From positions 1,406,001-1,470,000 of the forward strand of contig NZ_JAINVX010000001.1 in assembly GCF_019880635.1 (NCBI RefSeq): a stretch of 64,000 nt of DNA, given 5' to 3'. Shown here one piece after another: positions 1 to 64,000 of this stretch (positions within the stretch are counted from its first letter, which is position 1; each line of letters starts with the position of its first letter). The stretch is from Hanstruepera marina (GTDB lineage: Bacteria; Bacteroidota; Bacteroidia; Flavobacteriales; Flavobacteriaceae). Under the pieces are notes generated by a model that was not told where the DNA came from, ran no database searches, and saw only the letters and a program-made list of their open reading frames with translations. A program made the translations under genes and the position numbers.

Positions 1-2
1 TT

Positions 3-1802
3 GAGGTAATAACCAACCCATCTGTTAAATACAATGCCGAAGGTGGTGCAGGTATTATCAATATTATTCTAAAAAAAGGATATGCTAGTGGCTTTAATGG
101 AATGGTAAACGCATCCGTAGGAACAAAAGATAAATACTCTGGAGATGTAACTGTTAATTTAAACAAAGAAAAAGTGAGTTATTCATTTGCGGCCGACTGG
201 AGAGACTACACCAAAACTGCAAATAATAATTATTACAGAACATTATATAATGAAGACAACACGCATTATGCATCAATGCTACAGGATAGAAGTATTAATG
301 ACTCTAACCTTGGATTTAGATTTGGAGTAGATTATAACCCGAATGAAACAAATAATTTTTCTTATTCCTTTCATACAGGTTATAATGAAACTAGCGGCTC
401 TATTCTTAATACAAATTCAGGATATACTATACCAGAAAGTACAGAGGAGCATAAATACAATCCTTTCAGAATAAAGTTAAAACCAACATTCTTTACCAAT
501 AATTTAGGGTATAATAAAACACTCAATGAAACGGGTGATAATCTTTCGTTTAACCTTTACTATTCGTATATAGATTATGATCTTAACAATGAACAAGAAT
601 CTTATATTACTGATGAAAATCAAAATATAGTAGATACTGAACCTTATAGATTAACCATATCGAATAAGAATAACAGTAACGATGTAAGATTTGATACAGA
701 TTACACAAAAGTGTTTTCTGAAAAAACAAGTCTTGAGACAGGAGTTTCTTACCACTTATACAACCGTTTTTTAAACGTTGCATATTCTGAATTTGATTAC
801 GATATAAATGATTGGGTAGATAATCCTGATTATACAAATAAGTACAATTTTGATGAAACCGTTTATGCTGCTTATGCCAATTTAAATACTACTTTTTTTA
901 ATGATATAGTGGCTTCCATTGGGTTAAGATTAGAATATACAGATAGACTCTTGAAGCGTAAAAGCTCCAATGAGCAGTACAAATATCATAAAGCTAATTT
1001 CTTCCCAGGATTGTCACTATCAAAAGATATAAATGAAAATAGCAACTTAAAACTGGCATTAACCAATAGAATAAATAGACCTGATGAGTACATGATGAAT
1101 CCATTTCCTGAATTTATAGATGACTATTTCTATTCAGAAGGAAATCCATACTTAACCCCTGAAATAGTTCGAAATCTTGAATTAGGTTACAGCTATAGCA
1201 AGGAAAAAACATCTATTTCATCTAATTTATATTACAGAATTACGAAAGATAAAATAGACCAAAAACTTACACTAGAAGACGATGACAAGATTCATACCAT
1301 GTTCCATAACGATGCAGGTGATAAAACTATTGGTCTTGAGACTATGTACAGTTTTAATGTAAAAGACTGGTGGAGTATTAATGCAAATGTTAACCTGTTT
1401 TATTATGATGTATGGGCAAACATTGAAGGTGTTAAAAATCAAAACGACGACTTTTCTTGGACAAGTCAATTAGTCAATTCATTTAACATTAACGAAACGA
1501 CTTCCATTCAACTTATAGGTTATTATGCAAGTAAAACAGCACGATCCCAAGGCGAGTTGAGTAATTACTATTTTTTAGATATTGCTGCAAAAAAACAATT
1601 CCTTAATGGAAGACTATCAGTAAATCTTCAATTAAAAGACGTGTTACAATCTTTAAACTATGAACTTAAAACCAATACAAGTAATATGAATTTGCTAGGA
1701 GATTTTAATAATGAATCACCAATTGCATTGTTAAACATTAGCTATAAGTTAAGTAACTATAAAAAGAAAACTAAAGATGTTCAAACAGAGTTTGATATGT
1801 AA
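3..1802 (+). CDS. TonB-dependent receptor, outer-membrane beta-barrel family (5' truncated)
   Basis: This is the C-terminal part of an outer-membrane receptor; the gene enters from outside the window and is open from base 3. The first visible residues (ITNPSVKYNAEGGAGIINI) are the end of a plug domain typical of the 'outer membrane beta-barrel family' branch of TonB-dependent receptors. The rest is a beta-barrel rich in Asn, Tyr and alternating aromatic residues, with the LTNRINRPDEYMMNPFP segment common in this family. It probably sits in the outer membrane and imports an unknown ligand or performs a related transport role. The ATG at 102 is internal, not the start. A hairpin terminator follows directly. 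The substrate cannot be read from sequence. Confidence 0.85.
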   Translation, partial: EVITNPSVKYNAEGGAGIINIILKKGYASGFNGMVNASVGTKDKYSGDVTVNLNKEKVSYSFAADWRDYTKTANNNYYRTLYNEDNTHYASMLQDRSINDSNLGFRFGVDYNPNETNNFSYSFHTGYNETSGSILNTNSGYTIPESTEEHKYNPFRIKLKPTFFTNNLGYNKTLNETGDNLSFNLYYSYIDYDLNNEQESYITDENQNIVDTEPYRLTISNKNNSNDVRFDTDYTKVFSEKTSLETGVSYHLYNRFLNVAYSEFDYDINDWVDNPDYTNKYNFDETVYAAYANLNTTFFNDIVASIGLRLEYTDRLLKRKSSNEQYKYHKANFFPGLSLSKDINENSNLKLALTNRINRPDEYMMNPFPEFIDDYFYSEGNPYLTPEIVRNLELGYSYSKEKTSISSNLYYRITKDKIDQKLTLEDDDKIHTMFHNDAGDKTIGLETMYSFNVKDWWSINANVNLFYYDVWANIEGVKNQNDDFSWTSQLVNSFNINETTSIQLIGYYASKTARSQGELSNYYFLDIAAKKQFLNGRLSVNLQLKDVLQSLNYELKTNTSNMNLLGDFNNESPIALLNISYKLSNYKKKTKDVQTEFDM

Positions 1803-1825
1803 TATTGAAGATATTTCCAATAGAT

Positions 1826-1855
1826 AAAGCCTGAAATTTTTCAGGCTTTTCCTTT
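1826..1855 (+). terminator. Rho-independent terminator after the receptor gene
   Basis: A 10-bp stem (AAAGCCTGAA / TTCAGGCTTT) with a short loop is followed by a T-rich run, 24 bases after the receptor stop codon. The rest of the 298-base gap up to 2100 is AT-rich between convergent genes and shows no other structure that I can support. Confidence 0.8.
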
Positions 1856-2100
1856 TTAAATCTTTTTTAATATTTGAAGCAGGTAATAAGTTGTTCGTCA
1901 GCTGTTCCATTTTGTTCCATAAAGCATAATCACAAATGCGATGCATTGGAGTTTTTTGTTATAAAAAGCTTAATCCGAGCGTTTTTTGTGTTATATTTTT
2001 CATGAACAATTTTAGTTTAATCTATGTGTTTTTTGTGCCTTATTTGTTGGTTAATAACGTAATATATTAAGTAGTTAATATTGCATTGGTGTAGTGTTTT

Positions 2101-5100
2101 TCAGCTATTAAAACACGTATTTTTCGTAGGTTTTGGTATATCTAAAGTGGCATACTTTTGAAAACGTGCATTGACGGATTTTTGAAGTTGTTGAACATGT
2201 TGTTTGTTGTCTGCTATTTTAGTAAACCTACTTTCCAGTTTTAAATAATCTTCAATAGGTAGTGTTGGAAATTGAGAATCCAATTGTAAGGTGTTTAAGT
2301 CTTGCTCTTTTCGTCTTGGGTCATTTCTATATAATAACCATTGTCCTGATGCTACAGCAGCTTTATGATATTTGCTTGGGCTTTTCATGTCGATACCATG
2401 ATTGCTACTATGACAATAGGCTATTATTATGGATGGTCCGTTAAAGCTTTCGGCTTCATTAAATGCTTTTAAGGTTTGCTCCTGATTGGCACCTATGGCC
2501 ACGGACGCGACATATACGTTTTCGTAATTCATGGCTAGCCAGCCTAAATCCTTTTTTTGTTTGTGTTTGCACCCAAAAGCAAATTTGGCTTGTGCTCCTA
2601 GTGGCGTGGCTTTCGAGGCTTGGCCTCCTGTATTATCATACACCTCGTTGTCCAGAATTAGGATGTTGACGTTTTCGCCTGAAGCCATAACATGGTCTAA
2701 TCCACCAAAACCAATATCGTAAGCCCAACCATCGCCACCTACAATCCATACGCTCTTTTTGACTAGGTTATCGGCTATGTTCAACAGTTTTTTTGTGTTA
2801 GGTGAATTAATTTCGTGTAGCTTTTCTTTTAGAATTTCTACACGTTCACGTTGTTCAATAATTTCCTTTTCATTGTTTTGAGTTGCTTTTAATATATCAT
2901 AAGCCAGATCGAAATCCAAAACGGGCAATAAGGATTCCAATAGTATTTTGGCTTGTTTTTCTAATTGGTTAATAGACATTCTGTAGCCTAAACCGAATTC
3001 GGCATTATCTTCAAAGAGTGAGTTTGACCAAGCAGGTCCTTGACCCTTACTATTAGTTGACCATGGCGTAGTGGGTAAGGCGCCACCAAATATGGAGCTG
3101 GAACCTGTAGCGTTGGCAATAAGCATACGGTCACCAAATAATTGGGACATCACTTTTAGGTAGGCCATTTCACCACAACCTTTATCGCCATTAGCATACT
3201 TAAATAAGGGTTCTTGTAGTTGTTGCTGGCTTACTTTTTCTACGTTGATTTTGGATCTGTCAAATTCTGGAATGGTTTTAAAATGCTTCCAATTTGCTAA
3301 TTCCTCTTGATGTGTTTTTGTTTTGCTTAGTGCGTTAGATGGACAAATATCCATGCAGTTGTTACAACCATTACATTGTTCTGGATTTACTTGAACGGTG
3401 TAATTTAATACATCAAAATCATGGGATGTGGTCTGCTTAAACATATTGGGTTTCCCTTCCAGATATTTATCATCATACACTTTAATACGTAAAGCCGATA
3501 ATGGGCAAGCCATGCTACAAGCACCGCATTGTGTGCAAGTGTCAGGATTCCATGAAATGGTTTCGGTATTATTGATTGTTGAATTGGATAGCGCTGTGTT
3601 TGTTGGATAAGTACCATCAATTGGGAGTAGGCTTACCGGAACATCGTTACCTTTATTAAGTAATAACTGACCTAAAAGTGTTTGATTAAAATTTGAGTCG
3701 AAATCTGCTATAACATCGTTTGCATTGTAATCTATTGTTTTATCGACTTGATAGATGAATTCCTTATATTTAGAAAACTCGTTTTTAAACGCATAATCTA
3801 ACTTTAATGCTAGAAAGCAAGCGTGTATTGCAGAAATATCATTGTTTTGCTGTTTGCTGGAGGCTTTTATTTCTGTGGTATTTACCGTTAAAAGGCTAAT
3901 ATTTTTTTCAATAATTTGATACTGCTGGTTAGCGGAAAGCTTTTGCCATAGTGCTTTTGTTGAAAGCTGCGTATTGACCAAAATGGTTCCACTTGTTTTG
4001 GCTTTAGTCATAATGGTATCGTTCTGAATTAATTGTAAATCTGAACAACTTATGAAGTCAGCTTGCGTTATAAGATATGGTAAGTTTATAGGGTTATTAT
4101 CAATTCTTAAATGGGCTTCGCAACAGGTATCTGATTTTTTATAACTTCTAGTAATGTAGTTCTGAACAAAAACATCTTTTTGATAGCCTAAAAGCTTGGT
4201 TATGGTATTAAAACTGTTGATGTCCACTTTTGTTTTTTCCTGATAAAAAATAGCTTCGTAGTTATCATTATCTAGTTTAAAAGATTTTGGATAATTCAGA
4301 CTTAAATGCGTTACATCGTCATGAATCCCAATGGTGAAATTATTTTTGGGTTGATCTTGTTTTAAATTTTGAAAAATAGTTGTGACCATAGATGGCGTGA
4401 ATTCTTTTGAGGATAGTCCATAACGTCCTCCAACTACTTTTGGCATTACAGTAATTTCATTATTTTGGAAAGCTTGATTTACGGCTTGTACGATATCTAA
4501 ATACAGTGGTTCTCCTGTTGAGCCTGGCTCTTTGGTTCTATCAAGTACAGCGATTGATTTTACAGTGCTAGGTAAGGCTTTTAAGAGGTGTTTTGCGCTA
4601 AATGGTCTAAATAAGCGTACTTTTATCAGACCTAATTTTTTGCCATTTTTGTTTAATTGATTGATTGTTGTTTGTATGGTATTGCATGACGAAGCCATAG
4701 CAACGATTATTTGCTCGGCTTTGGGATGACCTGCATAGTCAAAAAGCTTGTATTGTCTGCCGGTTAAAGTGGCGAATGCGTCCATTTTTTCTTGAACTAT
4801 TTCAGGACACGCATTATAATGCGTATTGACTCCTTCTCGGCTTTGAAAGAACACATCTGGACCTTGCGATGTGCCTCTAATGACGGGGTTATTAGGATTT
4901 AAGGCTCTGTTTCTATGCTCTTTTATGTGTTTGCTGTCCATCATGTTTTGGATAACACTGTCTGGGATTACTGCTATTTTATTCATTTCATGTGACGTTC
5001 TGAAACCATCAAAAAAATGCACAAAAGGTATTCTGGATTCCAATGTTGCCGCTTGAGCTATCAATGCAAAATCTTGAGCTTCCTGAACCGAAGAACTACC

Positions 5101-5526
5101 TAATAGAGCATAACCTGATTGGCGCACGGCCATAATATCGCTATGATCGCCAAAAACAGAAAGGGCATGGGTTGCGATGCTTCTTGTGGCTACATGAATA
5201 ACATTTGGTGTTAATTCACCAGCTATTTTATACATATTGGGAAGCATTAACAATAAGCCTTGTGAGGCTGTAAAAGTAGTTGCCAACGAGCCTGTTTGTA
5301 TTGCACCGTGCATGGCTCCAGCAACTCCGGCTTCGCTTTGCATTTGAAATGCTGAAGGTGTATTGTTAAATATGTTTGTCTTGTTTTCTGCACACCATTG
5401 TTCTACCATTTCACTCATCTCTGATGCTGGTGTGATAGGGTATATAGGGAATATATCGTTTGTTTTAAAGGCTATTTGAGCTACTGCTAGATTGGCATTT
5501 AATATGGTGTGGGATGCAGTTTTCAT
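2101..5526 (-). CDS. nifJ: Pyruvate:ferredoxin (flavodoxin) oxidoreductase homologue, one-chain type
   Basis: One-chain 2-oxoacid:ferredoxin oxidoreductase, 1141 residues against about 1170-1200 for the family. The known reaction is oxidative decarboxylation of pyruvate with CoA to acetyl-CoA, reducing ferredoxin or flavodoxin. Visible in order: the N-terminal pyrimidine-binding domain (YPITPASEMSE), the CoA-domain region, a ferredoxin domain with two complete 4Fe-4S motifs (CTQCGACSMACP near residue 660 and CNGCNNCMDICP near 716), and the C-terminal TPP domain (GDGWAYDIGFGG near 930, DNEVYDNTGGQ near 957). An oddity is that three of the four cysteines that hold the proximal cluster in characterised enzymes are replaced: the first Cys of the CxxCGE motif by Asp (near 780), the Cys of NATGCSS by Ser (near 805), and the Cys of the YxHC motif by Ser (near 1034). 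It is monocistronic. The family is certain; the present-day activity is less so. Confidence 0.9.
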   Translation of the reverse strand: MKTASHTILNANLAVAQIAFKTNDIFPIYPITPASEMSEMVEQWCAENKTNIFNNTPSAFQMQSEAGVAGAMHGAIQTGSLATTFTASQGLLLMLPNMYKIAGELTPNVIHVATRSIATHALSVFGDHSDIMAVRQSGYALLGSSSVQEAQDFALIAQAATLESRIPFVHFFDGFRTSHEMNKIAVIPDSVIQNMMDSKHIKEHRNRALNPNNPVIRGTSQGPDVFFQSREGVNTHYNACPEIVQEKMDAFATLTGRQYKLFDYAGHPKAEQIIVAMASSCNTIQTTINQLNKNGKKLGLIKVRLFRPFSAKHLLKALPSTVKSIAVLDRTKEPGSTGEPLYLDIVQAVNQAFQNNEITVMPKVVGGRYGLSSKEFTPSMVTTIFQNLKQDQPKNNFTIGIHDDVTHLSLNYPKSFKLDNDNYEAIFYQEKTKVDINSFNTITKLLGYQKDVFVQNYITRSYKKSDTCCEAHLRIDNNPINLPYLITQADFISCSDLQLIQNDTIMTKAKTSGTILVNTQLSTKALWQKLSANQQYQIIEKNISLLTVNTTEIKASSKQQNNDISAIHACFLALKLDYAFKNEFSKYKEFIYQVDKTIDYNANDVIADFDSNFNQTLLGQLLLNKGNDVPVSLLPIDGTYPTNTALSNSTINNTETISWNPDTCTQCGACSMACPLSALRIKVYDDKYLEGKPNMFKQTTSHDFDVLNYTVQVNPEQCNGCNNCMDICPSNALSKTKTHQEELANWKHFKTIPEFDRSKINVEKVSQQQLQEPLFKYANGDKGCGEMAYLKVMSQLFGDRMLIANATGSSSIFGGALPTTPWSTNSKGQGPAWSNSLFEDNAEFGLGYRMSINQLEKQAKILLESLLPVLDFDLAYDILKATQNNEKEIIEQRERVEILKEKLHEINSPNTKKLLNIADNLVKKSVWIVGGDGWAYDIGFGGLDHVMASGENVNILILDNEVYDNTGGQASKATPLGAQAKFAFGCKHKQKKDLGWLAMNYENVYVASVAIGANQEQTLKAFNEAESFNGPSIIIAYCHSSNHGIDMKSPSKYHKAAVASGQWLLYRNDPRRKEQDLNTLQLDSQFPTLPIEDYLKLESRFTKIADNKQHVQQLQKSVNARFQKYATLDIPKPTKNTCFNS

Positions 5527-5562
5527 TTTTTAGTGGATGGGAGGGTGATTTAATTTTGAAAC

Positions 5563-5602
5563 AAAAAATGGCTGATCACGTTTTATGATTCAGCCATTTT
5601 TT
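5563..5602. terminator. Bidirectional hairpin terminator
   Basis: AAAAAATGGCTGA pairs with TCAGCCATTTTTT around a short inner stem, giving a T run on either strand. On the minus strand it follows the OsmC gene stop and separates that gene from the oxidoreductase start 37 bases further on. Confidence 0.8.
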
Positions 5603-5611
5603 AGGGATTTA

Positions 5612-6193
5612 CTACTCCTTTACAATTTCAATTGAAACTGGAGTTGGGTTGGTAATCATGTCGAAAACTGGAGAGAATTTTGCTAAATTTTCCAATTGTT
5701 CAGCTGAAGCGTCAGACTTAACTTTTAATTTAAAAGTAATACCGTTGAATCCTGTGCGTACTTCTGGATCTAATCCTAAAAATCCGTGTAAGTCAGCATT
5801 ACCTTCTAAAGAAGAAGAAGCGCTTTCGATGTCAATTCCGTTTGCAGCCGCATGGTAAACCATGGCACCAGTTAAACAAGATCCTAAAGCATGTAATACT
5901 ACTTCTGGAGGTGTTGCTGCCTCATCTTGGCCTAAAAGGACTTGTGGGTGACTGCATTCCATAGTGAAGGTTTCTTCACGTGATGAGTCTTCTGCACCTG
6001 CACCATAAAAACTTTTGATACTTGATACACAATGTCCGCCATCGATCCAGTTATTTTTAGCTCTAAATTGAAATTTTGCTAATTCTGGTTGTTCTTGAAT
6101 GTGACTAATTGTTTCTACTAATTGGTCTACGTTTACTCCGTTTTTAACATTTGCTGTTGTAATCATTTTTTTAAAATTTAAATTGTTAAACAT
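5612..6193 (-). CDS. OsmC/Ohr-family protein
   Basis: OsmC-family proteins reduce organic or fatty-acid hydroperoxides with a reactive cysteine pair. Both expected cysteines are visible: one in MECSHPQVLLG near residue 87 and one in the helix HALGSCLTGAMVYH near 118. At 193 residues it is longer than classic Ohr (about 140) and fits the broader OsmC/YhfA-like group. The start is uncertain: an in-frame ATG at 6166 (MITTANVKNG) would drop nine residues. It lies just upstream of the oxidoreductase on the same strand but is separated from it by a strong terminator, so it is probably its own unit. It is likely cytoplasmic, in peroxide defence. Confidence 0.85.
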   Translation of the reverse strand: MFNNLNFKKMITTANVKNGVNVDQLVETISHIQEQPELAKFQFRAKNNWIDGGHCVSSIKSFYGAGAEDSSREETFTMECSHPQVLLGQDEAATPPEVVLHALGSCLTGAMVYHAAANGIDIESASSSLEGNADLHGFLGLDPEVRTGFNGITFKLKVKSDASAEQLENLAKFSPVFDMITNPTPVSIEIVKE

Positions 6194-6351
6194 TTTGTTG
6201 TTAATATATATGCAGTTGCTGTGCCAAGCTTCGTAAATATCAGTAAATCAAATAGTTAAACAATAATTAACGATGTTTTTATGTAACGATATTTCGTTAA
6301 TTAATGAAATGTCGTTAGTTTATTTCCGAGATATCGTGAATTTCAGGAGGT

Positions 6352-8202
6352 TTAGATAGGTCTTTCTATACCTAAAGCTTTTATTCTTGAAGCGAGAGTA
6401 GTAGGTGGTAGTTTTAAAAGCTTGGCAGCACCATTTTCACCAGATATTTTCCATTTGGTACGTTTTAGTGCACGTTCAATATTGGCTTTTTCAATTTCTA
6501 TAAGCTCTGGCGCTGTATAGATTGTGTTGGGTGTTTGTATGCTGGTGGCTTCTTGTTCTGTTTGTTCTAGTGGAATAATGGATTGCCAAGAAACGGTATT
6601 GTTTTGCGAAATAATTATGGCACGTTCTATTAAATTTTGGAGTTCACGAACATTTCCTGGCCAATTGTAGTTTATAAAGGCAGTTTTATCGTCTTCTGAC
6701 GGAAGATTTATAGGTCTGTTCAATTCACGCGAAAATTCTGTAATCATGTGTTCAGCTATCAAACAAATATCATTACCTCGATTACGAAGCGGTGGAACTG
6801 TAATGGGAAACACATTTAATCTATAGAATAAATCTTCCCTAAATTTTGTATCCTTAACATGTTGCATTAAATCGCGATGTGTAGCCGCAATGATACGTAC
6901 ATCAACTTTAATGGTTTCGGAGCTGCCTACTGGATCAAATTCACCTTCTTGAATAACCCGTAACAGTTTGGGTTGCAGTTCCAAAGGTAATTCGCCAATT
7001 TCATCTAAAAAAATGGTTCCTTTATCAGCTAGAAGAAAGCGGCCTTTTCTAGTTGTGGTTGCTCCCGTAAATGCCCCTTTTTCATGACCAAAGAGTTCGC
7101 TTTCAATTAAATTGGTTGGAATAGCACCGCAATTAATGCGTATTAAAGGTTTGTCCTTTCTATCACTTAATTGATGTATGGCTCGGGCTACAAGTTCTTT
7201 TCCTGTACCTGTTTCGCCATTAATGAGAACGGTAGCATTGGTAGAGGCAACTTTATTGATTAGCTGTAGTACCTTTTTCATACTTTTATCTTCAGCGATA
7301 ATTCCATGATCGCTAGTAAGCTCTTTTATTTCTTCTTTAAGGTACTCGGTTTGCGAGGTTAAAAATTCGATTTTATCTTCAGCTTGAAGCCTATCTTGTA
7401 TATTTCTTAATATTAAGGTGTAGAAAGCGGTTGTGCTATCTCCCCATTTGCTTATGGTTCCTTCGTTTAAGGTTTCTGTTTCGTTGGAGCCTATTACCTT
7501 AATAACATCAGGTAAGTAATTACTGCTTAAGGGTTGGTCAGTATTCAAATTGTTTTTTATAAGATTTTGAATACTATTGGCGCTGCTTTCATCTAAAAAG
7601 AATAATAGATTGCGTTGAATAACGTCTTCGTTTTCAAACAATACATTGGCTGAAGGATTGGTTAGCAGGATTCTAAATTTTTCATCAAACATGATAATGG
7701 CATCCATGGCACCATCAATCAGCCCACTTAACTTGGAGTTGGCTATTTCCAAAGCTTTTTTTGATGAGGCTAGATTTTCCTGTATGATATCAATATTGCG
7801 ATGTCTTTTAATAAGTACAGATAAAATACCTTGTGAAAACCCAATATCATTAGAGATAAGTTGAAAAAAATGCTCTCTATAAATTTTTAAAACATGGGTT
7901 TCTTCTAAAGTAGTTATTGAAGCCGAGCGTTTGTTACTGTCAATTAAGGCATATTCACCAAAACACTCGCCTGCAATCATGTGACCAAATACGTGATTTT
8001 TTTCATGTACTTTAACACTGCCTGATAAAATAATGTACATGTATTCACCTACATTACCTTTTTCAAATACTAATTTATTTTTTCTAAATGTCTCTTGTTC
8101 CAGTACTGTGGTTAAATGTTTAAGGGAACTTTTGTTGACTTCAGAAAAGAAAGGAATGTTTGATAAAAACTCAATTAGATTTTCAGTAGCTAGTTTAGGC
8201 AT
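6352..8202 (-). CDS. cNMP-binding sigma-54-dependent transcriptional activator
   Basis: Enhancer-binding activator of RpoN RNA polymerase, 616 residues. Domains: a cyclic-nucleotide-binding fold (about 10-140), a PAS-like region (about 155-270) and coiled linker, the AAA+ domain (about 305-540) with Walker A GETGTGKE and the sigma-54 contact loop GAFTGA, and a C-terminal Fis-type helix-turn-helix (about 575-616). The phosphate-binding cassette reads [15 protein letters not shown] and keeps the Glu and Arg needed to grip a cyclic nucleotide, so ligand binding is plausible. It is transcribed divergently, 123 bases away, from a class III nucleotidyl cyclase, which suggests that the neighbour's product is its ligand. 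Target promoters are not identified. Confidence 0.9.
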
Positions 8203-8325
8203 GTTCTAAAAATTGTACTATAAATATATTAATATTTATCGTAGTTATCCTATCAACTTTTAAATTGAGAATTAAGTTTAAGAATATTTACTTAAATTTA
8301 ATCTGTTAATTAATTCTTCATATAG

Positions 8326-10356
8326 ATGTCACAACAAAGGTTGCTTGCTGCTATCATGTTTACGGATATTGAGGGTTATACCTCGTTAATGCAGCGTGAT
8401 GAGGCCGAAACAATATTAATTAGAAATAGGCATCGCGAAGCTTTTAAAGCGATTACAGAAAAGCACAATGGTAATATTATACAGTATTTTGGAGATGGTA
8501 CATTGAGCACATTTAAAAGTACTGTTGAAGCTGTAGATTGCGCCATTGAATTACAGATGGAATTTTTAAAAGAGCCTAAAATTCCCGTAAGAATTGGTAT
8601 TCATGTTGGTGATATTGTCTATTCTAAAGATGATATTATTGGAGATGCCGTAAATGTGGCATCTCGAATTGAAGCCTGTGCGTTACCTGGTAGCATATTG
8701 ATTTCTGATAGGGTTCATGACCAAATACGGAACCATAGTCATATTCAATCTAAATTTCTTGATGCTTTTGAATTAAAGAATGTTAATGATACCATGCCCA
8801 TATTTGCGATATCAAATAAGGGTTTGGTTATTCCCAAAAAAGAAATAATAAAAGAGAAGTTAAAAAGTTCTGTTCCGCAAAAAAAGAAATATTTAGGCTT
8901 AAAAGCTTTAGTGGCTGTATTACTCTTATTGGCTCTTGTATTTACTTTTTACAAGTTGGATGTTTTTAAGGGCACAGGTTCGGTTATTGATAAGTCTATT
9001 GCTGTACTGCCGTTTGATAACTTGAGTGATGATCATGATGCCGAAATTTTTCGAGATGGGATGACAGAGGATATACTCACCAATTTATCTAAAATAAAGG
9101 ATTTGCATGTTATATCCAGAAACTCCGTTATGGGCTATAAAGACACAGATAAAAGTCTAGATAAAATAGCTAAAGAGTTAAATGTTTCTTATGTTTTGGT
9201 GGGTAGTATTTTAAAATATGATAATGATGTGCGAATTAATACCCAGTTGATTGAAGTTAGTACGGATAAAATTATAAGTGGTAATAAGTACGATGTTGTT
9301 TTAACCGATATTTTTAAAGTACAATCTGAAGTCTCGCAAAAAATTGTTGAAGCATTGGATATGAGTATTTCTTTTGAAGAACAAAAAGAATTATCCACAA
9401 TCCCGATACGTGATATTGAAGCCTATAAGCTCTTTTTAACGGGAAGAAAGGAAGCCGATAAACGAAATAGTGAAAGTTTGGCGAGAAGTATTGAGTTATA
9501 TAAAAAAGCCATAGAGATTGATTCCAGTTATGCTGAAGCCTATGCAGAAATTGCTAATTCTATCTATTTAGAAACCTATTATTCTTCTCGCGATCCAGAA
9601 GAAGCATCGCAATTGGCTAATGCCTATTTGGATAAAGCGGAACAAATAAACAATAAGGTATCGCGAATATATTCAGTAAAGGGATTGATTTATAATATTG
9701 AAGGTAAAAAAGAGGAGGCCCAAGCGGCATTTGAAAAAGCTATTGCTTTATCTCCTAACGATTTAACAGCAAGACACCAATACTCCACATTTTTTTATTA
9801 CAATCAAGAATACGAAAAACAATTGGAACAAGCCGAAATCGCTTATAGGTTAGACCCTTTGTCATTTGCAACTGCTAACGGCTATTTTACCGCTTTAATG
9901 GCGAATTATAAGTATGATGAGGCTGAACAACTTATGAAGAAAGTTCAAAAAGAAGATTCAGGAAATAACGAATTTGTTATTAATAGAAATTTTTTCAGAC
10001 TTTATGCGGATCAGGATAAATATCAAGAGGCCATAGTTCCTTTAACTAAAATGGTTAATAAACAAAATGTATTTAACCGATTTTTAGGCTATTACTATAC
10101 GAAAGTTGGAGACACGGTAAGTGCCTATAGAATTATTGACTCCATTAGGAAAAATGCACACCCCAACGAAAAAAACCACCAATTGGCGATGGTATATTCA
10201 AGTTTAAAGATGACAGATAGCGTTTTGTATTATTTGGATACTGTTCGTCACAAGCAAACTAGAACTTTAAAACGAGAACGTAATGACTTTTTTAATTATT
10301 TAAAAGACGATCCGCGTTTTATTCAGATTCTTAAGAATCATGGTATTCAAGAATAA
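8326..10356 (+). CDS. Class III nucleotidyl cyclase with TolB-like and TPR domains
   Basis: 676 residues: an N-terminal class III cyclase homology domain (1-165), a membrane helix (about 187-206), a TolB-amino-terminal-like domain beginning IAVLPFDNLSDD (about 222-350), and a TPR-rich tail (about 365-650). Metal-binding Asp14 and Asp57, and transition-state Asn110 and Arg114 (AVNVASRIE), are present. The adenine-selecting Asp is present as Asp103, but the partner Lys three residues before the GDG motif is Gln53 (IIQYFGDG). The cyclase is therefore probably active, with unclear base preference. Topology puts the cyclase in the cytoplasm and the TPR part outside the membrane. The divergent neighbour is a cNMP-binding activator, which points to a two-gene signalling circuit. 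Confidence 0.9.
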   Translation: MSQQRLLAAIMFTDIEGYTSLMQRDEAETILIRNRHREAFKAITEKHNGNIIQYFGDGTLSTFKSTVEAVDCAIELQMEFLKEPKIPVRIGIHVGDIVYSKDDIIGDAVNVASRIEACALPGSILISDRVHDQIRNHSHIQSKFLDAFELKNVNDTMPIFAISNKGLVIPKKEIIKEKLKSSVPQKKKYLGLKALVAVLLLLALVFTFYKLDVFKGTGSVIDKSIAVLPFDNLSDDHDAEIFRDGMTEDILTNLSKIKDLHVISRNSVMGYKDTDKSLDKIAKELNVSYVLVGSILKYDNDVRINTQLIEVSTDKIISGNKYDVVLTDIFKVQSEVSQKIVEALDMSISFEEQKELSTIPIRDIEAYKLFLTGRKEADKRNSESLARSIELYKKAIEIDSSYAEAYAEIANSIYLETYYSSRDPEEASQLANAYLDKAEQINNKVSRIYSVKGLIYNIEGKKEEAQAAFEKAIALSPNDLTARHQYSTFFYYNQEYEKQLEQAEIAYRLDPLSFATANGYFTALMANYKYDEAEQLMKKVQKEDSGNNEFVINRNFFRLYADQDKYQEAIVPLTKMVNKQNVFNRFLGYYYTKVGDTVSAYRIIDSIRKNAHPNEKNHQLAMVYSSLKMTDSVLYYLDTVRHKQTRTLKRERNDFFNYLKDDPRFIQILKNHGIQE

Positions 10357-10429
10357 ATATCATTTTACTTGTAACGTTTTAATCTAATCTACGTCACATA
10401 GGTACATCAATCAATAAATCAAAGCCATC

Positions 10430-10768
10430 ATGAGAGAAGACAATCAACTTTTAGTTATAACGCATTTATGCCAGTTACTTACCTGTTTTACGGGGTTTGG
10501 TGGACTAATAGTGCCGTTACTTATTTGGGTTACGCAAAAAGATAAAGTATATAAAATGGATGAGCATGGAAAGAATATTCTTAACTTTCAATTAAGTATT
10601 ATTATCTATTCTATTCTATGTGTTCCGGCCATATTGCTATTAGGTTTAGGATTCATAGGACTTATTGTAATAGGACTAATAGCCTTTATATTTCCAATCG
10701 TAAATGCCATAAAAACTAGTAATGGAGAAATACCAAAATATCCCTTGTCTATTAATTTTGTTAGTTAG
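10430..10768 (+). CDS. DUF4870 small membrane protein
   Basis: A 112-residue protein with three hydrophobic stretches (about 13-35, 53-75 and 77-97) and a charged loop QKDKVYKMDEHGKNILNFQ between the first two. That loop and spacing are typical of the DUF4870 (Tic20-like) family found widely in Bacteroidota. Function is unknown. It lies 73 bases after the cyclase gene on the same strand and is followed by a strong terminator, so it may be the last gene of that transcript. Confidence 0.8.
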   Translation: MREDNQLLVITHLCQLLTCFTGFGGLIVPLLIWVTQKDKVYKMDEHGKNILNFQLSIIIYSILCVPAILLLGLGFIGLIVIGLIAFIFPIVNAIKTSNGEIPKYPLSINFVS

Positions 10769-10790
10769 TTAAAAGTATTCAAGGCTAGAG

Positions 10791-10820
10791 AAGCGCTCAC
10801 CATTTGGTGAGCGCTTTTTA
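10791..10820 (+). terminator. Rho-independent terminator
   Basis: An 11-bp GC-containing stem AAGCGCTCACC / GGTGAGCGCTT with a 4-base loop is followed by T residues, 22 bases after the DUF4870 stop codon. Confidence 0.9.
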
Positions 10821-10837
10821 TTTTACACTAATATGGG

Positions 10838-10857
10838 TCGGTAACCTTTGTTACTGA
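10838..10857. promoter_or_regulatory. Candidate repressor operator upstream of the efflux operon
   Basis: A 20-base near-perfect palindrome TCGGTAACCTTTGTTACTGA (arms of 8, one mismatch, 4-base centre) sits 45 bases before the tolC-like start codon and overlaps the expected -33 region of the promoter at 10877-10884. TetR-type repressors commonly control such efflux operons through palindromes of this size, but no regulator gene is next to it, so the binder is unknown. Confidence 0.45.
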
Positions 10858-10876
10858 CAATGCCTGAAAACACGAC

Positions 10877-10884
10877 TACTTTTG
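10877..10884 (+). promoter_or_regulatory. Bacteroidota -7 box (TACTTTTG) for the efflux operon
   Basis: TACTTTTG matches TAnnTTTG exactly, 18 bases before the first ATG. A TTTG lies at 10847-10850, 26 bases upstream, slightly further than the usual spacing, so the -33 assignment is weak. The predicted leader is very short. Confidence 0.5.
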
Positions 10885-10902
10885 CTTCATAAAAATTACA
10901 TT

Positions 10903-12213
10903 ATGAAGTATAAAACTTATGTATGGCTATTGGTTTTTTTTAATTGGAGTAGTTTATTGATCGCTCAAAGTATTACGCCTATTACAAAAGCTGAAGTTCT
11001 AAATGCTGTTTTAGAAGATAATTATACTATTAAAATAACTCAAGAGAGCTATAATGAAGCTAAAGCAGATTATAAACAAACGCAGGCTGTTTTTTTTCCT
11101 AATATAGCTGTTTCACATACAGGGTTGTCAACAACCAATCCTTTAATGGCTTTTGGTTCAAAATTAAACCAAGGTATTATTACCGTTGATGATTTTAATC
11201 CTCAAACATTAAATAATCCAGATCAGACTCAAAACTTTGCTACCAAGTTTGAAATTCAACAGCCCTTAATTAATGTTGATGGATTTTACCAACGTAAGGC
11301 GGCAAAAGATAAAATGCAAGCCATGAGCTTGCAGGTTGAAAGAACAAATGATTATCTAAAACTTGAAGCCGAAAAAGCCTACATGCAGCTACAATTGGCG
11401 TATAAGGCTATTGCCGTGTTGCAACAGTCTTTAGATGCGGCTTTAGCCAATAAAAAAATGGCAGAAGACAAGTTTGATCAGGGGTATTTGCAGCGTGCCG
11501 ATGTGTTGGCTGTCGAAGTTCGAGTAACCGAAGTTAAGAATCAACTGCAACAGGCCAAAACACAGTTGGAAAATGTGTCCAACTATTTGTCTTATATCAT
11601 GAATACAGAATCTGATGTTGTATTTAGACCAACAGATAGTTTGCAAATTGATTCCAACGTATCATTTGGTAAACTGGAGTTATCAAAAGACCGATCTGAC
11701 ATTAAGGCTATGGAGTTTGTCACAGATGCTTACGAGACCATGTACAAGGCTGATAAGATGAATTTTTTACCACGCTTAAATGCATTTGGGAGCTATGAAC
11801 TCTATGATGATAAAATATTTCAAGGAAATGCCAATGGATATATAATTGGTGCTCAATTAAGCTGGACAGTATTGGATGGGACAAAACGTTTTGGTAAAGT
11901 AAAAAAGAGCAAGGCCATTTTAGAAAAATCTAAGTGGGAGTTTGAACAGTACAAGTCTGAAAGTCAATTGGAACTGAATAAGGCCAAGCGTATGTTGGTA
12001 GACGCTGAACAAAAATTGCAGTTGTCTGAACTGGCTTTAGAGCAATCTAAAGAAGCCTTGAGAATACGTACCGACCGTTTTCAAGAAGGTCTTGAGAAAA
12101 CGACCGATTTATTACTGACTGAAACCCAATACGCCCAAAAGCAATTAATCTACTATCAAACCATTTTCGAATATAATTATGCACAAGCCTATGTGCGATT
12201 TTTAACTCAATAA
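10903..12213 (+). CDS. TolC-family outer-membrane efflux protein
   Basis: Outer-membrane channel component of a tripartite pump, 436 residues. The start is taken at the ATG at 10903 because it begins a clean signal peptide (MKYKTYVWLLVFFNWSSLLIAQS); the in-frame TTG at 10882 overlaps the promoter box. Two long Ala/Gln/Lys-rich coiled helices (about 135-235 and 330-420) are typical of the TolC trimeric tunnel, and the fold repeats in two halves as expected. It is the first gene of an operon with a periplasmic adaptor (6-base gap) and an RND permease. The substrate is unknown. Confidence 0.9.
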   Translation: MKYKTYVWLLVFFNWSSLLIAQSITPITKAEVLNAVLEDNYTIKITQESYNEAKADYKQTQAVFFPNIAVSHTGLSTTNPLMAFGSKLNQGIITVDDFNPQTLNNPDQTQNFATKFEIQQPLINVDGFYQRKAAKDKMQAMSLQVERTNDYLKLEAEKAYMQLQLAYKAIAVLQQSLDAALANKKMAEDKFDQGYLQRADVLAVEVRVTEVKNQLQQAKTQLENVSNYLSYIMNTESDVVFRPTDSLQIDSNVSFGKLELSKDRSDIKAMEFVTDAYETMYKADKMNFLPRLNAFGSYELYDDKIFQGNANGYIIGAQLSWTVLDGTKRFGKVKKSKAILEKSKWEFEQYKSESQLELNKAKRMLVDAEQKLQLSELALEQSKEALRIRTDRFQEGLEKTTDLLLTETQYAQKQLIYYQTIFEYNYAQAYVRFLTQ

Positions 12214-12219
12214 CAGAAC

Positions 12220-13299
12220 ATGAACATGAAAAAAATAACATCAATATTTTTAACGGCTACAGTGCTTTTTGCCAGCTGCGGAAATGATAAAGAGGAATCA
12301 ATATCGAGTTCTAATGCTCCAATTCAAGTAGCCGTAAGTTCTATAAGTGATAATAGCAACAGTCCATTTTTGAGCGTAAGCGGTAAAATTCAAGCCGTAA
12401 ATAGTGCCGATTTAAGTACACGCCATATGGGATATATTGAACGTGTAAAAGTGAAAGTAGGCGATGCTGTAAAAAAAGGAGAGTTATTGCTTATGGTCAA
12501 TAATACCGATCTTGAAGCAAAACGTGCTCAAGTTAATGCAGTAATTGCACAAGCCAATGTAGCATATAAAAATGCAGAAAAGGATTATAACCGATTTAAA
12601 AGTTTGTTTGCAAAGAATAGTGCCACCCAAAAGGAATTTGATGATGTTACGACGCAATATAATATGGCAGCGGCACAATTGGAAGCCGCTAAACAGCAGC
12701 AAAATGAAATTAATGCCCAGTTTGCTTATGTTAATATAGCTGCTCCTTTTAATGGTGTTGTTACTCAAGTAAATGTAAAATCAGGTGACATGGCGAATCC
12801 AGGTATGCCTTTGGTATCTGTTGAAGGGCCAAATGATTTTGAGGTTATTGCTATGGTTCCAGAATCTAATATAACACAAGTACAACAAGGAACAGAAGTG
12901 CAGGTTTTGGTGAAATCCTTAAACAAAACATTACAAGGAAAAGTAAGTGAAGTAAGTACATCAGCTAAACATTCTGGCGGTCAGTATTTAGTGAAAATTG
13001 CGTTACAGGAACCTGTAATGGATGTGCGTTCAGGAATGTTTGCTACTGTGCAATTTCCTATTGATAGAAAATCAACTACTGAATTGGTTCTTATACCTAA
13101 ATCGGCTTTAGTAACCAATGGTCAGCTTTCAGGTGTTTATACCGTTAGTCAAACTAATACAGCTCTGTTGCGTTGGTTGCGCTTGGGGCGTGATTATGGC
13201 GAGCTGATAGAGGTCCTTTCAGGTTTAAATGCTAGCGAACAATACATCATATCAGCTGAAGGTAAACTTTATAATGGTGTAAAAGTTACCGCAGAATAA
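12220..13299 (+). CDS. RND efflux periplasmic adaptor lipoprotein (membrane fusion protein)
   Basis: A 359-residue adaptor linking the inner-membrane RND pump to the TolC channel. It starts with a lipoprotein signal ending ATVLFASCGND, so the mature protein is probably anchored through Cys20. It shows the biotinyl-lipoyl-like motif (RVKVKVGDAVKKGELLL), a helical hairpin (about 90-165), a second lipoyl half (AAPFNGVVTQVNVKSGDM) and a beta-barrel domain after about 185. A second ATG two codons in (12226) is equally possible. It lies between the channel and pump genes with short gaps, which fits a single tripartite operon. Confidence 0.9.
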   Translation: MNMKKITSIFLTATVLFASCGNDKEESISSSNAPIQVAVSSISDNSNSPFLSVSGKIQAVNSADLSTRHMGYIERVKVKVGDAVKKGELLLMVNNTDLEAKRAQVNAVIAQANVAYKNAEKDYNRFKSLFAKNSATQKEFDDVTTQYNMAAAQLEAAKQQQNEINAQFAYVNIAAPFNGVVTQVNVKSGDMANPGMPLVSVEGPNDFEVIAMVPESNITQVQQGTEVQVLVKSLNKTLQGKVSEVSTSAKHSGGQYLVKIALQEPVMDVRSGMFATVQFPIDRKSTTELVLIPKSALVTNGQLSGVYTVSQTNTALLRWLRLGRDYGELIEVLSGLNASEQYIISAEGKLYNGVKVTAE

Positions 13300-13328
13300 C
13301 AGTCGAAATTATTTCAAATTAAAAGATT

Positions 13329-16300
13329 ATGAAAGAAGGATTAGCTGGTAAAATTGCCAAAAACTTTATAGGTTCGAAACTTACTATTCTCCTCATGATT
13401 GTATTCATGGTAATAGGTGTTTATAGTTCGTTTTTAATTCCACGTGAAGAAGAGCCACAGATTGATGTGCCTATGGCCGATATTTTTGTTGGTTATCCAG
13501 GTGCTAGCCCAAAAGAAGTTGAATCTCGGGTTATCCAACCGTTAGAAAAGATAATATCGAATATTAAAGGTGTTGAATATGTGTATTCAACATCTATGAA
13601 AGAACAGGGCATGGTGATTGTTCAGTTTTATGTTGGGGAAGATATTGAGCGCTCCTATGTGAAACTCTACAACGAAATTAATAAGCATATGGATCAAATG
13701 CCACAAGGGGTAACAATGCCTTTGGTAAAAACACGAGCTATTGATGATGTGCCTATGCTAGGTTTAACCTTATGGAGTGAAAGTTATGATAGCTATCAAT
13801 TGGGGCAAATAGCAGAAGAGCTCTCAACCGAAATTGAAAAAGTAAATGATGTTGCCATTACACAACAAATAGGAGGCCATAGCCGCCAAGTTCGTGTGGT
13901 TTTAGATAAAGATAAGCTTGCGGCTAGCGGACTGGATTTTTTGAGTGTAGCTCAAATGATTCAGGCCAATAACATACAATTGGGAGCTGGTAGCTTTGAC
14001 AAGAATGACGAAGAATTTTTGGTTTCATCAGGAAACTTTTTAAAGACAGTTTCAGACGTTGAAAATCTTGTGGTAGGTGTTTTGCAGAACCAACCTATTT
14101 ATCTTAAACAACTTGCAAAAGTTATAGATGGTCCAGAAGTACCAGTTGATTATGTGAGTTTAGGTTTTGGTAAGGCTAGTAAAAAGTCACAAAAATTTCC
14201 ATCAGAGTATCCTGCTGTAACTATTTCAGTAGCTAAACGCAAAGGAGCCGATGCCATGAAAATAGCAGATGTAATCATCAATAAGGTTGACCATTTAGAG
14301 AAAACTTTAATACCCGATGATGTGCATGTAGAAGTTACCAGAAATTATGGCGAAACGGCTTCTCATAAAGTATCGGAGTTGTTGTTGCACCTTATTGGTT
14401 CCATTATAGCTGTAACATTGGTGGTTATGCTAGCTATGGGATGGCGTGGCGGATTGGTTGTGTTTTTATCAGTACCAATAACCTTTGCGCTAACATTGTT
14501 AAGCTACTACATGTTGGATTATACCTTAAACCGAATCACTCTATTTGCCTTAGTTTTTGTTACGGGTATTGTGGTTGATGATTCTATTATTATTGCTGAA
14601 AATATGCATAGGCATTTTAAAATGAAGCGCCTACCATTTAAACAAGCAGCCTTATATGCCATTAACGAAGTTGGAAACCCAACTATTTTGGCCACTTTTA
14701 CGGTAATTGCTTCGGTTTTACCAATGGCTTTTGTATCTGGTTTAATGGGCCCATATATGGCACCCATGCCAATAGGGGCCTCGATAGCTATGATTTTATC
14801 ATTATTCGTAGCCCTAACTATAACACCATATCTCGGGTTTATTTTTTTGAGAGAAAAAGATAAAAAGACCAAAAAGGATAAGCCGGAAAAAGCTTTAGAA
14901 GAAACTCTTATCTATAAGGTATATAACAAGTTGGAACGTCCTTTAATTGAAAGCAAAGCAAAGCGATGGTTGTTTTTGGGACTGACATTTCTATTGCTAA
15001 TAGCTTCTATGGGACTATTTTTCACCAACTCTGTAGCGGTAAAAATGCTACCATTTGATAATAAGAATGAATTTCAAGTGGTTATCGATATGCCAGAAGG
15101 GACAACATTGGAACGTACAGCCCTAGTGACACAAGAGATCTCACAATATTTGTCGTTTAGGCCAGAAGTTGTAAGCTATCAAAATTATATCGGTACTTCG
15201 GCGCCTATAACCTTTAACGGATTGGTAAGACATTACGATTTGCGTGGCGGAAGCAATATGGCAGATATACAGGTGAACCTTATTGATAAAAGTAAACGTA
15301 GTGCACAGAGTCATGATATTGCTAAGTTATTGCGCCCAGATATACAGAAAATAGCCGAAACGTTTAATGCTAACGTAAAATTGGTTGAGGTGCCACCAGG
15401 ACCGCCAGTGCTTTCAACTATTGTAGCAGAGGTTTATGGGCCAGATTATAATAAACAAATTGAAGTAGCCAATAATATTCAAAATATTCTAAAACAAACG
15501 GATGATGTAGTAGATGTGGATTGGATGGTTGAATCTGATCAAATTGAATATGAATTCATTATTGATAAAGAAAAAGCCATGCTTTATGGTGTTACACCAC
15601 AACAGATCTCTTATACGTTAAATAGAACGCTTTCCAATAAAGCTATTTCCCATTTATATGATGAGCATGCGGCGAATCAAGTAGGTATTGTTATGGCTCT
15701 TGATGAAAAGGAAAAATCCACGGTTCAAGATATAGCGCAATTGCAATTACAATCGCAACAAGGTCACATGGTTTCCATAAGTGATTTGGTAGCGATAGAA
15801 CCTATTACAAGAGCAAAAAGTATTTACAGAAAAAACCAGAAGCGTGTTGTGTATGTTTTAGCAGACATGGCAGGAGAACTGGAAAGTCCCGCTTACGCCA
15901 TTTTGGGTATGGAAGACAAGTTGAAAACTATTGATTTGCCTGAAGGTTATGAGATGAATGAATTGTATATGAACCAACCGGAGTTTGAAGATGACTATAC
16001 CGTGAAATGGGATGGTGAATGGCAAATTACGCTTGAAGTCTTTCGAGATTTAGGAATCGCCTTTTTAGGAGCTATAATTTTGATTTATATTTTAATCGTA
16101 GGTTGGTTCCAAAACTTTAAGGCACCAGTGGTTATGATGGTCGCTATTCCATTGTCCCTAATAGGTATCGTATTAGGACATTGGTTAATGGGAGCCTTCT
16201 TTACGGCAACCTCATTTATTGGTATGATTGCCTTGGCAGGTATCATGGTGCGGAATTCGGTATTGTTAATTGATTTTATCAACCTGCGTTTAAATGAAGG

Positions 16301-16523
16301 TATACCGTTAAAACAAGCGGCTATTGAGGCTGGAGCTGTAAGAACAACGCCAATATTGCTGACTGCAGGAACTGTGGTTATTGGAGCCTTTGTTATCCTG
16401 TTTGACCCTATTTTTCAAGGCTTAGCCATTTCATTAATGGGAGGCACTATTGTAAGTACGGTATTAACTCTTTTGGTTGTGCCATTAGTGTATTATATGA
16501 TTGAACGCAAAAAACATAACTAA
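13329..16523 (+). CDS. RND-family efflux permease
   Basis: 1064-residue inner-membrane proton-driven pump of the AcrB/CusA superfamily. It shows the 12-helix plan: an N-terminal helix (about 18-36), a large periplasmic domain to about 340, helices 2-6 with the charged helix-4 motif FVTGIVVDDSIIIAENMHRH that carries the proton-relay aspartates, a second periplasmic domain (about 570-880) and helices 8-12. The periplasmic sequence does not settle whether metals or organic drugs are moved. The PII-like protein downstream resembles genes found beside metal-type RND pumps, so a cation substrate is worth considering. Confidence 0.92.
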   Translation: MKEGLAGKIAKNFIGSKLTILLMIVFMVIGVYSSFLIPREEEPQIDVPMADIFVGYPGASPKEVESRVIQPLEKIISNIKGVEYVYSTSMKEQGMVIVQFYVGEDIERSYVKLYNEINKHMDQMPQGVTMPLVKTRAIDDVPMLGLTLWSESYDSYQLGQIAEELSTEIEKVNDVAITQQIGGHSRQVRVVLDKDKLAASGLDFLSVAQMIQANNIQLGAGSFDKNDEEFLVSSGNFLKTVSDVENLVVGVLQNQPIYLKQLAKVIDGPEVPVDYVSLGFGKASKKSQKFPSEYPAVTISVAKRKGADAMKIADVIINKVDHLEKTLIPDDVHVEVTRNYGETASHKVSELLLHLIGSIIAVTLVVMLAMGWRGGLVVFLSVPITFALTLLSYYMLDYTLNRITLFALVFVTGIVVDDSIIIAENMHRHFKMKRLPFKQAALYAINEVGNPTILATFTVIASVLPMAFVSGLMGPYMAPMPIGASIAMILSLFVALTITPYLGFIFLREKDKKTKKDKPEKALEETLIYKVYNKLERPLIESKAKRWLFLGLTFLLLIASMGLFFTNSVAVKMLPFDNKNEFQVVIDMPEGTTLERTALVTQEISQYLSFRPEVVSYQNYIGTSAPITFNGLVRHYDLRGGSNMADIQVNLIDKSKRSAQSHDIAKLLRPDIQKIAETFNANVKLVEVPPGPPVLSTIVAEVYGPDYNKQIEVANNIQNILKQTDDVVDVDWMVESDQIEYEFIIDKEKAMLYGVTPQQISYTLNRTLSNKAISHLYDEHAANQVGIVMALDEKEKSTVQDIAQLQLQSQQGHMVSISDLVAIEPITRAKSIYRKNQKRVVYVLADMAGELESPAYAILGMEDKLKTIDLPEGYEMNELYMNQPEFEDDYTVKWDGEWQITLEVFRDLGIAFLGAIILIYILIVGWFQNFKAPVVMMVAIPLSLIGIVLGHWLMGAFFTATSFIGMIALAGIMVRNSVLLIDFINLRLNEGIPLKQAAIEAGAVRTTPILLTAGTVVIGAFVILFDPIFQGLAISLMGGTIVSTVLTLLVVPLVYYMIERKKHN

Positions 16524-16525
16524 TT

Positions 16526-16606
16526 ATGAAATGTTTATTTGCAACTATTTTCAAACTACTAAAAATTACAATTGGGGCATTCTATTTGACCTATGAAAAC
16601 AAATAA
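16526..16606 (+). CDS. Possible 26-residue small protein
   Basis: A short reading frame begins 2 bases after the RND permease stop and encodes MKCLFATIFKLLKITIGAFY followed by LTYENK. It is hydrophobic with positive ends, like a single small membrane helix. Its position inside the efflux operon makes it a candidate small pump-associated peptide, but it is very short and could be chance. Confidence 0.3.
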   Translation: MKCLFATIFKLLKITIGAFYLTYENK

Positions 16607-16616
16607 ATATTAACAG

Positions 16617-16922
16617 ATGAAACTAGTAATTGTAACAACAGTTGAAGCATTTCACAATGATGTGATAAAACTGTTTAAAAAATCAGGCATAGAGAATTTT
16701 AGCGAGTCTGAAATTGACGGCTACAAAAGTGCGCCTACGCTACTGACAACCAACAGTTGGTTTGCCCATGAAAAAGGGGGCAACGAATCGAGTCTGTTCT
16801 TTTCGTTTACCACTGATGACAAGATTGACAATCTTTTCAAATTAATAGAAGGTTATAATAACAATTTAGAAACTAACAACCCAATAAGAGCTGTTGTATT
16901 ACCTATAGAGCGAAACATTTAA
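16617..16922 (+). CDS. PII-like small protein of the efflux operon
   Basis: 101 residues, beginning MKLVIVTTVEAFHNDVIKLFKKSGI and ending in a strand IRAVVLPIERNI. The beta-alpha-beta pattern, length, and position next to an RND pump resemble the PII-like group (including DUF3240) encoded beside some heavy-metal RND systems. Canonical PII uridylylation and ATP-loop motifs are not visible, so it would be a structural relative rather than GlnB. It probably forms a trimer that senses a small ligand or the pump itself; that is inference. It is followed 12 bases later by a DUF2892 gene. Confidence 0.6.
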   Translation: MKLVIVTTVEAFHNDVIKLFKKSGIENFSESEIDGYKSAPTLLTTNSWFAHEKGGNESSLFFSFTTDDKIDNLFKLIEGYNNNLETNNPIRAVVLPIERNI

Positions 16923-16934
16923 ATATTTTATATT

Positions 16935-17144
16935 ATGATAAATAGATATATTAGAGCTATTGCAGGCACATTTGTGATTATTAGCGTACTGCTTGGTATG
17001 TATGTAAACCAGAACTGGTTGTGGTTTACCATTTTTGTGGGCGCTAACTTGTTGCAATCGGCTTTTACAAAATGGTGCTTAATGGAAACCTTTTTGGTGA
17101 AATTGGGTGTTAAACGCGAAGAAAATAATTGTGAGGCATCATAA
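16935..17144 (+). CDS. YgaP-type DUF2892 membrane protein
   Basis: 69 residues with two membrane helices (about 8-24 and 27-44) and the family signature IRAIAGTFV, then FVGANLLQSAFTKWCLMETFLVKLGV. DUF2892 proteins often accompany rhodanese or metal/sulfur stress genes; the Cys in TKWCLME is at the usual site. Here it closes the efflux operon and is followed by a terminator. Its role is unknown. Confidence 0.8.
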   Translation: MINRYIRAIAGTFVIISVLLGMYVNQNWLWFTIFVGANLLQSAFTKWCLMETFLVKLGVKREENNCEAS

Positions 17145-17202
17145 CAATATTTTCTCTTTTAATAGTTAATAGCGTGGCATAGTATGCCAAAACTCTTGAT
17201 GC

Positions 17203-17230
17203 AAAAAACGCCCACAATTTGTGGGCGTTT
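17203..17230. terminator. Hairpin terminator shared by convergent units
   Basis: An AAACGCCCACA / TGTGGGCGTTT stem flanked by A and T runs lies between the efflux operon end and the dnaN stop, and is usable from both strands. Confidence 0.88.
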
Positions 17231-17252
17231 AAAGTTATAGTTAAATGCTTTT

Positions 17253-18371
17253 TTAGTTGTTAAGCATCACGGGCATCACCAACATGGTTACCTGTTCGCC
17301 TTCATCCAGTCCATCAACAGGGGTTAAAATACCTGCGCGGTTTGGCAAACTCATTTCCAATTGCACATCATCAGAGGTTAGGTTGTTTAACATTTCGGTT
17401 AAAAAACGAGAGTTAAAACCTATTTGCATGTCGTCACCTTGATAATCACAGGTTAATCGCTCTTCGGCTTTGTTGCTATAATCAATATCTTCTGCTGAAA
17501 TATTCAATTCTGCTCCAGCTATTTTTAAGCGAATCTGATGGGTGGTTTTATTCGAGAATATGCTTACACGACGCACCGAGTTTAAAAACTGTGTTCTACT
17601 GATGGTAAGCTTATTTGGATTTTCCTTTGGAATTACAGCTTCATAATTCGGGTATTTACCATCTATTAATCTGCAAATCAACTCAACATTTTCAAAAGTG
17701 AATTTAGCATTCGAATCGTTGTATTCTATGGTAACATTTTCATCGCTTGCAGCTAATATGCCTTTTAAAAGATTTAAAGGTTTTTTAGGCATAATAAATT
17801 CTGTTACTTCATTAGCGCTAACATCCTCACGAGCATACTTTACCAATTTATGAGCATCGGTAGCTACAAAGGTTAAGCCTTCTGTTGAAAACTGAAAGAA
17901 TACACCACTCATTACCGGACGTAAATCGTCGTTTCCAGCTGCGAAAATAGTTTTGTTAATAGCCGTCGCTAAAATGTCGCCATTTAAAACAGTTGAACTT
18001 GCATTTTCTAAACTTACAGCTTTAGGAAACTCATTACCATCAGCATAAGCTAGGGCATATTTTCCGTGATTTGAACTAATTTCAACAGTATTGTTATCTT
18101 CAACAACAAAGGTTAAAGGTTGCTCTGGAAATGTTTTTAAGGTATCAAGCAACAAACGCGCAGGAACAGCAACACTACCACTGTTATCACTTTCTACATC
18201 TAATTTAGCAGACATAGTGGTTTCTAAATCACTGGCAGAGATAGTTAACTCGGTATTATTTAATTCAAAAAGGAAATTATCTAAAATAGGTAGTGTGTTT
18301 GAATTATTGATTACACCACCCAGAACTTGCAATTGTTTTAGTAAATAGGTACTCGATACTATAAATTTCAT
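17253..18371 (-). CDS. dnaN: DNA polymerase III beta subunit (sliding clamp)
   Basis: 372 residues, the usual length, with the three-domain clamp pattern and start MKFIVSSTYLLKQLQVLGGVI. Recognisable segments include ATDAHKLVKYAR (about 165-176), DGKYPNYEAVIP and the C-terminal LVMPVMLNN. The protein forms a ring dimer that tethers the replicative polymerase to DNA. It is not beside dnaA here, which is normal in this group. A -7 box lies about 40 bases upstream of the start codon. Confidence 0.97.
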   Translation of the reverse strand: MKFIVSSTYLLKQLQVLGGVINNSNTLPILDNFLFELNNTELTISASDLETTMSAKLDVESDNSGSVAVPARLLLDTLKTFPEQPLTFVVEDNNTVEISSNHGKYALAYADGNEFPKAVSLENASSTVLNGDILATAINKTIFAAGNDDLRPVMSGVFFQFSTEGLTFVATDAHKLVKYAREDVSANEVTEFIMPKKPLNLLKGILAASDENVTIEYNDSNAKFTFENVELICRLIDGKYPNYEAVIPKENPNKLTISRTQFLNSVRRVSIFSNKTTHQIRLKIAGAELNISAEDIDYSNKAEERLTCDYQGDDMQIGFNSRFLTEMLNNLTSDDVQLEMSLPNRAGILTPVDGLDEGEQVTMLVMPVMLNN

Positions 18372-18410
18372 CTATTTAAAATACTTTATTTGTTCAAATG
18401 AATACTACTA

Positions 18411-18418
18411 CAAATATA
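18411..18418 (-). promoter_or_regulatory. Bacteroidota -7 box (TATATTTG) upstream of dnaN
   Basis: On the minus strand TATATTTG fits TAnnTTTG exactly, about 40 bases before the dnaN start codon. A TTTG lies 24 bases further upstream (18443-18446). Confidence 0.55.
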
Positions 18419-18501
18419 TCTTAAAGCTATTAATATTGGAAACAAACTTATTAACAAATAAAAGGGAAAAACAAGCCCTCAACAGACTTTAAATCGCGGT
18501 T

Positions 18502-20883
18502 TTATTTTGCATATTTTTTTCGGCGTACAAAATTGAAGATAAGCCCAAATGTCACTAAAACCGCTATAGGGACTAAAATATTTAGCATGCGCCATTTTGT
18601 TTTTTCTTTACTTGTTTTCTGAACATCCAAAAAGGCTATGGCAACTTCTTTAGTGCGAATGTTTATAAGTCCGTTTTCGTCGAGCAGATAATTTACTGCG
18701 TTGACTAAAAATTCTTTATTACCATAAGTTTGACCAGTCCATCTATCAAAACCTAATTCTTGAGGCCCGTTTTTACCAAGATCATTTTTTATGACATCAC
18801 CATCAGCTATTACCAACAGTTTTGTTGGAGCACTTGTGGTTTTGTCATCACTATAGTTTATAGGCTTAATTCTGTTATTATAAACAGATGTAAAATTGCC
18901 TTCCAATAATACCGCCAAATTTTGATTGCCATTGGTGTATAAATCGGGCTGTGGTTCTTTAGTTGTCATATCCAAACTTATTTCCCGAGGTGTACCATCT
19001 AATTTACTCAAAATAGAACTTTCCAAGAGTACAGTCTTTGCAATATTGTTTTCTAATGTATCAATCTGATTGGCAAAATCAAACCGAATTAAATTAAGGT
19101 TATTTACTACAGGATGATTTACTGTGGCATTTACCAAAGGTGAATAAAACCAAGGTAATTGCTGAAACTGTGATTGGCTACCTTCGCCAGTGGCCAATGT
19201 GATTTTTGCCGAATACAAATCGTTTACTAAAACCGGATTAACGCGCACACCATACTTAAAAAAGAAATCGGTTAAATTTAAATCTCTTCGTGTTGCTATG
19301 GCTGTACCCGTTTCGTTATATAAGCTGTCTTTTTCCATGGCGACAGCATCCATTAACCAAAGGCTTTTTCCTCCAGACATAGTGTATTGGTCGAGTACGT
19401 ATTTTTCTTCTTCGGTAAATGGTTTGGTTGGCTTTGCAGAGATTATTAAATCGTATTCCTGTATACCCTTCAAAGTTTTTAGAGGGCTATTGGAGACGCT
19501 ATCTAATGTAAAAGGTGCAATAAAATAATAGTCTTTAATGCTTTTTACAAAGTCGAAAATATAAGCATCCTGTAATTGACCATTGCCTTTTAAAATGGCT
19601 ATTTTTTTACGTTTAGGGTTGATTAACTTGCTAAAGCCATCAGCAAACGTGTATTCCAAATGCTGAATGGAATTGGTAGCTAGTTCTTGAATAGCGGCAC
19701 CAATTTTATTTTTTACTAAAGGAATTTTAACTGTTACACCATTGTAACTGGCCAATGCCCAAGGGAAAATGACTTCTTGACTAGACTTTCCAGATTCTTG
19801 AACCGTAACTTGCATAGGCGTTAAACCACGATTCATTAATTGTTGGATATTTTGGTCGCGAGAAGTTTCGTCTTCTAATGGATTAATAAATTGAAAGTTA
19901 ATCTGATTGTTTTTAGCAGCAAATTCCTCTAATATTTGCTTGGTTTCCGTTTGTAAACGCCTGAATTCTGATGGCAAATTATCTGATTGTAAAAAAACAT
20001 CAACAATTAAAGGAGACTCTGCTGATTGTACTATATCTATGGCTGCATCACTTAAAGTATAGCGTTTATCTGAAGTTAAATCAAAACGCTTGTAAATCGA
20101 TTTTGTAAAGGTTAATGTCCCAAACGCCAAAACCAAAACAATAGACGGAAGGTAGGTTTTTTTATTGAATGTCTTTTGACTTATACTAATTTGAGATAGT
20201 ATTAAAAATAGTAGGGTTATGCTTAAAAAATAAGCGACATCACGCGTAGCTATGACGCCACGACTCATACTCTTGTAATGGGCGTTCATACCCAGTTGTT
20301 CAATGAAGTTGCTCGACAAAAAATCGGCTAGACCTTCAAAACCTATATAGAATAAAAGGCTTATAAATACACTGGCAATAAAAGCAACTATTTGATTATC
20401 GGTTAGGCTAGAACAAAATAGCCCAATTGACGTAAAAGCAGCAGCCAAAAATAATAGCCCTAAATACGAACCAAAGGTGCTGGCTAAATCTAGATTGCCA
20501 ACAGGATTCCCTAATTGATAGACCGTGTAGACGTAAAGAAGCGTAGGTATTAAAGCTAAAAGGATTAATGCTAAAGCACCAAAATATTTGCCCAATACAA
20601 TTTTAAAAAGACTAATGGGCTTGGTAAGCAGCAATTCTAATGTGCCCTGTTTTTTTTCATCTGCAAAACTGCGCATGGTTATGGCAGAAATTAAAAAGAT
20701 GAATATCCACGGTGCCAACAGAAAAAAGCTGTTCAAATCAGCAAATCCATTATCTAAAATATTAAACTCCCCATGAAACAGCCATAAAAAGAGGCCGTTA
20801 ACCGTTAAGAATAAGGCAATGACCAAATACCCAATAATGGAAGTGAAAAACGTATTTATTTCTTTTCTTAAAATGGCAAACAT
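18502..20883 (-). CDS. Fused GldF-GldG gliding/secretion ABC transporter protein
   Basis: 793 residues joining two proteins that are separate in Flavobacterium johnsoniae. Residues about 1-240 match the GldF ABC-2 permease: MFAILRKEINTFFTSIIGYL at the start, the ADEKKQGTLELLLTKP loop and six helices. Residues about 245-793 match GldG: a helix, then YKRFDLTSDKRYTLSDAA, a large periplasmic domain and a C-terminal helix before RRKKYAK. There is no stop or frame change at the junction. With the ATPase GldA (not in this window) this complex is required for gliding in F. johnsoniae. A frameshift-free fusion is seen directly; its function is inferred. Confidence 0.9.
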   Translation of the reverse strand: MFAILRKEINTFFTSIIGYLVIALFLTVNGLFLWLFHGEFNILDNGFADLNSFFLLAPWIFIFLISAITMRSFADEKKQGTLELLLTKPISLFKIVLGKYFGALALILLALIPTLLYVYTVYQLGNPVGNLDLASTFGSYLGLLFLAAAFTSIGLFCSSLTDNQIVAFIASVFISLLFYIGFEGLADFLSSNFIEQLGMNAHYKSMSRGVIATRDVAYFLSITLLFLILSQISISQKTFNKKTYLPSIVLVLAFGTLTFTKSIYKRFDLTSDKRYTLSDAAIDIVQSAESPLIVDVFLQSDNLPSEFRRLQTETKQILEEFAAKNNQINFQFINPLEDETSRDQNIQQLMNRGLTPMQVTVQESGKSSQEVIFPWALASYNGVTVKIPLVKNKIGAAIQELATNSIQHLEYTFADGFSKLINPKRKKIAILKGNGQLQDAYIFDFVKSIKDYYFIAPFTLDSVSNSPLKTLKGIQEYDLIISAKPTKPFTEEEKYVLDQYTMSGGKSLWLMDAVAMEKDSLYNETGTAIATRRDLNLTDFFFKYGVRVNPVLVNDLYSAKITLATGEGSQSQFQQLPWFYSPLVNATVNHPVVNNLNLIRFDFANQIDTLENNIAKTVLLESSILSKLDGTPREISLDMTTKEPQPDLYTNGNQNLAVLLEGNFTSVYNNRIKPINYSDDKTTSAPTKLLVIADGDVIKNDLGKNGPQELGFDRWTGQTYGNKEFLVNAVNYLLDENGLINIRTKEVAIAFLDVQKTSKEKTKWRMLNILVPIAVLVTFGLIFNFVRRKKYAK

Positions 20884-20954
20884 CTACAGTTCGGTTATTA
20901 TAGTTTTAAGTTTTTTAATACTCTTGAAAACACAAAGCTATTCATTATTTTAAA

Positions 20955-21251
20955 TTATTGAAGCGAAGCAACTTTGTCAACACTCCAAGCTTCAGGTTTA
21001 GCATTAAATAAAGGTTTGGTTTTGGACCAAACCAATTTAAACAATTCAGAATGCCTATATTGCTCTAAATCAGCTTCAGAATTCCAATAACTATACGTGA
21101 AAAATACATTGGTATTGTGTTTGTCTCTGTACAATTCCAAAAATTGGCAGCCTTTAAAACCGCGTATAGCTTCTTTGTTCGCATGAAAATTATTTAAAAA
21201 ACTATCAATATGCTTATCTTCAAAACTCATTTTTACTATACGTACTAACAT
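20955..21251 (-). CDS. Antibiotic-biosynthesis-monooxygenase-type (ABM) protein
   Basis: 98 residues of ferredoxin-like fold with the ABM/YgiN pattern: MLVRIVKMSFE, then FKGCQFLELYRDKHN, then VFFTYSYWNSEADLEQYRHSELFK. Members are small dimeric cofactor-free oxygenases or stress proteins; the real substrate is unknown. It overlaps nothing and follows the SAM-hydrolase-family gene by 3 bases, so the two are likely co-transcribed. Confidence 0.8.
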   Translation of the reverse strand: MLVRIVKMSFEDKHIDSFLNNFHANKEAIRGFKGCQFLELYRDKHNTNVFFTYSYWNSEADLEQYRHSELFKLVWSKTKPLFNAKPEAWSVDKVASLQ

Positions 21252-21254
21252 GCC

Positions 21255-22091
21255 TTATTGTTTTGTAAAGTTAACCGTTATAGTATCCATTAATTTTAAA
21301 CCCATTAAAGTTGAAGCACTACCTACGGTTTGCGGATTACTTTTGTAAACGGCTATTTCTATATAATCGGCAGAATTATAAACCACCAAACCACGACCTT
21401 CATCATGTCTTTTATCTGCGGGAATTTTAAAATCTACAATATCGCTATATTTGGTGTAGATGGTTTTAAATTTATTGTTGCGTGCCGATATAACATAGTC
21501 GCGCCCTTTTTGGATGGTTTCAAAAAATGACCGCTTAATATTGGTTATAACATTTCCATAATTGTCAATATAAATAATACTCCCAATAATTTGTGTTTGG
21601 TCTTCGTTTACAAACGGAATTAAGTTTTTAATAGGCTTAATTTTATCTATAATTTTACCAACAACCTCAAGTGTTCCACCGCGAGCTATATGACAGGCTA
21701 CTTTTACAAAGACATCTAAAACTGGAAAGCTGGTTTGAATTTTATCGTGAATATTAATTTCAACAATCTTTTCAGGCGCAATTTCAGAACAAATCATGCT
21801 CATAATTCCATTATTGGCACATATAAAATAATGACCATCTAACAATACCGCTATGTGCTTATTTTCCTCATTAATTTCAGAATCAATACCAATAATATGA
21901 ATGGTCCCTTTTGGAAAACTGCTATAGGCATTTAAAATGATGTAAGCCGCCTCGGGAATACTAAATGGCGAAACAGAATGTGAGATATCAACAATTCTGA
22001 CATCGGGTAACTCATTGTAAATGGCTCCCTTTGTCGCACCAGCAAAGTAATCTTTCTCTCCAAAGTCGGTTGTCAAAGTTATTATCGCCAT
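21255..22091 (-). CDS. SAM hydroxide adenosyltransferase family protein (DUF62)
   Basis: 278 residues starting MAIITLTTDFGEKDYFAGATKGAI, the hallmark LTTDFG and DxYxG segments of the chlorinase/fluorinase/SAM-hydrolase superfamily. The Asn-rich IIYIDNYGNVITNI motif of the C-terminal domain is present. Most bacterial members hydrolyse S-adenosylmethionine to adenosine and methionine. The usual VDPGVG loop reads IGIDSEINEENKHIA, the form I expect in Bacteroidota. It is divergent from phoH. Confidence 0.88.
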   Translation of the reverse strand: MAIITLTTDFGEKDYFAGATKGAIYNELPDVRIVDISHSVSPFSIPEAAYIILNAYSSFPKGTIHIIGIDSEINEENKHIAVLLDGHYFICANNGIMSMICSEIAPEKIVEINIHDKIQTSFPVLDVFVKVACHIARGGTLEVVGKIIDKIKPIKNLIPFVNEDQTQIIGSIIYIDNYGNVITNIKRSFFETIQKGRDYVISARNNKFKTIYTKYSDIVDFKIPADKRHDEGRGLVVYNSADYIEIAVYKSNPQTVGSASTLMGLKLMDTITVNFTKQ

Positions 22092-22138
22092 ATAAGAATT
22101 GTTGATATTTTTTTAACCTAACACACCGTAAAAATGTG

Positions 22139-22146
22139 TAGTTTTG
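22139..22146 (+). promoter_or_regulatory. Bacteroidota -7 box (TAGTTTTG) upstream of phoH
   Basis: An exact TAnnTTTG match 57 bases before the phoH start; TTG at 22112-22114 is a possible -33 element with a 24-base spacer. Confidence 0.5.
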
Positions 22147-22202
22147 TTTAGACACAAATCTAATAAAAGTAAATAGATAATTTTAATTAAATCACCTAGC
22201 TT

Positions 22203-23156
22203 TTGAACGAAATCATTATCGAACTTGAAGAGGTATCTCCAAAAGATTTTTTTGGAGCACAGAACTCAAATATTACACTTCTTAAAAAATATTTTCCAAA
22301 ACTTAAAATTGTTGCTAGAGGGACAAAAATAAAGGCCTATGGCGATGAAGATATGTTGGAAGAATTTGACCGCAGATTTAACATGTTAATGGAGCATTAT
22401 ATTAAATATAATAAGCTTGATGAGAATGTTATTGAACGCGTGTTAACCAGTCAAAGTAAGGACGATTATGCAACTAGTGAGTCGAGCGGTGAGGTTATTG
22501 TTCATGGTGTTAGCGGAAGGATTATTAAAGCACAAACAGCCAATCAAAGAAAACTGGTTGAAAGTATGCGAAAAAATGATATGGTTTTCGCTATAGGTCC
22601 AGCAGGTACAGGTAAAACCTATACAGGAGTGGCTCTAGCTGTACAAGCTTTAAAAAACAAAGAGGTGAAGCGCATTATTTTAACACGTCCTGCGGTTGAA
22701 GCGGGTGAGAATCTTGGGTTTCTACCAGGTGATTTAAAAGAAAAGCTAGATCCTTACATGCAGCCTTTGTATGATGCGCTGCGTGATATGATTGCACCAG
22801 AAAAACTAGCACATTATATTGAGAATGGTACCATACAAATTGCACCATTGGCTTTTATGCGTGGTCGTACATTGGATAATGCGTTTGTGATTTTAGATGA
22901 GGGTCAGAATACAACCCATGCTCAAATGAAAATGTTCTTGACCAGGATGGGGAAGAATGCCAAATTTTTATTGACAGGCGATCCAGGACAGATCGATTTG
23001 CCTAGGCGTACTATATCTGGTTTAAAAGAAGCGTTGCTGATTTTAAAAAATGTTGAAGGCGTAGGTATTATCTTTTTAGATGATAAAGATGTTATTCGCC
23101 ATAAATTAGTTAAGAAGGTTATAGAAGCTTATAAAAGTATTGAAAATAGAGAGTAA
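22203..23156 (+). CDS. PhoH-family ATPase
   Basis: 317 residues with Walker A GPAGTGKT (about 137-144), the PhoH segment [18 protein letters not shown] and Walker [10 protein letters not shown]. PhoH-like proteins are cytoplasmic ATPases, often linked to RNA metabolism; the exact role is unsettled. The start is a TTG at 22203, chosen because the family begins [17 protein letters not shown] and no in-frame ATG precedes it. purC follows by 41 bases, probably on the same transcript. Confidence 0.93.
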
Positions 23157-23197
23157 ATGTCATTACCGCACAAATGGTAATCCATCAAAGCAACATC

Positions 23198-24148
23198 ATG
23201 AGTAATACCATAATAGATACCAATTTTAGTTTTCCGGGCCAGAAAAGTGTTTATAAAGGAAAGGTTAGGGAAGTTTATAATATTAACGACGAGCAATTAG
23301 TTATGATAGCTACCGATAGGTTGAGTGCTTTTGATGTCGTTATGCCCAAGGGTATTCCGTTTAAGGGACAAATACTAAATCAAATAGCAACCAAAATGAT
23401 GGAAGCAACTGAAGATTTAGTGCCTAATTGGCTAACAGCTACTCCAGACCCCAATGTTGCCGTAGGTCATTTATGCGAGCCATTTAAAGTTGAAATGGTT
23501 ATTCGCGGTTATATGTCAGGGCATGCAGCACGCGAATATAAGGCAGGAAAACGTATGCTTTGTGGTGTTGCCATGCCAGAAGGCATGAAAGAGAATGATA
23601 AATTTCCGCAGCCTATTATTACTCCTGCTACAAAAGCAGAAATGGGCGATCATGATGAAGATATTTCGCGTGAAGATATTTTAAAACGCGGTATTGTATC
23701 TGAAGCCGATTACGAAATTCTAGAAGATTATACCAGAAAACTTTTTCAGCGTGGTACTGAAATTGCAGCATCACGTGGTTTAATTTTAGTGGATACTAAA
23801 TATGAATTTGGAAAAACCAAAGACGGTAAAATTGTTTTAATTGATGAAATCCACACGCCAGATTCCTCGCGCTATTTTTATGCTGATGGATATCAAGACC
23901 GGCAGGATAGAGGAGAGGCACAAAAACAATTATCCAAAGAATTTGTTAGACAATGGTTGATTTCAAAAGGCTTTCAAGGATTGGAAGGTCAAAAAGTTCC
24001 TGAAATGTCTGACGACTATATTACATCTGTGAGTGAACGATACATTGAACTATACGAAAATATAACGGGTGAAACCTTTGTGAAAGCTAACGTGTCAAAT
24101 ATACAAGATCGTATAGCTGATAATGTAAACAGATATCTAAATTCTTAA
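23198..24148 (+). CDS. purC: Phosphoribosylaminoimidazole-succinocarboxamide synthase
   Basis: 316 residues. It catalyses ATP-dependent ligation of CAIR with aspartate to SAICAR in purine synthesis. Visible signatures are YKGKVREVY (20s), [35 protein letters not shown] and the [20 protein letters not shown] block. The ATG at 23198 is preferred over the one 24 bases upstream because the family aligns from [14 protein letters not shown]. It ends 2 bases from a convergent TfoX-like gene. Confidence 0.96.
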
Positions 24149-24150
24149 AG

Positions 24151-24516
24151 CTATTTCTTTTTTCGCTTACTAGCTTTTGCGAGTGGGTTGAAAGCTAAAC
24201 ACAAATCCAAATAGTAGGATAGATCTTTATCGGTATCAAAGCCATCAGGTGTTACAAAAATATAGCCACGCATAGGTCTTCCAGTAAAATCCATAGGAAG
24301 GCAGTGTTTTTTATTTAATTCTAGCTCATAAGTATGTTCTCCTATTCTAGCCATCAATAAATTGTCACCATATTTTTTGTCTAGATGAATACCGCATAGC
24401 ATTTTGTCATCTACTTTAAAGCACAATCCACCCATCATTTTTAATTCGGTAAATGGTTGATGTTTGACTTTTAGTTGTTGTCTAATTCTATCGGCGAGAA
24501 ATTTGTCGTATGCCAT
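24151..24516 (-). CDS. TfoX N-terminal domain protein
   Basis: 121 residues matching the TfoX/Sxy N-terminal domain: MAYDKFLADRIRQQL, KMMGGLCFKVDDKMLCGIH and MRGYIFVTPDG. It has no C-terminal TfoX domain, which is usual for this small family version. TfoX regulates competence in Haemophilus, but single-domain forms such as this have no established role. A lysine-rich tail (KASKRKKK) ends it. It lies 18 bases after a DUF2200 gene and is probably co-transcribed. Confidence 0.85.
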   Translation of the reverse strand: MAYDKFLADRIRQQLKVKHQPFTELKMMGGLCFKVDDKMLCGIHLDKKYGDNLLMARIGEHTYELELNKKHCLPMDFTGRPMRGYIFVTPDGFDTDKDLSYYLDLCLAFNPLAKASKRKKK

Positions 24517-24534
24517 GATAAACTATGTTTGTTT

Positions 24535-24906
24535 TCAAGCGGTTCTCTTAATTTTCTCCATTTTACGGCCTTTGGCCAATTCATCAATCAGTTTTTCCAT
24601 TTGCCTACACTGTTTGTACAATTCAAATTCATCCTCTATTTCTTCAATTCTGTAACCACAAACAACGCCTTTAATCATATGGGCATTAGGATGCATGTTT
24701 GCTTTTTCAAAAAATGTTCTAAAAGTAGCTTTTTCGTCAATAAAGGCTTGTATTTTGGTTTCATCAAAACCAGTTAGCCATTCAATAACCTCGTTGAGTT
24801 CATCTTTTGTCCTACCGTTTTTTTCCAATCTATTTAGGTAAAGTGGATAAATAGATCCAAAAATCATGTTTGCAACTTTTTCATTTTTTTCAGTCGTAAC
24901 CTTCAT
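24535..24906 (-). CDS. DUF2200 family protein
   Basis: 123 residues with the clear DUF2200 pattern: FGSIYPLYLNRLEKNGRTKDEL, EWLTGFDETK, VVCGYRIEEIED and LIDELAKGRKMEKI. It is a small cytoplasmic protein of unknown function, often found beside TfoX-like or DUF1801-type genes in Bacteroidota and Firmicutes. It is first of a two-gene unit with the TfoX-like gene. Confidence 0.85.
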   Translation of the reverse strand: MKVTTEKNEKVANMIFGSIYPLYLNRLEKNGRTKDELNEVIEWLTGFDETKIQAFIDEKATFRTFFEKANMHPNAHMIKGVVCGYRIEEIEDEFELYKQCRQMEKLIDELAKGRKMEKIKRTA

Positions 24907-24969
24907 TATAATTAGTATTGTATTAATATATTTATGTGAATTTAATGAAAGAAAATTGAAAAGAAAAAA

Positions 24970-24977
24970 TAGATTTG
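24970..24977 (+). promoter_or_regulatory. Bacteroidota -7 box (TAGATTTG)
   Basis: An exact TAnnTTTG match 69 bases before the symporter ATG at 25046. No TTG with good spacing is visible, so this is a moderate call. Confidence 0.4.
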
Positions 24978-25045
24978 GTTTTTAATGGTATAAGAAATTA
25001 CTCTATTGTACTTAAAAGTGTTTGCACTTCACTATTTTTATAACC

Positions 25046-26416
25046 ATGCAACAACTTGATCAATTACTATCGGATTTTTCATCTTTGGCTTGGGGTTTGC
25101 CCTTACTTATATTGCTTATTGGTGGTGGGCTCTATTTGTTAATTCTCTCACGTTTTTTACCTTTTAGATACTTTGGTCATGCCATACAGGTTTTACGAGG
25201 TAAATTTGATGACCCAAATGACCCAGGTCAGATTTCCCATTTTCAAGCCTTATCAACCGCATTATCGGCAACGGTAGGTATGGGGAATATTGCAGGTGTG
25301 GCTGTTGCTATATCCATTGGTGGTCCAGGCGCTGTGTTTTGGATGTGGGTTAGTGCTATAATAGGTATGTCAACCAAGTTTTTTACGTCTACATTGGCTA
25401 TTATGTATCGAGGAAAAGATAGTGCTGGAAATATTCAAGGTGGTCCCATGTACTTTATTGTAGAAGGTTTAGGAAAAGCATGGAAACCTTTGGCTATTTT
25501 TTTTAGTGTTTGTGGATTGATAGGTGCTTTACCGGTTTTTAATGTTAACCAACTTACTCAAGCCATTAATGATATCTTGTTGCAACCCAATGGTATTGAA
25601 ACGGGATTGTATTCTAACCTAATTATAGGAGTTGTTTTGGTTATAATTACTTCAGTGGTAATATTAGGCGGTTTAAATAGAATAAGTAAAACAGCAGCAC
25701 GTTTGGTGCCTAGTATGGTGTTATTGTATTTTGTTTTGGTCATGATTATTTTATTTACACACATCGAAGAAATACCTAAATATTTTTCCTTAATAATTGA
25801 AGATGCGTTTGATGGTAGTCTGTTTAAAGCTGATTGTTTTCTAGGAGGATCTTTGGGCGGATTAATTTTATTGGGAATTAGGCGCGGAGCATTTTCTAAT
25901 GAAGCAGGAATAGGAACGGCACCAATGGCCCATGGAGCGGCAAAAACTGATGAGCCTATTCGTGAGGGTTTAGTCGCAATGCTTGGTCCAGCAATTGACA
26001 CATTGGTAGTGTGTACGCTTACTGCTTTGGCTATTCTGGTAACAGGTGTTTGGCAAACAACCGACGCCAATGGCGTGAGTCTAACAGCTTCTGCATTTGG
26101 GAATGCCATGCCTCAAATGGGTAAATACCTTTTGCTGTTGTGTATTGCAGTTTTTAGTGTATCATCATTGTTTTCCTATTCGTATTATGGTTCTAAATGC
26201 ATGTCATTCTTGTTTGGGGCAGATAAAAAACACTATTATAACTATTTTTATATCATTAGTATTATTCTCGGTGCGACCACATCTTTGAGCATGATGATTA
26301 ACCTTATTGATGGTGTATTTGCCCTTATGGCCATACCAACTATGACCGCTACACTTATAATGGCGCCACGTGTGGTTAAGGAGATTAAAGTTTATAAACA
26401 ACGCAGTAAGCTTTAA
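25046..26416 (+). CDS. Alanine/glycine:cation symporter (AGCS) family
   Basis: 456 residues, an inner-membrane sodium- or proton-coupled amino-acid importer. Family motifs: FQALSTALSATVGMGNIAGVA near the first third, GGPGAVFWMWVSAIIGMSTKF, and RRGAFSNEAGIGTAPMAHGAA. About 10-11 membrane helices are visible. The ATG at 25046 (MQQLDQLL) is preferred over an upstream TTG. Alanine or glycine is the expected substrate for the family. Confidence 0.93.
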   Translation: MQQLDQLLSDFSSLAWGLPLLILLIGGGLYLLILSRFLPFRYFGHAIQVLRGKFDDPNDPGQISHFQALSTALSATVGMGNIAGVAVAISIGGPGAVFWMWVSAIIGMSTKFFTSTLAIMYRGKDSAGNIQGGPMYFIVEGLGKAWKPLAIFFSVCGLIGALPVFNVNQLTQAINDILLQPNGIETGLYSNLIIGVVLVIITSVVILGGLNRISKTAARLVPSMVLLYFVLVMIILFTHIEEIPKYFSLIIEDAFDGSLFKADCFLGGSLGGLILLGIRRGAFSNEAGIGTAPMAHGAAKTDEPIREGLVAMLGPAIDTLVVCTLTALAILVTGVWQTTDANGVSLTASAFGNAMPQMGKYLLLLCIAVFSVSSLFSYSYYGSKCMSFLFGADKKHYYNYFYIISIILGATTSLSMMINLIDGVFALMAIPTMTATLIMAPRVVKEIKVYKQRSKL

Positions 26417-26439
26417 TGAAACCATTATGACTAATTGTT

Positions 26440-26473
26440 GCTAAATTAATATATTTATGCTAAATTAGTATAT
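26440..26473. repeat. Tandem operator-like direct repeats
   Basis: Two 15-base copies of GCTAAATTARTATAT (one difference) at 26440-26454 and 26459-26473, spaced 19 bases apart, end immediately before the ATG of the InsA-like gene. Their position suggests autoregulation by that DNA-binding protein, but this is inference. Confidence 0.55.
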
Positions 26474-26893
26474 ATGAAAATTAATCTTTGTCCAAACTGC
26501 AATTCAGATCAATACATTAAGAGTGGTGTTGTTAACGATAGGCAACGCTATAAATGCAAATCTTGCGGGTATTTCTTTACCGTAAACAAACTAGGAAAAC
26601 GTATTGATGATTACTACGTAAATAAAGCTCTTCAATTGTATTTAGAGGGGTTAACCTATCGAGAGATTGAACGAATATTAGGTATTTCCCATGTGAGCAT
26701 CATGAACTGGGTGAAGAAATATAACATTAAACGACCCTACAAAACTGATTATCACCCCACATACAAAATACTGAACGCAAACGAGTTGTCTAAATACTTC
26801 CAAAACACTGAAAACTTATCTGGTGCTGGTGTTTTGGTTACCGAATTGGGTGATAAGTTTATGCTCATAAAATGGGAGCGTTTTCGCGATTAG
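26474..26893 (+). CDS. InsA-like zinc-ribbon/HTH DNA-binding protein
   Basis: 139 residues. The N-terminal 35 residues form a four-cysteine zinc ribbon (CPNCNSD, then YKCKSCGYFF) like the IS1 InsA/transposase N-terminus. A helix-turn-helix follows (about 50-75: LTYREIERILGISHVSIMNW). The C-terminal 40 residues (LSGAGVLVTELGDKFMLIKWERF) are not a DDE catalytic domain, and no InsB frame or terminal inverted repeats follow. It therefore looks like a domesticated transposase DNA-binding module, probably a transcription factor. It stands just upstream of the porin-symporter-kinase module and has paired direct repeats at its own start. Confidence 0.75.
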   Translation: MKINLCPNCNSDQYIKSGVVNDRQRYKCKSCGYFFTVNKLGKRIDDYYVNKALQLYLEGLTYREIERILGISHVSIMNWVKKYNIKRPYKTDYHPTYKILNANELSKYFQNTENLSGAGVLVTELGDKFMLIKWERFRD

Positions 26894-27000
26894 ATATTGC
26901 AAATTAACAATTACCTATAACAATTTTTATTTAACTCACACATTTTAAGAGATTAGTGCTGCACACAAAACCAATTAATTAACTAATTAATCTTAAAATT

Positions 27001-28218
27001 ATGAGAAACAAACTAACGCTATTGTTTGCCTTTTTTATGGTCATGCAATATGCCTTCTCACAAGGATCACCAGATTATAATGGTGGTCTCAAAGTGAAAT
27101 TTGATGAAGAGGGCAAAAAGTATCTCCGTATTTTGTCTTGGGCACAAGTCCAGGGTATCTATACGGATGAGGTCCCTGATGAATCCAGTCATTTTAATTT
27201 CAATTTAAGGCGTGCACGTGTTCTAATGTTCGCCCAGATTAACGAAAAGTTCTTAATCTTAACACATTTTGGTTTAAACAGCTTAAACAGCAACTCATTA
27301 AGTCCTACTGGTAAAGGAGAGGGCTCACAGGTTTTTTTCCATGATGTATGGGCCCAGTACAATTTAAGTAAAAACCATTCTGTTGGTGGTGGTTTGCATT
27401 ACTTTAACGGTATTTCCAGATTAAATAACCAAAGTACCTTAAACATGATGACTCTTGATAACAACAGACAGTCATGGGCCACTATTGGTTTATCGGATCA
27501 GTTTGCTAGACACGTTGGTGTTTTTGGTAAGGGAAGCTTTGGTAAGCTACAATACCGCCTAGCTATTAATGATGCGATCACAAACGGACTGGATACAAGA
27601 GAGCCAGTTGAGGGTGGTTCAGCTGTTTACGGTGGTAAACGTGTTTTGGGTTCTAAAGACGCTGGCATGGCTTATGCTGGTTATTTTGATTTTAACATAC
27701 TTGATCAGGAATCCAATTTCCTACCGTATAAGGTGGGCTCTTATCTTGGAGGTAAACGCGTGTTTAATATAGGAGCTGGATTTTTCTATCACCCAAGCGG
27801 ATCGGTTATAATGGACAATATGGAGCTGAAAGGGGAGGATGTCAGTATCTTCGCTGTTGATGCTTTTTACGATTCGCCTCTTGGAGATAAAGGTGCCGCT
27901 ATTACGGCTTATGCGACATTTCAAACTAATAATTATGGTAAAGACTATTTGTTCAGTGCTTATGGAACAGGTAGTATGGTGTATGGTCATGTTGGCTATG
28001 TGTTTAATGGTGATAAAACCAAAACGCGTTTTCAACCTTATGTGTCTTTTGCATCCAATAGCTATGATGCTGTAGATGATAATAGAAATATCTTCGGAAT
28101 TGGAGCCAATGCCTATTTCAGTGGCCATAACTCCAAATTAACTTTAGAATATCAAAATCAAAAATTTGGTGATTCAAAGCAAGGAACGGTGACGCTCCAG
28201 GCCATGATTTACCTATAA
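27001..28218 (+). CDS. Outer-membrane porin
   Basis: 405 residues with a signal peptide (MRNKLTLLFAFFMVMQYAFSQ) followed by beta-barrel strands rich in Gly and aromatics and ending in a hydrophobic strand (TVTLQAMIYL). The RRARVLMFAQINEKF segment recalls phosphate/anion-selective porins. It heads the set with DUF4212 and the sodium:solute symporter (12- and 25-base gaps), so it probably lets the same small carboxylate cross the outer membrane. Confidence 0.8.
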   Translation: MRNKLTLLFAFFMVMQYAFSQGSPDYNGGLKVKFDEEGKKYLRILSWAQVQGIYTDEVPDESSHFNFNLRRARVLMFAQINEKFLILTHFGLNSLNSNSLSPTGKGEGSQVFFHDVWAQYNLSKNHSVGGGLHYFNGISRLNNQSTLNMMTLDNNRQSWATIGLSDQFARHVGVFGKGSFGKLQYRLAINDAITNGLDTREPVEGGSAVYGGKRVLGSKDAGMAYAGYFDFNILDQESNFLPYKVGSYLGGKRVFNIGAGFFYHPSGSVIMDNMELKGEDVSIFAVDAFYDSPLGDKGAAITAYATFQTNNYGKDYLFSAYGTGSMVYGHVGYVFNGDKTKTRFQPYVSFASNSYDAVDDNRNIFGIGANAYFSGHNSKLTLEYQNQKFGDSKQGTVTLQAMIYL

Positions 28219-28230
28219 ACCAAGCATATT

Positions 28231-28491
28231 ATGTCAGATAAACAAAAACACGCATCGGCCTATTGGAAGGAAAACCTTAAGTATTTGGTTATTCTATTAA
28301 CTATTTGGTTTTTAGTCTCCTATGGCTGTGGGATTTTATTTAAAGATGCTTTAAATGAAATTCGTCTGGGCGGATTCAAATTAGGATTTTGGTTCGCACA
28401 ACAAGGTTCCATTTACGTATTCGTTATTCTCATTTTCGTATACGTCAGATTGATGAATAAATTAGATAAAAAATACGGTTTCGACGAGTAA
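28231..28491 (+). CDS. DUF4212 small subunit of sodium:solute symporter
   Basis: 86 residues with two membrane helices (about 18-35 and 52-70) and the family pattern AYWKENLKYLVILLTIWFLV, GGFKLGFWFAQQGSIYVFVI and YVRLMNKLDKKYG. DUF4212 proteins are encoded directly before VC_2705-type symporters, as here, and are taken to be a partner subunit. Gram-negative acetate transporters have an analogous small partner (YjcH with ActP). Confidence 0.92.
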   Translation: MSDKQKHASAYWKENLKYLVILLTIWFLVSYGCGILFKDALNEIRLGGFKLGFWFAQQGSIYVFVILIFVYVRLMNKLDKKYGFDE

Positions 28492-28516
28492 GCCTTAACT
28501 ATTAAAACAAATTATT

Positions 28517-30292
28517 ATGAGTGTACAAACATGGACATGGATTTTAGTAGGGCTTACATTCGCTCTATATTTTGGAATCGCTATTTGGGCCCGAGCAGGC
28601 TCAACAAAAGACTTTTATGTCGCCGGTGGTGGCGTATCACCATTGGCAAATGGTATGGCTACTGCAGCCGATTGGATGAGTGCCGCGTCCTTTATTTCTA
28701 TGGCAGGATTGATTTCCTTCATGGGATATGATGGGTCCGTATTCCTGATGGGATGGACCGGAGGCTATGTATTGTTGGCCTTACTATTAGCGCCTTATTT
28801 ACGGAAGTTTGGTAAGTTCACGGTACCTGATTTTATTGGTGATCGCTACTATTCCAACACAGCTAGAACCGTAGCGGTTATTTGCGCCCTAATTGTATCC
28901 TTTACTTATGTAGCAGGGCAAATGCGTGGCGTGGGTATAGTCTTTTCGCAATTCCTTCAGGTTGATATTAACCTAGGGGTTATAATTGGTATGACGGTCG
29001 TTTTAGTATTCGCCTTTTTGGGTGGTATGAAGGGAATTACCTATACGCAAGTAGCTCAATATTGTGTCTTGATATTTGCCTTTATGGTACCTGCATTCTT
29101 TATCTCTATGCAGATGACTGGAAACCCAATTCCTCAAATAGGTATGGGTGGCAAATTGGAAGGTGGTGCCTACCTTTTGGATAAACTGGATACCCTACAT
29201 ACACAATTAGGATTTAATGAATATACCGATGGTACTAAATCTACTTGGGATGTGTTTGCCATCACATTGGCGTTGATGGTTGGAACCGCAGGTTTACCAC
29301 ACGTAATTGTGCGTTTCTTCACGGTACCTAAAGTAAAAGATGCTCGTAAATCAGCTGGTTTAGCCTTGTTGTTTATTGCTATTCTATATACTACGGCTCC
29401 AGCTATTGCGGTGTTTGCGAGAACCAACTTAATTGAAACAGTAAGTGAGCAACAATATAATGAGATTCCAGAGTGGTTTAAGAACTGGGAGAACACAGGG
29501 TTGATAGCTTGGTCAGATAAGAATAATGACGGCAAAATTCAATATGTAGCAGGTAGCGCCATTGATGGTAAAAAACCTGTCTATACAAATGAACGAGGTG
29601 CTCATGGTGAACGTATGATTTCTAATGCTAATGCAGAAGTTAACGAGTTATATGTTGATAGAGATATTATGGTATTGGCAAATCCCGAAATAGCCAAGTT
29701 GCCTAATTGGGTGATTGCTTTAGTGGCTGCCGGTGGATTAGCAGCAGCACTGTCAACAGCAGCTGGTTTGTTATTGGTGATTTCAACATCGATTTCTCAC
29801 GATTTAATTAAAAAGCAATTAAAGCCTAACATTTCAGAAAAAGGAGAATTAATGGCAGCACGTATAGCTATTTTAGTGGCTATCATCATTGCTGGACTAT
29901 TCGGTATTTATCCTCCAGGTTTCGTTGCCGCGGTTGTAGCTCTGGCCTTTGGTTTAGCAGCGGCATCCTTTTTTCCAGCGATTATTTTAGGAATTTTTGA
30001 CAAGCGTATGAACAAGCAAGGTGCCATAGCGGGTATGATTGTGGGTATTACCTTAATGTTGTTCTACATGATACGTTATAAAACCGGATTGATTGGTGTG
30101 ATGGATCCAAGACCTGCCAGTGAATGGTGGTTTGGTACTTCACCAGAAGGTTTTGGTACGGTGGCTATGATAGTTAATGTTATTGTATCGGTTGTAGTTT
30201 CCAGAATGACAGCAGCACCTCCTGCTGATGTTCAAGAGATTGTTGAGAATATCAGAATACCTTCGGGAGCAGGTGAAGCTTCCAGTCATTAA
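28517..30292 (+). CDS. Sodium:solute symporter, VC_2705 type (probable acetate/short-chain acid importer)
   Basis: 591 residues, SLC5 superfamily, with about 13 membrane helices and motifs STKDFYVAGGGVSPLANGMATAADWMSAA-like near the N-terminus and AAALSTAAGLLLVISTSISHD around residue 420. An inserted hydrophilic loop (about 310-385, containing DKNNDGKIQY) is typical of this subfamily. The gene context (DUF4212 before; transporter-kinase, two acyl-CoA synthetases, and the CNB-CBS-DUF294 gene after) indicates acetate or propionate uptake. A terminator follows. Confidence 0.9.
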   Translation: MSVQTWTWILVGLTFALYFGIAIWARAGSTKDFYVAGGGVSPLANGMATAADWMSAASFISMAGLISFMGYDGSVFLMGWTGGYVLLALLLAPYLRKFGKFTVPDFIGDRYYSNTARTVAVICALIVSFTYVAGQMRGVGIVFSQFLQVDINLGVIIGMTVVLVFAFLGGMKGITYTQVAQYCVLIFAFMVPAFFISMQMTGNPIPQIGMGGKLEGGAYLLDKLDTLHTQLGFNEYTDGTKSTWDVFAITLALMVGTAGLPHVIVRFFTVPKVKDARKSAGLALLFIAILYTTAPAIAVFARTNLIETVSEQQYNEIPEWFKNWENTGLIAWSDKNNDGKIQYVAGSAIDGKKPVYTNERGAHGERMISNANAEVNELYVDRDIMVLANPEIAKLPNWVIALVAAGGLAAALSTAAGLLLVISTSISHDLIKKQLKPNISEKGELMAARIAILVAIIIAGLFGIYPPGFVAAVVALAFGLAAASFFPAIILGIFDKRMNKQGAIAGMIVGITLMLFYMIRYKTGLIGVMDPRPASEWWFGTSPEGFGTVAMIVNVIVSVVVSRMTAAPPADVQEIVENIRIPSGAGEASSH

Positions 30293-30336
30293 TTATTTCA
30301 GATTTATATAAAATTTGAAAGTTTGTTTAGTTAGTT

Positions 30337-30372
30337 AAAACAGTATGGTTCTTTTGACCATACTGTTTTTTT
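30337..30372 (+). terminator. Rho-independent terminator
   Basis: A 13-bp stem AAAACAGTATGGT / ACCATACTGTTTT with a run of T follows the symporter gene by about 45 bases. Confidence 0.88.
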
Positions 30373-30397
30373 CTTACATTTAACTGCATTTGTAATT

Positions 30398-30592
30398 ATG
30401 AAAAAAAGACACGAACAAAAATTAGTAGTTTTGGCTTTGGCGCTCTTGCTGTTGTTCAATGTGCCTTTTCTATTTATCTTTAATATGGAAGGACAGGTCT
30501 TCGGAATTCCGATTATCTATTTTTCCATATTCGCTATTTGGTGTTTGGCTATTATTATTTCCTATGTTATTCTAAAACGGCATTATGAGTAA
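30398..30592 (+). CDS. Small two-helix membrane protein preceding the transporter-kinase
   Basis: 64 residues: a basic N-terminus (MKKRHEQK), then two hydrophobic helices (about 9-27 and 36-58) joined by FNMEGQVFGIP, with a charged end (LKRHYE). It resembles the DUF3311-like subunits of sodium:solute symporters. It overlaps the kinase gene by 8 bases, so translation is coupled and it probably partners the SLC5 part of the kinase. I do not recognise a specific function. Confidence 0.75.
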   Translation: MKKRHEQKLVVLALALLLLFNVPFLFIFNMEGQVFGIPIIYFSIFAIWCLAIIISYVILKRHYE

Positions 30593-33272
30593 TTATAGTT
30601 TGTTCATAATTATCATCATCTACTTGGCAATATTGTTCTACATCGCTTTTATTGCTGAAAAGAATGCCAAAAGCAAATGGGTAAACAACCCATACATTTA
30701 CACCTTATCATTAGCTGTGTATTGTTCGGCTTGGACCTATTACGGCAGTATTGGCATTGCGGCTAATTCTGGAATGCAGTTTTTACCAATTTATTTAGGA
30801 CCTGTTATTGCCGCGCCTTTATGGATTATCGTTTTGCGAAAGATTATACGAATTTCCAAACAGCATAAAATTTCGTCCATTGCCGATTTTATTTCTTTGC
30901 GTTATGGGAACAATCGGTTTATTGGCGCCTTGGTAACGGTGGTGTGCTTGGTAGGGATTGTACCCTATATTTCTTTGCAACTAAAAGCCGTTTCAGAAAC
31001 CTTTGAAATTATGGTAGATGAAAGCAGTTATATATCAAAGACTATTTGGGATGATTCCACATTTTACATTGCGGTTCTCCTGGCTGTTTTCGCCACCTTT
31101 TTTGGAACGCAAGCTACCGATGCTTCTGAAAAGCATCGTGGTATCGTGGCATCTGTTGCTTTTGAGTCAGTTTTAAAATTAGTATTCTTTTTGGTTATTG
31201 GGTTGTATGTCACTTTTTACCTCTTTGATGGTACGACAGATATTTATGATAGAATTTCATCTGTGGAGTCTTTTAAAAGCTTGTCCACTTTTGGAGATAT
31301 CGGAAACGGATTCAATTGGTTCTTTATGATTATGTTATCCTTTTTGGCCATTTTCCTATTGCCCAGACAATTTCAAGTATCGGTTTTGGAAAACAATCGG
31401 GAAAAATATTTAAAACAAGCCATTTGGTTATTTCCGTTATATCTATTGCTGTTTAATGTATTTGTGATTTTTATTGCTTGGGCAGGAAAGCTATCATTCA
31501 GTAATGAGGTTAATGCCGAATATTATACCTTGTTACTGCCACTGCAACAAGACAATACAGTATTGGCCTTATTGGTTTTTTTGGGAGGCTTTTCTGCAGT
31601 CATATCCATGGTCGTTGTGTCCACATTGGCATTATCAACTATGGTAAGTAACAACCTGATCATTCCGTATGGATTTTTAGATAAGTTTAGTAAAAGTCAG
31701 CCAGAAAAAAATGCCAAATACATTAAGGTTATCAGACGGGTTTCCATTTTTAGTATCATTATTCTAGCCTATTTCTTTTACGTGTCCTTTTCAAAGGCCT
31801 TGTCCTTATATTCCATAGGCTTGATTTCTTTTGTAATCATTGCCCAGTTGGCTCCCTCATTTTTTATTGGAATATTTTGGAATAGGGGATCATCACGAGC
31901 GACTAAAGTCGGTATTATTGCCGGGTTTTTGATAACCCTATACACATTGGTTTTACCATTTGTCATGCAGGTGCTTACTGGAACTTCTGAATTTTCTGAT
32001 TATGGTTTGTTTCATATTGAGGCATTGCGGCCAAGCGCCTTGTTTGGTATTGACTTTTTAAGTCCACCGGCTCATGCTTTTTTCTGGAGTTTGAGTATCA
32101 ATACCTTATTATACCTTACGGTGTCTCTCATGTTTAAAGGAAATTACAGAGAGCGGAATTATGCCGAAATGTTTGTAGATAGCAAAAATTATGCGTCGCT
32201 TCAGGACAGTGCTTTGGTTTGGAAAGGGGAAGCCTATGTGTCTGATATCAAAAATGTTCTCAACCGATTTTTAGGAGAACAACGAGCGCAACGTGCTTTG
32301 AGTATCTTTTTTACAAAATATAAATTACCACAGGATACGCAACTCGCAGATGCACGACTCATTAATTTTTCCGAAAAACTTTTGACTGGTAGTATCGGCA
32401 GTTCTTCGGCTAAAATTTTGATTTCGAGTGTGGTGAAGGAAGAGCAGATTAGTTTGGTTGAGGTATTGAAAATTTTAGAGGAATCTAAAGAAACCATTGC
32501 CAGTAATAAGCTGCTAAAAGAGAAGTCTGATGAGCTTCAGCATTTGACCAACAGACTTAAAAACGCCAATGACGAATTGATTTTGAAAGACAAGCAAAAA
32601 GATGAGTTTTTGGATACCGTGGCCCATGAATTAAAAACACCTATAACGGGTATTCGCGCAGCAACCGAGTTGATTATGGAAGATACTGATATGCCTGCTG
32701 AAATAAAGATTCAATTTTTAAGCAATATTCTTCAGGATTCCGATCGCTTATCACGGTTGATTCATAATATCTTGGATTTTGAGAAATTGGAAACAGGCAG
32801 ACAGGAACTGGATATCCAACAGTACGACATCAAGGAAACCATTGAAAAAGCTATAAATGGCGTGAGTCAAATTGCTGCAAAAAAACAAATTGACATAATC
32901 ACTAAAAACCCACATAAATGTAAATTAAATTACGATGAAGACCGGATCATTCAGGTTTTGACCAATTTGCTTTCCAATGCCATTAAGTTTTCTGAATCAA
33001 AAACCGGTAGGATTGTGGTTGATTATAAGCTTGGAAATGCCTCCGTTGAGGTGCTGGTTAGTGATAACGGCAGAGGTATTTCAGATAAGGATATGGACTT
33101 TATTTTTGACAAATTTTATCAAACTAGTGACCAAAATACCATTAAACCACAGGGGAGTGGTTTAGGGCTGGCCATTAGTAGGCAAATCATTAAAAAACAC
33201 CATGGAAAAATATGGGTTAAAAACAATCAAAAAAGTGGTGTAACCTTTGGTTTTAAGCTACCTTTTGACTAA
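30585..33272 (+). CDS. CbrA-like sensor kinase with sodium:solute symporter domain
   Basis: 895 residues. Residues about 1-520 form a 12-13-helix SLC5 transporter domain. About 545-630 match the STAC linker found between transporters and kinases. A coiled coil (about 635-680) leads to HisKA with the phospho-acceptor in DTVAHELKTPI (about 682-692) and HATPase_c with N box LLSNAIKFS and G boxes DNGRGISD and GSGLGLAI. Unlike Pseudomonas CbrA there is no PAS domain between STAC and HisKA. It probably senses or transports the same carboxylate as the upstream symporter. The cognate receiver is 18 bases downstream. Confidence 0.93.
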   Translation: MSNYSLFIIIIIYLAILFYIAFIAEKNAKSKWVNNPYIYTLSLAVYCSAWTYYGSIGIAANSGMQFLPIYLGPVIAAPLWIIVLRKIIRISKQHKISSIADFISLRYGNNRFIGALVTVVCLVGIVPYISLQLKAVSETFEIMVDESSYISKTIWDDSTFYIAVLLAVFATFFGTQATDASEKHRGIVASVAFESVLKLVFFLVIGLYVTFYLFDGTTDIYDRISSVESFKSLSTFGDIGNGFNWFFMIMLSFLAIFLLPRQFQVSVLENNREKYLKQAIWLFPLYLLLFNVFVIFIAWAGKLSFSNEVNAEYYTLLLPLQQDNTVLALLVFLGGFSAVISMVVVSTLALSTMVSNNLIIPYGFLDKFSKSQPEKNAKYIKVIRRVSIFSIIILAYFFYVSFSKALSLYSIGLISFVIIAQLAPSFFIGIFWNRGSSRATKVGIIAGFLITLYTLVLPFVMQVLTGTSEFSDYGLFHIEALRPSALFGIDFLSPPAHAFFWSLSINTLLYLTVSLMFKGNYRERNYAEMFVDSKNYASLQDSALVWKGEAYVSDIKNVLNRFLGEQRAQRALSIFFTKYKLPQDTQLADARLINFSEKLLTGSIGSSSAKILISSVVKEEQISLVEVLKILEESKETIASNKLLKEKSDELQHLTNRLKNANDELILKDKQKDEFLDTVAHELKTPITGIRAATELIMEDTDMPAEIKIQFLSNILQDSDRLSRLIHNILDFEKLETGRQELDIQQYDIKETIEKAINGVSQIAAKKQIDIITKNPHKCKLNYDEDRIIQVLTNLLSNAIKFSESKTGRIVVDYKLGNASVEVLVSDNGRGISDKDMDFIFDKFYQTSDQNTIKPQGSGLGLAISRQIIKKHHGKIWVKNNQKSGVTFGFKLPFD

Positions 33273-33290
33273 ATTGTACTGCTGTAAAAT

Positions 33291-33653
33291 ATGAAGAAGA
33301 TTTTAATTGTAGATGATGAGCCCAATATTGTGATGACGTTGGAATACGCTTTTAAAAAACAAGACTTTGAAGTGTATATTGCAAGAGATGGAAGTGAGGC
33401 ACTTCAGATATTAAAAAAGGATGTACCAGATGTTGTTTTGCTGGACATTATGATGCCAAATGTAGATGGCTATCAGACCTTAAATTTTATAAAAGAACAA
33501 GACAGTTTAAAGCATACTAAAGTGGTATTCTTGACTGCTAAAAATAAAGCTTCAGACATTGAAAAAGGCTTAAAACTTGGAGCAGACAAATATTTATTAA
33601 AGCCGTTTTCAGTAAAAAAAATAGTTTCAGAAATTCTTGAACTACTCAATTAA
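33291..33653 (+). CDS. Stand-alone response regulator receiver
   Basis: 120 residues, a CheY-like receiver only. The acidic pocket (VDDE), the phospho-acceptor Asp in VVLLDIMMPN (about 52), the switch Thr in VFLTAKN and the Lys in LLKPFSV are all present. There is no DNA-binding or enzymatic output domain. It follows the transporter-kinase and is almost certainly its substrate. The output must go through protein-protein contact or another factor. Confidence 0.93.
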   Translation: MKKILIVDDEPNIVMTLEYAFKKQDFEVYIARDGSEALQILKKDVPDVVLLDIMMPNVDGYQTLNFIKEQDSLKHTKVVFLTAKNKASDIEKGLKLGADKYLLKPFSVKKIVSEILELLN

Positions 33654-33738
33654 CCATTGGTTTTGTGTGCAAACAAACAATGTTTAATAGAATAAGTCAC
33701 AGTTTTTATACGTGCTTATTTGAAAAGTAGTATTGATT

Positions 33739-33963
33739 ATGAAATTTCGTATCAACCCCTTGGCGTCAGATATTATTATTAGTATCTACGTTTTAATTAC
33801 CCTATATCTTCGTTTTAAATTTGAAAATGACACACGTATAAGCATGGTCAACTCCATGGTTATAGGTGCTTGCTTTGTTGTGATTGTTTGGGCTTTAATA
33901 AAACTTAAGGTTTTAAATCCAAATTGGTTTGGCTTGTTTAATTCTAAAAAAGTAAAACCATGA
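33739..33963 (+). CDS. Small membrane protein coupled to the acyl-CoA synthetase gene
   Basis: 74 residues with two helices (about 9-25 and 38-55) and a basic end (LFNSKKVKP). An ATG at 33739 is taken as the start in preference to a TTG two codons earlier. It overlaps the next gene by 4 bases (ATGA), so translation is coupled. I do not recognise the family. Its position in the carboxylate module suggests an accessory role, nothing more. Confidence 0.65.
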   Translation: MKFRINPLASDIIISIYVLITLYLRFKFENDTRISMVNSMVIGACFVVIVWALIKLKVLNPNWFGLFNSKKVKP

Positions 33964-35858
33964 CCTACCAAAAAAATTATAATAGCAGTATCCAAGATCC
34001 TAAAGATTTTTGGAAAGACCAAAGTGAAGTATTAGAGTGGTTTAGTAAGCCACAAACCATATTATCCAAAGATCAATATGATTATTATCAATGGTTTCAA
34101 GATGGTGAATTGAATTTAAGTTACCTCTGTATTGATAAACATATTAAAGATGGTTTTGGAAACCAAACAGCCATTATCTATGATTCACCAGTTACGCAAA
34201 CCAAACAGCATATTACATTTAATAAATTGCATAATGAAGTTTCAAAATTAGCTGGTGGACTACAATCGTTAGGTTTACAGAAAGGTGATACCGCCATTAT
34301 TTATATGCCTATGATTCCGCAGGCCATATATGCCATGTTAGCCTGCGTGCGAATTGGTGTCATTCACTCTGTGGTATTTGGTGGATTTGCACCTCACGAA
34401 TTGGCTATACGTATTGACGACTGTCAACCAAAAGCGGTAATCACCGCATCTAGTGGTATTGAAATTCAGCGCATCATACCTTATAAGCCTTACGTGGATG
34501 AAGCTATAAAATTGGCTAATCACAAGCCTCAAAATGTCATAGTTTTTAATAGAAATCTCAATGCTGAAATCCCTAAAAAGGAATATGATGTGGATTATAA
34601 CACACTAGTTGAGAACGCTGTCCCAGTTGAAGCAGTTTCAGTTCCTTCAACGCATCCCTCATATATATTGTACACTTCTGGAACGACTGGAAAACCTAAA
34701 GGGATTATTCGTGATACAGGTGGCTATGCCACAGCATTAAAGTTCTCTATGAAATATGTCTATGGTGTAGAGCCAGGTGATGTATTTTGGGCTGCTAGTG
34801 ATGTGGGTTGGGTTGTTGGACATAGTTATATTGTTTACGCACCGTTAATCAACCGCAATACCACGGTTCTTTTTGAGGGCAAACCTATCAAAACACCGGA
34901 TGCATCAACATTTTGGCGGGTCATTAGCGAACATCGTGTCAAGGTAATGTTTACAGCTCCTACAGCCATCCGTGCCATTAAAAAAGAAGATCCAAACGGT
35001 AAGTTCTTAAAACAGTTTGATATGTCTTGCCTAAAATACCAGTTTTTGGCTGGTGAACGCTGTGATGTTGCTACCTTAAAATGGACAGAAGAAAAACTAC
35101 AAGTTCCCGTTATCGACCATTGGTGGCAAACCGAAAGTGGCTGGCCCATGTTAGCGAATATGGCTGGTTTAGAATTACAGGATGTACAACCAGGATCAGC
35201 TGGGTTTCCAGTTTGTGGTTATGATATTCAAATATTAAATGAAGAAGGCCAAGAAGTCCCATCCAGTAGCGAAGGCTATGTGGCAGTAAAACTCCCTTTG
35301 CCACCTGGAACACTCATGAATCTCTGGGGAAATCCTGAACGTTTTAAATCAGGTTATTTGGAAAAATTCCCAGGCTATTATTTTTCGGGAGATGGAGGCT
35401 ACAAGGATGAAGATGGCTATGTATTCATCACAGGCCGTGTAGATGATATTATTAATGTTGCTGGGCATCGCCTGTCAACGGCTGAAATGGAAGAAATTGT
35501 GGCCTCTCATAAAGCGGTTGCAGAGTGTGCTGTTTTTGGTGTTCACTGTGACTTAAAGGGACAAAAACCATTGGGATTAGTGGTGTTGAAAGCTGAAAAC
35601 AACAACAGTGATGAAGACATTCAAAAGCAAATTATTCAGGATGTTCGCCAAGAAATTGGTGCAGTAGCATCGTTCCGTGATGTATTGGTAGTGGATAGGT
35701 TGCCAAAGACACGTTCTGGAAAAATTCTTCGTAAATTGTTACGCAATATAGCCGATGAGATGAATTATAATATTCCTTCGACTATAGACGATCCAGAAAT
35801 CATAAACGAAATAACTGCAGTATATAAAATCAATCAAATAGGAATACATAAAAATTAA
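33960..35858 (+). CDS. Propionyl-CoA synthetase-like (PrpE/ACSS3 type) acyl-CoA synthetase
   Basis: 632 residues of the AMP-forming ANL superfamily, converting a short-chain acid, ATP and CoA to acyl-CoA via an acyl-adenylate. Motifs: YILYTSGTTGKPKGIIRDTGGYA, the ACSS3/PrpE-type RDTGGY variant that separates it from Acs; HWWQTESGWP; SGDGGYKDEDGY; and the C-terminal PKTRSGKILRK carrying the Lys that is acetylated in relatives. Propionate is therefore the likelier substrate than acetate. The acs gene follows by 5 bases, so the two enzymes are co-expressed. Confidence 0.9.
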   Translation: MTYQKNYNSSIQDPKDFWKDQSEVLEWFSKPQTILSKDQYDYYQWFQDGELNLSYLCIDKHIKDGFGNQTAIIYDSPVTQTKQHITFNKLHNEVSKLAGGLQSLGLQKGDTAIIYMPMIPQAIYAMLACVRIGVIHSVVFGGFAPHELAIRIDDCQPKAVITASSGIEIQRIIPYKPYVDEAIKLANHKPQNVIVFNRNLNAEIPKKEYDVDYNTLVENAVPVEAVSVPSTHPSYILYTSGTTGKPKGIIRDTGGYATALKFSMKYVYGVEPGDVFWAASDVGWVVGHSYIVYAPLINRNTTVLFEGKPIKTPDASTFWRVISEHRVKVMFTAPTAIRAIKKEDPNGKFLKQFDMSCLKYQFLAGERCDVATLKWTEEKLQVPVIDHWWQTESGWPMLANMAGLELQDVQPGSAGFPVCGYDIQILNEEGQEVPSSSEGYVAVKLPLPPGTLMNLWGNPERFKSGYLEKFPGYYFSGDGGYKDEDGYVFITGRVDDIINVAGHRLSTAEMEEIVASHKAVAECAVFGVHCDLKGQKPLGLVVLKAENNNSDEDIQKQIIQDVRQEIGAVASFRDVLVVDRLPKTRSGKILRKLLRNIADEMNYNIPSTIDDPEIINEITAVYKINQIGIHKN

Positions 35859-35863
35859 TAATC

Positions 35864-37771
35864 ATGAGTAATTATCATATAAAACATTTAGAAGAATATT
35901 ATCAAGTCTATAGAAAATCGGTTAGAGAACCTGAAAATTTTTGGGAAGAAGTAGCCGAAGAGCACTTTTTGTGGCGAAAAAAATGGGATAAGGTATTAAG
36001 TTGGGACTTTTCAAAACCTGAAATAAAGTGGTTTGAAGGAGCCGAGCTAAACATCACCGAAAACTGTATTGATAGACACTTGGCTACACGAGGCGATAAA
36101 ACAGCTATTCTTTTTGAACCAAACGATCCAAATAGTAAAGCCGAACACATTACTTACTGGCAATTATACCATCGTGTCAATAAAATGGCCAATGTGCTGA
36201 AATCCAAAGGTGTTCAAAAAGGTGATCGCGTTTGTATTTATGTACCTATGATTCCGGAATTGGCCATAGCGGTTTTAGCTTGTGCAAGAATAGGAGCAGT
36301 ACATTCTGTAGTTTTTGCTGGCTTTTCATCAACAGCTTTGGCGACACGTATTAATGATTGTGATTGCAAGATGGTAGTTACTGCTGATGGATCCTATCGT
36401 GGAGCTAAAACAATCGATTTAAAAGGCATTGTAGATGATGCTTTAGAGTCTTGCCCTGGAGTAGAAACGGTTTTAGTGGCTAAACGTATTAACAGCGATG
36501 TGTCTATGAAAGATGGTCGTGATGAATGGTTGCAACCTTTATTGGATGAAGCTTCAGACCAATGTAAAGCTGAAGTGATGAGAGCTGAAGATCCGTTATT
36601 TATTTTATATACATCAGGATCAACTGGCCAACCAAAAGGTATGGTACACAGCACTGCTGGTTATATGGTTTATACAGCTTATACATTTAAAAATGTATTC
36701 CAATATCGTGAGCATGATGTGTATTGGTGTACAGCTGATATAGGTTGGATTACTGGGCATAGTTATATTGTTTATGGACCATTGTGTAACGGAGCTACTA
36801 CGGTTATGTTTGAAGGCGTACCTAGTTATCCAGATTTTGGACGTTTTTGGGAGATTGTTGAAAAGCATAAAGTCAATCAGTTTTATACAGCACCAACTGC
36901 TATTCGCGCTTTGGCGAAGCAAGGGTCTGAATTGGTTGAAAAATATGATTTATCCTCATTAAAAGTATTGGGTTCTGTAGGTGAACCAATAAATGAAGAA
37001 GCTTGGCATTGGTACAACGATAATGTTGGAAAGAAAAATAGCCCTATAGTGGATACTTGGTGGCAAACAGAAACAGGAGGTATTATGATTACACCAATTC
37101 CGTATGTCACGCCTACAAAACCAACCTATGCAACCTTGCCATTTATTGGTATCCAACCCGCATTGATGGATGAAAATGGAGACGAGTTAAAAGGTAACCA
37201 AGTTGAAGGCCGCTTGTGTATCAAATTCCCATGGCCTAGTATGGCGCGAACCATTTGGGGCAATCATCAACGATACAAGGACACCTATTTTTCAGCTTTT
37301 GAAAATAAATACTTTACTGGTGATGGTGCCTTAAGGGATGAAGTAGGGTATTATAGAATTACTGGTCGTGTAGATGATGTTATAATCGTTTCTGGACATA
37401 ATTTAGGAACTGCGCCAATAGAAGATGCCATTAATGAGCATCCAGCGGTTTCAGAGTCAGCTATTGTTGGTTTCCCACATGATGTCAAAGGAAATGCTCT
37501 TTATGGTTATGTGATACTAAAAGATACTGGAGAAGCTAGAAACCACGATAATTTACGTAAGGAGATAAATCAGATAATTACCGAGCATATTGGACCTATA
37601 GCTAAATTGGATAAGATCCAGTTTACACAGGGCTTACCTAAAACCCGTTCTGGAAAAATTATGCGACGTATTTTACGTAAAATAGCCCATAAGGATACCA
37701 GTAATTTAGGTGACATAAGTACTTTACTGAACCCAGAAGTAGTTCAGGATATCATGGACAATGCTTTATAA
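35864..37771 (+). CDS. acs: Acetate--CoA ligase (AMP-forming)
   Basis: 635 residues. It activates acetate to acetyl-CoA. Motifs: FILYTSGSTGQPKGMVHSTAGY, YWCTADIGWITGHSYIVYGPL, DTWWQTETGGIMITPIP, YFTGDGALRDEVGYYRITGRVDD-type hinge, and PKTRSGKIMRR with the regulatory lysine. The acetate-pocket Trp is in DTWWQTETG. It lies directly after the PrpE-like gene and completes the acetate uptake and activation set. A terminator follows. Confidence 0.95.
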   Translation: MSNYHIKHLEEYYQVYRKSVREPENFWEEVAEEHFLWRKKWDKVLSWDFSKPEIKWFEGAELNITENCIDRHLATRGDKTAILFEPNDPNSKAEHITYWQLYHRVNKMANVLKSKGVQKGDRVCIYVPMIPELAIAVLACARIGAVHSVVFAGFSSTALATRINDCDCKMVVTADGSYRGAKTIDLKGIVDDALESCPGVETVLVAKRINSDVSMKDGRDEWLQPLLDEASDQCKAEVMRAEDPLFILYTSGSTGQPKGMVHSTAGYMVYTAYTFKNVFQYREHDVYWCTADIGWITGHSYIVYGPLCNGATTVMFEGVPSYPDFGRFWEIVEKHKVNQFYTAPTAIRALAKQGSELVEKYDLSSLKVLGSVGEPINEEAWHWYNDNVGKKNSPIVDTWWQTETGGIMITPIPYVTPTKPTYATLPFIGIQPALMDENGDELKGNQVEGRLCIKFPWPSMARTIWGNHQRYKDTYFSAFENKYFTGDGALRDEVGYYRITGRVDDVIIVSGHNLGTAPIEDAINEHPAVSESAIVGFPHDVKGNALYGYVILKDTGEARNHDNLRKEINQIITEHIGPIAKLDKIQFTQGLPKTRSGKIMRRILRKIAHKDTSNLGDISTLLNPEVVQDIMDNAL

Positions 37772-37791
37772 AAGCAAAATTAATAGCAAAG

Positions 37792-37819
37792 AAGGCGCTT
37801 CGTTTGAAGCGCTTTTTTT
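37792..37819. terminator. Hairpin terminator between acs and the exonuclease gene
   Basis: GCGCTTC / GAAGCGC with a 4-base loop, then seven T, lies 20 bases after the acs stop. It touches the convergent exonuclease stop codon and can serve both. Confidence 0.85.
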
Positions 37820-38486
37820 ATAGGAGACCAATGCGGTTTTTGGGCAGAGTGATATCCGAAAGTTGTAAACCACTTTTTTGTTGTTTTAAAAAAGAAACCA
37901 ATTTGAGAAATAAAATGGCTGTTATATAAGCATCTCCTGAAGCAGTATGCCTATCATGCAAAGGAATGTTAAACTTTTCACACAACTCGTCTAAACTATA
38001 ATGAGAATTTTGGTTTACAGAGGTTAAAGTTTTTCTATAAAGAAATCCTGTGTCAATAATGTTATTTTTAAGTTTAGGCAAAGCCATACGTTTGAGGCAT
38101 GCATTAATCATAGCAATGTCGAAGGCAACATGGTGTGCAACCAAAACGGCATTATTAATATGGTTTAAGAATTGTGTAATAGCAGTTTCTTCTGTGACTT
38201 TTTCTGACGTTCCTGTTTTGAGTAGCCCGTGAATTTTAACCGTTTCTGTATTGAAAATATCTTGTTCTAAATAAATTTCCAATTGGTCGGAAACAGTTAT
38301 AGCGTAGTTATTAATGGCAATGGTACCAATAGATAAAATCCTATCGGTTTTAGGGTTTAAACCGGTGGTTTCAGTGTCAAAAACTACAAACCTGGTGTTG
38401 TCTAAATTCTGTTCTTGATTTCTTTTGAAACAATCAGCATATGTATTCCAAAAGTCTGGATAAGTATGTTTTTTAAACCATCCCAT
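37818..38486 (-). CDS. DnaQ-like 3'-5' exonuclease
   Basis: 222 residues of the DEDDh exonuclease fold: FDTETTGLNPKTDRILSIG (motif I, Asp and Glu), LVAHHVAFDIAM (motif II, Asp) and HDRHTASGDAYITA (motif III, His and Asp). It is related to the proofreading subunit of DNA polymerase III, but stand-alone forms such as this are regularly encoded with the CBS-DUF294 gene next to acetate symporters, as here (1-base gap). Its role in that context is unknown. Confidence 0.9.
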   Translation of the reverse strand: MGWFKKHTYPDFWNTYADCFKRNQEQNLDNTRFVVFDTETTGLNPKTDRILSIGTIAINNYAITVSDQLEIYLEQDIFNTETVKIHGLLKTGTSEKVTEETAITQFLNHINNAVLVAHHVAFDIAMINACLKRMALPKLKNNIIDTGFLYRKTLTSVNQNSHYSLDELCEKFNIPLHDRHTASGDAYITAILFLKLVSFLKQQKSGLQLSDITLPKNRIGLL

Positions 38487-38487
38487 A

Positions 38488-40383
38488 TTACATGAGTTGT
38501 GATAATTTAAATCGGGTTTGAATCAGTTCCTGAACCGATTTTATGGCTTTGAAACTGCTTTTAAGCTCTAATCGATCTGCTTTGCTCAATTGTTGTAAAT
38601 CTATAAAACGACCAGAATCATTATGTTTTAAACCTTGCAAGGTTCTAAATCGTAATAAATCTTCAAAACCCAACAAGCAGGCTTCATATATGTCTTTGTT
38701 TTGAGGCTCTAATTCCATTAGTTTTTTGTAACGAGCAACAGTATTGTTTATAGATGCTGTTTTACTAGAAAGCATAAGTAAGCGAGCTGCATCTACCAAT
38801 GGCATCATGGCACGAGCTTTAATATCAAATTGATCTTTATGTTCCCCAGACGACTCTACTAAAAAGTTTCTAAAGAAACTCAATGGAGGCGGATTCTTTA
38901 AGGCGTTTAATCCCAAATAGTTTAAAAATATATCATGGGATTCAATGGCTTCAAATATGTTTTCAGATAAGTTGTCAGCCAAGGCTTTGTTGCCATAAAC
39001 AAAATCAAAATCAAAAAAAATAGTAGATAGTAATAGATTATCCTGATCGGGTTGTGCAATCCATTTTTTAAATTGTGATTGCCATTGAGATAGAGATAAA
39101 CACCATTTTGGATTACTGCCCATCATGTTAGCAGGACAATACTCAAACCCAACTGTATTTAGGTTAGTGGTGATTTTTTTCGCAAGGTTTAAAAAATATT
39201 TTTGTGTGTTGTTGTATTCAGATTCAGAAACATTTTCAAAAACCAAAAAATTATCTTGATCGGTTAATAGTAATTGTTCTTGTCTGCCTTGGCTACCCAT
39301 GGACATCCAAGCAAATGAAGTTGGAGGGTTGCTTGATGTTTCTTTTACTGCTAAATCTATTGCATGTTTAATGATGTTATTATTAATGGCAGAAATTATT
39401 TTGGCAACATAATTAATGGGGAGATTTTGATTTAAATATCTTTTTAGTAAATCCTCACAACGCATTCTAATGTGCTTTAATTCAAGAGGTGTTTGACTAC
39501 GTTTAATTTCTTTTACTAAAACCGAAGCATTGTTTTCGCGGATTACTAATATGTCGTGTTCGGATAAGATGCCTGTTAAGTCTCCATTTGTGGTACCATC
39601 GGTTGTAATACACAGATGTGTTATTTTATGTTGAAGCATCGCAATTTGTGCTTCGGCCACAGAAATATTTTTGGCGTAAGTAATTACTGGTGAGGACATA
39701 ATATCTGTCACTGGAGCATCAATACTCACTTGTCCTGTGGCAATTTTTACACGTAAATCCTTGTCAGTTATTATGCCAATTGGTTTTTTGCTTTCTGTAA
39801 TAATAATGCTACCAACCCGATTGTTTGTCATGATTTTAGCTGCTTCTTTGATACTTGTTTTAGGATTACAATAGATAGGGTTTTTACTATAGTTTGCAGT
39901 TTCAGCATCATTAAAATCAGTTAATGTTGTTTTAGCGAAAATAGGTTTTGGTAAAGACTCATCTTGCCCTAATAATGTATTGGAGGCAAACGATTGCATT
40001 AGGAATTTGTTGGCCTCAATATTTGTAGTGATATATGCCTCTAGTAATTCGGAAGAAACGCTATAAACAATACTTTCTTCTAAAGCTTTGGCAGTCAACT
40101 TATAGTTGCCTTGTCTAATTAAAGCACGTAAACCAAAAATATCACCTTCATCACACTTGTCAACCAAACTGTTTGTTTCCTCGCGATAAAGACCAATAGC
40201 CCCTTCTTTTACAACATAAAAAGCGTTTTTTATAGGCTCGGTGGTTTTAAAAACATACGCTTCTGTCTCAATATGTATAATATTGACAGCCCCAGAAATA
40301 GCCAATAATTGCTCTTGTGTGAGCATGCTAAACGGAGGAAACTGTTTTAGGAAATCCGAAATACGAAGCGCAATGGTGTTCAT
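38488..40383 (-). CDS. CNB-CBS-DUF294 nucleotidyltransferase-like protein
   Basis: 631 residues: a cNMP-binding fold (about 10-135), two CBS domains (about 165-280), a DUF294 nucleotidyltransferase domain (about 305-460; SMGSQGRQEQLLLTDQDN carries the GS and DxD-type residues) and a C-terminal helical domain. The phosphate-binding cassette reads FGLRALIRQGNYKLTA, lacking the Glu and Arg that hold cyclic nucleotides, so cNMP binding is doubtful. The GlnD-like catalytic core could modify a protein or nucleotide. Its constant neighbourhood with acetate symporters suggests control of uptake. Confidence 0.9.
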   Translation of the reverse strand: MNTIALRISDFLKQFPPFSMLTQEQLLAISGAVNIIHIETEAYVFKTTEPIKNAFYVVKEGAIGLYREETNSLVDKCDEGDIFGLRALIRQGNYKLTAKALEESIVYSVSSELLEAYITTNIEANKFLMQSFASNTLLGQDESLPKPIFAKTTLTDFNDAETANYSKNPIYCNPKTSIKEAAKIMTNNRVGSIIITESKKPIGIITDKDLRVKIATGQVSIDAPVTDIMSSPVITYAKNISVAEAQIAMLQHKITHLCITTDGTTNGDLTGILSEHDILVIRENNASVLVKEIKRSQTPLELKHIRMRCEDLLKRYLNQNLPINYVAKIISAINNNIIKHAIDLAVKETSSNPPTSFAWMSMGSQGRQEQLLLTDQDNFLVFENVSESEYNNTQKYFLNLAKKITTNLNTVGFEYCPANMMGSNPKWCLSLSQWQSQFKKWIAQPDQDNLLLSTIFFDFDFVYGNKALADNLSENIFEAIESHDIFLNYLGLNALKNPPPLSFFRNFLVESSGEHKDQFDIKARAMMPLVDAARLLMLSSKTASINNTVARYKKLMELEPQNKDIYEACLLGFEDLLRFRTLQGLKHNDSGRFIDLQQLSKADRLELKSSFKAIKSVQELIQTRFKLSQLM

Positions 40384-40524
40384 GTTAGAAAGTTATGCAT
40401 AATTGTTAGTTTTAAGTATGAGATTTATCATAAAATTGGTAAATAGATATAGCTAAAAGTTCAAGTTATTTTAAAAATATTTGCTTGTTTTTTTGGTATC
40501 TTGTAGTACATAAAATCAATCGAC

Positions 40525-42243
40525 ATGAAATATCTATTTATTTACCTAGTTCTTTTTTTAAGTTACAACAGCTTTTCTCAAGTAGAAGTAACCGAAGCTG
40601 TTAAAAAAAATATTCAAGCTAAAGTAAAATCTGGTGAAAATGTTGGGATATCAATAGCCTATATTGAAGGTGATAAAGTCGATTTTTATAGTTACGGTAC
40701 AACCGATTTAAAACATAATATTCCTGTAAATGAACATACGGTTTATGAAATAGGTTCTATTTCTAAAGTCTTTACCTGTATTATGCTAGCTGATGAAGTT
40801 TTGAATGGCAGCATGAAACTATCGGATCCCATAGCAAAGTATTTACCAAAAGAGGTAACAGTACCTACAAGAAACGATAGAGAAATAACCCTTTTAGATT
40901 TAGCAACTCATACGTCAGCATTGCCCAGAATGCCTGATAACTTTAACCCTAAAGATCCTAGAAACCCCTATGTAGATTATACTCCTGAATTAATATATAA
41001 ATTTTTGTCATCCTATGAATTAACAAGAGATATTGGTTCGCAATATGAGTATTCAAACTATGCCATGGGCTTATTGGGGCATATTTTGGAATTGCATACT
41101 GGTAAAAGCTATGAAGAACTCTTAATTGAAAAAATAGCGCATCCTTGCGGTATGAACAGTACAAGATTGAAGCTAACTGATAGTATGATAAACCATTTAG
41201 CAAAACCACATTCACAAGGTATTGAGGTTTCCAATTGGGATATAACAGGACTTGCTGGTGCAGGAGGTATTCGTTCAACTACCGAAGATATGGTTAAATT
41301 TTTAATGGCCAATATGGGTGTTACCAAGCCCAATATTTATGAAGCTATGAAATTAAGCCAACAAGTGGCTTATGAAAATGAATCAGAAAAATTTAAAATT
41401 GGCTTAGGTTGGCATTATGCCCAAAATGGTGACGATACGATTATTTGGCATAATGGTGCTACTGGCGGTTATAAATCGTTTACAGGTTTTATTAAAGGTA
41501 CCCAAAAAGGGGTAGTGGTATTAGGTAATGCGGATACCGATATAGGACGTTTGGGCATGAAACTATTGGGAGATTCAAGGCCTTTGGAAACACCAAAACC
41601 TTCAATAGCTACAGTCGTAAACAAAGAAATTGAAGCAAATGGAGTTGAATCTGCGATTAAATTGTATCAACAATTAAGGGTTGAGCAATCAGATACCTAT
41701 AAGTTTGATGAAGCCCAATTGAACACCTTGGCTTATAAATATCTGGCAGAAGATAAAAATGCTATAGCATTGGAGCTTTTTAAATTGAATGTGGTATCGT
41801 TTCCTAAAGCTTCCAATCCTTATGATTCATTGGGTGAAGGATATTTAAAAGTTGGGGATACGACACAAGCTATTACCAATTACAAGAAATCATTGGAATT
41901 AAATCCAGCGAATGACAATGCCAAAACAGTTTTATTACAGTTGGGCGTAGATAAATCTAAATTGGTTACAGATGTTGAGGTACCTATTGATGTGTTGGAC
42001 TCTTATTGTGGCCAATATGAATTACAACCCGGATTTATAATAACAGTTACCCGTCAAGAGAAACAATTATTGGCTCAAGCTACAGGTCAACCACAATTTG
42101 AGTTGTTTGCTTCTGCTTACAACAAATTTTATTTAAAAGTTGTGGATGCGCAGGTTACGTTTAATGCAAATGACAAAGGTAAAATAGATAGTTTGACTTT
42201 GCATCAAAATGGACAGAATATGCCAGCAAAGCGGATAGAGTAG
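40525..42243 (+). CDS. Secreted serine hydrolase (beta-lactamase/class C family) with TPR
   Basis: 572 residues with a signal peptide (MKYLFIYLVLFLSYNSFSQ). The penicillin-binding-type triad is complete: SISK (SxxK) near residue 78, YSN in YEYSNYAMGLLG near 177, and HNGATGG near 312. A TPR-like segment (about 400-480: SLGEGYLKVGDTTQAITNYKKSLELNP) and a C-terminal lipocalin-like beta domain follow. Such proteins are periplasmic esterases, peptidases or beta-lactamase relatives; the substrate is unknown. It stands alone, divergent from the DUF294 gene. Confidence 0.9.
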   Translation: MKYLFIYLVLFLSYNSFSQVEVTEAVKKNIQAKVKSGENVGISIAYIEGDKVDFYSYGTTDLKHNIPVNEHTVYEIGSISKVFTCIMLADEVLNGSMKLSDPIAKYLPKEVTVPTRNDREITLLDLATHTSALPRMPDNFNPKDPRNPYVDYTPELIYKFLSSYELTRDIGSQYEYSNYAMGLLGHILELHTGKSYEELLIEKIAHPCGMNSTRLKLTDSMINHLAKPHSQGIEVSNWDITGLAGAGGIRSTTEDMVKFLMANMGVTKPNIYEAMKLSQQVAYENESEKFKIGLGWHYAQNGDDTIIWHNGATGGYKSFTGFIKGTQKGVVVLGNADTDIGRLGMKLLGDSRPLETPKPSIATVVNKEIEANGVESAIKLYQQLRVEQSDTYKFDEAQLNTLAYKYLAEDKNAIALELFKLNVVSFPKASNPYDSLGEGYLKVGDTTQAITNYKKSLELNPANDNAKTVLLQLGVDKSKLVTDVEVPIDVLDSYCGQYELQPGFIITVTRQEKQLLAQATGQPQFELFASAYNKFYLKVVDAQVTFNANDKGKIDSLTLHQNGQNMPAKRIE

Positions 42244-42263
42244 GCGTCAAACACATTCCTATT

Positions 42264-42281
42264 GTATAATTTAAATTATAC
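42264..42281. repeat. Perfect 18-base AT palindrome between convergent genes
   Basis: GTATAATTTAAATTATAC is fully self-complementary and lies between the hydrolase stop and the convergent YdeI-like stop. It may act as a weak terminator or a protein site. Confidence 0.35.
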
Positions 42282-42285
42282 TGAT

Positions 42286-42933
42286 CTATAAAACTTTGTC
42301 TAATTGTTTATGCGAGCCATCACAATTTGGTTTTCGCTTTGAAAGCCCACAAACACAATCGTTAAAGCCATAGCCATCCATAATGCGGCTAACGTTTTTA
42401 TCAATTCGAGATATTCTTGTTTTAGATTGCTTTGGTTTGTTAAAATACAAAAGATAGCCACGTTGGCGTCCCGGAGTCAAATTTTCAAACGCTTGTTTAA
42501 AGTTGTTGTCTTCAGAAAATTTCTGTTTCAATTCTTCAGGCATTTCATAATCAGAAGTACTTTTCTTTTCAACTTGCAGTCCTGACTTTTCAATTTGTAT
42601 AGCTTCTTTTATGTAAGCCTTTATGGTTGGTTCAAGTTCCTCAATTTCTGGCAAGTCCGTAAATCGTATCTGCCTAGCCGATTGTACGTTTTTAGTTTGT
42701 TGTACTAACAACTTTTCTGAATCTTTGAGTAAGGCACCTTTATGAAATAAAACGGCACAATAATTTTTAAATTCGTGAATTAATACAATGTTTTTTCCAT
42801 TATAGGTATAACAAGGGTGCATCCATTTAAATTCTTCCTTTAAGTCACAATCATTTATAATCTCACGAAGCTTGATCAATTCTGGCTTCCATTTCTTAAG
42901 TGCGTTTAGGTATCTATTAACGTTTTCGTTCAT
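42286..42933 (-). CDS. YdeI/DUF1801 protein with C-terminal CDGSH-type motif
   Basis: 215 residues. Residues about 1-120 match the DUF1801/YdhG fold (FKWMHPCYTYNGKNIVLIHEFKNY region); about 130-190 match the YdeI/OmpD-associated C-terminal motif (LTPGRQRGYLLYFNKPKQSKTR). The last 20 residues contain CVCGLSKRKPNCDGSH, an exact fit to the CxCxx(S/T)xxxPxCDG(S/A/T)H iron-sulfur signature. The 3 Cys and 1 His could hold a 2Fe-2S cluster, although the surrounding mitoNEET beta-cap is absent. Function is unknown. It is the first of the accessory minus-strand genes. Confidence 0.8.
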   Translation of the reverse strand: MNENVNRYLNALKKWKPELIKLREIINDCDLKEEFKWMHPCYTYNGKNIVLIHEFKNYCAVLFHKGALLKDSEKLLVQQTKNVQSARQIRFTDLPEIEELEPTIKAYIKEAIQIEKSGLQVEKKSTSDYEMPEELKQKFSEDNNFKQAFENLTPGRQRGYLLYFNKPKQSKTRISRIDKNVSRIMDGYGFNDCVCGLSKRKPNCDGSHKQLDKVL

Positions 42934-42935
42934 TG

Positions 42936-43466
42936 CTATTTTATAGAATCGTTTTGCATTGATAGTGTTTTAATTACATCTAAAAGTCCACCCTCGAACC
43001 CAGATACTTGTTTTATAAAAGGTAAATGGGCACCAATCGACCTGCCTTTATAAATCTTTCCCTCTTTAACCCAAAAAATAAAGGTTTCATTAAAATTGGT
43101 TTTTGTGGCTTTTGTAAATGAACTTGACATTTTAGGGAGGTCAGATTCCATACGAATCAAGAACATGACCTTTTCCTCATCAGGAACAGCTTCAACTATT
43201 TGCAACTTTAAATTTGGCAGGAGCGATTCAATTCTCTTAACGGCAGATTTCAATTCTTCACGACTATTAAATTTTCTACCCTCTGTTGATGTATGCTCAT
43301 AATCTTCAACAAATAACGAGTCAATAAGGTCAATTCTATTTTCATTGTAAACTTCATTAAAATAACGGGACGTTAACTGAAGGTTGGATTGCCGTAAATC
43401 CTTTTCGGGTTTAGCTTTAGAACAAGAAACTGTCATAATCAATAATAGTAAAGTTAGTAATCTCAT
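42936..43466 (-). CDS. Lipoprotein with SnoaL-like (ester-cyclase-type) domain
   Basis: 176 residues: a lipoprotein signal MRLLTLLLLIMTVSCSK, then an NTF2/SnoaL-like fold with the polyketide-cyclase-type pattern SRYFNEVYNENRIDLIDSLFVEDYEHTS-like. It lies 2 bases from the YdeI-CDGSH gene. No catalytic assignment is possible; SnoaL-like lipoproteins of Bacteroidota are mostly uncharacterised. Confidence 0.75.
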   Translation of the reverse strand: MRLLTLLLLIMTVSCSKAKPEKDLRQSNLQLTSRYFNEVYNENRIDLIDSLFVEDYEHTSTEGRKFNSREELKSAVKRIESLLPNLKLQIVEAVPDEEKVMFLIRMESDLPKMSSSFTKATKTNFNETFIFWVKEGKIYKGRSIGAHLPFIKQVSGFEGGLLDVIKTLSMQNDSIK

Positions 43467-43526
43467 ATACTTGTCTGTTATTTGTTAGCAGTGTATTTGT
43501 TTATAGCCTATTATTGGATTTTATTT

Positions 43527-44054
43527 TTAATCAAAATAGTTGTCAGGTACGATAAGGTCTTTTTTTTCCGATTGCCATATCATTGAAAGAATCTTCCAGT
43601 TATTATTAATCTTAACCAGTTGAAAATTGATGATGCCTTTTTCGGCAAGACTATCTGTAGTGTTAAAATGTACTCCATATAGACTAGTGTGTTGAGCAAT
43701 GTCTCCAAAAAATTTCGTTTCACCTTTTATTTCCCATTCTCTTAAATAATCTATACTGTTATTAGATAACATATTTTTCATTCCATCAAAGTATACAACT
43801 GGACTTTTAAGAATGAGGGAGTCTTTTGCGAAATAACCTAGTCTGGCTGATTCTACAAATTGGTCTTTAATAATCCTAAAGTTGGGTTTATTTACTGAAT
43901 CAACTTTTATATTGCCGTAAACGTTGTTAATTGTGTTGAGAATTTCAATTTTATCACTATCGGTTGCTTCCAGGTTTATCTCTTCATTCTTTGTCTTTTT
44001 TTCACAGGAAAAAAAGATTAGAACTATAAGAAAGATTGATAAAAGATTTTTCAT
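43527..44054 (-). CDS. Hypothetical lipoprotein with NTF2-like fold
   Basis: 175 residues: MKNLLSIFLIVLIFFSCEKK lipobox, then a region ending LVKINNNWKILSMIWQSE, the typical last strand of NTF2/SnoaL-like domains. It lies 60 bases upstream of the other SnoaL-like lipoprotein on the same strand, and the two may be distant paralogues. Function is unknown. Confidence 0.7.
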   Translation of the reverse strand: MKNLLSIFLIVLIFFSCEKKTKNEEINLEATDSDKIEILNTINNVYGNIKVDSVNKPNFRIIKDQFVESARLGYFAKDSLILKSPVVYFDGMKNMLSNNSIDYLREWEIKGETKFFGDIAQHTSLYGVHFNTTDSLAEKGIINFQLVKINNNWKILSMIWQSEKKDLIVPDNYFD

Positions 44055-44063
44055 AGATATTGA

Positions 44064-44873
44064 TTAATCAACTTTTTTAAAAACTAACAATTCTTTTGAT
44101 GGGTTGGATAACCATAACCTATTGTTTTCCAATTTATATTTGGTAACAGCTTTTAAGGCGTTCAGAAATTCTGTTTCCGTATTATTTGGGCACATTTTTT
44201 TTGTGCTAGCAATATCTGTAAATCGTAAAATACCGTGCTCAAAAAATAGTTTTCCGTTCATATTGTTACATCCTGCGTATCCTGTAAATGAGTTGTTTGA
44301 TGAATTAATTTCAATTGAAGGTAGTTTGTTTGCAAATTGTGCATTGGAAACGGGATGGCCATTTAATGTTTCCAACACCCAAATGTCATGCAAGCGATAA
44401 TCGGTATTATACTTTCCGCAACCTTCCAATTTTGTAAATTCAGTTGCTCTGCCTTTCATGTAGTCAACAGTTACCGAGTAGGGCATAGTCATGCCAGATG
44501 ATACCTGTACGCATTCGGAATGATTGATTTGAATGTTCAATTTTGCCATTTCGGTATGTAGCCTGTATAGTTTTATATTAGCATCTTGTGCCCGATCAGG
44601 AATGGTATGAGGTGTTAAAATGGAATCACCAATGGTTTTTAGTTTAATCATCCTTTCAGATATAGTCAAGCTCCAAAAAGGTTCTGTGCCATTGGCTTTA
44701 AAATAAACATCGGTTACCTCTTTTTTATCTTTTGCAGGTTTTGTTTGTATTGGTGTTGTTGAATCCAAATTGGTTTTTTGGATTGTGGAGTCCTTGTTCT
44801 TGTCTGCTTTTTTATCAGCACAAGATGAAATTATTAAACAAAGGCTTATCAGTAGTATTGCAAATTTTTTCAT
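44064..44873 (-). CDS. META/COG3650 domain lipoprotein
   Basis: 269 residues: a lipoprotein signal (MKKFAILLISLCLIISSCADKK), a Lys/Thr-rich linker, a COG3650-type domain (about 55-155: FKANGTEPFWSLTISERMI, MTMPYSVTVDYMKGRA) and a C-terminal META/HslJ-like domain (about 165-268: GCNNMNGKLFF and KKMCPNNTETEFLNAL). META domains occur in outer-membrane stress lipoproteins; the function here is unknown. Confidence 0.85.
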   Translation of the reverse strand: MKKFAILLISLCLIISSCADKKADKNKDSTIQKTNLDSTTPIQTKPAKDKKEVTDVYFKANGTEPFWSLTISERMIKLKTIGDSILTPHTIPDRAQDANIKLYRLHTEMAKLNIQINHSECVQVSSGMTMPYSVTVDYMKGRATEFTKLEGCGKYNTDYRLHDIWVLETLNGHPVSNAQFANKLPSIEINSSNNSFTGYAGCNNMNGKLFFEHGILRFTDIASTKKMCPNNTETEFLNALKAVTKYKLENNRLWLSNPSKELLVFKKVD

Positions 44874-44922
44874 GGTTAGTGTTTTTATAGAAATCCACCA
44901 AATACTAAAGATAGTGAATATG

Positions 44923-45456
44923 TTAAAAATAATGGTGGTAATACAAAATCAAAACAGCAATTATTGCCCCTTGTAAGAATTGCATTCCAAGCCCAAATGT
45001 AAATAAATCCGTGAGTTCAATATCGCCATTTCCAGTTAAATAATCGCGATGAAAGCGTGTTGTAATAATTACAAAACGTTCAAAATACACCCCAGCTTTC
45101 ATAATAAATGCAACAAAGAGAACAAACCAAAATCTTGAAGCTAGTTTTTGGATGAGTAGGGTTAATGGAAAAATTAAGGCAGATAAAAAAAGTAACCAAT
45201 AAGCCCATGCATATGGACCAGTTGCTCGATGAATAAAGGCATATTCGTCAGGATTTAGTATCATTCCAATTAGGTAAAAAGGATAGGTGGCAAGAGTATA
45301 AAGAATAATAGTCCAACGTATTACATTTAATGCTTTTTTTGTTTCAAATTTGTTTTTAAAGAAAAATTCTGTTAGCATTAAAGTCAGAATTATTGGAACT
45401 AGGCAGTAAATTAAATTTATATCTATGAGTTCAATAATCCTGTTGTATAATTCCAT
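44923..45456 (-). CDS. Polytopic membrane protein resembling part of NrfD/ActC
   Basis: 177 residues with five hydrophobic segments. The stretch MKAGVYFERFVIITTRFHRDYL closely recalls the conserved 'WFERFVIIVTSLHRD' helix of NrfD/ActC subunits of alternative complex III and related quinol oxidoreductases. The protein is far shorter than NrfD (about 300-450), and no iron-sulfur or cytochrome partner is nearby. It could be a degenerate or minimal relative. The match is from memory of the family. Confidence 0.55.
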   Translation of the reverse strand: MELYNRIIELIDINLIYCLVPIILTLMLTEFFFKNKFETKKALNVIRWTIILYTLATYPFYLIGMILNPDEYAFIHRATGPYAWAYWLLFLSALIFPLTLLIQKLASRFWFVLFVAFIMKAGVYFERFVIITTRFHRDYLTGNGDIELTDLFTFGLGMQFLQGAIIAVLILYYHHYF

Positions 45457-45512
45457 TTTCTAATCGTAATAAGTGGCTTATTTTATTATACGAGCCAATT
45501 TGCAGAGGCTAC

Positions 45513-46346
45513 TTATTGTAATAGCCTAGTTATGGTTTCAATAAATTCAGTGTTCCAATATACATCACTATGGCCACCATTAAATTCTTTTACCTCAATT
45601 AAAGCATGTGATTCGGCATATTGTGATTGTAAAAAATTGGCATCCTCTTTTAGAAAAAAGGGTTCTTCGCTTCCGTATCTTAAATATAAGTCTGGATATT
45701 TTGTTTCTGCATACCAGTGGTTGGATTGAATATCACCGCCAAAGATAGAAAAGCAAAGATAAGTGCCTATTAAGTCAGGTTTGTTGTTTAATAAGCTTAA
45801 TCCAAATCCTGCACCATTGGACACACCATAAAAAAGTCTGTTCTCTTTTTCGTTGGGTTGGTTGTATTTGCTTTCAATTGCTGGTATTAACTCGGTAGTA
45901 AAGTAGGACATATGATCTTGAAATCTATTGACTAACAAAGAATCTTCTTTTCTTTTAGGTTTTCTATCTACATACTCAAAATTCCGGTAGGTTAAATACA
46001 CTCTTTTTTCTCCAAGTTTAGTACTTGTGCTATCGGCAATCTTGTTGTTAGAGAAACTAGCGACAAATATTACGGGCTTTATAATTTGGTTATTAATTAA
46101 AGAGTCTAACAATTCTTTTTTGTTGGTTAAATTGCTGTTGCCATCAGTTGCGTAAATAATAGGATATTTTTCTTCTTTACTAAATCCTTTAGGGAGATAA
46201 ACATTATGCTTACGATATTCAGCCAGACTTTCACTGTAAATAGAGTCGGTTAAAAATTCAGATTTTAAGGACTTTATAGATTTTTGTGATTCACAAGACG
46301 TATTGATAACGACTAAAATCCCAACAAAAAGTAGTTTTAATCTCAT
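45513..46346 (-). CDS. Alpha/beta-hydrolase lipoprotein (esterase D type)
   Basis: 277 residues with a lipobox (LVVINTSCESQ) and the esterase D-like pattern: YPIIYATDGNSN, the nucleophile elbow GVSNGAG near residue 177 (Ser in GxSxG), and a likely catalytic His in FNGGHSDVYW near the end. It is a secreted, membrane-anchored hydrolase or esterase. The closest known types act on ferric-siderophore esters or acyl esters, which cannot be decided here. Confidence 0.8.
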   Translation of the reverse strand: MRLKLLFVGILVVINTSCESQKSIKSLKSEFLTDSIYSESLAEYRKHNVYLPKGFSKEEKYPIIYATDGNSNLTNKKELLDSLINNQIIKPVIFVASFSNNKIADSTSTKLGEKRVYLTYRNFEYVDRKPKRKEDSLLVNRFQDHMSYFTTELIPAIESKYNQPNEKENRLFYGVSNGAGFGLSLLNNKPDLIGTYLCFSIFGGDIQSNHWYAETKYPDLYLRYGSEEPFFLKEDANFLQSQYAESHALIEVKEFNGGHSDVYWNTEFIETITRLLQ

Positions 46347-46399
46347 ATATGATTTTTGGTTTTTTACAAATGACAGTCACGCATTATCAGGGTTAGTTT

Positions 46400-46564
46400 T
46401 TATTTCCCTTTGTTTTTTTTATATTCAATAAAAGCAAGTATTAGTGCTGTAAAACCTAAAATTAAAGCTATTCCGTTGTACCAGATAACAAAATTGGCAT
46501 CTTTTAGTCCGAAATATGTTAGGAATATTCCAGAAATCAAATACATATTCAATTTACTTTTCAT
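46400..46564 (-). CDS. Small two-helix membrane protein
   Basis: A 54-residue frame beginning MKSKLNMYLISGIFLTYFGL and ending LAFIEYKKNKGK, with two hydrophobic stretches (about 8-20 and 31-46). It fits between its neighbours on the same strand and has a charged cytoplasmic-like tail, which supports a real gene. Function is unknown. Confidence 0.5.
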   Translation of the reverse strand: MKSKLNMYLISGIFLTYFGLKDANFVIWYNGIALILGFTALILAFIEYKKNKGK

Positions 46565-46587
46565 ATTGCGTTTTATTCAATTTTTAA

Positions 46588-47310
46588 CTAATCCCACCGT
46601 TTACGTATTTCCACATCAATTATAGTAATCAATTCTTCTATAAGACCTCGTGCGACATTAATTTCGTTGTGAATTCTATTAAATGAACCTATTTGCGTGC
46701 TGATTAAAGAGTTTAAGCGTCGTTCCTCCAATTTTTCTTTTAAAAAATCTATATCATCAACCAATTCTTGAGGATTGATTGGCAATTCGTTATACATATA
46801 AGGTTCTAAAGTATTAATTACAAAATTTTTGTGCCATTCAGACCAATCCTTTAAATGTAAATATTCTTTCTCGTAATAGTATATAATTCTGTCTCGGAGT
46901 GAATCATTTTTAATTAGTGAAAGATTTCCGCCAGATTTTAGTCCTTGATAGGCAGAATTAAAGGGCTGATAATTAAAATATGCTGTACCGGTTAAGCCTA
47001 TTGAGTCAAGACTAATTGTATTCCATTCCTTATTATAAACAGCCAGTAAATATTCAACACATGGGTTAATTCTGTAACTAATAAATCTTTGAAAATCTGT
47101 ATCTTCTTGCTGAAGATTGGTTTTAATTAATTCTAGGGTCTTTTTCTCGTTGTTAAACGTTTTTTGGTCTTCATTAAGGTTGTTTAACTGTAGCGCAATT
47201 AAAATTCCAATAATTATAAGAAGAACCTCGCCCAAAGCATATAACAGGTATTTTTTAACTTTATTGGACTGTACCGAATTCATCCTAATTTTCCGAAATA
47301 TTTTGAACAT
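46588..47310 (-). CDS. DUF6090 family membrane-anchored protein
   Basis: 240 residues with the family N-terminus (MFKIFRKIRMNS then KKYLLYALGEVLLIIIGILI) and one membrane helix, followed by a helical extracytoplasmic domain containing FNSAYQGLKSGGNLSLIKND. DUF6090 is almost restricted to Bacteroidota and is uncharacterised. It commonly appears in accessory regions, as here. Confidence 0.85.
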   Translation of the reverse strand: MFKIFRKIRMNSVQSNKVKKYLLYALGEVLLIIIGILIALQLNNLNEDQKTFNNEKKTLELIKTNLQQEDTDFQRFISYRINPCVEYLLAVYNKEWNTISLDSIGLTGTAYFNYQPFNSAYQGLKSGGNLSLIKNDSLRDRIIYYYEKEYLHLKDWSEWHKNFVINTLEPYMYNELPINPQELVDDIDFLKEKLEERRLNSLISTQIGSFNRIHNEINVARGLIEELITIIDVEIRKRWD

Positions 47311-47387
47311 TACAGAATTCTTTAAATGATATAATAGACTCGCGTATAACTAGCATATTCCTACTACCCAATTTTTAGTTTAGCATT

Positions 47388-48428
47388 TTATGCTTTCATT
47401 TTCTGACTTAAATCATATAGGGTATTGTACTTTTTTTCAAACGGTCCTATTTTATCTAGGTTTATTAATAGTGTTTTGTATTTTCTTTTAATTCCATAAA
47501 TAAACTCACAATCAATTTGATCTTTCAAATGGATAACGGTATTGAACGATTCCAAATCACCTAATGGTGTAAACTGACAAGCGTGGCTCTTTAAAGTGTC
47601 ATCTATTGTTTGTACAAATTCTATTTTTTCAATTTTCTGAAATGGGATGTTTGTGGTGCCCAATAATCCTAATTTAAGTTCCAATGAATCTGAATGTAAC
47701 ATATGAGGCCTTTTGGTAATGGCTTTTAAATGGGCACAAAGCATTATAAACGAATAGACACTCAATAAGGTAAGCACCCAAGCTGCAATAGAGCTCCATT
47801 TGGTTAAAAGAAAATGTACGCCAACGGTTTCTATTATAAGAATCATTAAAATCCCTATTAATAACGAAATAGTACCGCTCTTTTCATGATAACTGAATTC
47901 ATTTTCAGAAAGAGGTTTTGATTTCCAATTAAAAAAAGCATAATGAAACATTGCCAATTCAGATCCAAATATTTTACCCAAAAAATTGTTGTTAAAAGCT
48001 TTTGTGCCACTGTTTTGAAAAGCTATTAGGTAATCGGTTCTTTCGTTGGTTTTTTTGTTCGTACCATTAACTGTTTTAAAGGTGTAGTAAACAATAGAGC
48101 CAATTATAACTACTTCAACTGTTGGTAATAAAATGTATCTGATAAGGTTGAAATGGAATTTTTCGGTTTCAGGAATAACAAAATAGGCTGTAATGATGCC
48201 AATTGAAACAAACGAACTTATTATAAACTTGGATATTTTTCGCTTAGACAAAAAATAAACCAGTAATGGAATAGTGAGAATCAAATCATACGTAATGCCT
48301 GTGTAAAGTTCAGGATATTTAACTGCATAGCTCGACAGACCTAAAGCCACAGTAAAAAATAATACAAGTAAGGGGATACCTAAAGCTAAAAATTTTCTAT
48401 TAACTGTTAATTTTTGATTGATCTCCAT
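47388..48428 (-). CDS. Hypothetical membrane protein with C-terminal soluble domain
   Basis: 346 residues with about seven membrane helices (residues about 14-120 and 180-240) and a C-terminal region of about 100 residues (IEKIEFVQTIDDTLKSHACQF onward) with the look of a bacterial PH-like domain. I do not recognise a characterised family. It lies 129 bases from the small glycine-zipper gene upstream. Confidence 0.6.
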   Translation of the reverse strand: MEINQKLTVNRKFLALGIPLLVLFFTVALGLSSYAVKYPELYTGITYDLILTIPLLVYFLSKRKISKFIISSFVSIGIITAYFVIPETEKFHFNLIRYILLPTVEVVIIGSIVYYTFKTVNGTNKKTNERTDYLIAFQNSGTKAFNNNFLGKIFGSELAMFHYAFFNWKSKPLSENEFSYHEKSGTISLLIGILMILIIETVGVHFLLTKWSSIAAWVLTLLSVYSFIMLCAHLKAITKRPHMLHSDSLELKLGLLGTTNIPFQKIEKIEFVQTIDDTLKSHACQFTPLGDLESFNTVIHLKDQIDCEFIYGIKRKYKTLLINLDKIGPFEKKYNTLYDLSQKMKA

Positions 48429-48557
48429 ATTGTACTTTAGTTGTGCAAAACAGCTGCGTGTAATTTTCTTGCGTGTTTAGGTACTAATTTAATAAAAAAT
48501 AACGGGTAATAATTCAGCGTTAGTATTTTTAGAAGTAGGACAGAACAAACACTTACT

Positions 48558-48782
48558 TTAGCTATTATCGTGAGAAGTTGTTTTAATAATCCTATAATTG
48601 GGTTTCGTAGTTTCGCAGGCACTTTCTTTCCTTTTTTCATGAGTTCCAAGACCAGCACCTAAAGCAAGCCCAACACCAATCCCTATTGATAACCATGTTG
48701 CAACATCTTCTGTTGCCACTCCTATACTAATCCCTATTCCTACTCCAAAAATTAATCCTAATGCTATGTAGTTATTTTTCAT
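48558..48782 (-). CDS. Glycine-zipper small membrane protein
   Basis: 74 residues, MKNNYIALGLIFGVGIGISI then GIGVGLALGAGLGTHEKRK: two helices with regular small-residue spacing, like proteins that pack in oligomeric helix bundles. It is a common type in Flavobacteriaceae with no known role. Upstream lies the 556-base structured intergenic block. Confidence 0.6.
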   Translation of the reverse strand: MKNNYIALGLIFGVGIGISIGVATEDVATWLSIGIGVGLALGAGLGTHEKRKESACETTKPNYRIIKTTSHDNS

Positions 48783-48926
48783 AATGTACGTTAATTAATA
48801 GGTTTTGTTTTATTAGTTATAACAATTTCAATATTGTTACAATTTGTTTAGCTATTTTTTTCATTTTGAAAAAAATTAGCTTGAATGGGAGTTTCAATGG
48901 CATATTTAATAACCTCAAGTATTTTT

Positions 48927-49040
48927 GCCAACGGTGGCGTTATGCGTAGTCTTGTTTTGGATTTTAAAAATAGCGAATTTATTCGGTGTTATTTAAAATA
49001 CAGAGTAAACGTAAACAAATTGCGTATAATGGCAGTTGGC
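48927..49040. repeat. Inverted-repeat element E (attC-like)
   Basis: The outer ends GCCAAC (48927) and GTTGGC (49035) are complementary. Inside, the arm 48938-48957 pairs with 49013-49031 over 19 base pairs including four G-T wobbles and one extrahelical C (48951). A long imperfect stem with a bulged base and conserved ends is the design of integron attC sites, although the core sequence differs from the classical one. Confidence 0.6.
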
Positions 49041-49127
49041 TCACGTTTTCCCTAGATGGGCAGCTGGAGCTGTTAGTAATACAATCCCCAAGATTCCCGC
49101 GCCTGGCGCAATTTGGCATAACGCTGT

Positions 49128-49211
49128 CGTTGAATCACATATCTTGTGTAATGGGATTTTGCTTGCAAAATATAGAGGCACAAGTCAGCTTTAGCTGAAT
49201 GTGATTCAACG
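49128..49211. repeat. Multi-stem inverted repeat F
   Basis: Perfect 13-base arms CGTTGAATCACAT and ATGTGATTCAACG enclose an inner CTTGTG/CACAAG stem (49143-49148 with 49179-49184), a TTTTGC/GCAAAA hairpin (49157-49170) and a TCAGC-TTTA-GCTGA hairpin (49185-49198). The whole can fold into a branched structure. Its right arm overlaps the start of element A. Confidence 0.65.
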
Positions 49212-49337
49212 GTCTTGGCTATGGTTTCGTTACGGAATGGTACGTGAGTATCATTCCGAAGTAACCATAAATTTAGCAAAAAAGCTTGAAATTCCGATTA
49301 GGAATTTCAGCCGTAATGAACTATAGCCGTTGTTGGC
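49208..49337. repeat. Cassette-boundary element A (family 1, attC-like)
   Basis: The left end AACGGTCTTG and right end GTTGTTGGC match element B. Between them, the arm 49217-49235 pairs with 49311-49328 (GGCTAT.GTT and AACTATAGCC type), with internal hairpins at 49229-49265 and TGAAATTCC/GGAATTTCA at 49287-49309. Read on the minus strand it begins one base after the stop codon of the lipoprotein gene and ends CCGTTGAAT, which contains GTTGAAT, a fit to the integron core GTTRRRY. Confidence 0.65.
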
Positions 49338-49338
49338 T

Positions 49339-49944
49339 TTAGTATTTTTTATATTCTGTTATTTTATTTCCAGATTCCGACGCTTTTGCAATAATTTTTT
49401 CCAGATTTTTTTTATCAATCAATGCAGTTACATAAGAGTCACTATCAATGTAAAGGTTGATTAAAGTCAAACCGTTTTTATTCAACGTCTCGTTTATAAT
49501 TCCGAGTAATGCTCCAGCATCTTTTTCATTCTCGTTTTGAATTTCAGGTAATTTTGGTAACGCATATTTTTTTCGTTCAGCCATTTGGTCAAGTGACCAT
49601 TTAATGTCATCCATTCTTTGTTTCCAATCAAATTCCCAAATATATTTTCCATCACTTAAGTTATCAATTAGTAAAAACCATTCAGGATTCTTTTTTATGT
49701 CCTCACTTGGTCCTCGAAAAGCTTGATTTTTAATATTTTCAGTGTCATAATAGTAACTTCCATCTTTAAAAACTGATTCGGGATTTAGTTTGAATTTCTG
49801 AAGTTTGTTAGAAAAGGATTCCAATTGCTCACTGTCATTAACCTCAATTATTAATTCAGCTAAACTTTCGGATTGGGATAAGTCCTTTGTAGATTTACAA
49901 CTGAAACAAAGTAGAACTAAAGTTAAATTCAGAAGGTTTCTCAT
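49339..49944 (-). CDS. Hypothetical lipoprotein in a possible gene cassette
   Basis: 201 residues with a signal ending LTLVLLCFSCKS and a soluble domain with no recognised motif; the C-terminal segment LINLYIDSDSYVTALIDKK recalls small DUF6630-like domains, which I hold only as a weak thought. The ATG at 49944 is chosen because the upstream in-frame extension (to 50010) runs into element B and lacks a signal peptide. The gene is bracketed by family-1 elements A (3' side, one base after the stop) and B (5' side), leaving almost no other DNA, as in an integron cassette. Confidence 0.7.
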   Translation of the reverse strand: MRNLLNLTLVLLCFSCKSTKDLSQSESLAELIIEVNDSEQLESFSNKLQKFKLNPESVFKDGSYYYDTENIKNQAFRGPSEDIKKNPEWFLLIDNLSDGKYIWEFDWKQRMDDIKWSLDQMAERKKYALPKLPEIQNENEKDAGALLGIINETLNKNGLTLINLYIDSDSYVTALIDKKNLEKIIAKASESGNKITEYKKY

Positions 49945-49972
49945 TCGGATTTGGTTTTTCAATATTAAAGCC

Positions 49973-50097
49973 AACGGTCTTGTATATGAAAAGTAGCGGG
50001 TTTTACTCACGGACTTTTCGGTTTGGTACTGACCTTAAATTTATAAAATTCATTTTCGATCAAGTACTTAAACCGCTATTTTTTATATACGTTGTTG
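49973..50097. repeat. Cassette-boundary element B (family 1, attC-like)
   Basis: It has the same ends as element A (AACGGTCTTG at 49973, GTTGTTG at 50091) but a different stem: the arm 49982-50003 pairs with 50070-50090 with two mismatches and one bulged base. An inner GTACT/AGTAC pair adds a second stem. Conserved ends with non-conserved yet self-complementary stems indicate selection for the folded shape. Confidence 0.65.
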
Positions 50098-50126
50098 TGT
50101 TTTCGTACTTTTTTCCGTTCTGTTTG

Positions 50127-50216
50127 TAGCGTTGGCAAAGACATACTCTTTTGCAATTTTTGGCTTATGTGTCGGCTTTAGCGAATTGCAAATGTGTATG
50201 GCTTTTAGCGTTGGCA
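50127..50216. repeat. Hairpin element D (family 2)
   Basis: Two direct copies of TAGCGTTGGCA (50127 and 50206) flank a hairpin whose arms CATACTCTTTTGCAATT and AATTGCAAATGTGTATG pair except for two T-T mismatches around a C-G pair. The right copy ends directly at the stop codon (50217) of the restriction enzyme gene. The CTCTTTTG/CAAATGTG core is shared with element C. Confidence 0.65.
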
Positions 50217-51524
50217 TTATTCAGTTAGATTTATTATTTCATTCTTTTTGTACAAGTTTGGTAGAAACCTTGATTTAATTCTAAACTGACTTCTTTTCTT
50301 AATTTTGGGTTTCGTTGACATATTCTCCAATTTAATTCCTGGGTCATAATAAATATTTCCATTTGCCATTTGTCCAAGAAAAAGTTGAAAATCCGTTCCA
50401 GTTCCCAAAATCACGTTGTTACCATATTTGTATTTTCTATCTCCTTTTGTGTCTGAAAGAGATGGAACATAACAAGCTTTATCGTGTTTCCTGTTCCAGT
50501 GTAAGAGCATTGATGAAAAACTCCAAGAAGCTGCTTCATTTCCTTTTTGGTCAATTAATGAAATACTTCCGTTTGAATTTCTGATTTTTCCGCTTTCTTG
50601 GTCAAAACCAATTAACTTCATTTCCAGTTTGGTCGTTGGATGTAATTCTCCCGCTTTATGAACACCTCCAAAATTCATTCGGTCAGGTCTTCCAAGTTTA
50701 TCGGGATAACCATAGGTTTTTATAAAGTATTCTGTTCCTTCAGATTTATAAAGTCCATCTGTAGGTTCTGGTGTCATTAATGTTATTACAGAAGAGTTTA
50801 TGTTTTCAAATTTTTTAACGCCAAATTGTTTGATTTCCCAACCCATAAAGTCAGGTTCAGAATATCCATTTGGTGTAACGCCAAGTTCAGCTTCAAGCGT
50901 ATAACCTCCACAATTTGATGCTCGACAAGGCAAAATATTACCATCAGAATCTAAACGTTTTGAATCTATCCAACCTTGATTATGAATTCGTACAAGTTCT
51001 TGTAATAAGATAGAGCGATTATTTGCTGTTCGTGGTAATTCTATTATTGAGAATACACCGTGTTCTCCCAAATTTTTTTCTAAAGCAAACTCCTTTGCAA
51101 TTTCAGATTCTGGATGAGCAACGTAGCCTAAAACAGTTCCACTTTTACTAACTCCAATAAACAACAATCTGTCAGCGAGTCTTTGAGTCATTAATTCTGA
51201 AGGTGCATTTTTTGAGCCTAAAAGAAACCCTGAAAATCTAACTTCTGGATATTTAGGGTAAAGAATTAATTGAGAATGCTTTGCAGGTGATAAGTTGCCT
51301 TCATCTGTTATCCAAGAAAAATTCAATGAAGCTTTAAAACGTTCTCTTCTCCAATCTCCAGCTTCAACTGTTTCTATACTTGAAATGGGAAGAACATTAA
51401 GTATTTCAAAGTTACCTCCGAAATAAACTTGGTTTTTTGAATTGTCGTTTGGTGCAAGTTTTTTTACATAGATTTCATCACAACCATTATTGATGAACAG
51501 CGACTTTAGATTTTTTAGGTTCAT
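50217..51524 (-). CDS. Type II restriction endonuclease, MvaI/BcnI family
   Basis: 435 residues. The C-terminal half carries the MvaI/BcnI signature: SNCGGYTLEAELGVTPNG then EPDFMGWEIKQF, in which Asp and the ExK pair are the metal-binding catalytic residues. MvaI and BcnI cut CCWGG and CCSGG as monomers, so a related CCNGG-type site is likely. The N-terminal 150 residues are an extra domain (FSGFLLGSKNAP region) seen in longer family members. The start overlaps the methyltransferase 3' end by 38 bases, so translation is probably coupled after methylase synthesis. Confidence 0.88.
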   Translation of the reverse strand: MNLKNLKSLFINNGCDEIYVKKLAPNDNSKNQVYFGGNFEILNVLPISSIETVEAGDWRRERFKASLNFSWITDEGNLSPAKHSQLILYPKYPEVRFSGFLLGSKNAPSELMTQRLADRLLFIGVSKSGTVLGYVAHPESEIAKEFALEKNLGEHGVFSIIELPRTANNRSILLQELVRIHNQGWIDSKRLDSDGNILPCRASNCGGYTLEAELGVTPNGYSEPDFMGWEIKQFGVKKFENINSSVITLMTPEPTDGLYKSEGTEYFIKTYGYPDKLGRPDRMNFGGVHKAGELHPTTKLEMKLIGFDQESGKIRNSNGSISLIDQKGNEAASWSFSSMLLHWNRKHDKACYVPSLSDTKGDRKYKYGNNVILGTGTDFQLFLGQMANGNIYYDPGIKLENMSTKPKIKKRSQFRIKSRFLPNLYKKNEIINLTE

Positions 51525-52728
51525 TGATTTTCAAAAGTTCTTTTACAATGTTCTTTCCAACCGCTTGTATTAATGGCATAGCTACAGAATTACCAAATTG
51601 TTTGTATGCTTGATTGTTAGAAACAGGAATAATAAATTTATCTGGGAAACCCTGAATTCTAGCACATTCTCTTGGCGTTAGTCTTCTTGGATTTTTTCCT
51701 CTTTGGGGTATTAGTATTTCAGCTCCATCTTTATAATATCTTGCACTTAAAGTACGAGAAACTCCATTTAAATCCGTCAGTCCAAAACCAAAGCCGTTTC
51801 CTTTAGCTTGATGTTTTTTCTTATATGCTTGAAGATAACTCCAAAGTTTATCAGACAAAGTATATTTTGGGTCAACTCGTCTTTGTAAAATTTCTTTAAT
51901 TGCTAATTCAGTATTTGGTGGTTCAGGAAATTCAAAAGTTTCTTTTTCTTTAAAAATGGATTTTTTAAACCCAACAATTATGATTCTTTCTCTGTGTTGA
52001 GGAACATAATATTTTGCATCTAAAACTTTATAATGAATTGAATAGCCTAATTCAGTTAATGTTTCAGTAATTACTTTAAAAGTTTTCTTTTTGTCGTGAG
52101 AAACAAGGTTTTTTACATTTTCCAACATAAAAACCTTTGGTTTTTTATGCTCAATTATTCTCGCAATATCAAAAAATAATGTTCCTTGGGTTTTGTCTAA
52201 AAATCCGTGTTGTCTACCTAAAGAATTTTTCTTTGAAACACCTGCAATTGAAAAAGGTTGGCAAGGAAAACCGCCTAATAAAATATCGTGGTCTGGAATT
52301 TCTTTTTCTGAAACTTGGGTTATGTCTCCAAAAGGAACTTCTCCAAAATTAGCTTCGTATGTTTTTTTTGCAAAAGAATCCCATTCACTTGTAAAAACGC
52401 ATTTTCCACCATTATTTTGAAACGCAAGTCGAATTCCTCCAATTCCTGCAAAAAGGTCAATGAATTTGAAAGTTGGGTTTTCTGGTGGTGGAAATGGAAC
52501 ATCCCATTTTATTGGTAAATAATATTGAAAATCTGGTTCTTGAGCTATCTCTAAATTTTCGTGTAATTCCGCTAAATATTCTTTTGCTGTTGGTCTGTAA
52601 TATTGAGAAACTCCGTTTTTGTGATTTTGAAAATAATGAGTTAAATGAGCCATTTCGTTAGTAGTTTTCTTGTCTACAACGATTTTTAATTTTTCTCTAA
52701 TGTCCGAATATTTTTTACTCATTTTCAT
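51487..52728 (-). CDS. DNA (cytosine-5)-methyltransferase of the R-M system
   Basis: 413 residues with all C5-methyltransferase motifs: I (FIDLFAGIGGIRLAF), IV with the catalytic Cys (GGFPCQPFS), VI (MLENVKNL), VIII (QHRERIIIVGF) and X (QFGNSVAMPL). The N-terminal 85 residues before motif I are as in Dcm/M.EcoRII-like enzymes, which methylate CCWGG; this agrees with an MvaI/BcnI-type nuclease partner. MvaI itself pairs with an N4 methylase, so this C5 pairing is of note. It is first in the operon and encodes the protective activity. Confidence 0.93.
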   Translation of the reverse strand: MKMSKKYSDIREKLKIVVDKKTTNEMAHLTHYFQNHKNGVSQYYRPTAKEYLAELHENLEIAQEPDFQYYLPIKWDVPFPPPENPTFKFIDLFAGIGGIRLAFQNNGGKCVFTSEWDSFAKKTYEANFGEVPFGDITQVSEKEIPDHDILLGGFPCQPFSIAGVSKKNSLGRQHGFLDKTQGTLFFDIARIIEHKKPKVFMLENVKNLVSHDKKKTFKVITETLTELGYSIHYKVLDAKYYVPQHRERIIIVGFKKSIFKEKETFEFPEPPNTELAIKEILQRRVDPKYTLSDKLWSYLQAYKKKHQAKGNGFGFGLTDLNGVSRTLSARYYKDGAEILIPQRGKNPRRLTPRECARIQGFPDKFIIPVSNNQAYKQFGNSVAMPLIQAVGKNIVKELLKINEPKKSKVAVHQ

Positions 52729-52812
52729 TTTCCAAATATGCGAAGAATATAACTTTTTTTAGGCAATTATTTGCTTGTTTTCTTAACAATTTTTTCAACG
52801 ATTATTAATTTC

Positions 52813-52900
52813 AGCGTTGGCTAAAAACAGCTCTTTTGGTTTTTTTAGCGTGGGATTTTTGGTGTTGGGAAAAACCAAATGTGCTGTTGGTGCGGCTGGC
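52813..52900. repeat. Hairpin element C (family 2)
   Basis: It starts AGCGTTGGC as element D does. The arms 52826-52844 and 52870-52888 pair over 19 positions, with the same two T-T mismatches in the CTCTTTTG/CAAATGTG core, but the rest of the stem is quite different from D and still self-complementary. It lies 85 bases upstream of the methyltransferase start, so C and D bracket the R-M operon. Confidence 0.65.
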
Positions 52901-53109
52901 TTTCAGTATGAAACACAACGTGTTATATAAACACAAATATAGCCGTTTAACCGGTTTCTGATCCGGATATGAACACTTTTTGTCTCCATTAACAGTTCAG
53001 TTTTTATACATAATTGATAATTTAAAACCAAAACTTATGCTTGTATTAGCCAAAACAATAAAGATCATCTATAAACTAAATCTTAGGTTTCCTTATTACT
53101 GCCTTATAG

Positions 53110-53142
53110 CTTAAGTATGGCTTAAGTATGGCTAGTGTATGC
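53110..53142. repeat. 11-bp tandem repeat, set 1
   Basis: CTTAAGTATGG twice in tandem, then the degenerate CTAGTGTATGC: three units of 11 bases. Confidence 0.7.
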
Positions 53143-53182
53143 AAAGGGCATATAAACAAAAACTATCTAATTTGGTAACTAC

Positions 53183-53215
53183 CGTCAAAAACAGTAGAAA
53201 ACGGCAAAAACAGTA
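53183..53215. repeat. 14-base direct repeat pair
   Basis: CGTCAAAAACAGTA (53183) and CGGCAAAAACAGTA (53202), one difference, 19 bases apart, between the two 11-bp repeat sets. Confidence 0.65.
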
Positions 53216-53270
53216 TAATAGGGCTAAATCATCAAAACCCACATTTTATTACACGCAAAAACCCCTAATA

Positions 53271-53325
53271 GCTCCTTAAGGTCTGCGTCAGGTCTACTTA
53301 AGGTCTCCTTAAGGTTTCCTTCAGG
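53271..53325. repeat. 11-bp tandem repeat, set 2
   Basis: Five consecutive 11-base units with consensus TCTCCTTAAGG (variants GCTCCTTAAGG, TCTGCGTCAGG, TCTACTTAAGG, TTTCCTTCAGG). The helical-turn period puts each unit on the same DNA face. It ends 132 bases before the NYN-LOTUS start codon. Confidence 0.75.
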
Positions 53326-53457
53326 TCAACCCGTGAAAATTCCTACAAGTTAGTGATGCTAAAGTAGTACCTTGCCCAAATCATATGCTGCAAAAACAAA
53401 TGGTTTAATTACAGTTCATTAACTTTACCAAAACCAACACACTAAAAAACACCCTTT

Positions 53458-54219
53458 ATGGATATTAAACTGGCCGTCCTTATCGATGGCGACAACATAC
53501 CATCAGCTTACGTAAAAGAAATGATGGAAGAAATAGCCAAATACGGCAACCCAACCATTAAACGTATTTATGGCGATTGGACCAAACCACACCTTACCAA
53601 ATGGAAAAACGTCCTGTTGGAAAACGCCATAACACCCATACAACAATACGGCTACACCCAAGGTAAAAACGCCACAGACTCCGCCATGATCATCGATGCC
53701 ATGGATATACTCTACAGCCAAAAGGTAAACGGCTTTTGCCTCGTATCCTCCGATTCCGATTTTACCCGCCTGGCAACTAGACTGCGTGAAGCGGGTATGC
53801 AAGTGTATGGCATAGGCGAGAAAAAAACACCAGACCCTTTTATTGTGGCCTGCGATAAGTTTATTTACATCGAAATATTAAAACAACAGGCCGATGATGA
53901 TACTGCAGGCTCCAGTGGTTCTAAAAAAACAACAAAACCGAATTACGATACCATAACCCCAAAGGACATCCGCTTTATAGCCCATACCATTCAAGACCTC
54001 GCAGACGATGACGGTTGGGCATTTCTGGGCGATGTGGGTAGCCTCCTGCAAAAAAAACAACCCAATTTCGATTCCCGTAACTACGGCTTTCAAAAGCTTA
54101 CACCACTAATCGAATCCATAAAAGACTTCGAAATAGATAAACGCGAAAGTGGTAACGGACGCTTTAAACTCGTATACGTACGCAACAAACAACGTAAAAC
54201 CCGAAGACGCAAAAAGTAA
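53458..54219 (+). CDS. NYN-domain putative RNase with LOTUS (OST-HTH) domain
   Basis: 253 residues. The N-terminal NYN/PIN-like domain (1-140) has the acidic active-site pattern: LIDGDN (Asp10, Asp12), KNATDSAMIIDAMD and SSDSDFTRLATRLREAG. A C-terminal LOTUS/OST-HTH domain (about 165-240: GWAFLGDVGSLLQKKQPNFDSRNYGFQKL) likely binds RNA, possibly G-quadruplex RNA as for eukaryotic relatives. A basic tail (KQRKTRRRKK) ends it. It is probably a cytoplasmic ribonuclease. Codon choice is richer in C-ending codons than in its neighbours. It is followed after 1 base by the dinB-like gene. Confidence 0.9.
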   Translation: MDIKLAVLIDGDNIPSAYVKEMMEEIAKYGNPTIKRIYGDWTKPHLTKWKNVLLENAITPIQQYGYTQGKNATDSAMIIDAMDILYSQKVNGFCLVSSDSDFTRLATRLREAGMQVYGIGEKKTPDPFIVACDKFIYIEILKQQADDDTAGSSGSKKTTKPNYDTITPKDIRFIAHTIQDLADDDGWAFLGDVGSLLQKKQPNFDSRNYGFQKLTPLIESIKDFEIDKRESGNGRFKLVYVRNKQRKTRRRKK

Positions 54220-54220
54220 T

Positions 54221-54664
54221 ATGCTAACACAAACCCTTACCAAGCTATTTGTGCGCGACCTTTCCAAACTACAAGAGGAAATCAATCTGTACGCCACCGA
54301 AAGCCAAATGTGGCAAGTTACGCATGGTATTTCAAATTCTGCAGGCAACTTGGCCTTGCATATAGTAGGCAATCTCAACCATTTTATTGGAGCTGTGTTG
54401 GGAAACACCGACTATGTAAGGCAACGCGATTTGGAGTTTTCTAGTAAAAACGTATCCAGAAGCACCATTATAACCCAAATAGAAGACACCAAAACCATGT
54501 TAGAACAGGTATTGCCAACCCTAACTGAAGCAGACCTGCAACAGGAGTACAAACGCCGGCCGTTTGAAGATTATATGACTACCGAATATTTTTTGGTACA
54601 TTTAAGCATGCATTTAGCCTACCATTTGGGACAAATAAATTACCATAGGCGTTTAATACCATAA
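54221..54664 (+). CDS. DinB-superfamily protein
   Basis: 147 residues from the ATG at 54221, one base after the NYN stop; the longer upstream frame lies inside the NYN gene. It forms a four-helix bundle with histidines in the metal-binding positions: NLALHIVGNLNHF and HLSMHLAYHLGQINYHRR. DinB proteins include thiol transferases (bacillithiol or mycothiol S-transferase type); the exact activity is unknown. It is probably co-transcribed with the NYN gene. Confidence 0.82.
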   Translation: MLTQTLTKLFVRDLSKLQEEINLYATESQMWQVTHGISNSAGNLALHIVGNLNHFIGAVLGNTDYVRQRDLEFSSKNVSRSTIITQIEDTKTMLEQVLPTLTEADLQQEYKRRPFEDYMTTEYFLVHLSMHLAYHLGQINYHRRLIP

Positions 54665-54673
54665 AGCATAACC

Positions 54674-56101
54674 ATGAAAAAGCACCTATTATTATTCATC
54701 GTTTTGGCCAGTATTTGTGGGCAAACCATACAGGCCACCGACCTAAAAATTACAAATGTGCGTGCCCTAAATAGGGCTGAAGTATTAAACACGCCCATAA
54801 GTGTTATGTTTGATATACAATGGAATAATGCTTGGCATAACCAAAAAAACCATGATGCGGTTTGGGTATTTATGAAATACAATGGGTATTACAACAACCA
54901 CGTAAAGGTATTACCTAAAGATTATAAGGTTTTGGTAAACCGTTCCGGAGAGGATTCGCAACCAACCATTGAGTTTTCTAAAGATGGTTTGGGCTTTTTT
55001 ATTTACCCACAAAAAAACTATCGTGGCAGTATGAATTTTAAACTGCAAATACTAATTGATACCGAAGACAAAGATATTGACCGTAATAAATTAACTGGGT
55101 TGTCGGTTTATGGATTGGAAATGGTGTATATCCCACAAGGGCCATTTACATTGGGAAGCCCTGACCCAGCTGCTAAAGAAAGAGCAGCATTCTATAAAAG
55201 CGATAGCAACGGAGAGCCTAACGGATTAATTACTATAACTTCAGAACAAGCGATTACAGTAGCACCAACAGAAGGGAATTTATATTATTGGAGCAGAAAC
55301 CCACTGTATAATGGAGACCAACAAGGAACCGTTCCAGAAAACTTCCCAAAAGGTTATAAGGCATTTTATATTATGAAATACGAACTAACCCAAGGGCAGT
55401 ACGTAGCGTTTCTCAATAACCTCTCAGATACAGATACCTTTAAACGGGCAGCTATAAGTGGTAGAACCTATTTGGATAATAGGGGTGCAATAACCATAAT
55501 AGACGGTATTTATAAAACCAGCTCGCCAAACCGCCCCATGAATTATATAAGTTTTACCGATGGCTTGGCATTTTCAGACTGGGCAGCCATAAGACCCATA
55601 ACTGAACTGGAATACGAAAAAGCAGCACGTGGTCCCAATAAACCTATTCCTGCCGAGTTTGTTTGGGGAACCAATACGTATAACTCTCTAGAGCGTTATG
55701 TTGACAATTCCGGAGAGCTTATTTTAGCTAACAATTGGGATGAAAGTCAATTAAATGATGATAATAGAGCCGTTTTTGGAGCATCGTATTATTGGGTTAT
55801 GGACTTGAGTGGTAGCCTTTGGGAAAAGGTAATTACTATTGGTAACCCAATAGGTCGCGAGTTTAAAGGTAGTCATGGCGATGGTAGTTTACGTTTTGGC
55901 AGTGCTACCAATCCCGATTGGCCAACCAGTGATAACGAGGTTGGAGGCTTTGGATATCGTGGTGGTGGATATTATGCCATTGGCACACCATACTCCGATT
56001 TTAATCCACATTCACCAATAGGGTATCGGTTTTATGGCGCTTGGTCTGGCGGACCTCATTCCATAGCGTACGGATATAGAGGCGGCCGTTCATCTCGTTA
56101 A
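54674..56101 (+). CDS. Secreted FGE/SUMF1-fold protein without catalytic cysteines
   Basis: 475 residues with a signal peptide (MKKHLLLFIVLASICGQTIQA), a beta domain (about 25-150) and an FGE-sulfatase fold (about 155-475): LEMVYIPQGPFTLGS, MKYELTQGQYVAFLNNLSD, PITELEYEKAARGPN and a C-terminal GYRGGRSSR. The two cysteines that make formylglycine in true FGE are absent in the final GGGYY to RGGRSSR stretch. This looks like a structural or binding member, as in GldJ/GldK or C-type-lectin-like relatives, rather than a sulfatase activator. Confidence 0.85.
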   Translation: MKKHLLLFIVLASICGQTIQATDLKITNVRALNRAEVLNTPISVMFDIQWNNAWHNQKNHDAVWVFMKYNGYYNNHVKVLPKDYKVLVNRSGEDSQPTIEFSKDGLGFFIYPQKNYRGSMNFKLQILIDTEDKDIDRNKLTGLSVYGLEMVYIPQGPFTLGSPDPAAKERAAFYKSDSNGEPNGLITITSEQAITVAPTEGNLYYWSRNPLYNGDQQGTVPENFPKGYKAFYIMKYELTQGQYVAFLNNLSDTDTFKRAAISGRTYLDNRGAITIIDGIYKTSSPNRPMNYISFTDGLAFSDWAAIRPITELEYEKAARGPNKPIPAEFVWGTNTYNSLERYVDNSGELILANNWDESQLNDDNRAVFGASYYWVMDLSGSLWEKVITIGNPIGREFKGSHGDGSLRFGSATNPDWPTSDNEVGGFGYRGGGYYAIGTPYSDFNPHSPIGYRFYGAWSGGPHSIAYGYRGGRSSR

Positions 56102-56112
56102 AAATTACTGTT

Positions 56113-56150
56113 CCGTCATTGCGAGGGAGGCACAACCGAAGCAATCTGTT
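56113..56150 (+). repeat. REP-like unit 1
   Basis: CCGTCATTGCGAGGGAGGCA, followed by CAACCGAAGCAATCTGTT; a half-unit without its own inverted partner. Confidence 0.85.
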
Positions 56151-56179
56151 GGTTCAATCTATCGTTAAAAATTAATCCA

Positions 56180-56291
56180 CCGTCATTGCGAGGGAGGCAC
56201 GACCGAAGTAATCTGTACAACAAACCTATCAATTTAGAGATTGCTTCACTTTAGTCTGTCTTGAGCGACAGTCGAAAGGTTCGCAATGACG
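56180..56291 (+). repeat. REP-like unit 2 with inverted partner
   Basis: It starts with the same CCGTCATTGCGAGGGAGGCA motif and continues to AATCTGT. The complementary end has AGATTGCTTC (56238) and CGCAATGACG (56282-56291), so the whole can form a long hairpin, like Bacteroidota REP/BIME elements. Confidence 0.85.
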
Positions 56292-56311
56292 TATAAGTAT
56301 CAAAGGAGTGA

Positions 56312-56611
56312 TTATTCAAAATAAAACAACCAGCCATCAGAAAGATCATTCCATTCTGGATTATCAATTTCTATTAAGTTTATTTTACGCGATCTGCTCC
56401 CTGCTTTTATTTGCTTTTCTCTGGTAATGGCTTGGTTAATACCACTAAAGGCTTCATAGTAAACAAGTTTGTCGCAATTATATTTTGAAGTAAAACTTTT
56501 GAAGGTTTTTGTTTTATGTTGATAGATACGTTTTAACAAGTTACTGGTCACTCCAACATAAATAACAGTGTTGTTCTTGTTTGTTAAAAAATACACATAT
56601 GACATTTTCAT
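56312..56611 (-). CDS. GIY-YIG nuclease family protein
   Basis: 99 residues from the ATG at 56611. The signature is YVYFLTNKNNTVIYVGVTSN (the GIY/YIG element in its YVYFL...YVG form), followed by LLKRIYQHK with the catalytic Arg and REKQIKAGSRSRK with the metal-binding Glu. Small single-domain members of this UPF0213-like group have unknown targets. It sits exactly between REP units 2 and 3, a placement suggesting that it travels with or acts on those repeats. Confidence 0.88.
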   Translation of the reverse strand: MKMSYVYFLTNKNNTVIYVGVTSNLLKRIYQHKTKTFKSFTSKYNCDKLVYYEAFSGINQAITREKQIKAGSRSRKINLIEIDNPEWNDLSDGWLFYFE

Positions 56612-56684
56612 GAAAAAAAGATACAATTTTTTGAAATGGATTTTACCTTATTGTTTTAGAAGTTCCTTCACTACATACATATTA

Positions 56685-56785
56685 CCGTCATTGCGAGGAA
56701 GGCACGACCGAAGTAATCTGTTTAATGAACCTACCAAATAAAAGATTACTTCAGCTCGCTGTAAGTGTCAGCATCGCAATGACAT
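56685..56785 (+). repeat. REP-like unit 3 with inverted partner
   Basis: It starts CCGTCATTGCGAGGAAGGCA and continues to AATCTGTT. The complementary end AGATTACTTC (56743) and CGCAATGACA (56775) gives the same hairpin plan as unit 2, on the other side of the GIY-YIG gene. Confidence 0.85.
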
Positions 56786-56852
56786 GTAATTAATACATTT
56801 TATAGTAAACCTTTAATTGTACTATAAACCAATATGTTGTATATTTAAAATC

Positions 56853-58031
56853 ATGAAACAGCATTATATATACTATCTCGTTTTTTTTATTATCCTAAAC
56901 AATCCATTACAAGCCCAACAGTCAAAAAGGGTACTTAAAGAAATCACCCTAACAGGCACAGGCTACAACTTGGGTTTACAACATGGTAAACAACTTAAAA
57001 CGGAAATAGCAGAAATTGTTACCAAATGGAAAGCCAACACCACTAAATATTTTAAAAAGGATGCCGAGAAGACCCTAGATGACTTTTATAAGCAAGCCAA
57101 TTATGAAGCGGCCATAAAACAATACACACCTGATTTATATGAAGAGGTTAGGGGCATAGCCGATGGTTCTGGTCAGGCATTCAGGGATATCTTGGTGTTA
57201 AATTTATTGGATGAGTTTTGGGTGTATATTGATGAGTTGTACAATCACCATTGTAGCGATGTTGGTGTACCAAGCATAAATGGCAGTACCAGTTACATTG
57301 CCCAAAATATGGATATTGAAGACTATACCGATGGCTATCAAACCTTAATACGATTAGAACGAACCGCAAACAGACCCGAGCAATTAATACTAACACACCC
57401 AGGATTAATAGCCCTTAACGGCATGAACGAAACAGGTGTAGGTGTTGTAGTTAATACCATTATGCAATTACAGGCATCAAACAGTGGTTTACCTGTGGCC
57501 TTTGTGGTAAGACGGATTATCAATTCAACCGATAAAGCAGACTTATTGCAATTTATTCAGGAGGTGCATCATGCTTCTGGGCAAAATTATATTATAGGCA
57601 TTCGGGGTGACGTGTACGACTTTGAGGCATCAGCTAATCAAGTCGTAAGGTTCAATCCTAAAAATACCAATGGTACCGTATACCATACCAATCATCCTAT
57701 AGTCAATACCGATACAAAAGCTTGGTATGAAAAACATAAACCAACCGATGACAATGTTGAAAAATTGCAGAACACTAATAGTTATTTGCGGTTAGCAGCA
57801 TTGGAAACACGTATGGTGGCAAACCCTATAGTCTCACAAGACATTATTATGGATGCTTTGCGCTCAAAAGACAACCCAGAAAATCCTGTTTGCAGAAATA
57901 ATAAAGGCGATGGCAGTGGGTTTACCTTTGCTTCGGTTATAATGACCTTAACAGGCAATCTCAATTTTCAGATTACGGCAGGACCACCAGATGAATCGGA
58001 ATACAAATCGGTAACATTCAGCAGTAAATAA
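56853..58031 (+). CDS. Secreted C45-family (acyl-CoA:6-APA acyltransferase-like) hydrolase
   Basis: 392 residues from the ATG at 56853, which begins a signal peptide (MKQHYIYYLVFFIILNNPLQA). It belongs to the Ntn-hydrolase C45 family: the autoproteolysis nucleophile is the Cys in NHHCSDVGV (about 133), followed by YIAQNMDIEDY and GLIALNGMNETGVGVVVNT. Members are self-cleaving amidases or acyltransferases acting on peptide or N-acyl substrates. It is predicted to be periplasmic; the substrate is unknown. Confidence 0.87.
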   Translation: MKQHYIYYLVFFIILNNPLQAQQSKRVLKEITLTGTGYNLGLQHGKQLKTEIAEIVTKWKANTTKYFKKDAEKTLDDFYKQANYEAAIKQYTPDLYEEVRGIADGSGQAFRDILVLNLLDEFWVYIDELYNHHCSDVGVPSINGSTSYIAQNMDIEDYTDGYQTLIRLERTANRPEQLILTHPGLIALNGMNETGVGVVVNTIMQLQASNSGLPVAFVVRRIINSTDKADLLQFIQEVHHASGQNYIIGIRGDVYDFEASANQVVRFNPKNTNGTVYHTNHPIVNTDTKAWYEKHKPTDDNVEKLQNTNSYLRLAALETRMVANPIVSQDIIMDALRSKDNPENPVCRNNKGDGSGFTFASVIMTLTGNLNFQITAGPPDESEYKSVTFSSK

Positions 58032-58109
58032 TTGATTGTTTCCTTACCGTAGTTTAAATATTTGGTAACGTTTATTTGTGCAAAAAACACGGAATTTGCA
58101 GCAAAAACT

Positions 58110-58739
58110 ATGGACTTATTTTTAATTAGTTTTGGTGCCTTATTCTCCATTATGAATCCTTTGGGAACCGTTCCCGTATTTGTAGGACTCACTCAAGAAA
58201 ACACTAAAAAAGAACGTGCTGTAACCGCTTTTTGGACCGCTATAGATGTGTTAGTTATCCTATTGTTATCCTTCTTTGCCGGGAAATATATTTTGTCCTT
58301 TTTTGGTATTAGTTTAACCGCTTTAAAAATAGCAGGCGGAATGATTATTGCCTCTTCCGGTTTTGCGCTATTAACAGGAAAGTTTAGGGAGCACAAAGGT
58401 ATGAAGCGTGAGCGGGTTCAAAAGGATATTGAATCTCGGGATGCCATTTCGTTAACGCCTTTGGCGATACCTATGCTGGCAGGACCAGGAACCATTTCGT
58501 TATTAATTACCTATAACCAGGAGTATCAATCGGCTACACAAATAGGCACCATTTTAGGCGCTATGGTATTGGTAACGGTTGCCATTTATCTTATTTTAAA
58601 ATCGGCACATTTTATTGTGAAGTTTTTAGGCGCATCAGGTATAAATGCCTTGTCGCGTATTATCGGTTTTATCGTTATAGCAATAGGTGTGGAGTATATA
58701 TTATCGTCAGTTATAGCAGTTATTGGTACAATACTATAA
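58110..58739 (+). CDS. MarC family integral membrane protein
   Basis: 209 residues from the ATG at 58110 (MDLFLISFGALFSIMNPLGT); earlier in-frame codons are in non-conserved sequence. Six hydrophobic helices and the motifs MNPLGTVPVFVGLT, ISLTPLAIPMLAGPGTISLL and ALSRIIGFIVIAIGVEYIL define the UPF0056/MarC family. Its function is unresolved; it is not a proven drug exporter. A terminator follows. Confidence 0.93.
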   Translation: MDLFLISFGALFSIMNPLGTVPVFVGLTQENTKKERAVTAFWTAIDVLVILLLSFFAGKYILSFFGISLTALKIAGGMIIASSGFALLTGKFREHKGMKRERVQKDIESRDAISLTPLAIPMLAGPGTISLLITYNQEYQSATQIGTILGAMVLVTVAIYLILKSAHFIVKFLGASGINALSRIIGFIVIAIGVEYILSSVIAVIGTIL

Positions 58740-58774
58740 AAAACCTTCTTTACAGTACATAAAGAAGGTTTTTT
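58738..58774. terminator. Hairpin terminator shared by marC and the DUF1579 gene
   Basis: AAAAAACCTTCTTT pairs with AAAGAAGGTTTTTT across a 9-base loop, between convergent genes. Confidence 0.88.
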
Positions 58775-58791
58775 ATATTTATAAATAGTTT

Positions 58792-59355
58792 TTATTGATC
58801 TCTACTATAGGTGATTTCCATGGTTTTAAATTCATTGCCATCCGTAACCATATACATTTCAAAAACATGTTTATCTTCAGATTGTTTAGTTAAAACATAT
58901 TTTACATGCATGTCTTTTCCTGTGGCAGGATCCATCATTTTACCTTCTAGGGTTAAGACATCAGCTTTAGGATTGTACTGACCTTCCATAAACATGATAC
59001 TACTACCAAAGTTGTCAATCCATGTGCTTAAAAACTGTTTTTTGGCATTGTCATAAGCCGTAATGCTCTCACCAAAAAAAGGTTGTCCCATCATTTCACC
59101 AGAATGCTGTGAGCGTTGGTACAAGCCATTCATAATCATTTCGTTTTTAGTTGTAGCTTTTGAAACCGTAGGTGGTTGGTCTGGTGCCATCCAGAATTTT
59201 ACTGTAGCGTCCCAATTACCATTCATTGAGGCTAGCCATTTGTGATGTTCCCCTGGTGTCATGTTTTCTTGCCAGGCTTTCATTTCTTCGGGAGTTTGAG
59301 AAAAAGCGGTCATACCCATTACTAGGCAAACGCTTAAGAGGATTAATTTTTTCAT
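58792..59355 (-). CDS. DUF1579 secreted protein
   Basis: 187 residues with a signal peptide (MKKLILLSVCLVMGMTAFSQ) and the DUF1579 pattern: GEHHKWLASMNGNWDATVKFWM, TKNEMIMNGLYQRSQHSGEMMGQPF, and MFMEGQYNPKADVLTLEGKM. It is a lipocalin-like beta barrel of unknown function, single-gene. Confidence 0.85.
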   Translation of the reverse strand: MKKLILLSVCLVMGMTAFSQTPEEMKAWQENMTPGEHHKWLASMNGNWDATVKFWMAPDQPPTVSKATTKNEMIMNGLYQRSQHSGEMMGQPFFGESITAYDNAKKQFLSTWIDNFGSSIMFMEGQYNPKADVLTLEGKMMDPATGKDMHVKYVLTKQSEDKHVFEMYMVTDGNEFKTMEITYSRDQ

Positions 59356-59394
59356 GATGTTACAAGATTAATTAGTAAAAATAAAGATACTAAA

Positions 59395-60936
59395 TTACAA
59401 CGGAATATTACCATGTTTGCGTTTAGGTCTATTCACGTCTTTATCTTCCAACATGGCAAAGGCTTTAATCAATTTTCGTCGCGTGTCTTTTGGTAAAATC
59501 ACTTCATCTATAAAGCCACGCTCGGCAGCGCTATACGGATTGGCAAATAAATCGGCATACTCGGCTTCTTTCTCTTTCCATTTGGCCTCCTTATCCTCGG
59601 CAGCTTGAATATCGCGTTTAAATATAATTTCGGCAGCGCCTTTGGCACCCATAACGGCAATTTCGGCACTAGGCCATGCAAAATTCATATCGGCACCAAT
59701 GTGTTTAGAGTTCATCACATCATAGGCACCGCCATAAGCTTTTCGCGTAATAACAGTTACCCTAGGTACAGTTGCTTCGCTAAAGGCATATAGTAATTTC
59801 GCACCATGTACAATAATACCGTTCCACTCTTGGTCTGTTCCCGGTAAAAAGCCTGGTACATCTTCTAACACCAATAAGGGAATATTAAAGGCATCGCAAA
59901 AACGGACAAAACGCGCCCCTTTTTTAGAGCTGTTTACATCTAAAACGCCTGCAAGAAACATAGGCTGATTAGCTACTATACCTATACTTTTTCCACCCAG
60001 TCTGGCAAAGCCCACAATAATGTTTTCGGCATAATCTTTATGGATTTCATAAAAGGAATCAGGGTCTATAATGCCTGAAATCACATCATGCATATCGTAA
60101 GGTTTGTTGGCATTATCTGGAACGATATTAGACAAGACGTCTCGAATTTCATCTTGCAATTCAAAAGGAATATCCAAGGCTTTTTCGATATTACTCTGTG
60201 GCATATAGCTTAAAAGTTGTTTTACCGATTCTAGACACTCAATATCATTGGAAGCTGTTTTGTGTGCGACTCCAGATTTAACGGAATGGGTACTTGCCCC
60301 ACCTAATTCTTCTGATGAAACCTCTTCGTTAGTAACGGTTTTCACCACATTAGGACCCGTAACAAACATATAACTGGTATCTTGAACCATAATGGTAAAA
60401 TCGGTCATGGCAGGTGAATAGACCGCTCCACCTGCACAAGGGCCCATAATAGCTGATATTTGTGGAATAACCCCAGAGGCTTGCACGTTTCTATAAAATA
60501 TGTCGGCATAACCACCCAACGAGCGTACCCCTTCTTGAATACGTGCTCCACCAGAATCATTAAGTCCAATTAAAGGCGCACCAACCTTTATGGCCAAGTC
60601 CATTATTTTACATATTTTTTCGGCATGTGTTTCAGAAAGCGATCCACCAAAAACGGTAAAATCTTGAGCGAATACATAAACTAAACGGCCATCAACAGTG
60701 CCATAGCCTGTAATAACACCATCGCCATAGAACTTTTGGTTTTCCATGCCAAAGTCTTTGGTACGGTGTGTTACCAAAGCACCAATTTCTTCAAAGGAAC
60801 CTTCGTCCATTAAATAGTCTACGCGTTCACGAGCAGTTAGTTTTTTCTTTTCGTGTTGTTTGCCAATTCTGGCCTGTCCGCCACCTAAATAGGCTTGGGT
60901 TAGTTTATCGTTAAGTGTTTTTATTTTGTCTTGCAT
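59395..60936 (-). CDS. Acyl-CoA carboxylase carboxyltransferase beta subunit (probable propionyl-CoA carboxylase)
   Basis: 513 residues of the crotonase-like carboxyltransferase family: [61 protein letters not shown] and [21 protein letters not shown], the two oxyanion-hole Gly-rich regions being intact. Length and sequence are of the PccB/MmdA type, which carboxylates propionyl-CoA to methylmalonyl-CoA. It is third of an operon with biotin carboxylase and BCCP. It would take over propionyl-CoA made by the PrpE-like enzyme at 33960-35858. Confidence 0.92.
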
Positions 60937-60977
60937 AATAGTATAAAGTCTATTGCTGTTTGAAATATCTTAAGGAT

Positions 60978-62420
60978 TTAATGCTTTGGTAAGCGTAATA
61001 GTTTTTTGTCTTCTAAATATTGCTTAAGGGCAATATGGGCAGCTATTTCAGCTTCTTGTTTTTGGTCATCCAGTAAAGCTTCAGGCGAATAGTATTTTTT
61101 TACAAAGTGTGTATCAAAATGTCCAGACCTAAACGCTTCATGTTCGCAAACATACCTGCCAAATGGCAAGGTGGTTTCTACACCTTTTACCATATAATTA
61201 TCTATGGCTTGAATCATAAGTTGAATGGCTTCTTCTCGTGTTTTGCCATGGGTGATGAGTTTTGAAAGCATAGGATCGTAATAAATAGGAACCTCCATAC
61301 CTTCCTCAAAACCATTATCCACGCGAATACCTTTTCCAACAGGAAGCTTATAGATTTCCAGAGTGCCCACGCTAGGTAAAAAATTGTTTAAAGGGTCTTC
61401 GGCATATACACGTAGTTCTAAAGCATGTCCGTGAATTTTCAGGTCTTCTTGTTGTATCTGTAGTGCTTCACCACGAGCCACACGTATTTGAAGCTCAACT
61501 AAGTCAACGCCAGCTATAATCTCAGAAACAGGATGCTCAACCTGTAAGCGAGTATTCATTTCCAGAAAATAGAAATTATACTGATCATCCAATAAAAACT
61601 CAACCGTTCCAGCACCAATGTAATCACAAGAGCGTGCTACATTAATGGCTGCTTCTCCCATTTTCTCGCGTAATTCAGGTGTTAATACCGAAGAAGGTGC
61701 TTCTTCAACTACTTTTTGGTGACGCCGTTGAATACTACACTCGCGTTCAAAAAAATGAAGGACATTACCATGGTCGTCTGCCATAACCTGAATTTCAATA
61801 TGGCGAGGCGAGCTTACATATTTTTCGATAAATACGGAACCATCACCAAAAGCCGAAGTCGCTTCGCTAATGGCACGTTCCATTTGCGATTCTAAATCGC
61901 TTTCCTTTTCAACAACGCGCATGCCTTTTCCGCCACCACCAGCTGATGCTTTTATTAAAATGGGAAAACCAATTTCTAAAGCAATTTGTTTGGCTTTAGC
62001 AACATCGGTAATGGCTTCATCAATACCAGGTACCATAGGAATATTGTATGCTTTTACGGTTTCTTTAGCTGCCAATTTACTACCCATAACACGAATAGCT
62101 TTAGAGCGTGGACCAATAAAAACAATGTTGTTTTTTTCACATAACTCGGCAAACTCGGCATTTTCACTTAAAAACCCATAACCCGGATGTATGGCATCCA
62201 CATCTAAATCTTTACAAGCTTCAATAATTTTATCGGCTCTTAAATACGATTGGCTTGAAGGGGCTTCTCCCAACAATACCGCTTCATCGGCATACTTAAC
62301 ATGCGGTGCATGTCTATCGGCTGTAGAATACACGGCAACCGTTTTAATGCCCATTTTCTTGGCTGTTCGCATAACACGAATAGCAATTTCACCTCGGTTG
62401 GCGACAAGTATCTTTTTCAT
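60978..62420 (-). CDS. Biotin carboxylase subunit of acyl-CoA carboxylase
   Basis: 480 residues: the N-terminal preATP-grasp (MKKILVANRGEIAIRVMRTAKKMG), an ATP-grasp with KASAGGGGKGMRVV and EKYVSSPRHIEIQVMADD, the catalytic ECSIQRRHQKVVEEAPS, and the biotin carboxylase C-terminal domain. It carboxylates the biotin on the neighbouring BCCP using ATP and bicarbonate. It starts 1 base after the BCCP stop, giving equal translation. Fatty-acid AccC cannot be ruled out, but operon order with a PccB-like subunit favours propionyl-CoA carboxylase. Confidence 0.93.
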   Translation of the reverse strand: MKKILVANRGEIAIRVMRTAKKMGIKTVAVYSTADRHAPHVKYADEAVLLGEAPSSQSYLRADKIIEACKDLDVDAIHPGYGFLSENAEFAELCEKNNIVFIGPRSKAIRVMGSKLAAKETVKAYNIPMVPGIDEAITDVAKAKQIALEIGFPILIKASAGGGGKGMRVVEKESDLESQMERAISEATSAFGDGSVFIEKYVSSPRHIEIQVMADDHGNVLHFFERECSIQRRHQKVVEEAPSSVLTPELREKMGEAAINVARSCDYIGAGTVEFLLDDQYNFYFLEMNTRLQVEHPVSEIIAGVDLVELQIRVARGEALQIQQEDLKIHGHALELRVYAEDPLNNFLPSVGTLEIYKLPVGKGIRVDNGFEEGMEVPIYYDPMLSKLITHGKTREEAIQLMIQAIDNYMVKGVETTLPFGRYVCEHEAFRSGHFDTHFVKKYYSPEALLDDQKQEAEIAAHIALKQYLEDKKLLRLPKH

Positions 62421-62421
62421 T

Positions 62422-62901
62422 CTATTCTAATTCTATTAAGAGTTGGTTTTTATCTACGGCATGTCCATTCTTTACTGCAATATGTTTTATAACGGCATCT
62501 CTTGGTGCTGTTATTACATTTTCCATTTTCATGGCTTCAAGAATGATTATCGGATCGTCTTCTTTTACTTCTTGTCCTTCTTTTACACTTATTTCAAGTA
62601 TTAAACCAGGCATAGGTGCTTTTACATCGTTTACACGTTTGGCTGCACCAACCTCGAAGCCCATATCTTTAATCAAGATATCCAGATCGCTCATTATAGC
62701 AACATCATAGGTGTTGTTATTAACAGTAACGGTATAGGTTTTCTTGTTAAAATTACTTTTGGCTATTTTGGCATTAAAGGTTTCGTTATGATTTAAAACA
62801 TGAAACTGGGAATCTGAAATTTTAATGGCGTCGAATTGATTGAGCGCGTCTTGATTAATATCAAATGTCAAATCGCCATTAACAATAGTTTTATAGGTCA
62901 T
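62422..62901 (-). CDS. Biotin carboxyl carrier subunit
   Basis: 159 residues: a variable N-terminal domain, then a biotinyl domain beginning DVKAPMPGLILEISVKEGQEV with the biotinylated Lys in ILEAMKMENVI (about 126). It is first gene of the carboxylase operon, followed after 1 base by biotin carboxylase. The same strand order BCCP-BC-CT is typical of acyl-CoA carboxylases of Bacteroidota. Confidence 0.93.
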   Translation of the reverse strand: MTYKTIVNGDLTFDINQDALNQFDAIKISDSQFHVLNHNETFNAKIAKSNFNKKTYTVTVNNNTYDVAIMSDLDILIKDMGFEVGAAKRVNDVKAPMPGLILEISVKEGQEVKEDDPIIILEAMKMENVITAPRDAVIKHIAVKNGHAVDKNQLLIELE

Positions 62902-62928
62902 GAATAAAAATTTAATTATTGTAATACG

Positions 62929-62954
62929 AAACGAATACTAGATTCGTTTTTTTT
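62929..62954 (+). repeat. Short inverted repeat before the carboxylase operon
   Basis: AAACGAAT / ATTCGTTT with a T run on the plus strand. It looks like a terminator but no plus-strand gene precedes it; it lies between prsW and the carboxylase start on the minus strand and may be a regulatory site or a poor terminator for prsW. Confidence 0.35.
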
Positions 62955-63029
62955 TGATGGTTTAAAAATACGGGTAAAATTACAACTCTCCTAATTAAGA
63001 TTATATGAAGAAAATCAGGTTTTGTTAAA

Positions 63030-63707
63030 CTATAATTTTTGGCGCAAATGCGAATTGATTTGGTGGGCCTTAATGGCATTTCTAGATAGAATAATCCCTA
63101 CAATTAAAGACACAAATGCACCGACCCAAACCCCTGGTACAAAATCGATAAACAAAAAGAAATCGTAAGCACCATGGAAGACAATGGCCAACAAAAGTCC
63201 TGTTAAGTTCAGTTGTACTCGATTTTTGGAAAACTTGGCTTGCCCCATATAATATCCCATAAGAATGGCAAAAGTGGCATGGGCTGGTATGGCGGTAAAA
63301 GCACGTAAAATGGCAATCTCGTAACCGCCTTCTAATACATAAAATATATTCTCTGTTGCTGCAAAACCCATGGATACCATAACCGCATAGATAATGCCGT
63401 CAAAAGGTTCGTTAAAGGCCTCCTTGGTTTGCGCATAATACCGAACTATAATGTATTTACTGAACTCCTCGGTAAAACCAACTACAAAGAAGGCTCTTAT
63501 AAATTGCTGGATAATGTCTTGCTTATCTAGAGTAAATACATAATCAAACATCATATACAAAATGGTGGTGATAATTATACTTACAAAACCGCCAAACATA
63601 AAGCAGTAAAAGAGTAGGAGCTTGGGCTCTTTATCATACTTATCATTCAGATAAATATATAATATAATAACACAAATAGGGGCTATGGCAAGAAGGAGTA
63701 AATTCAT
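63030..63707 (-). CDS. PrsW-family intramembrane metalloprotease
   Basis: 225 residues with about seven helices. The family active-site motifs are present: FTEEFSKYIIVRYY (EExxK), AIPAHATFAILMGYYMG and FHGAYDFFLF, giving Glu, Glu and two His for zinc. PrsW performs site-1 cleavage of anti-sigma factor RsiW in Bacillus; targets in Bacteroidota are not known. It lies 25 bases after a NUDIX gene on the same strand. Confidence 0.9.
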   Translation of the reverse strand: MNLLLLAIAPICVIILYIYLNDKYDKEPKLLLFYCFMFGGFVSIIITTILYMMFDYVFTLDKQDIIQQFIRAFFVVGFTEEFSKYIIVRYYAQTKEAFNEPFDGIIYAVMVSMGFAATENIFYVLEGGYEIAILRAFTAIPAHATFAILMGYYMGQAKFSKNRVQLNLTGLLLAIVFHGAYDFFLFIDFVPGVWVGAFVSLIVGIILSRNAIKAHQINSHLRQKL

Positions 63708-63732
63708 AATTAGGCTGTAAATATTGAAAAAA

Positions 63733-64000
63733 TCATGAGGTTAATTGCAATATGGTATGAAACACAAACTCATAATAAGGCCTATTACTGGAAATAAAAT
63801 GGTTATTGTAATCACTCGTTTCCATGGCTTTCAAGCATTCTGAAATACGTAATAGTTTTATGGCTTCAACTTCACCTTGTTGGGGTTTTAGCTGACTAAT
63901 AGGTGTTTGCAGTTGAGCTATAAAAGTATGGTGAAACTCATTATCGACAATACTATTATCATAAGATTGAAAACAGGGAAAAACACCAATTTTATGTAAT
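63733..64000 (-). CDS. NUDIX hydrolase (5' end outside the window)
   Basis: The C-terminal 88 residues are visible: IGVFPCFQSYDNSIVDNEF then HHTFIAQL, GEVEAIKLLRISE and a final FVFHTILQLTS before a TGA stop. The pattern agrees with NUDIX hydrolases of the isopentenyl-diphosphate-isomerase/YfcD-like group of Flavobacteriaceae, with the NUDIX box itself beyond the window edge. The open frame continues to base 64000. Confidence 0.65.
   Translation of the reverse strand, partial: LHKIGVFPCFQSYDNSIVDNEFHHTFIAQLQTPISQLKPQQGEVEAIKLLRISECLKAMETSDYNNHFISSNRPYYEFVFHTILQLTS

Follow-up and report, generated by a model that had tools for sequence, protein, structure and literature searches.

An integron-like gene cassette array in Hanstruepera marina with attC-like sites and a probable XerA-like recombinase

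A classical integron has an integrase gene, an adjacent attI site and an array of genes with folded sites, in which paired boxes stand beside an unpaired spacer; the start of each cassette is complementary to the R'' of its own site. The recognition mark of the integrase, IntI, is an additional domain, as stated in passages of a report on archaeal integrons (PMC9668308) and of PMC2426708. According to a passage of PMC8138268, the insertion is not fully conserved in an integron-like subgroup, so that any difference from IntI in this respect is softened, not removed. For Bacteroidetes, the passages concerned in IntegronFinder 2.0 (PMC9024848) give In0 elements earlier and one Salinibacter integron, and parts of PMC8618304 and PMC2426708 place the phylum or a group of it among the integron carriers. 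No integron system of the kind described here appears for Flavobacteriaceae among the literature matches listed, a search whose scope excluded preprints and most subscription papers.

The window analysed here is a stretch of 64,000 nucleotides of the Hanstruepera marina genome. A first-pass annotation had described a lone cassette, one lipoprotein gene bracketed by two attC-like elements, A and B. Both elements lie where it put them, with common ends and with arms that differ in sequence and are self-complementary in each copy. The gene does lie between them, and it is one of three cassettes instead of a single one. Together with a third element and an attI-like site, they form an array of about 4 kb on the minus strand, which starts from the solo attI-like site and is read as the two restriction-modification genes, then B, the DUF6630 gene, A, an ORF-less stretch and a long site:

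52917-52941, minus strand: attI2-like site, exact match to TATATTT-N6-ATATAAC-NN-GTT, no integrase adjoining
49976-52919, minus strand: cassette 1, two-gene restriction-modification cassette ending in attC-like site B; barcode, 6 of 7 bases
51487-52728, minus strand: C-5 cytosine DNA methyltransferase gene (PF00145, E 6.7e-104)
50217-51524, minus strand: MvaI/BcnI-family restriction endonuclease gene (PF15515, E 3.4e-48)
49973-50096 (cores AAC/GTT), minus strand: attC-like site B, 114.1 bits with model R1, B being among the R1 training sites
49211-49975, minus strand: cassette 2, DUF6630 gene and attC-like site A; barcode
49339-49944, minus strand: DUF6630 gene (PF20335, E 6.4e-27) with a lipoprotein-like N-terminus, the signal judged by eye
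49208-49334 (cores AAC/GTT), minus strand: attC-like site A, 118.5 bits with model R1, A being among the R1 training sites
48933-49210, minus strand: cassette 3, ORF-less; barcode
48930-49131, minus strand: long attC-like site of cassette 3, about 200 nt, the last site found, unmatched by R1

In the 64 kb window the type-2 attI pattern has a single occurrence, and in 100 shuffles it has none. Site B is shared out, its R'' belonging to cassette 1 and its R' tail to cassette 2. All three cassettes obey a rule that we call the barcode: the bases with which a cassette opens after GTT can pair with the R'' of its own attC, not with that of its neighbour. Cassette 1 starts with GTTGTGTTTCATA, and the reverse complement of its own R'' is GTTGTGTTTTCGT (6 of 7 bases alike); the corresponding pairs are GTTGGCTTTAATA and GTTGGCTTTAGTA for cassette 2, and GTTGAATCACATT and GTTGAATCACATA for cassette 3. 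Beyond cassette 3 no further R'' with at most one mismatch was found within 6 kb. Stretches 85-88% similar to cassette 3 lie at C5:8795, C5:567604 and C9:3703 of the same genome. The array resembles a CALIN, that is, a cluster of attC sites without integrase as described in part of PMC9024848, in having no integrase nearby; unlike a CALIN it has sites of another family and a solo attI-like site.

Are these elements a family of structured sites? On the gene strand, A and B run from CAAC through a spacer, an inner box with a TATA core and a long stem back to CCGTT, and a similar element lies at C5:2439. Eleven sites, namely A, B and nine from the locus L010 of the same genome, were aligned, and a structure of 20 pairs was written by hand from this alignment. 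In it 94.5% of 219 cells pair and 13 of the 20 pairs are changed on both sides, a value reached by none of 500 shuffles; shifting the partners by 1-3 columns destroyed the signal. The covariance model R1, built from the 11 sites and giving rough E-values, finds 43 sites at E <= 0.01 in the own genome and 268 matches in 47 sources. It supersedes an initial simple palindrome scan, whose matches were as many as in shuffles. Its background was gauged within Bacteroidota, on IntI neighbourhoods and on the upstream flanks of integrases. Among 150 matches aligned to R1, and hence biased towards the structure, 90.4% of cells pair and 15 of 20 pairs covary, the observed value of one measure, further pair types, being reached by 41 of 500 shuffles. 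As in classical integrons, the site structure is kept while the sequence varies. The fit of element A to the integron core GTTRRRY, on which the first-pass annotation had drawn, is a coincidence: of 251 R' cores, 12 agree with that consensus, and the sites follow GTT-R-N6-A instead. At position +8 after GTT all 248 sites have A, and the opposing R'' base is C in 89%. This conserved A.C mismatch could be a polarity mark.

The barcode was then counted in two sets of loci. In the first, 6 of 268 matches were dropped (five cut by contig ends, and L079), and 14 of the remaining 262 had no clear core at one end. A complementarity of at least 6 nt was found in 186 of 217 neighbouring pairs, as against 6 of 248 comparisons within one element and 1.2% of random pairs. 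For the loci fetched later, where 3 of 183 matches were dropped (L174 twice and one overlapping minus-strand match in L166) and 7 of the remaining 180 had no clear core, the figures are 127 of 160, 4 of 173 and 1.9%; a first run had given 84% of 215 pairs. The failures thus number 31 of 217 and 33 of 160. Of the 34 failures in the first run, 24 extend over at least 1200 bp, as would be expected if intervening sites were missed. In 327 barcode-verified cassettes the longest ORF is on the strand of the site in 284 and on the other strand in 13, and 30 have no ORF of 50 aa. As a rule, then, cassettes hold one gene and a 3' folded site on one strand, and some hold two or more genes. We regard the barcode rule as the decisive indication, read from sequence, of a cassette organisation.

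Where do the cassettes end? A barcode-only caller, which has no shuffle background, called 377 cassettes in 65 loci. Of the 36 like cassette pairs listed, 31 have little likeness in the upstream flanks (22-60%) and five have much (80-100%); movement in blocks, or descent, thus accounts for some copies. Two of the five belong to a duplicated block in L141 and one is between two Winogradskyella. Ten pairs, none of them from these five, were picked by hand for a comparison base by base, and nine were compared, one being without an end. In the six closest pairs (94-100%) the likeness runs up to C|GTT and then breaks off. Upstream of that point stands another attC or attI, common to the two only in the site consensus, and in L042 the start of the neighbouring cassette is alike again past the barcode. 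These six pairs place the crossover at the GTT of R', resolved to GTT and not to a single phosphate. The three weaker pairs (81-86%) differ in the attC itself, and the site may therefore have been exchanged independently of the gene. Aligned in this way, near-identical cassettes are found in different genera and classes: one of 1262 bp is 97.2% alike between G175, of the same family, where it is first after attI, and G242, of another class, where it is internal. Others are 96.0% alike over 968 bp and 94.4% over about 735 bp, and exact duplicates of 2380, 555 and 436 bp occur within single arrays. As to the excision points for which the first-pass annotation had looked, no strains turned up that differ in the presence of the window segment; the shared cassettes do end cleanly at C|GTT.

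In the nearest species, other cassettes occupy the place of the window array. In Hanstruepera flava (G487, whose integrase place is that of L061) gene 53458, which flanks the array, is syntenic at 92%; next to it stand other minus-strand genes of 279, 188 and 172 aa with, by eye, shorter palindromes between them. The only match of the cassette region there is 48920-49369 at 80%, which covers the ORF-less cassette and part of A.

Which enzyme might serve these sites? That no integrase is visible holds for the surroundings of the array; elsewhere in the genome there are two XerA-like integrases, each with an attI-like site past its stop codon and an array behind. One is at L010, in the first 10 kb of contig C5, where genes follow one another almost without exception on the minus strand, with elements between most of them and some neighbours lying within one cassette, and the row ends at a tyrosine recombinase of 375 aa (C5:11027-12154). 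The second (C9:11855-13072) is 37% identical to it, and its attI, TATATTT...ATATAACnnGTT, is followed by a cassette that obeys the rule. Integrases of type 1 have after the stop codon an inverted repeat and then GTT[GA], with close relatives alike up to GTT and different beyond; when 56 distinct type-1 integrases were examined with a strict 6-nt rule, 50 had past the stop an inverted repeat ending at most 9 nt before GTTR. In most type-2 integrases seen, a TATATTT-type attI directly follows the stop. Of seven proteins that score in the range of type 2, five have ATATARCnnGTT, and one of the other two is an archaeal XerA relative; by eye the motif is also present at 11 of 13 further type-2 loci (not L168 and L170). 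In several attI sites there is a TATATTTG motif, which resembles the Bacteroidota -7 element and may hint at a cassette promoter Pc. The first cassette after attI shows the barcode in 61 of 71 loci, a count that includes duplicate fetches and has no shuffle control.

The position of sites relative to genes is not random. In 24 named loci, with 239 kb of sequence upstream and 105 kb downstream of the integrases, 65 sites are downstream on the integrase strand, none on the other strand, and three upstream. A downstream site is present in 16 of the 24; of the other eight, five have less than 200 nt there and three have 1.1-3.1 kb, and R1 finds no site in the 1.8 and 3.1 kb downstream of the integrases of L080 and L082. 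The attI adjoins the integrase gene as in classical integrons. Unlike in these, the attI of types 1 and 2 is directly past the integrase stop, and in loci with sites both types are co-oriented with the cassettes instead of divergent from them. Divergence is not universal among known integrons either, as passages of PMC3607928 indicate: in the Treponema integrons treated there the integrase is likewise read towards attI, in the cassette direction, and those integrons have intI. Types 1 and 2 of the present system, by contrast, resemble XerA and are extended at the N-terminus by about 100 residues. At two loci of another class the integrase, type 3, is divergent from the array; the ORFs, of 319 and 282 aa, are too short for the N-terminal part. 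Such an integrase without N-terminal part, divergent from an array of the same site family, was seen in L159-L161.

By its profile scores the integrase P0001 is an XerA-like protein: it scores 242.3 bits with NF040815 (recomb_XerA_Arch), above the cut-off of 220, and this model is described as 'site-specific tyrosine recombinase/integron integrase'. With the IntI model TIGR02249 it gets 198.3 bits in two stretches, below the cut-off of 265. It is far below the cut-offs of XerC (203.9 of 335) and XerD (206.9 of 330), and so outside the dimer-resolution enzymes. The integrases here share the catalytic domain with XerA, XerC and XerD and differ from them in being linked to cassette arrays. The IntI insert of about 31 aa and a second one of about 11 aa are absent in the aligned proteins (three of type 1, two of type 2, two of type 3), and the IntI insert is present in the eight IntI shown in the same alignment. 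The catalytic residues are kept in the aligned proteins of types 1-3. L082 was left out of A3 for stops in its translation. In a tree of 50 proteins, IntI (11 rows, support 100/99), type 1 (15, 100/99) and type 2 (18, 99/95) are each one group, and the integrases stand apart from two other Xer-like genes of the genome. Types 1-3 are separated from IntI, together with the archaeal protein and L178, at a support of only 84/86, and a grouping of IntI with types 1 and 2 without type 3 is not rejected by the data (p 0.139). The system works like an integron, and its integrases fall outside IntI.

The sites are widespread. With one genome per genus, R1 sites at 1e-6 are present in 175 of 199 Flavobacteriaceae genomes, a count with at most 16 candidates scored per genome and rough E-values. 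Relatives of P0001 at E <= 1e-80 are present in 36 of the 199, and relatives of P0002 at 1e-50, all types together, in 106. Sites are thus found in more genomes than a detected integrase (175 against 106), and G485, of the same genus, has sites and no detected integrase. In 296 sampled genomes of the phylum, 81 have R1 sites at 1e-6. True IntI, frequent in other classes, is present in 84, not one of them marked as of the same family or as the own genome. Since 19 of the 81 also have IntI, outside the family a weak match to R1 could stand for a different type of site. The array of G068 extends for at least 60 kb behind its integrase.

Taken as a whole, the best explanation, to which we give a probability of roughly 0.93, is that A and B are attC-like sites of an integron-like system served by an XerA-like recombinase. 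Cassette units, boundaries, stem covariation, attI position and co-orientation can all be read from the sequence; the suggestion of the first-pass annotation that this is an undescribed Bacteroidota cassette system is supported, for the stems covary, the sites are ordered relative to genes and the cassette ends are clean. In the scenario that we infer, an XerA-like tyrosine recombinase coded elsewhere in the genome would move cassettes one at a time, cutting them out and inserting them by crossing over at C|GTT; a cassette is usually a gene with one folded site. In the excised circle the cassette start, GTT-R-N6-A, would lie beside the inner part of the site and pair with R'', which would make the hairpin complete. 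The attC would be read as a single folded strand, with a choice between the strands, because its structure is kept while much of the sequence varies. The entry point of new cassettes would be the attI-like site that immediately follows the integrase gene. The array in the window, three cassettes after a solo attI2-like site, would be a satellite, presumably loaded by a type-2 integrase.

Could it be a classical integron whose IntI was lost or missed and whose attC sites degenerated? The overall plan is the same: integrase, adjoining attI, arrays of genes with folded sites, paired outer and inner boxes with an unpaired spacer, and cassette starts complementary to their own R''. True IntI also occurs in the phylum, R1 matches are found in 19 of those 84 genomes, and the model that P0001 passes bears 'integron integrase' in its own description. 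Against this, none of the 84 genomes is of this family, the arrays adjoin a different recombinase family without the IntI insert, the cores follow GTT-R-N6-A in place of GTTRRRY, and the outer complementarity is longer (about 10 bp) before the conserved A.C mismatch. Moreover, R1 finds no site in five of six true-IntI neighbourhoods of 20 kb and two weak ones, of 43.1 and 32.8 bits, in the sixth. We therefore hold this reading to be very improbable. Even less probable is that the elements are REP- or MITE-like palindromes, spread by a transposase and located between genes by chance. There are indeed many palindromic copies, some of them solitary in the genome; however, the barcode ties a site to the far arm of the next site across a whole gene, which transposition of repeats does not yield, and the arrays are on one strand adjoining a recombinase, with whole cassettes shared with exact ends. 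The same small chance is given to structured RNA elements, terminators or stabilisers of the 3' UTR. The elements fold and are close behind stop codons, and a side role as terminator is possible; but an RNA has no explanation for the barcode rule and the exact boundaries, and a search of the array against Rfam came up empty at E up to 1. In the whole window Rfam gives two weak matches to eukaryotic miRNA models, far below gathering scores.

If the integron-like system is accepted, is it a second lineage of integrons? We lean to this view with some reserve, the lineage being apart from IntI by origin or by branching before the insert. On the same view there would be a shared cassette pool in most Flavobacteriaceae and in other classes of Bacteroidota, with at least three recombinase types and one site family. 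If the system is confirmed, cassette capture would be possible without the IntI insert and may have several origins or an older one than has been assumed; software that relies on IntI would overlook a large pool of cassettes. The need for the insert in folded single-strand recombination would become testable. The system may also explain breaks in assemblies, several contigs ending at or just behind these integrases: contigs C5, C8 and C9 and those of L062, L067, L068, L072 and L077 end inside arrays or within 200 nt of an integrase. Assemblies thus probably underrate the length of arrays.

Some minor observations should be noticed. Single attC-like sites are scattered in the own genome (L110-L117), four of eight with a changed GTT core. 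An array segment at 6761-9105 of L106, on contig C9, has two genes that by eye resemble C-5 methyltransferases and may be another restriction-modification cargo of this genome. In the window, a different inverted repeat (50128-50216), with arms of 22 nt that are 86% complementary and GCGTTGGC on both sides, sits between the endonuclease stop codon and site B. Short intergenic repeats lie at 53265-53348 and 53105-53163, with several copies in genomes of the same genus, those of the former being 84-93% alike. Near the start of cassette 1 there is a hairpin with AAAACCAAA...GCTGTT arms (52826-52888), which is found again near the start of an unrelated cassette in L083, after its attI, and is a leader common to some cassettes.
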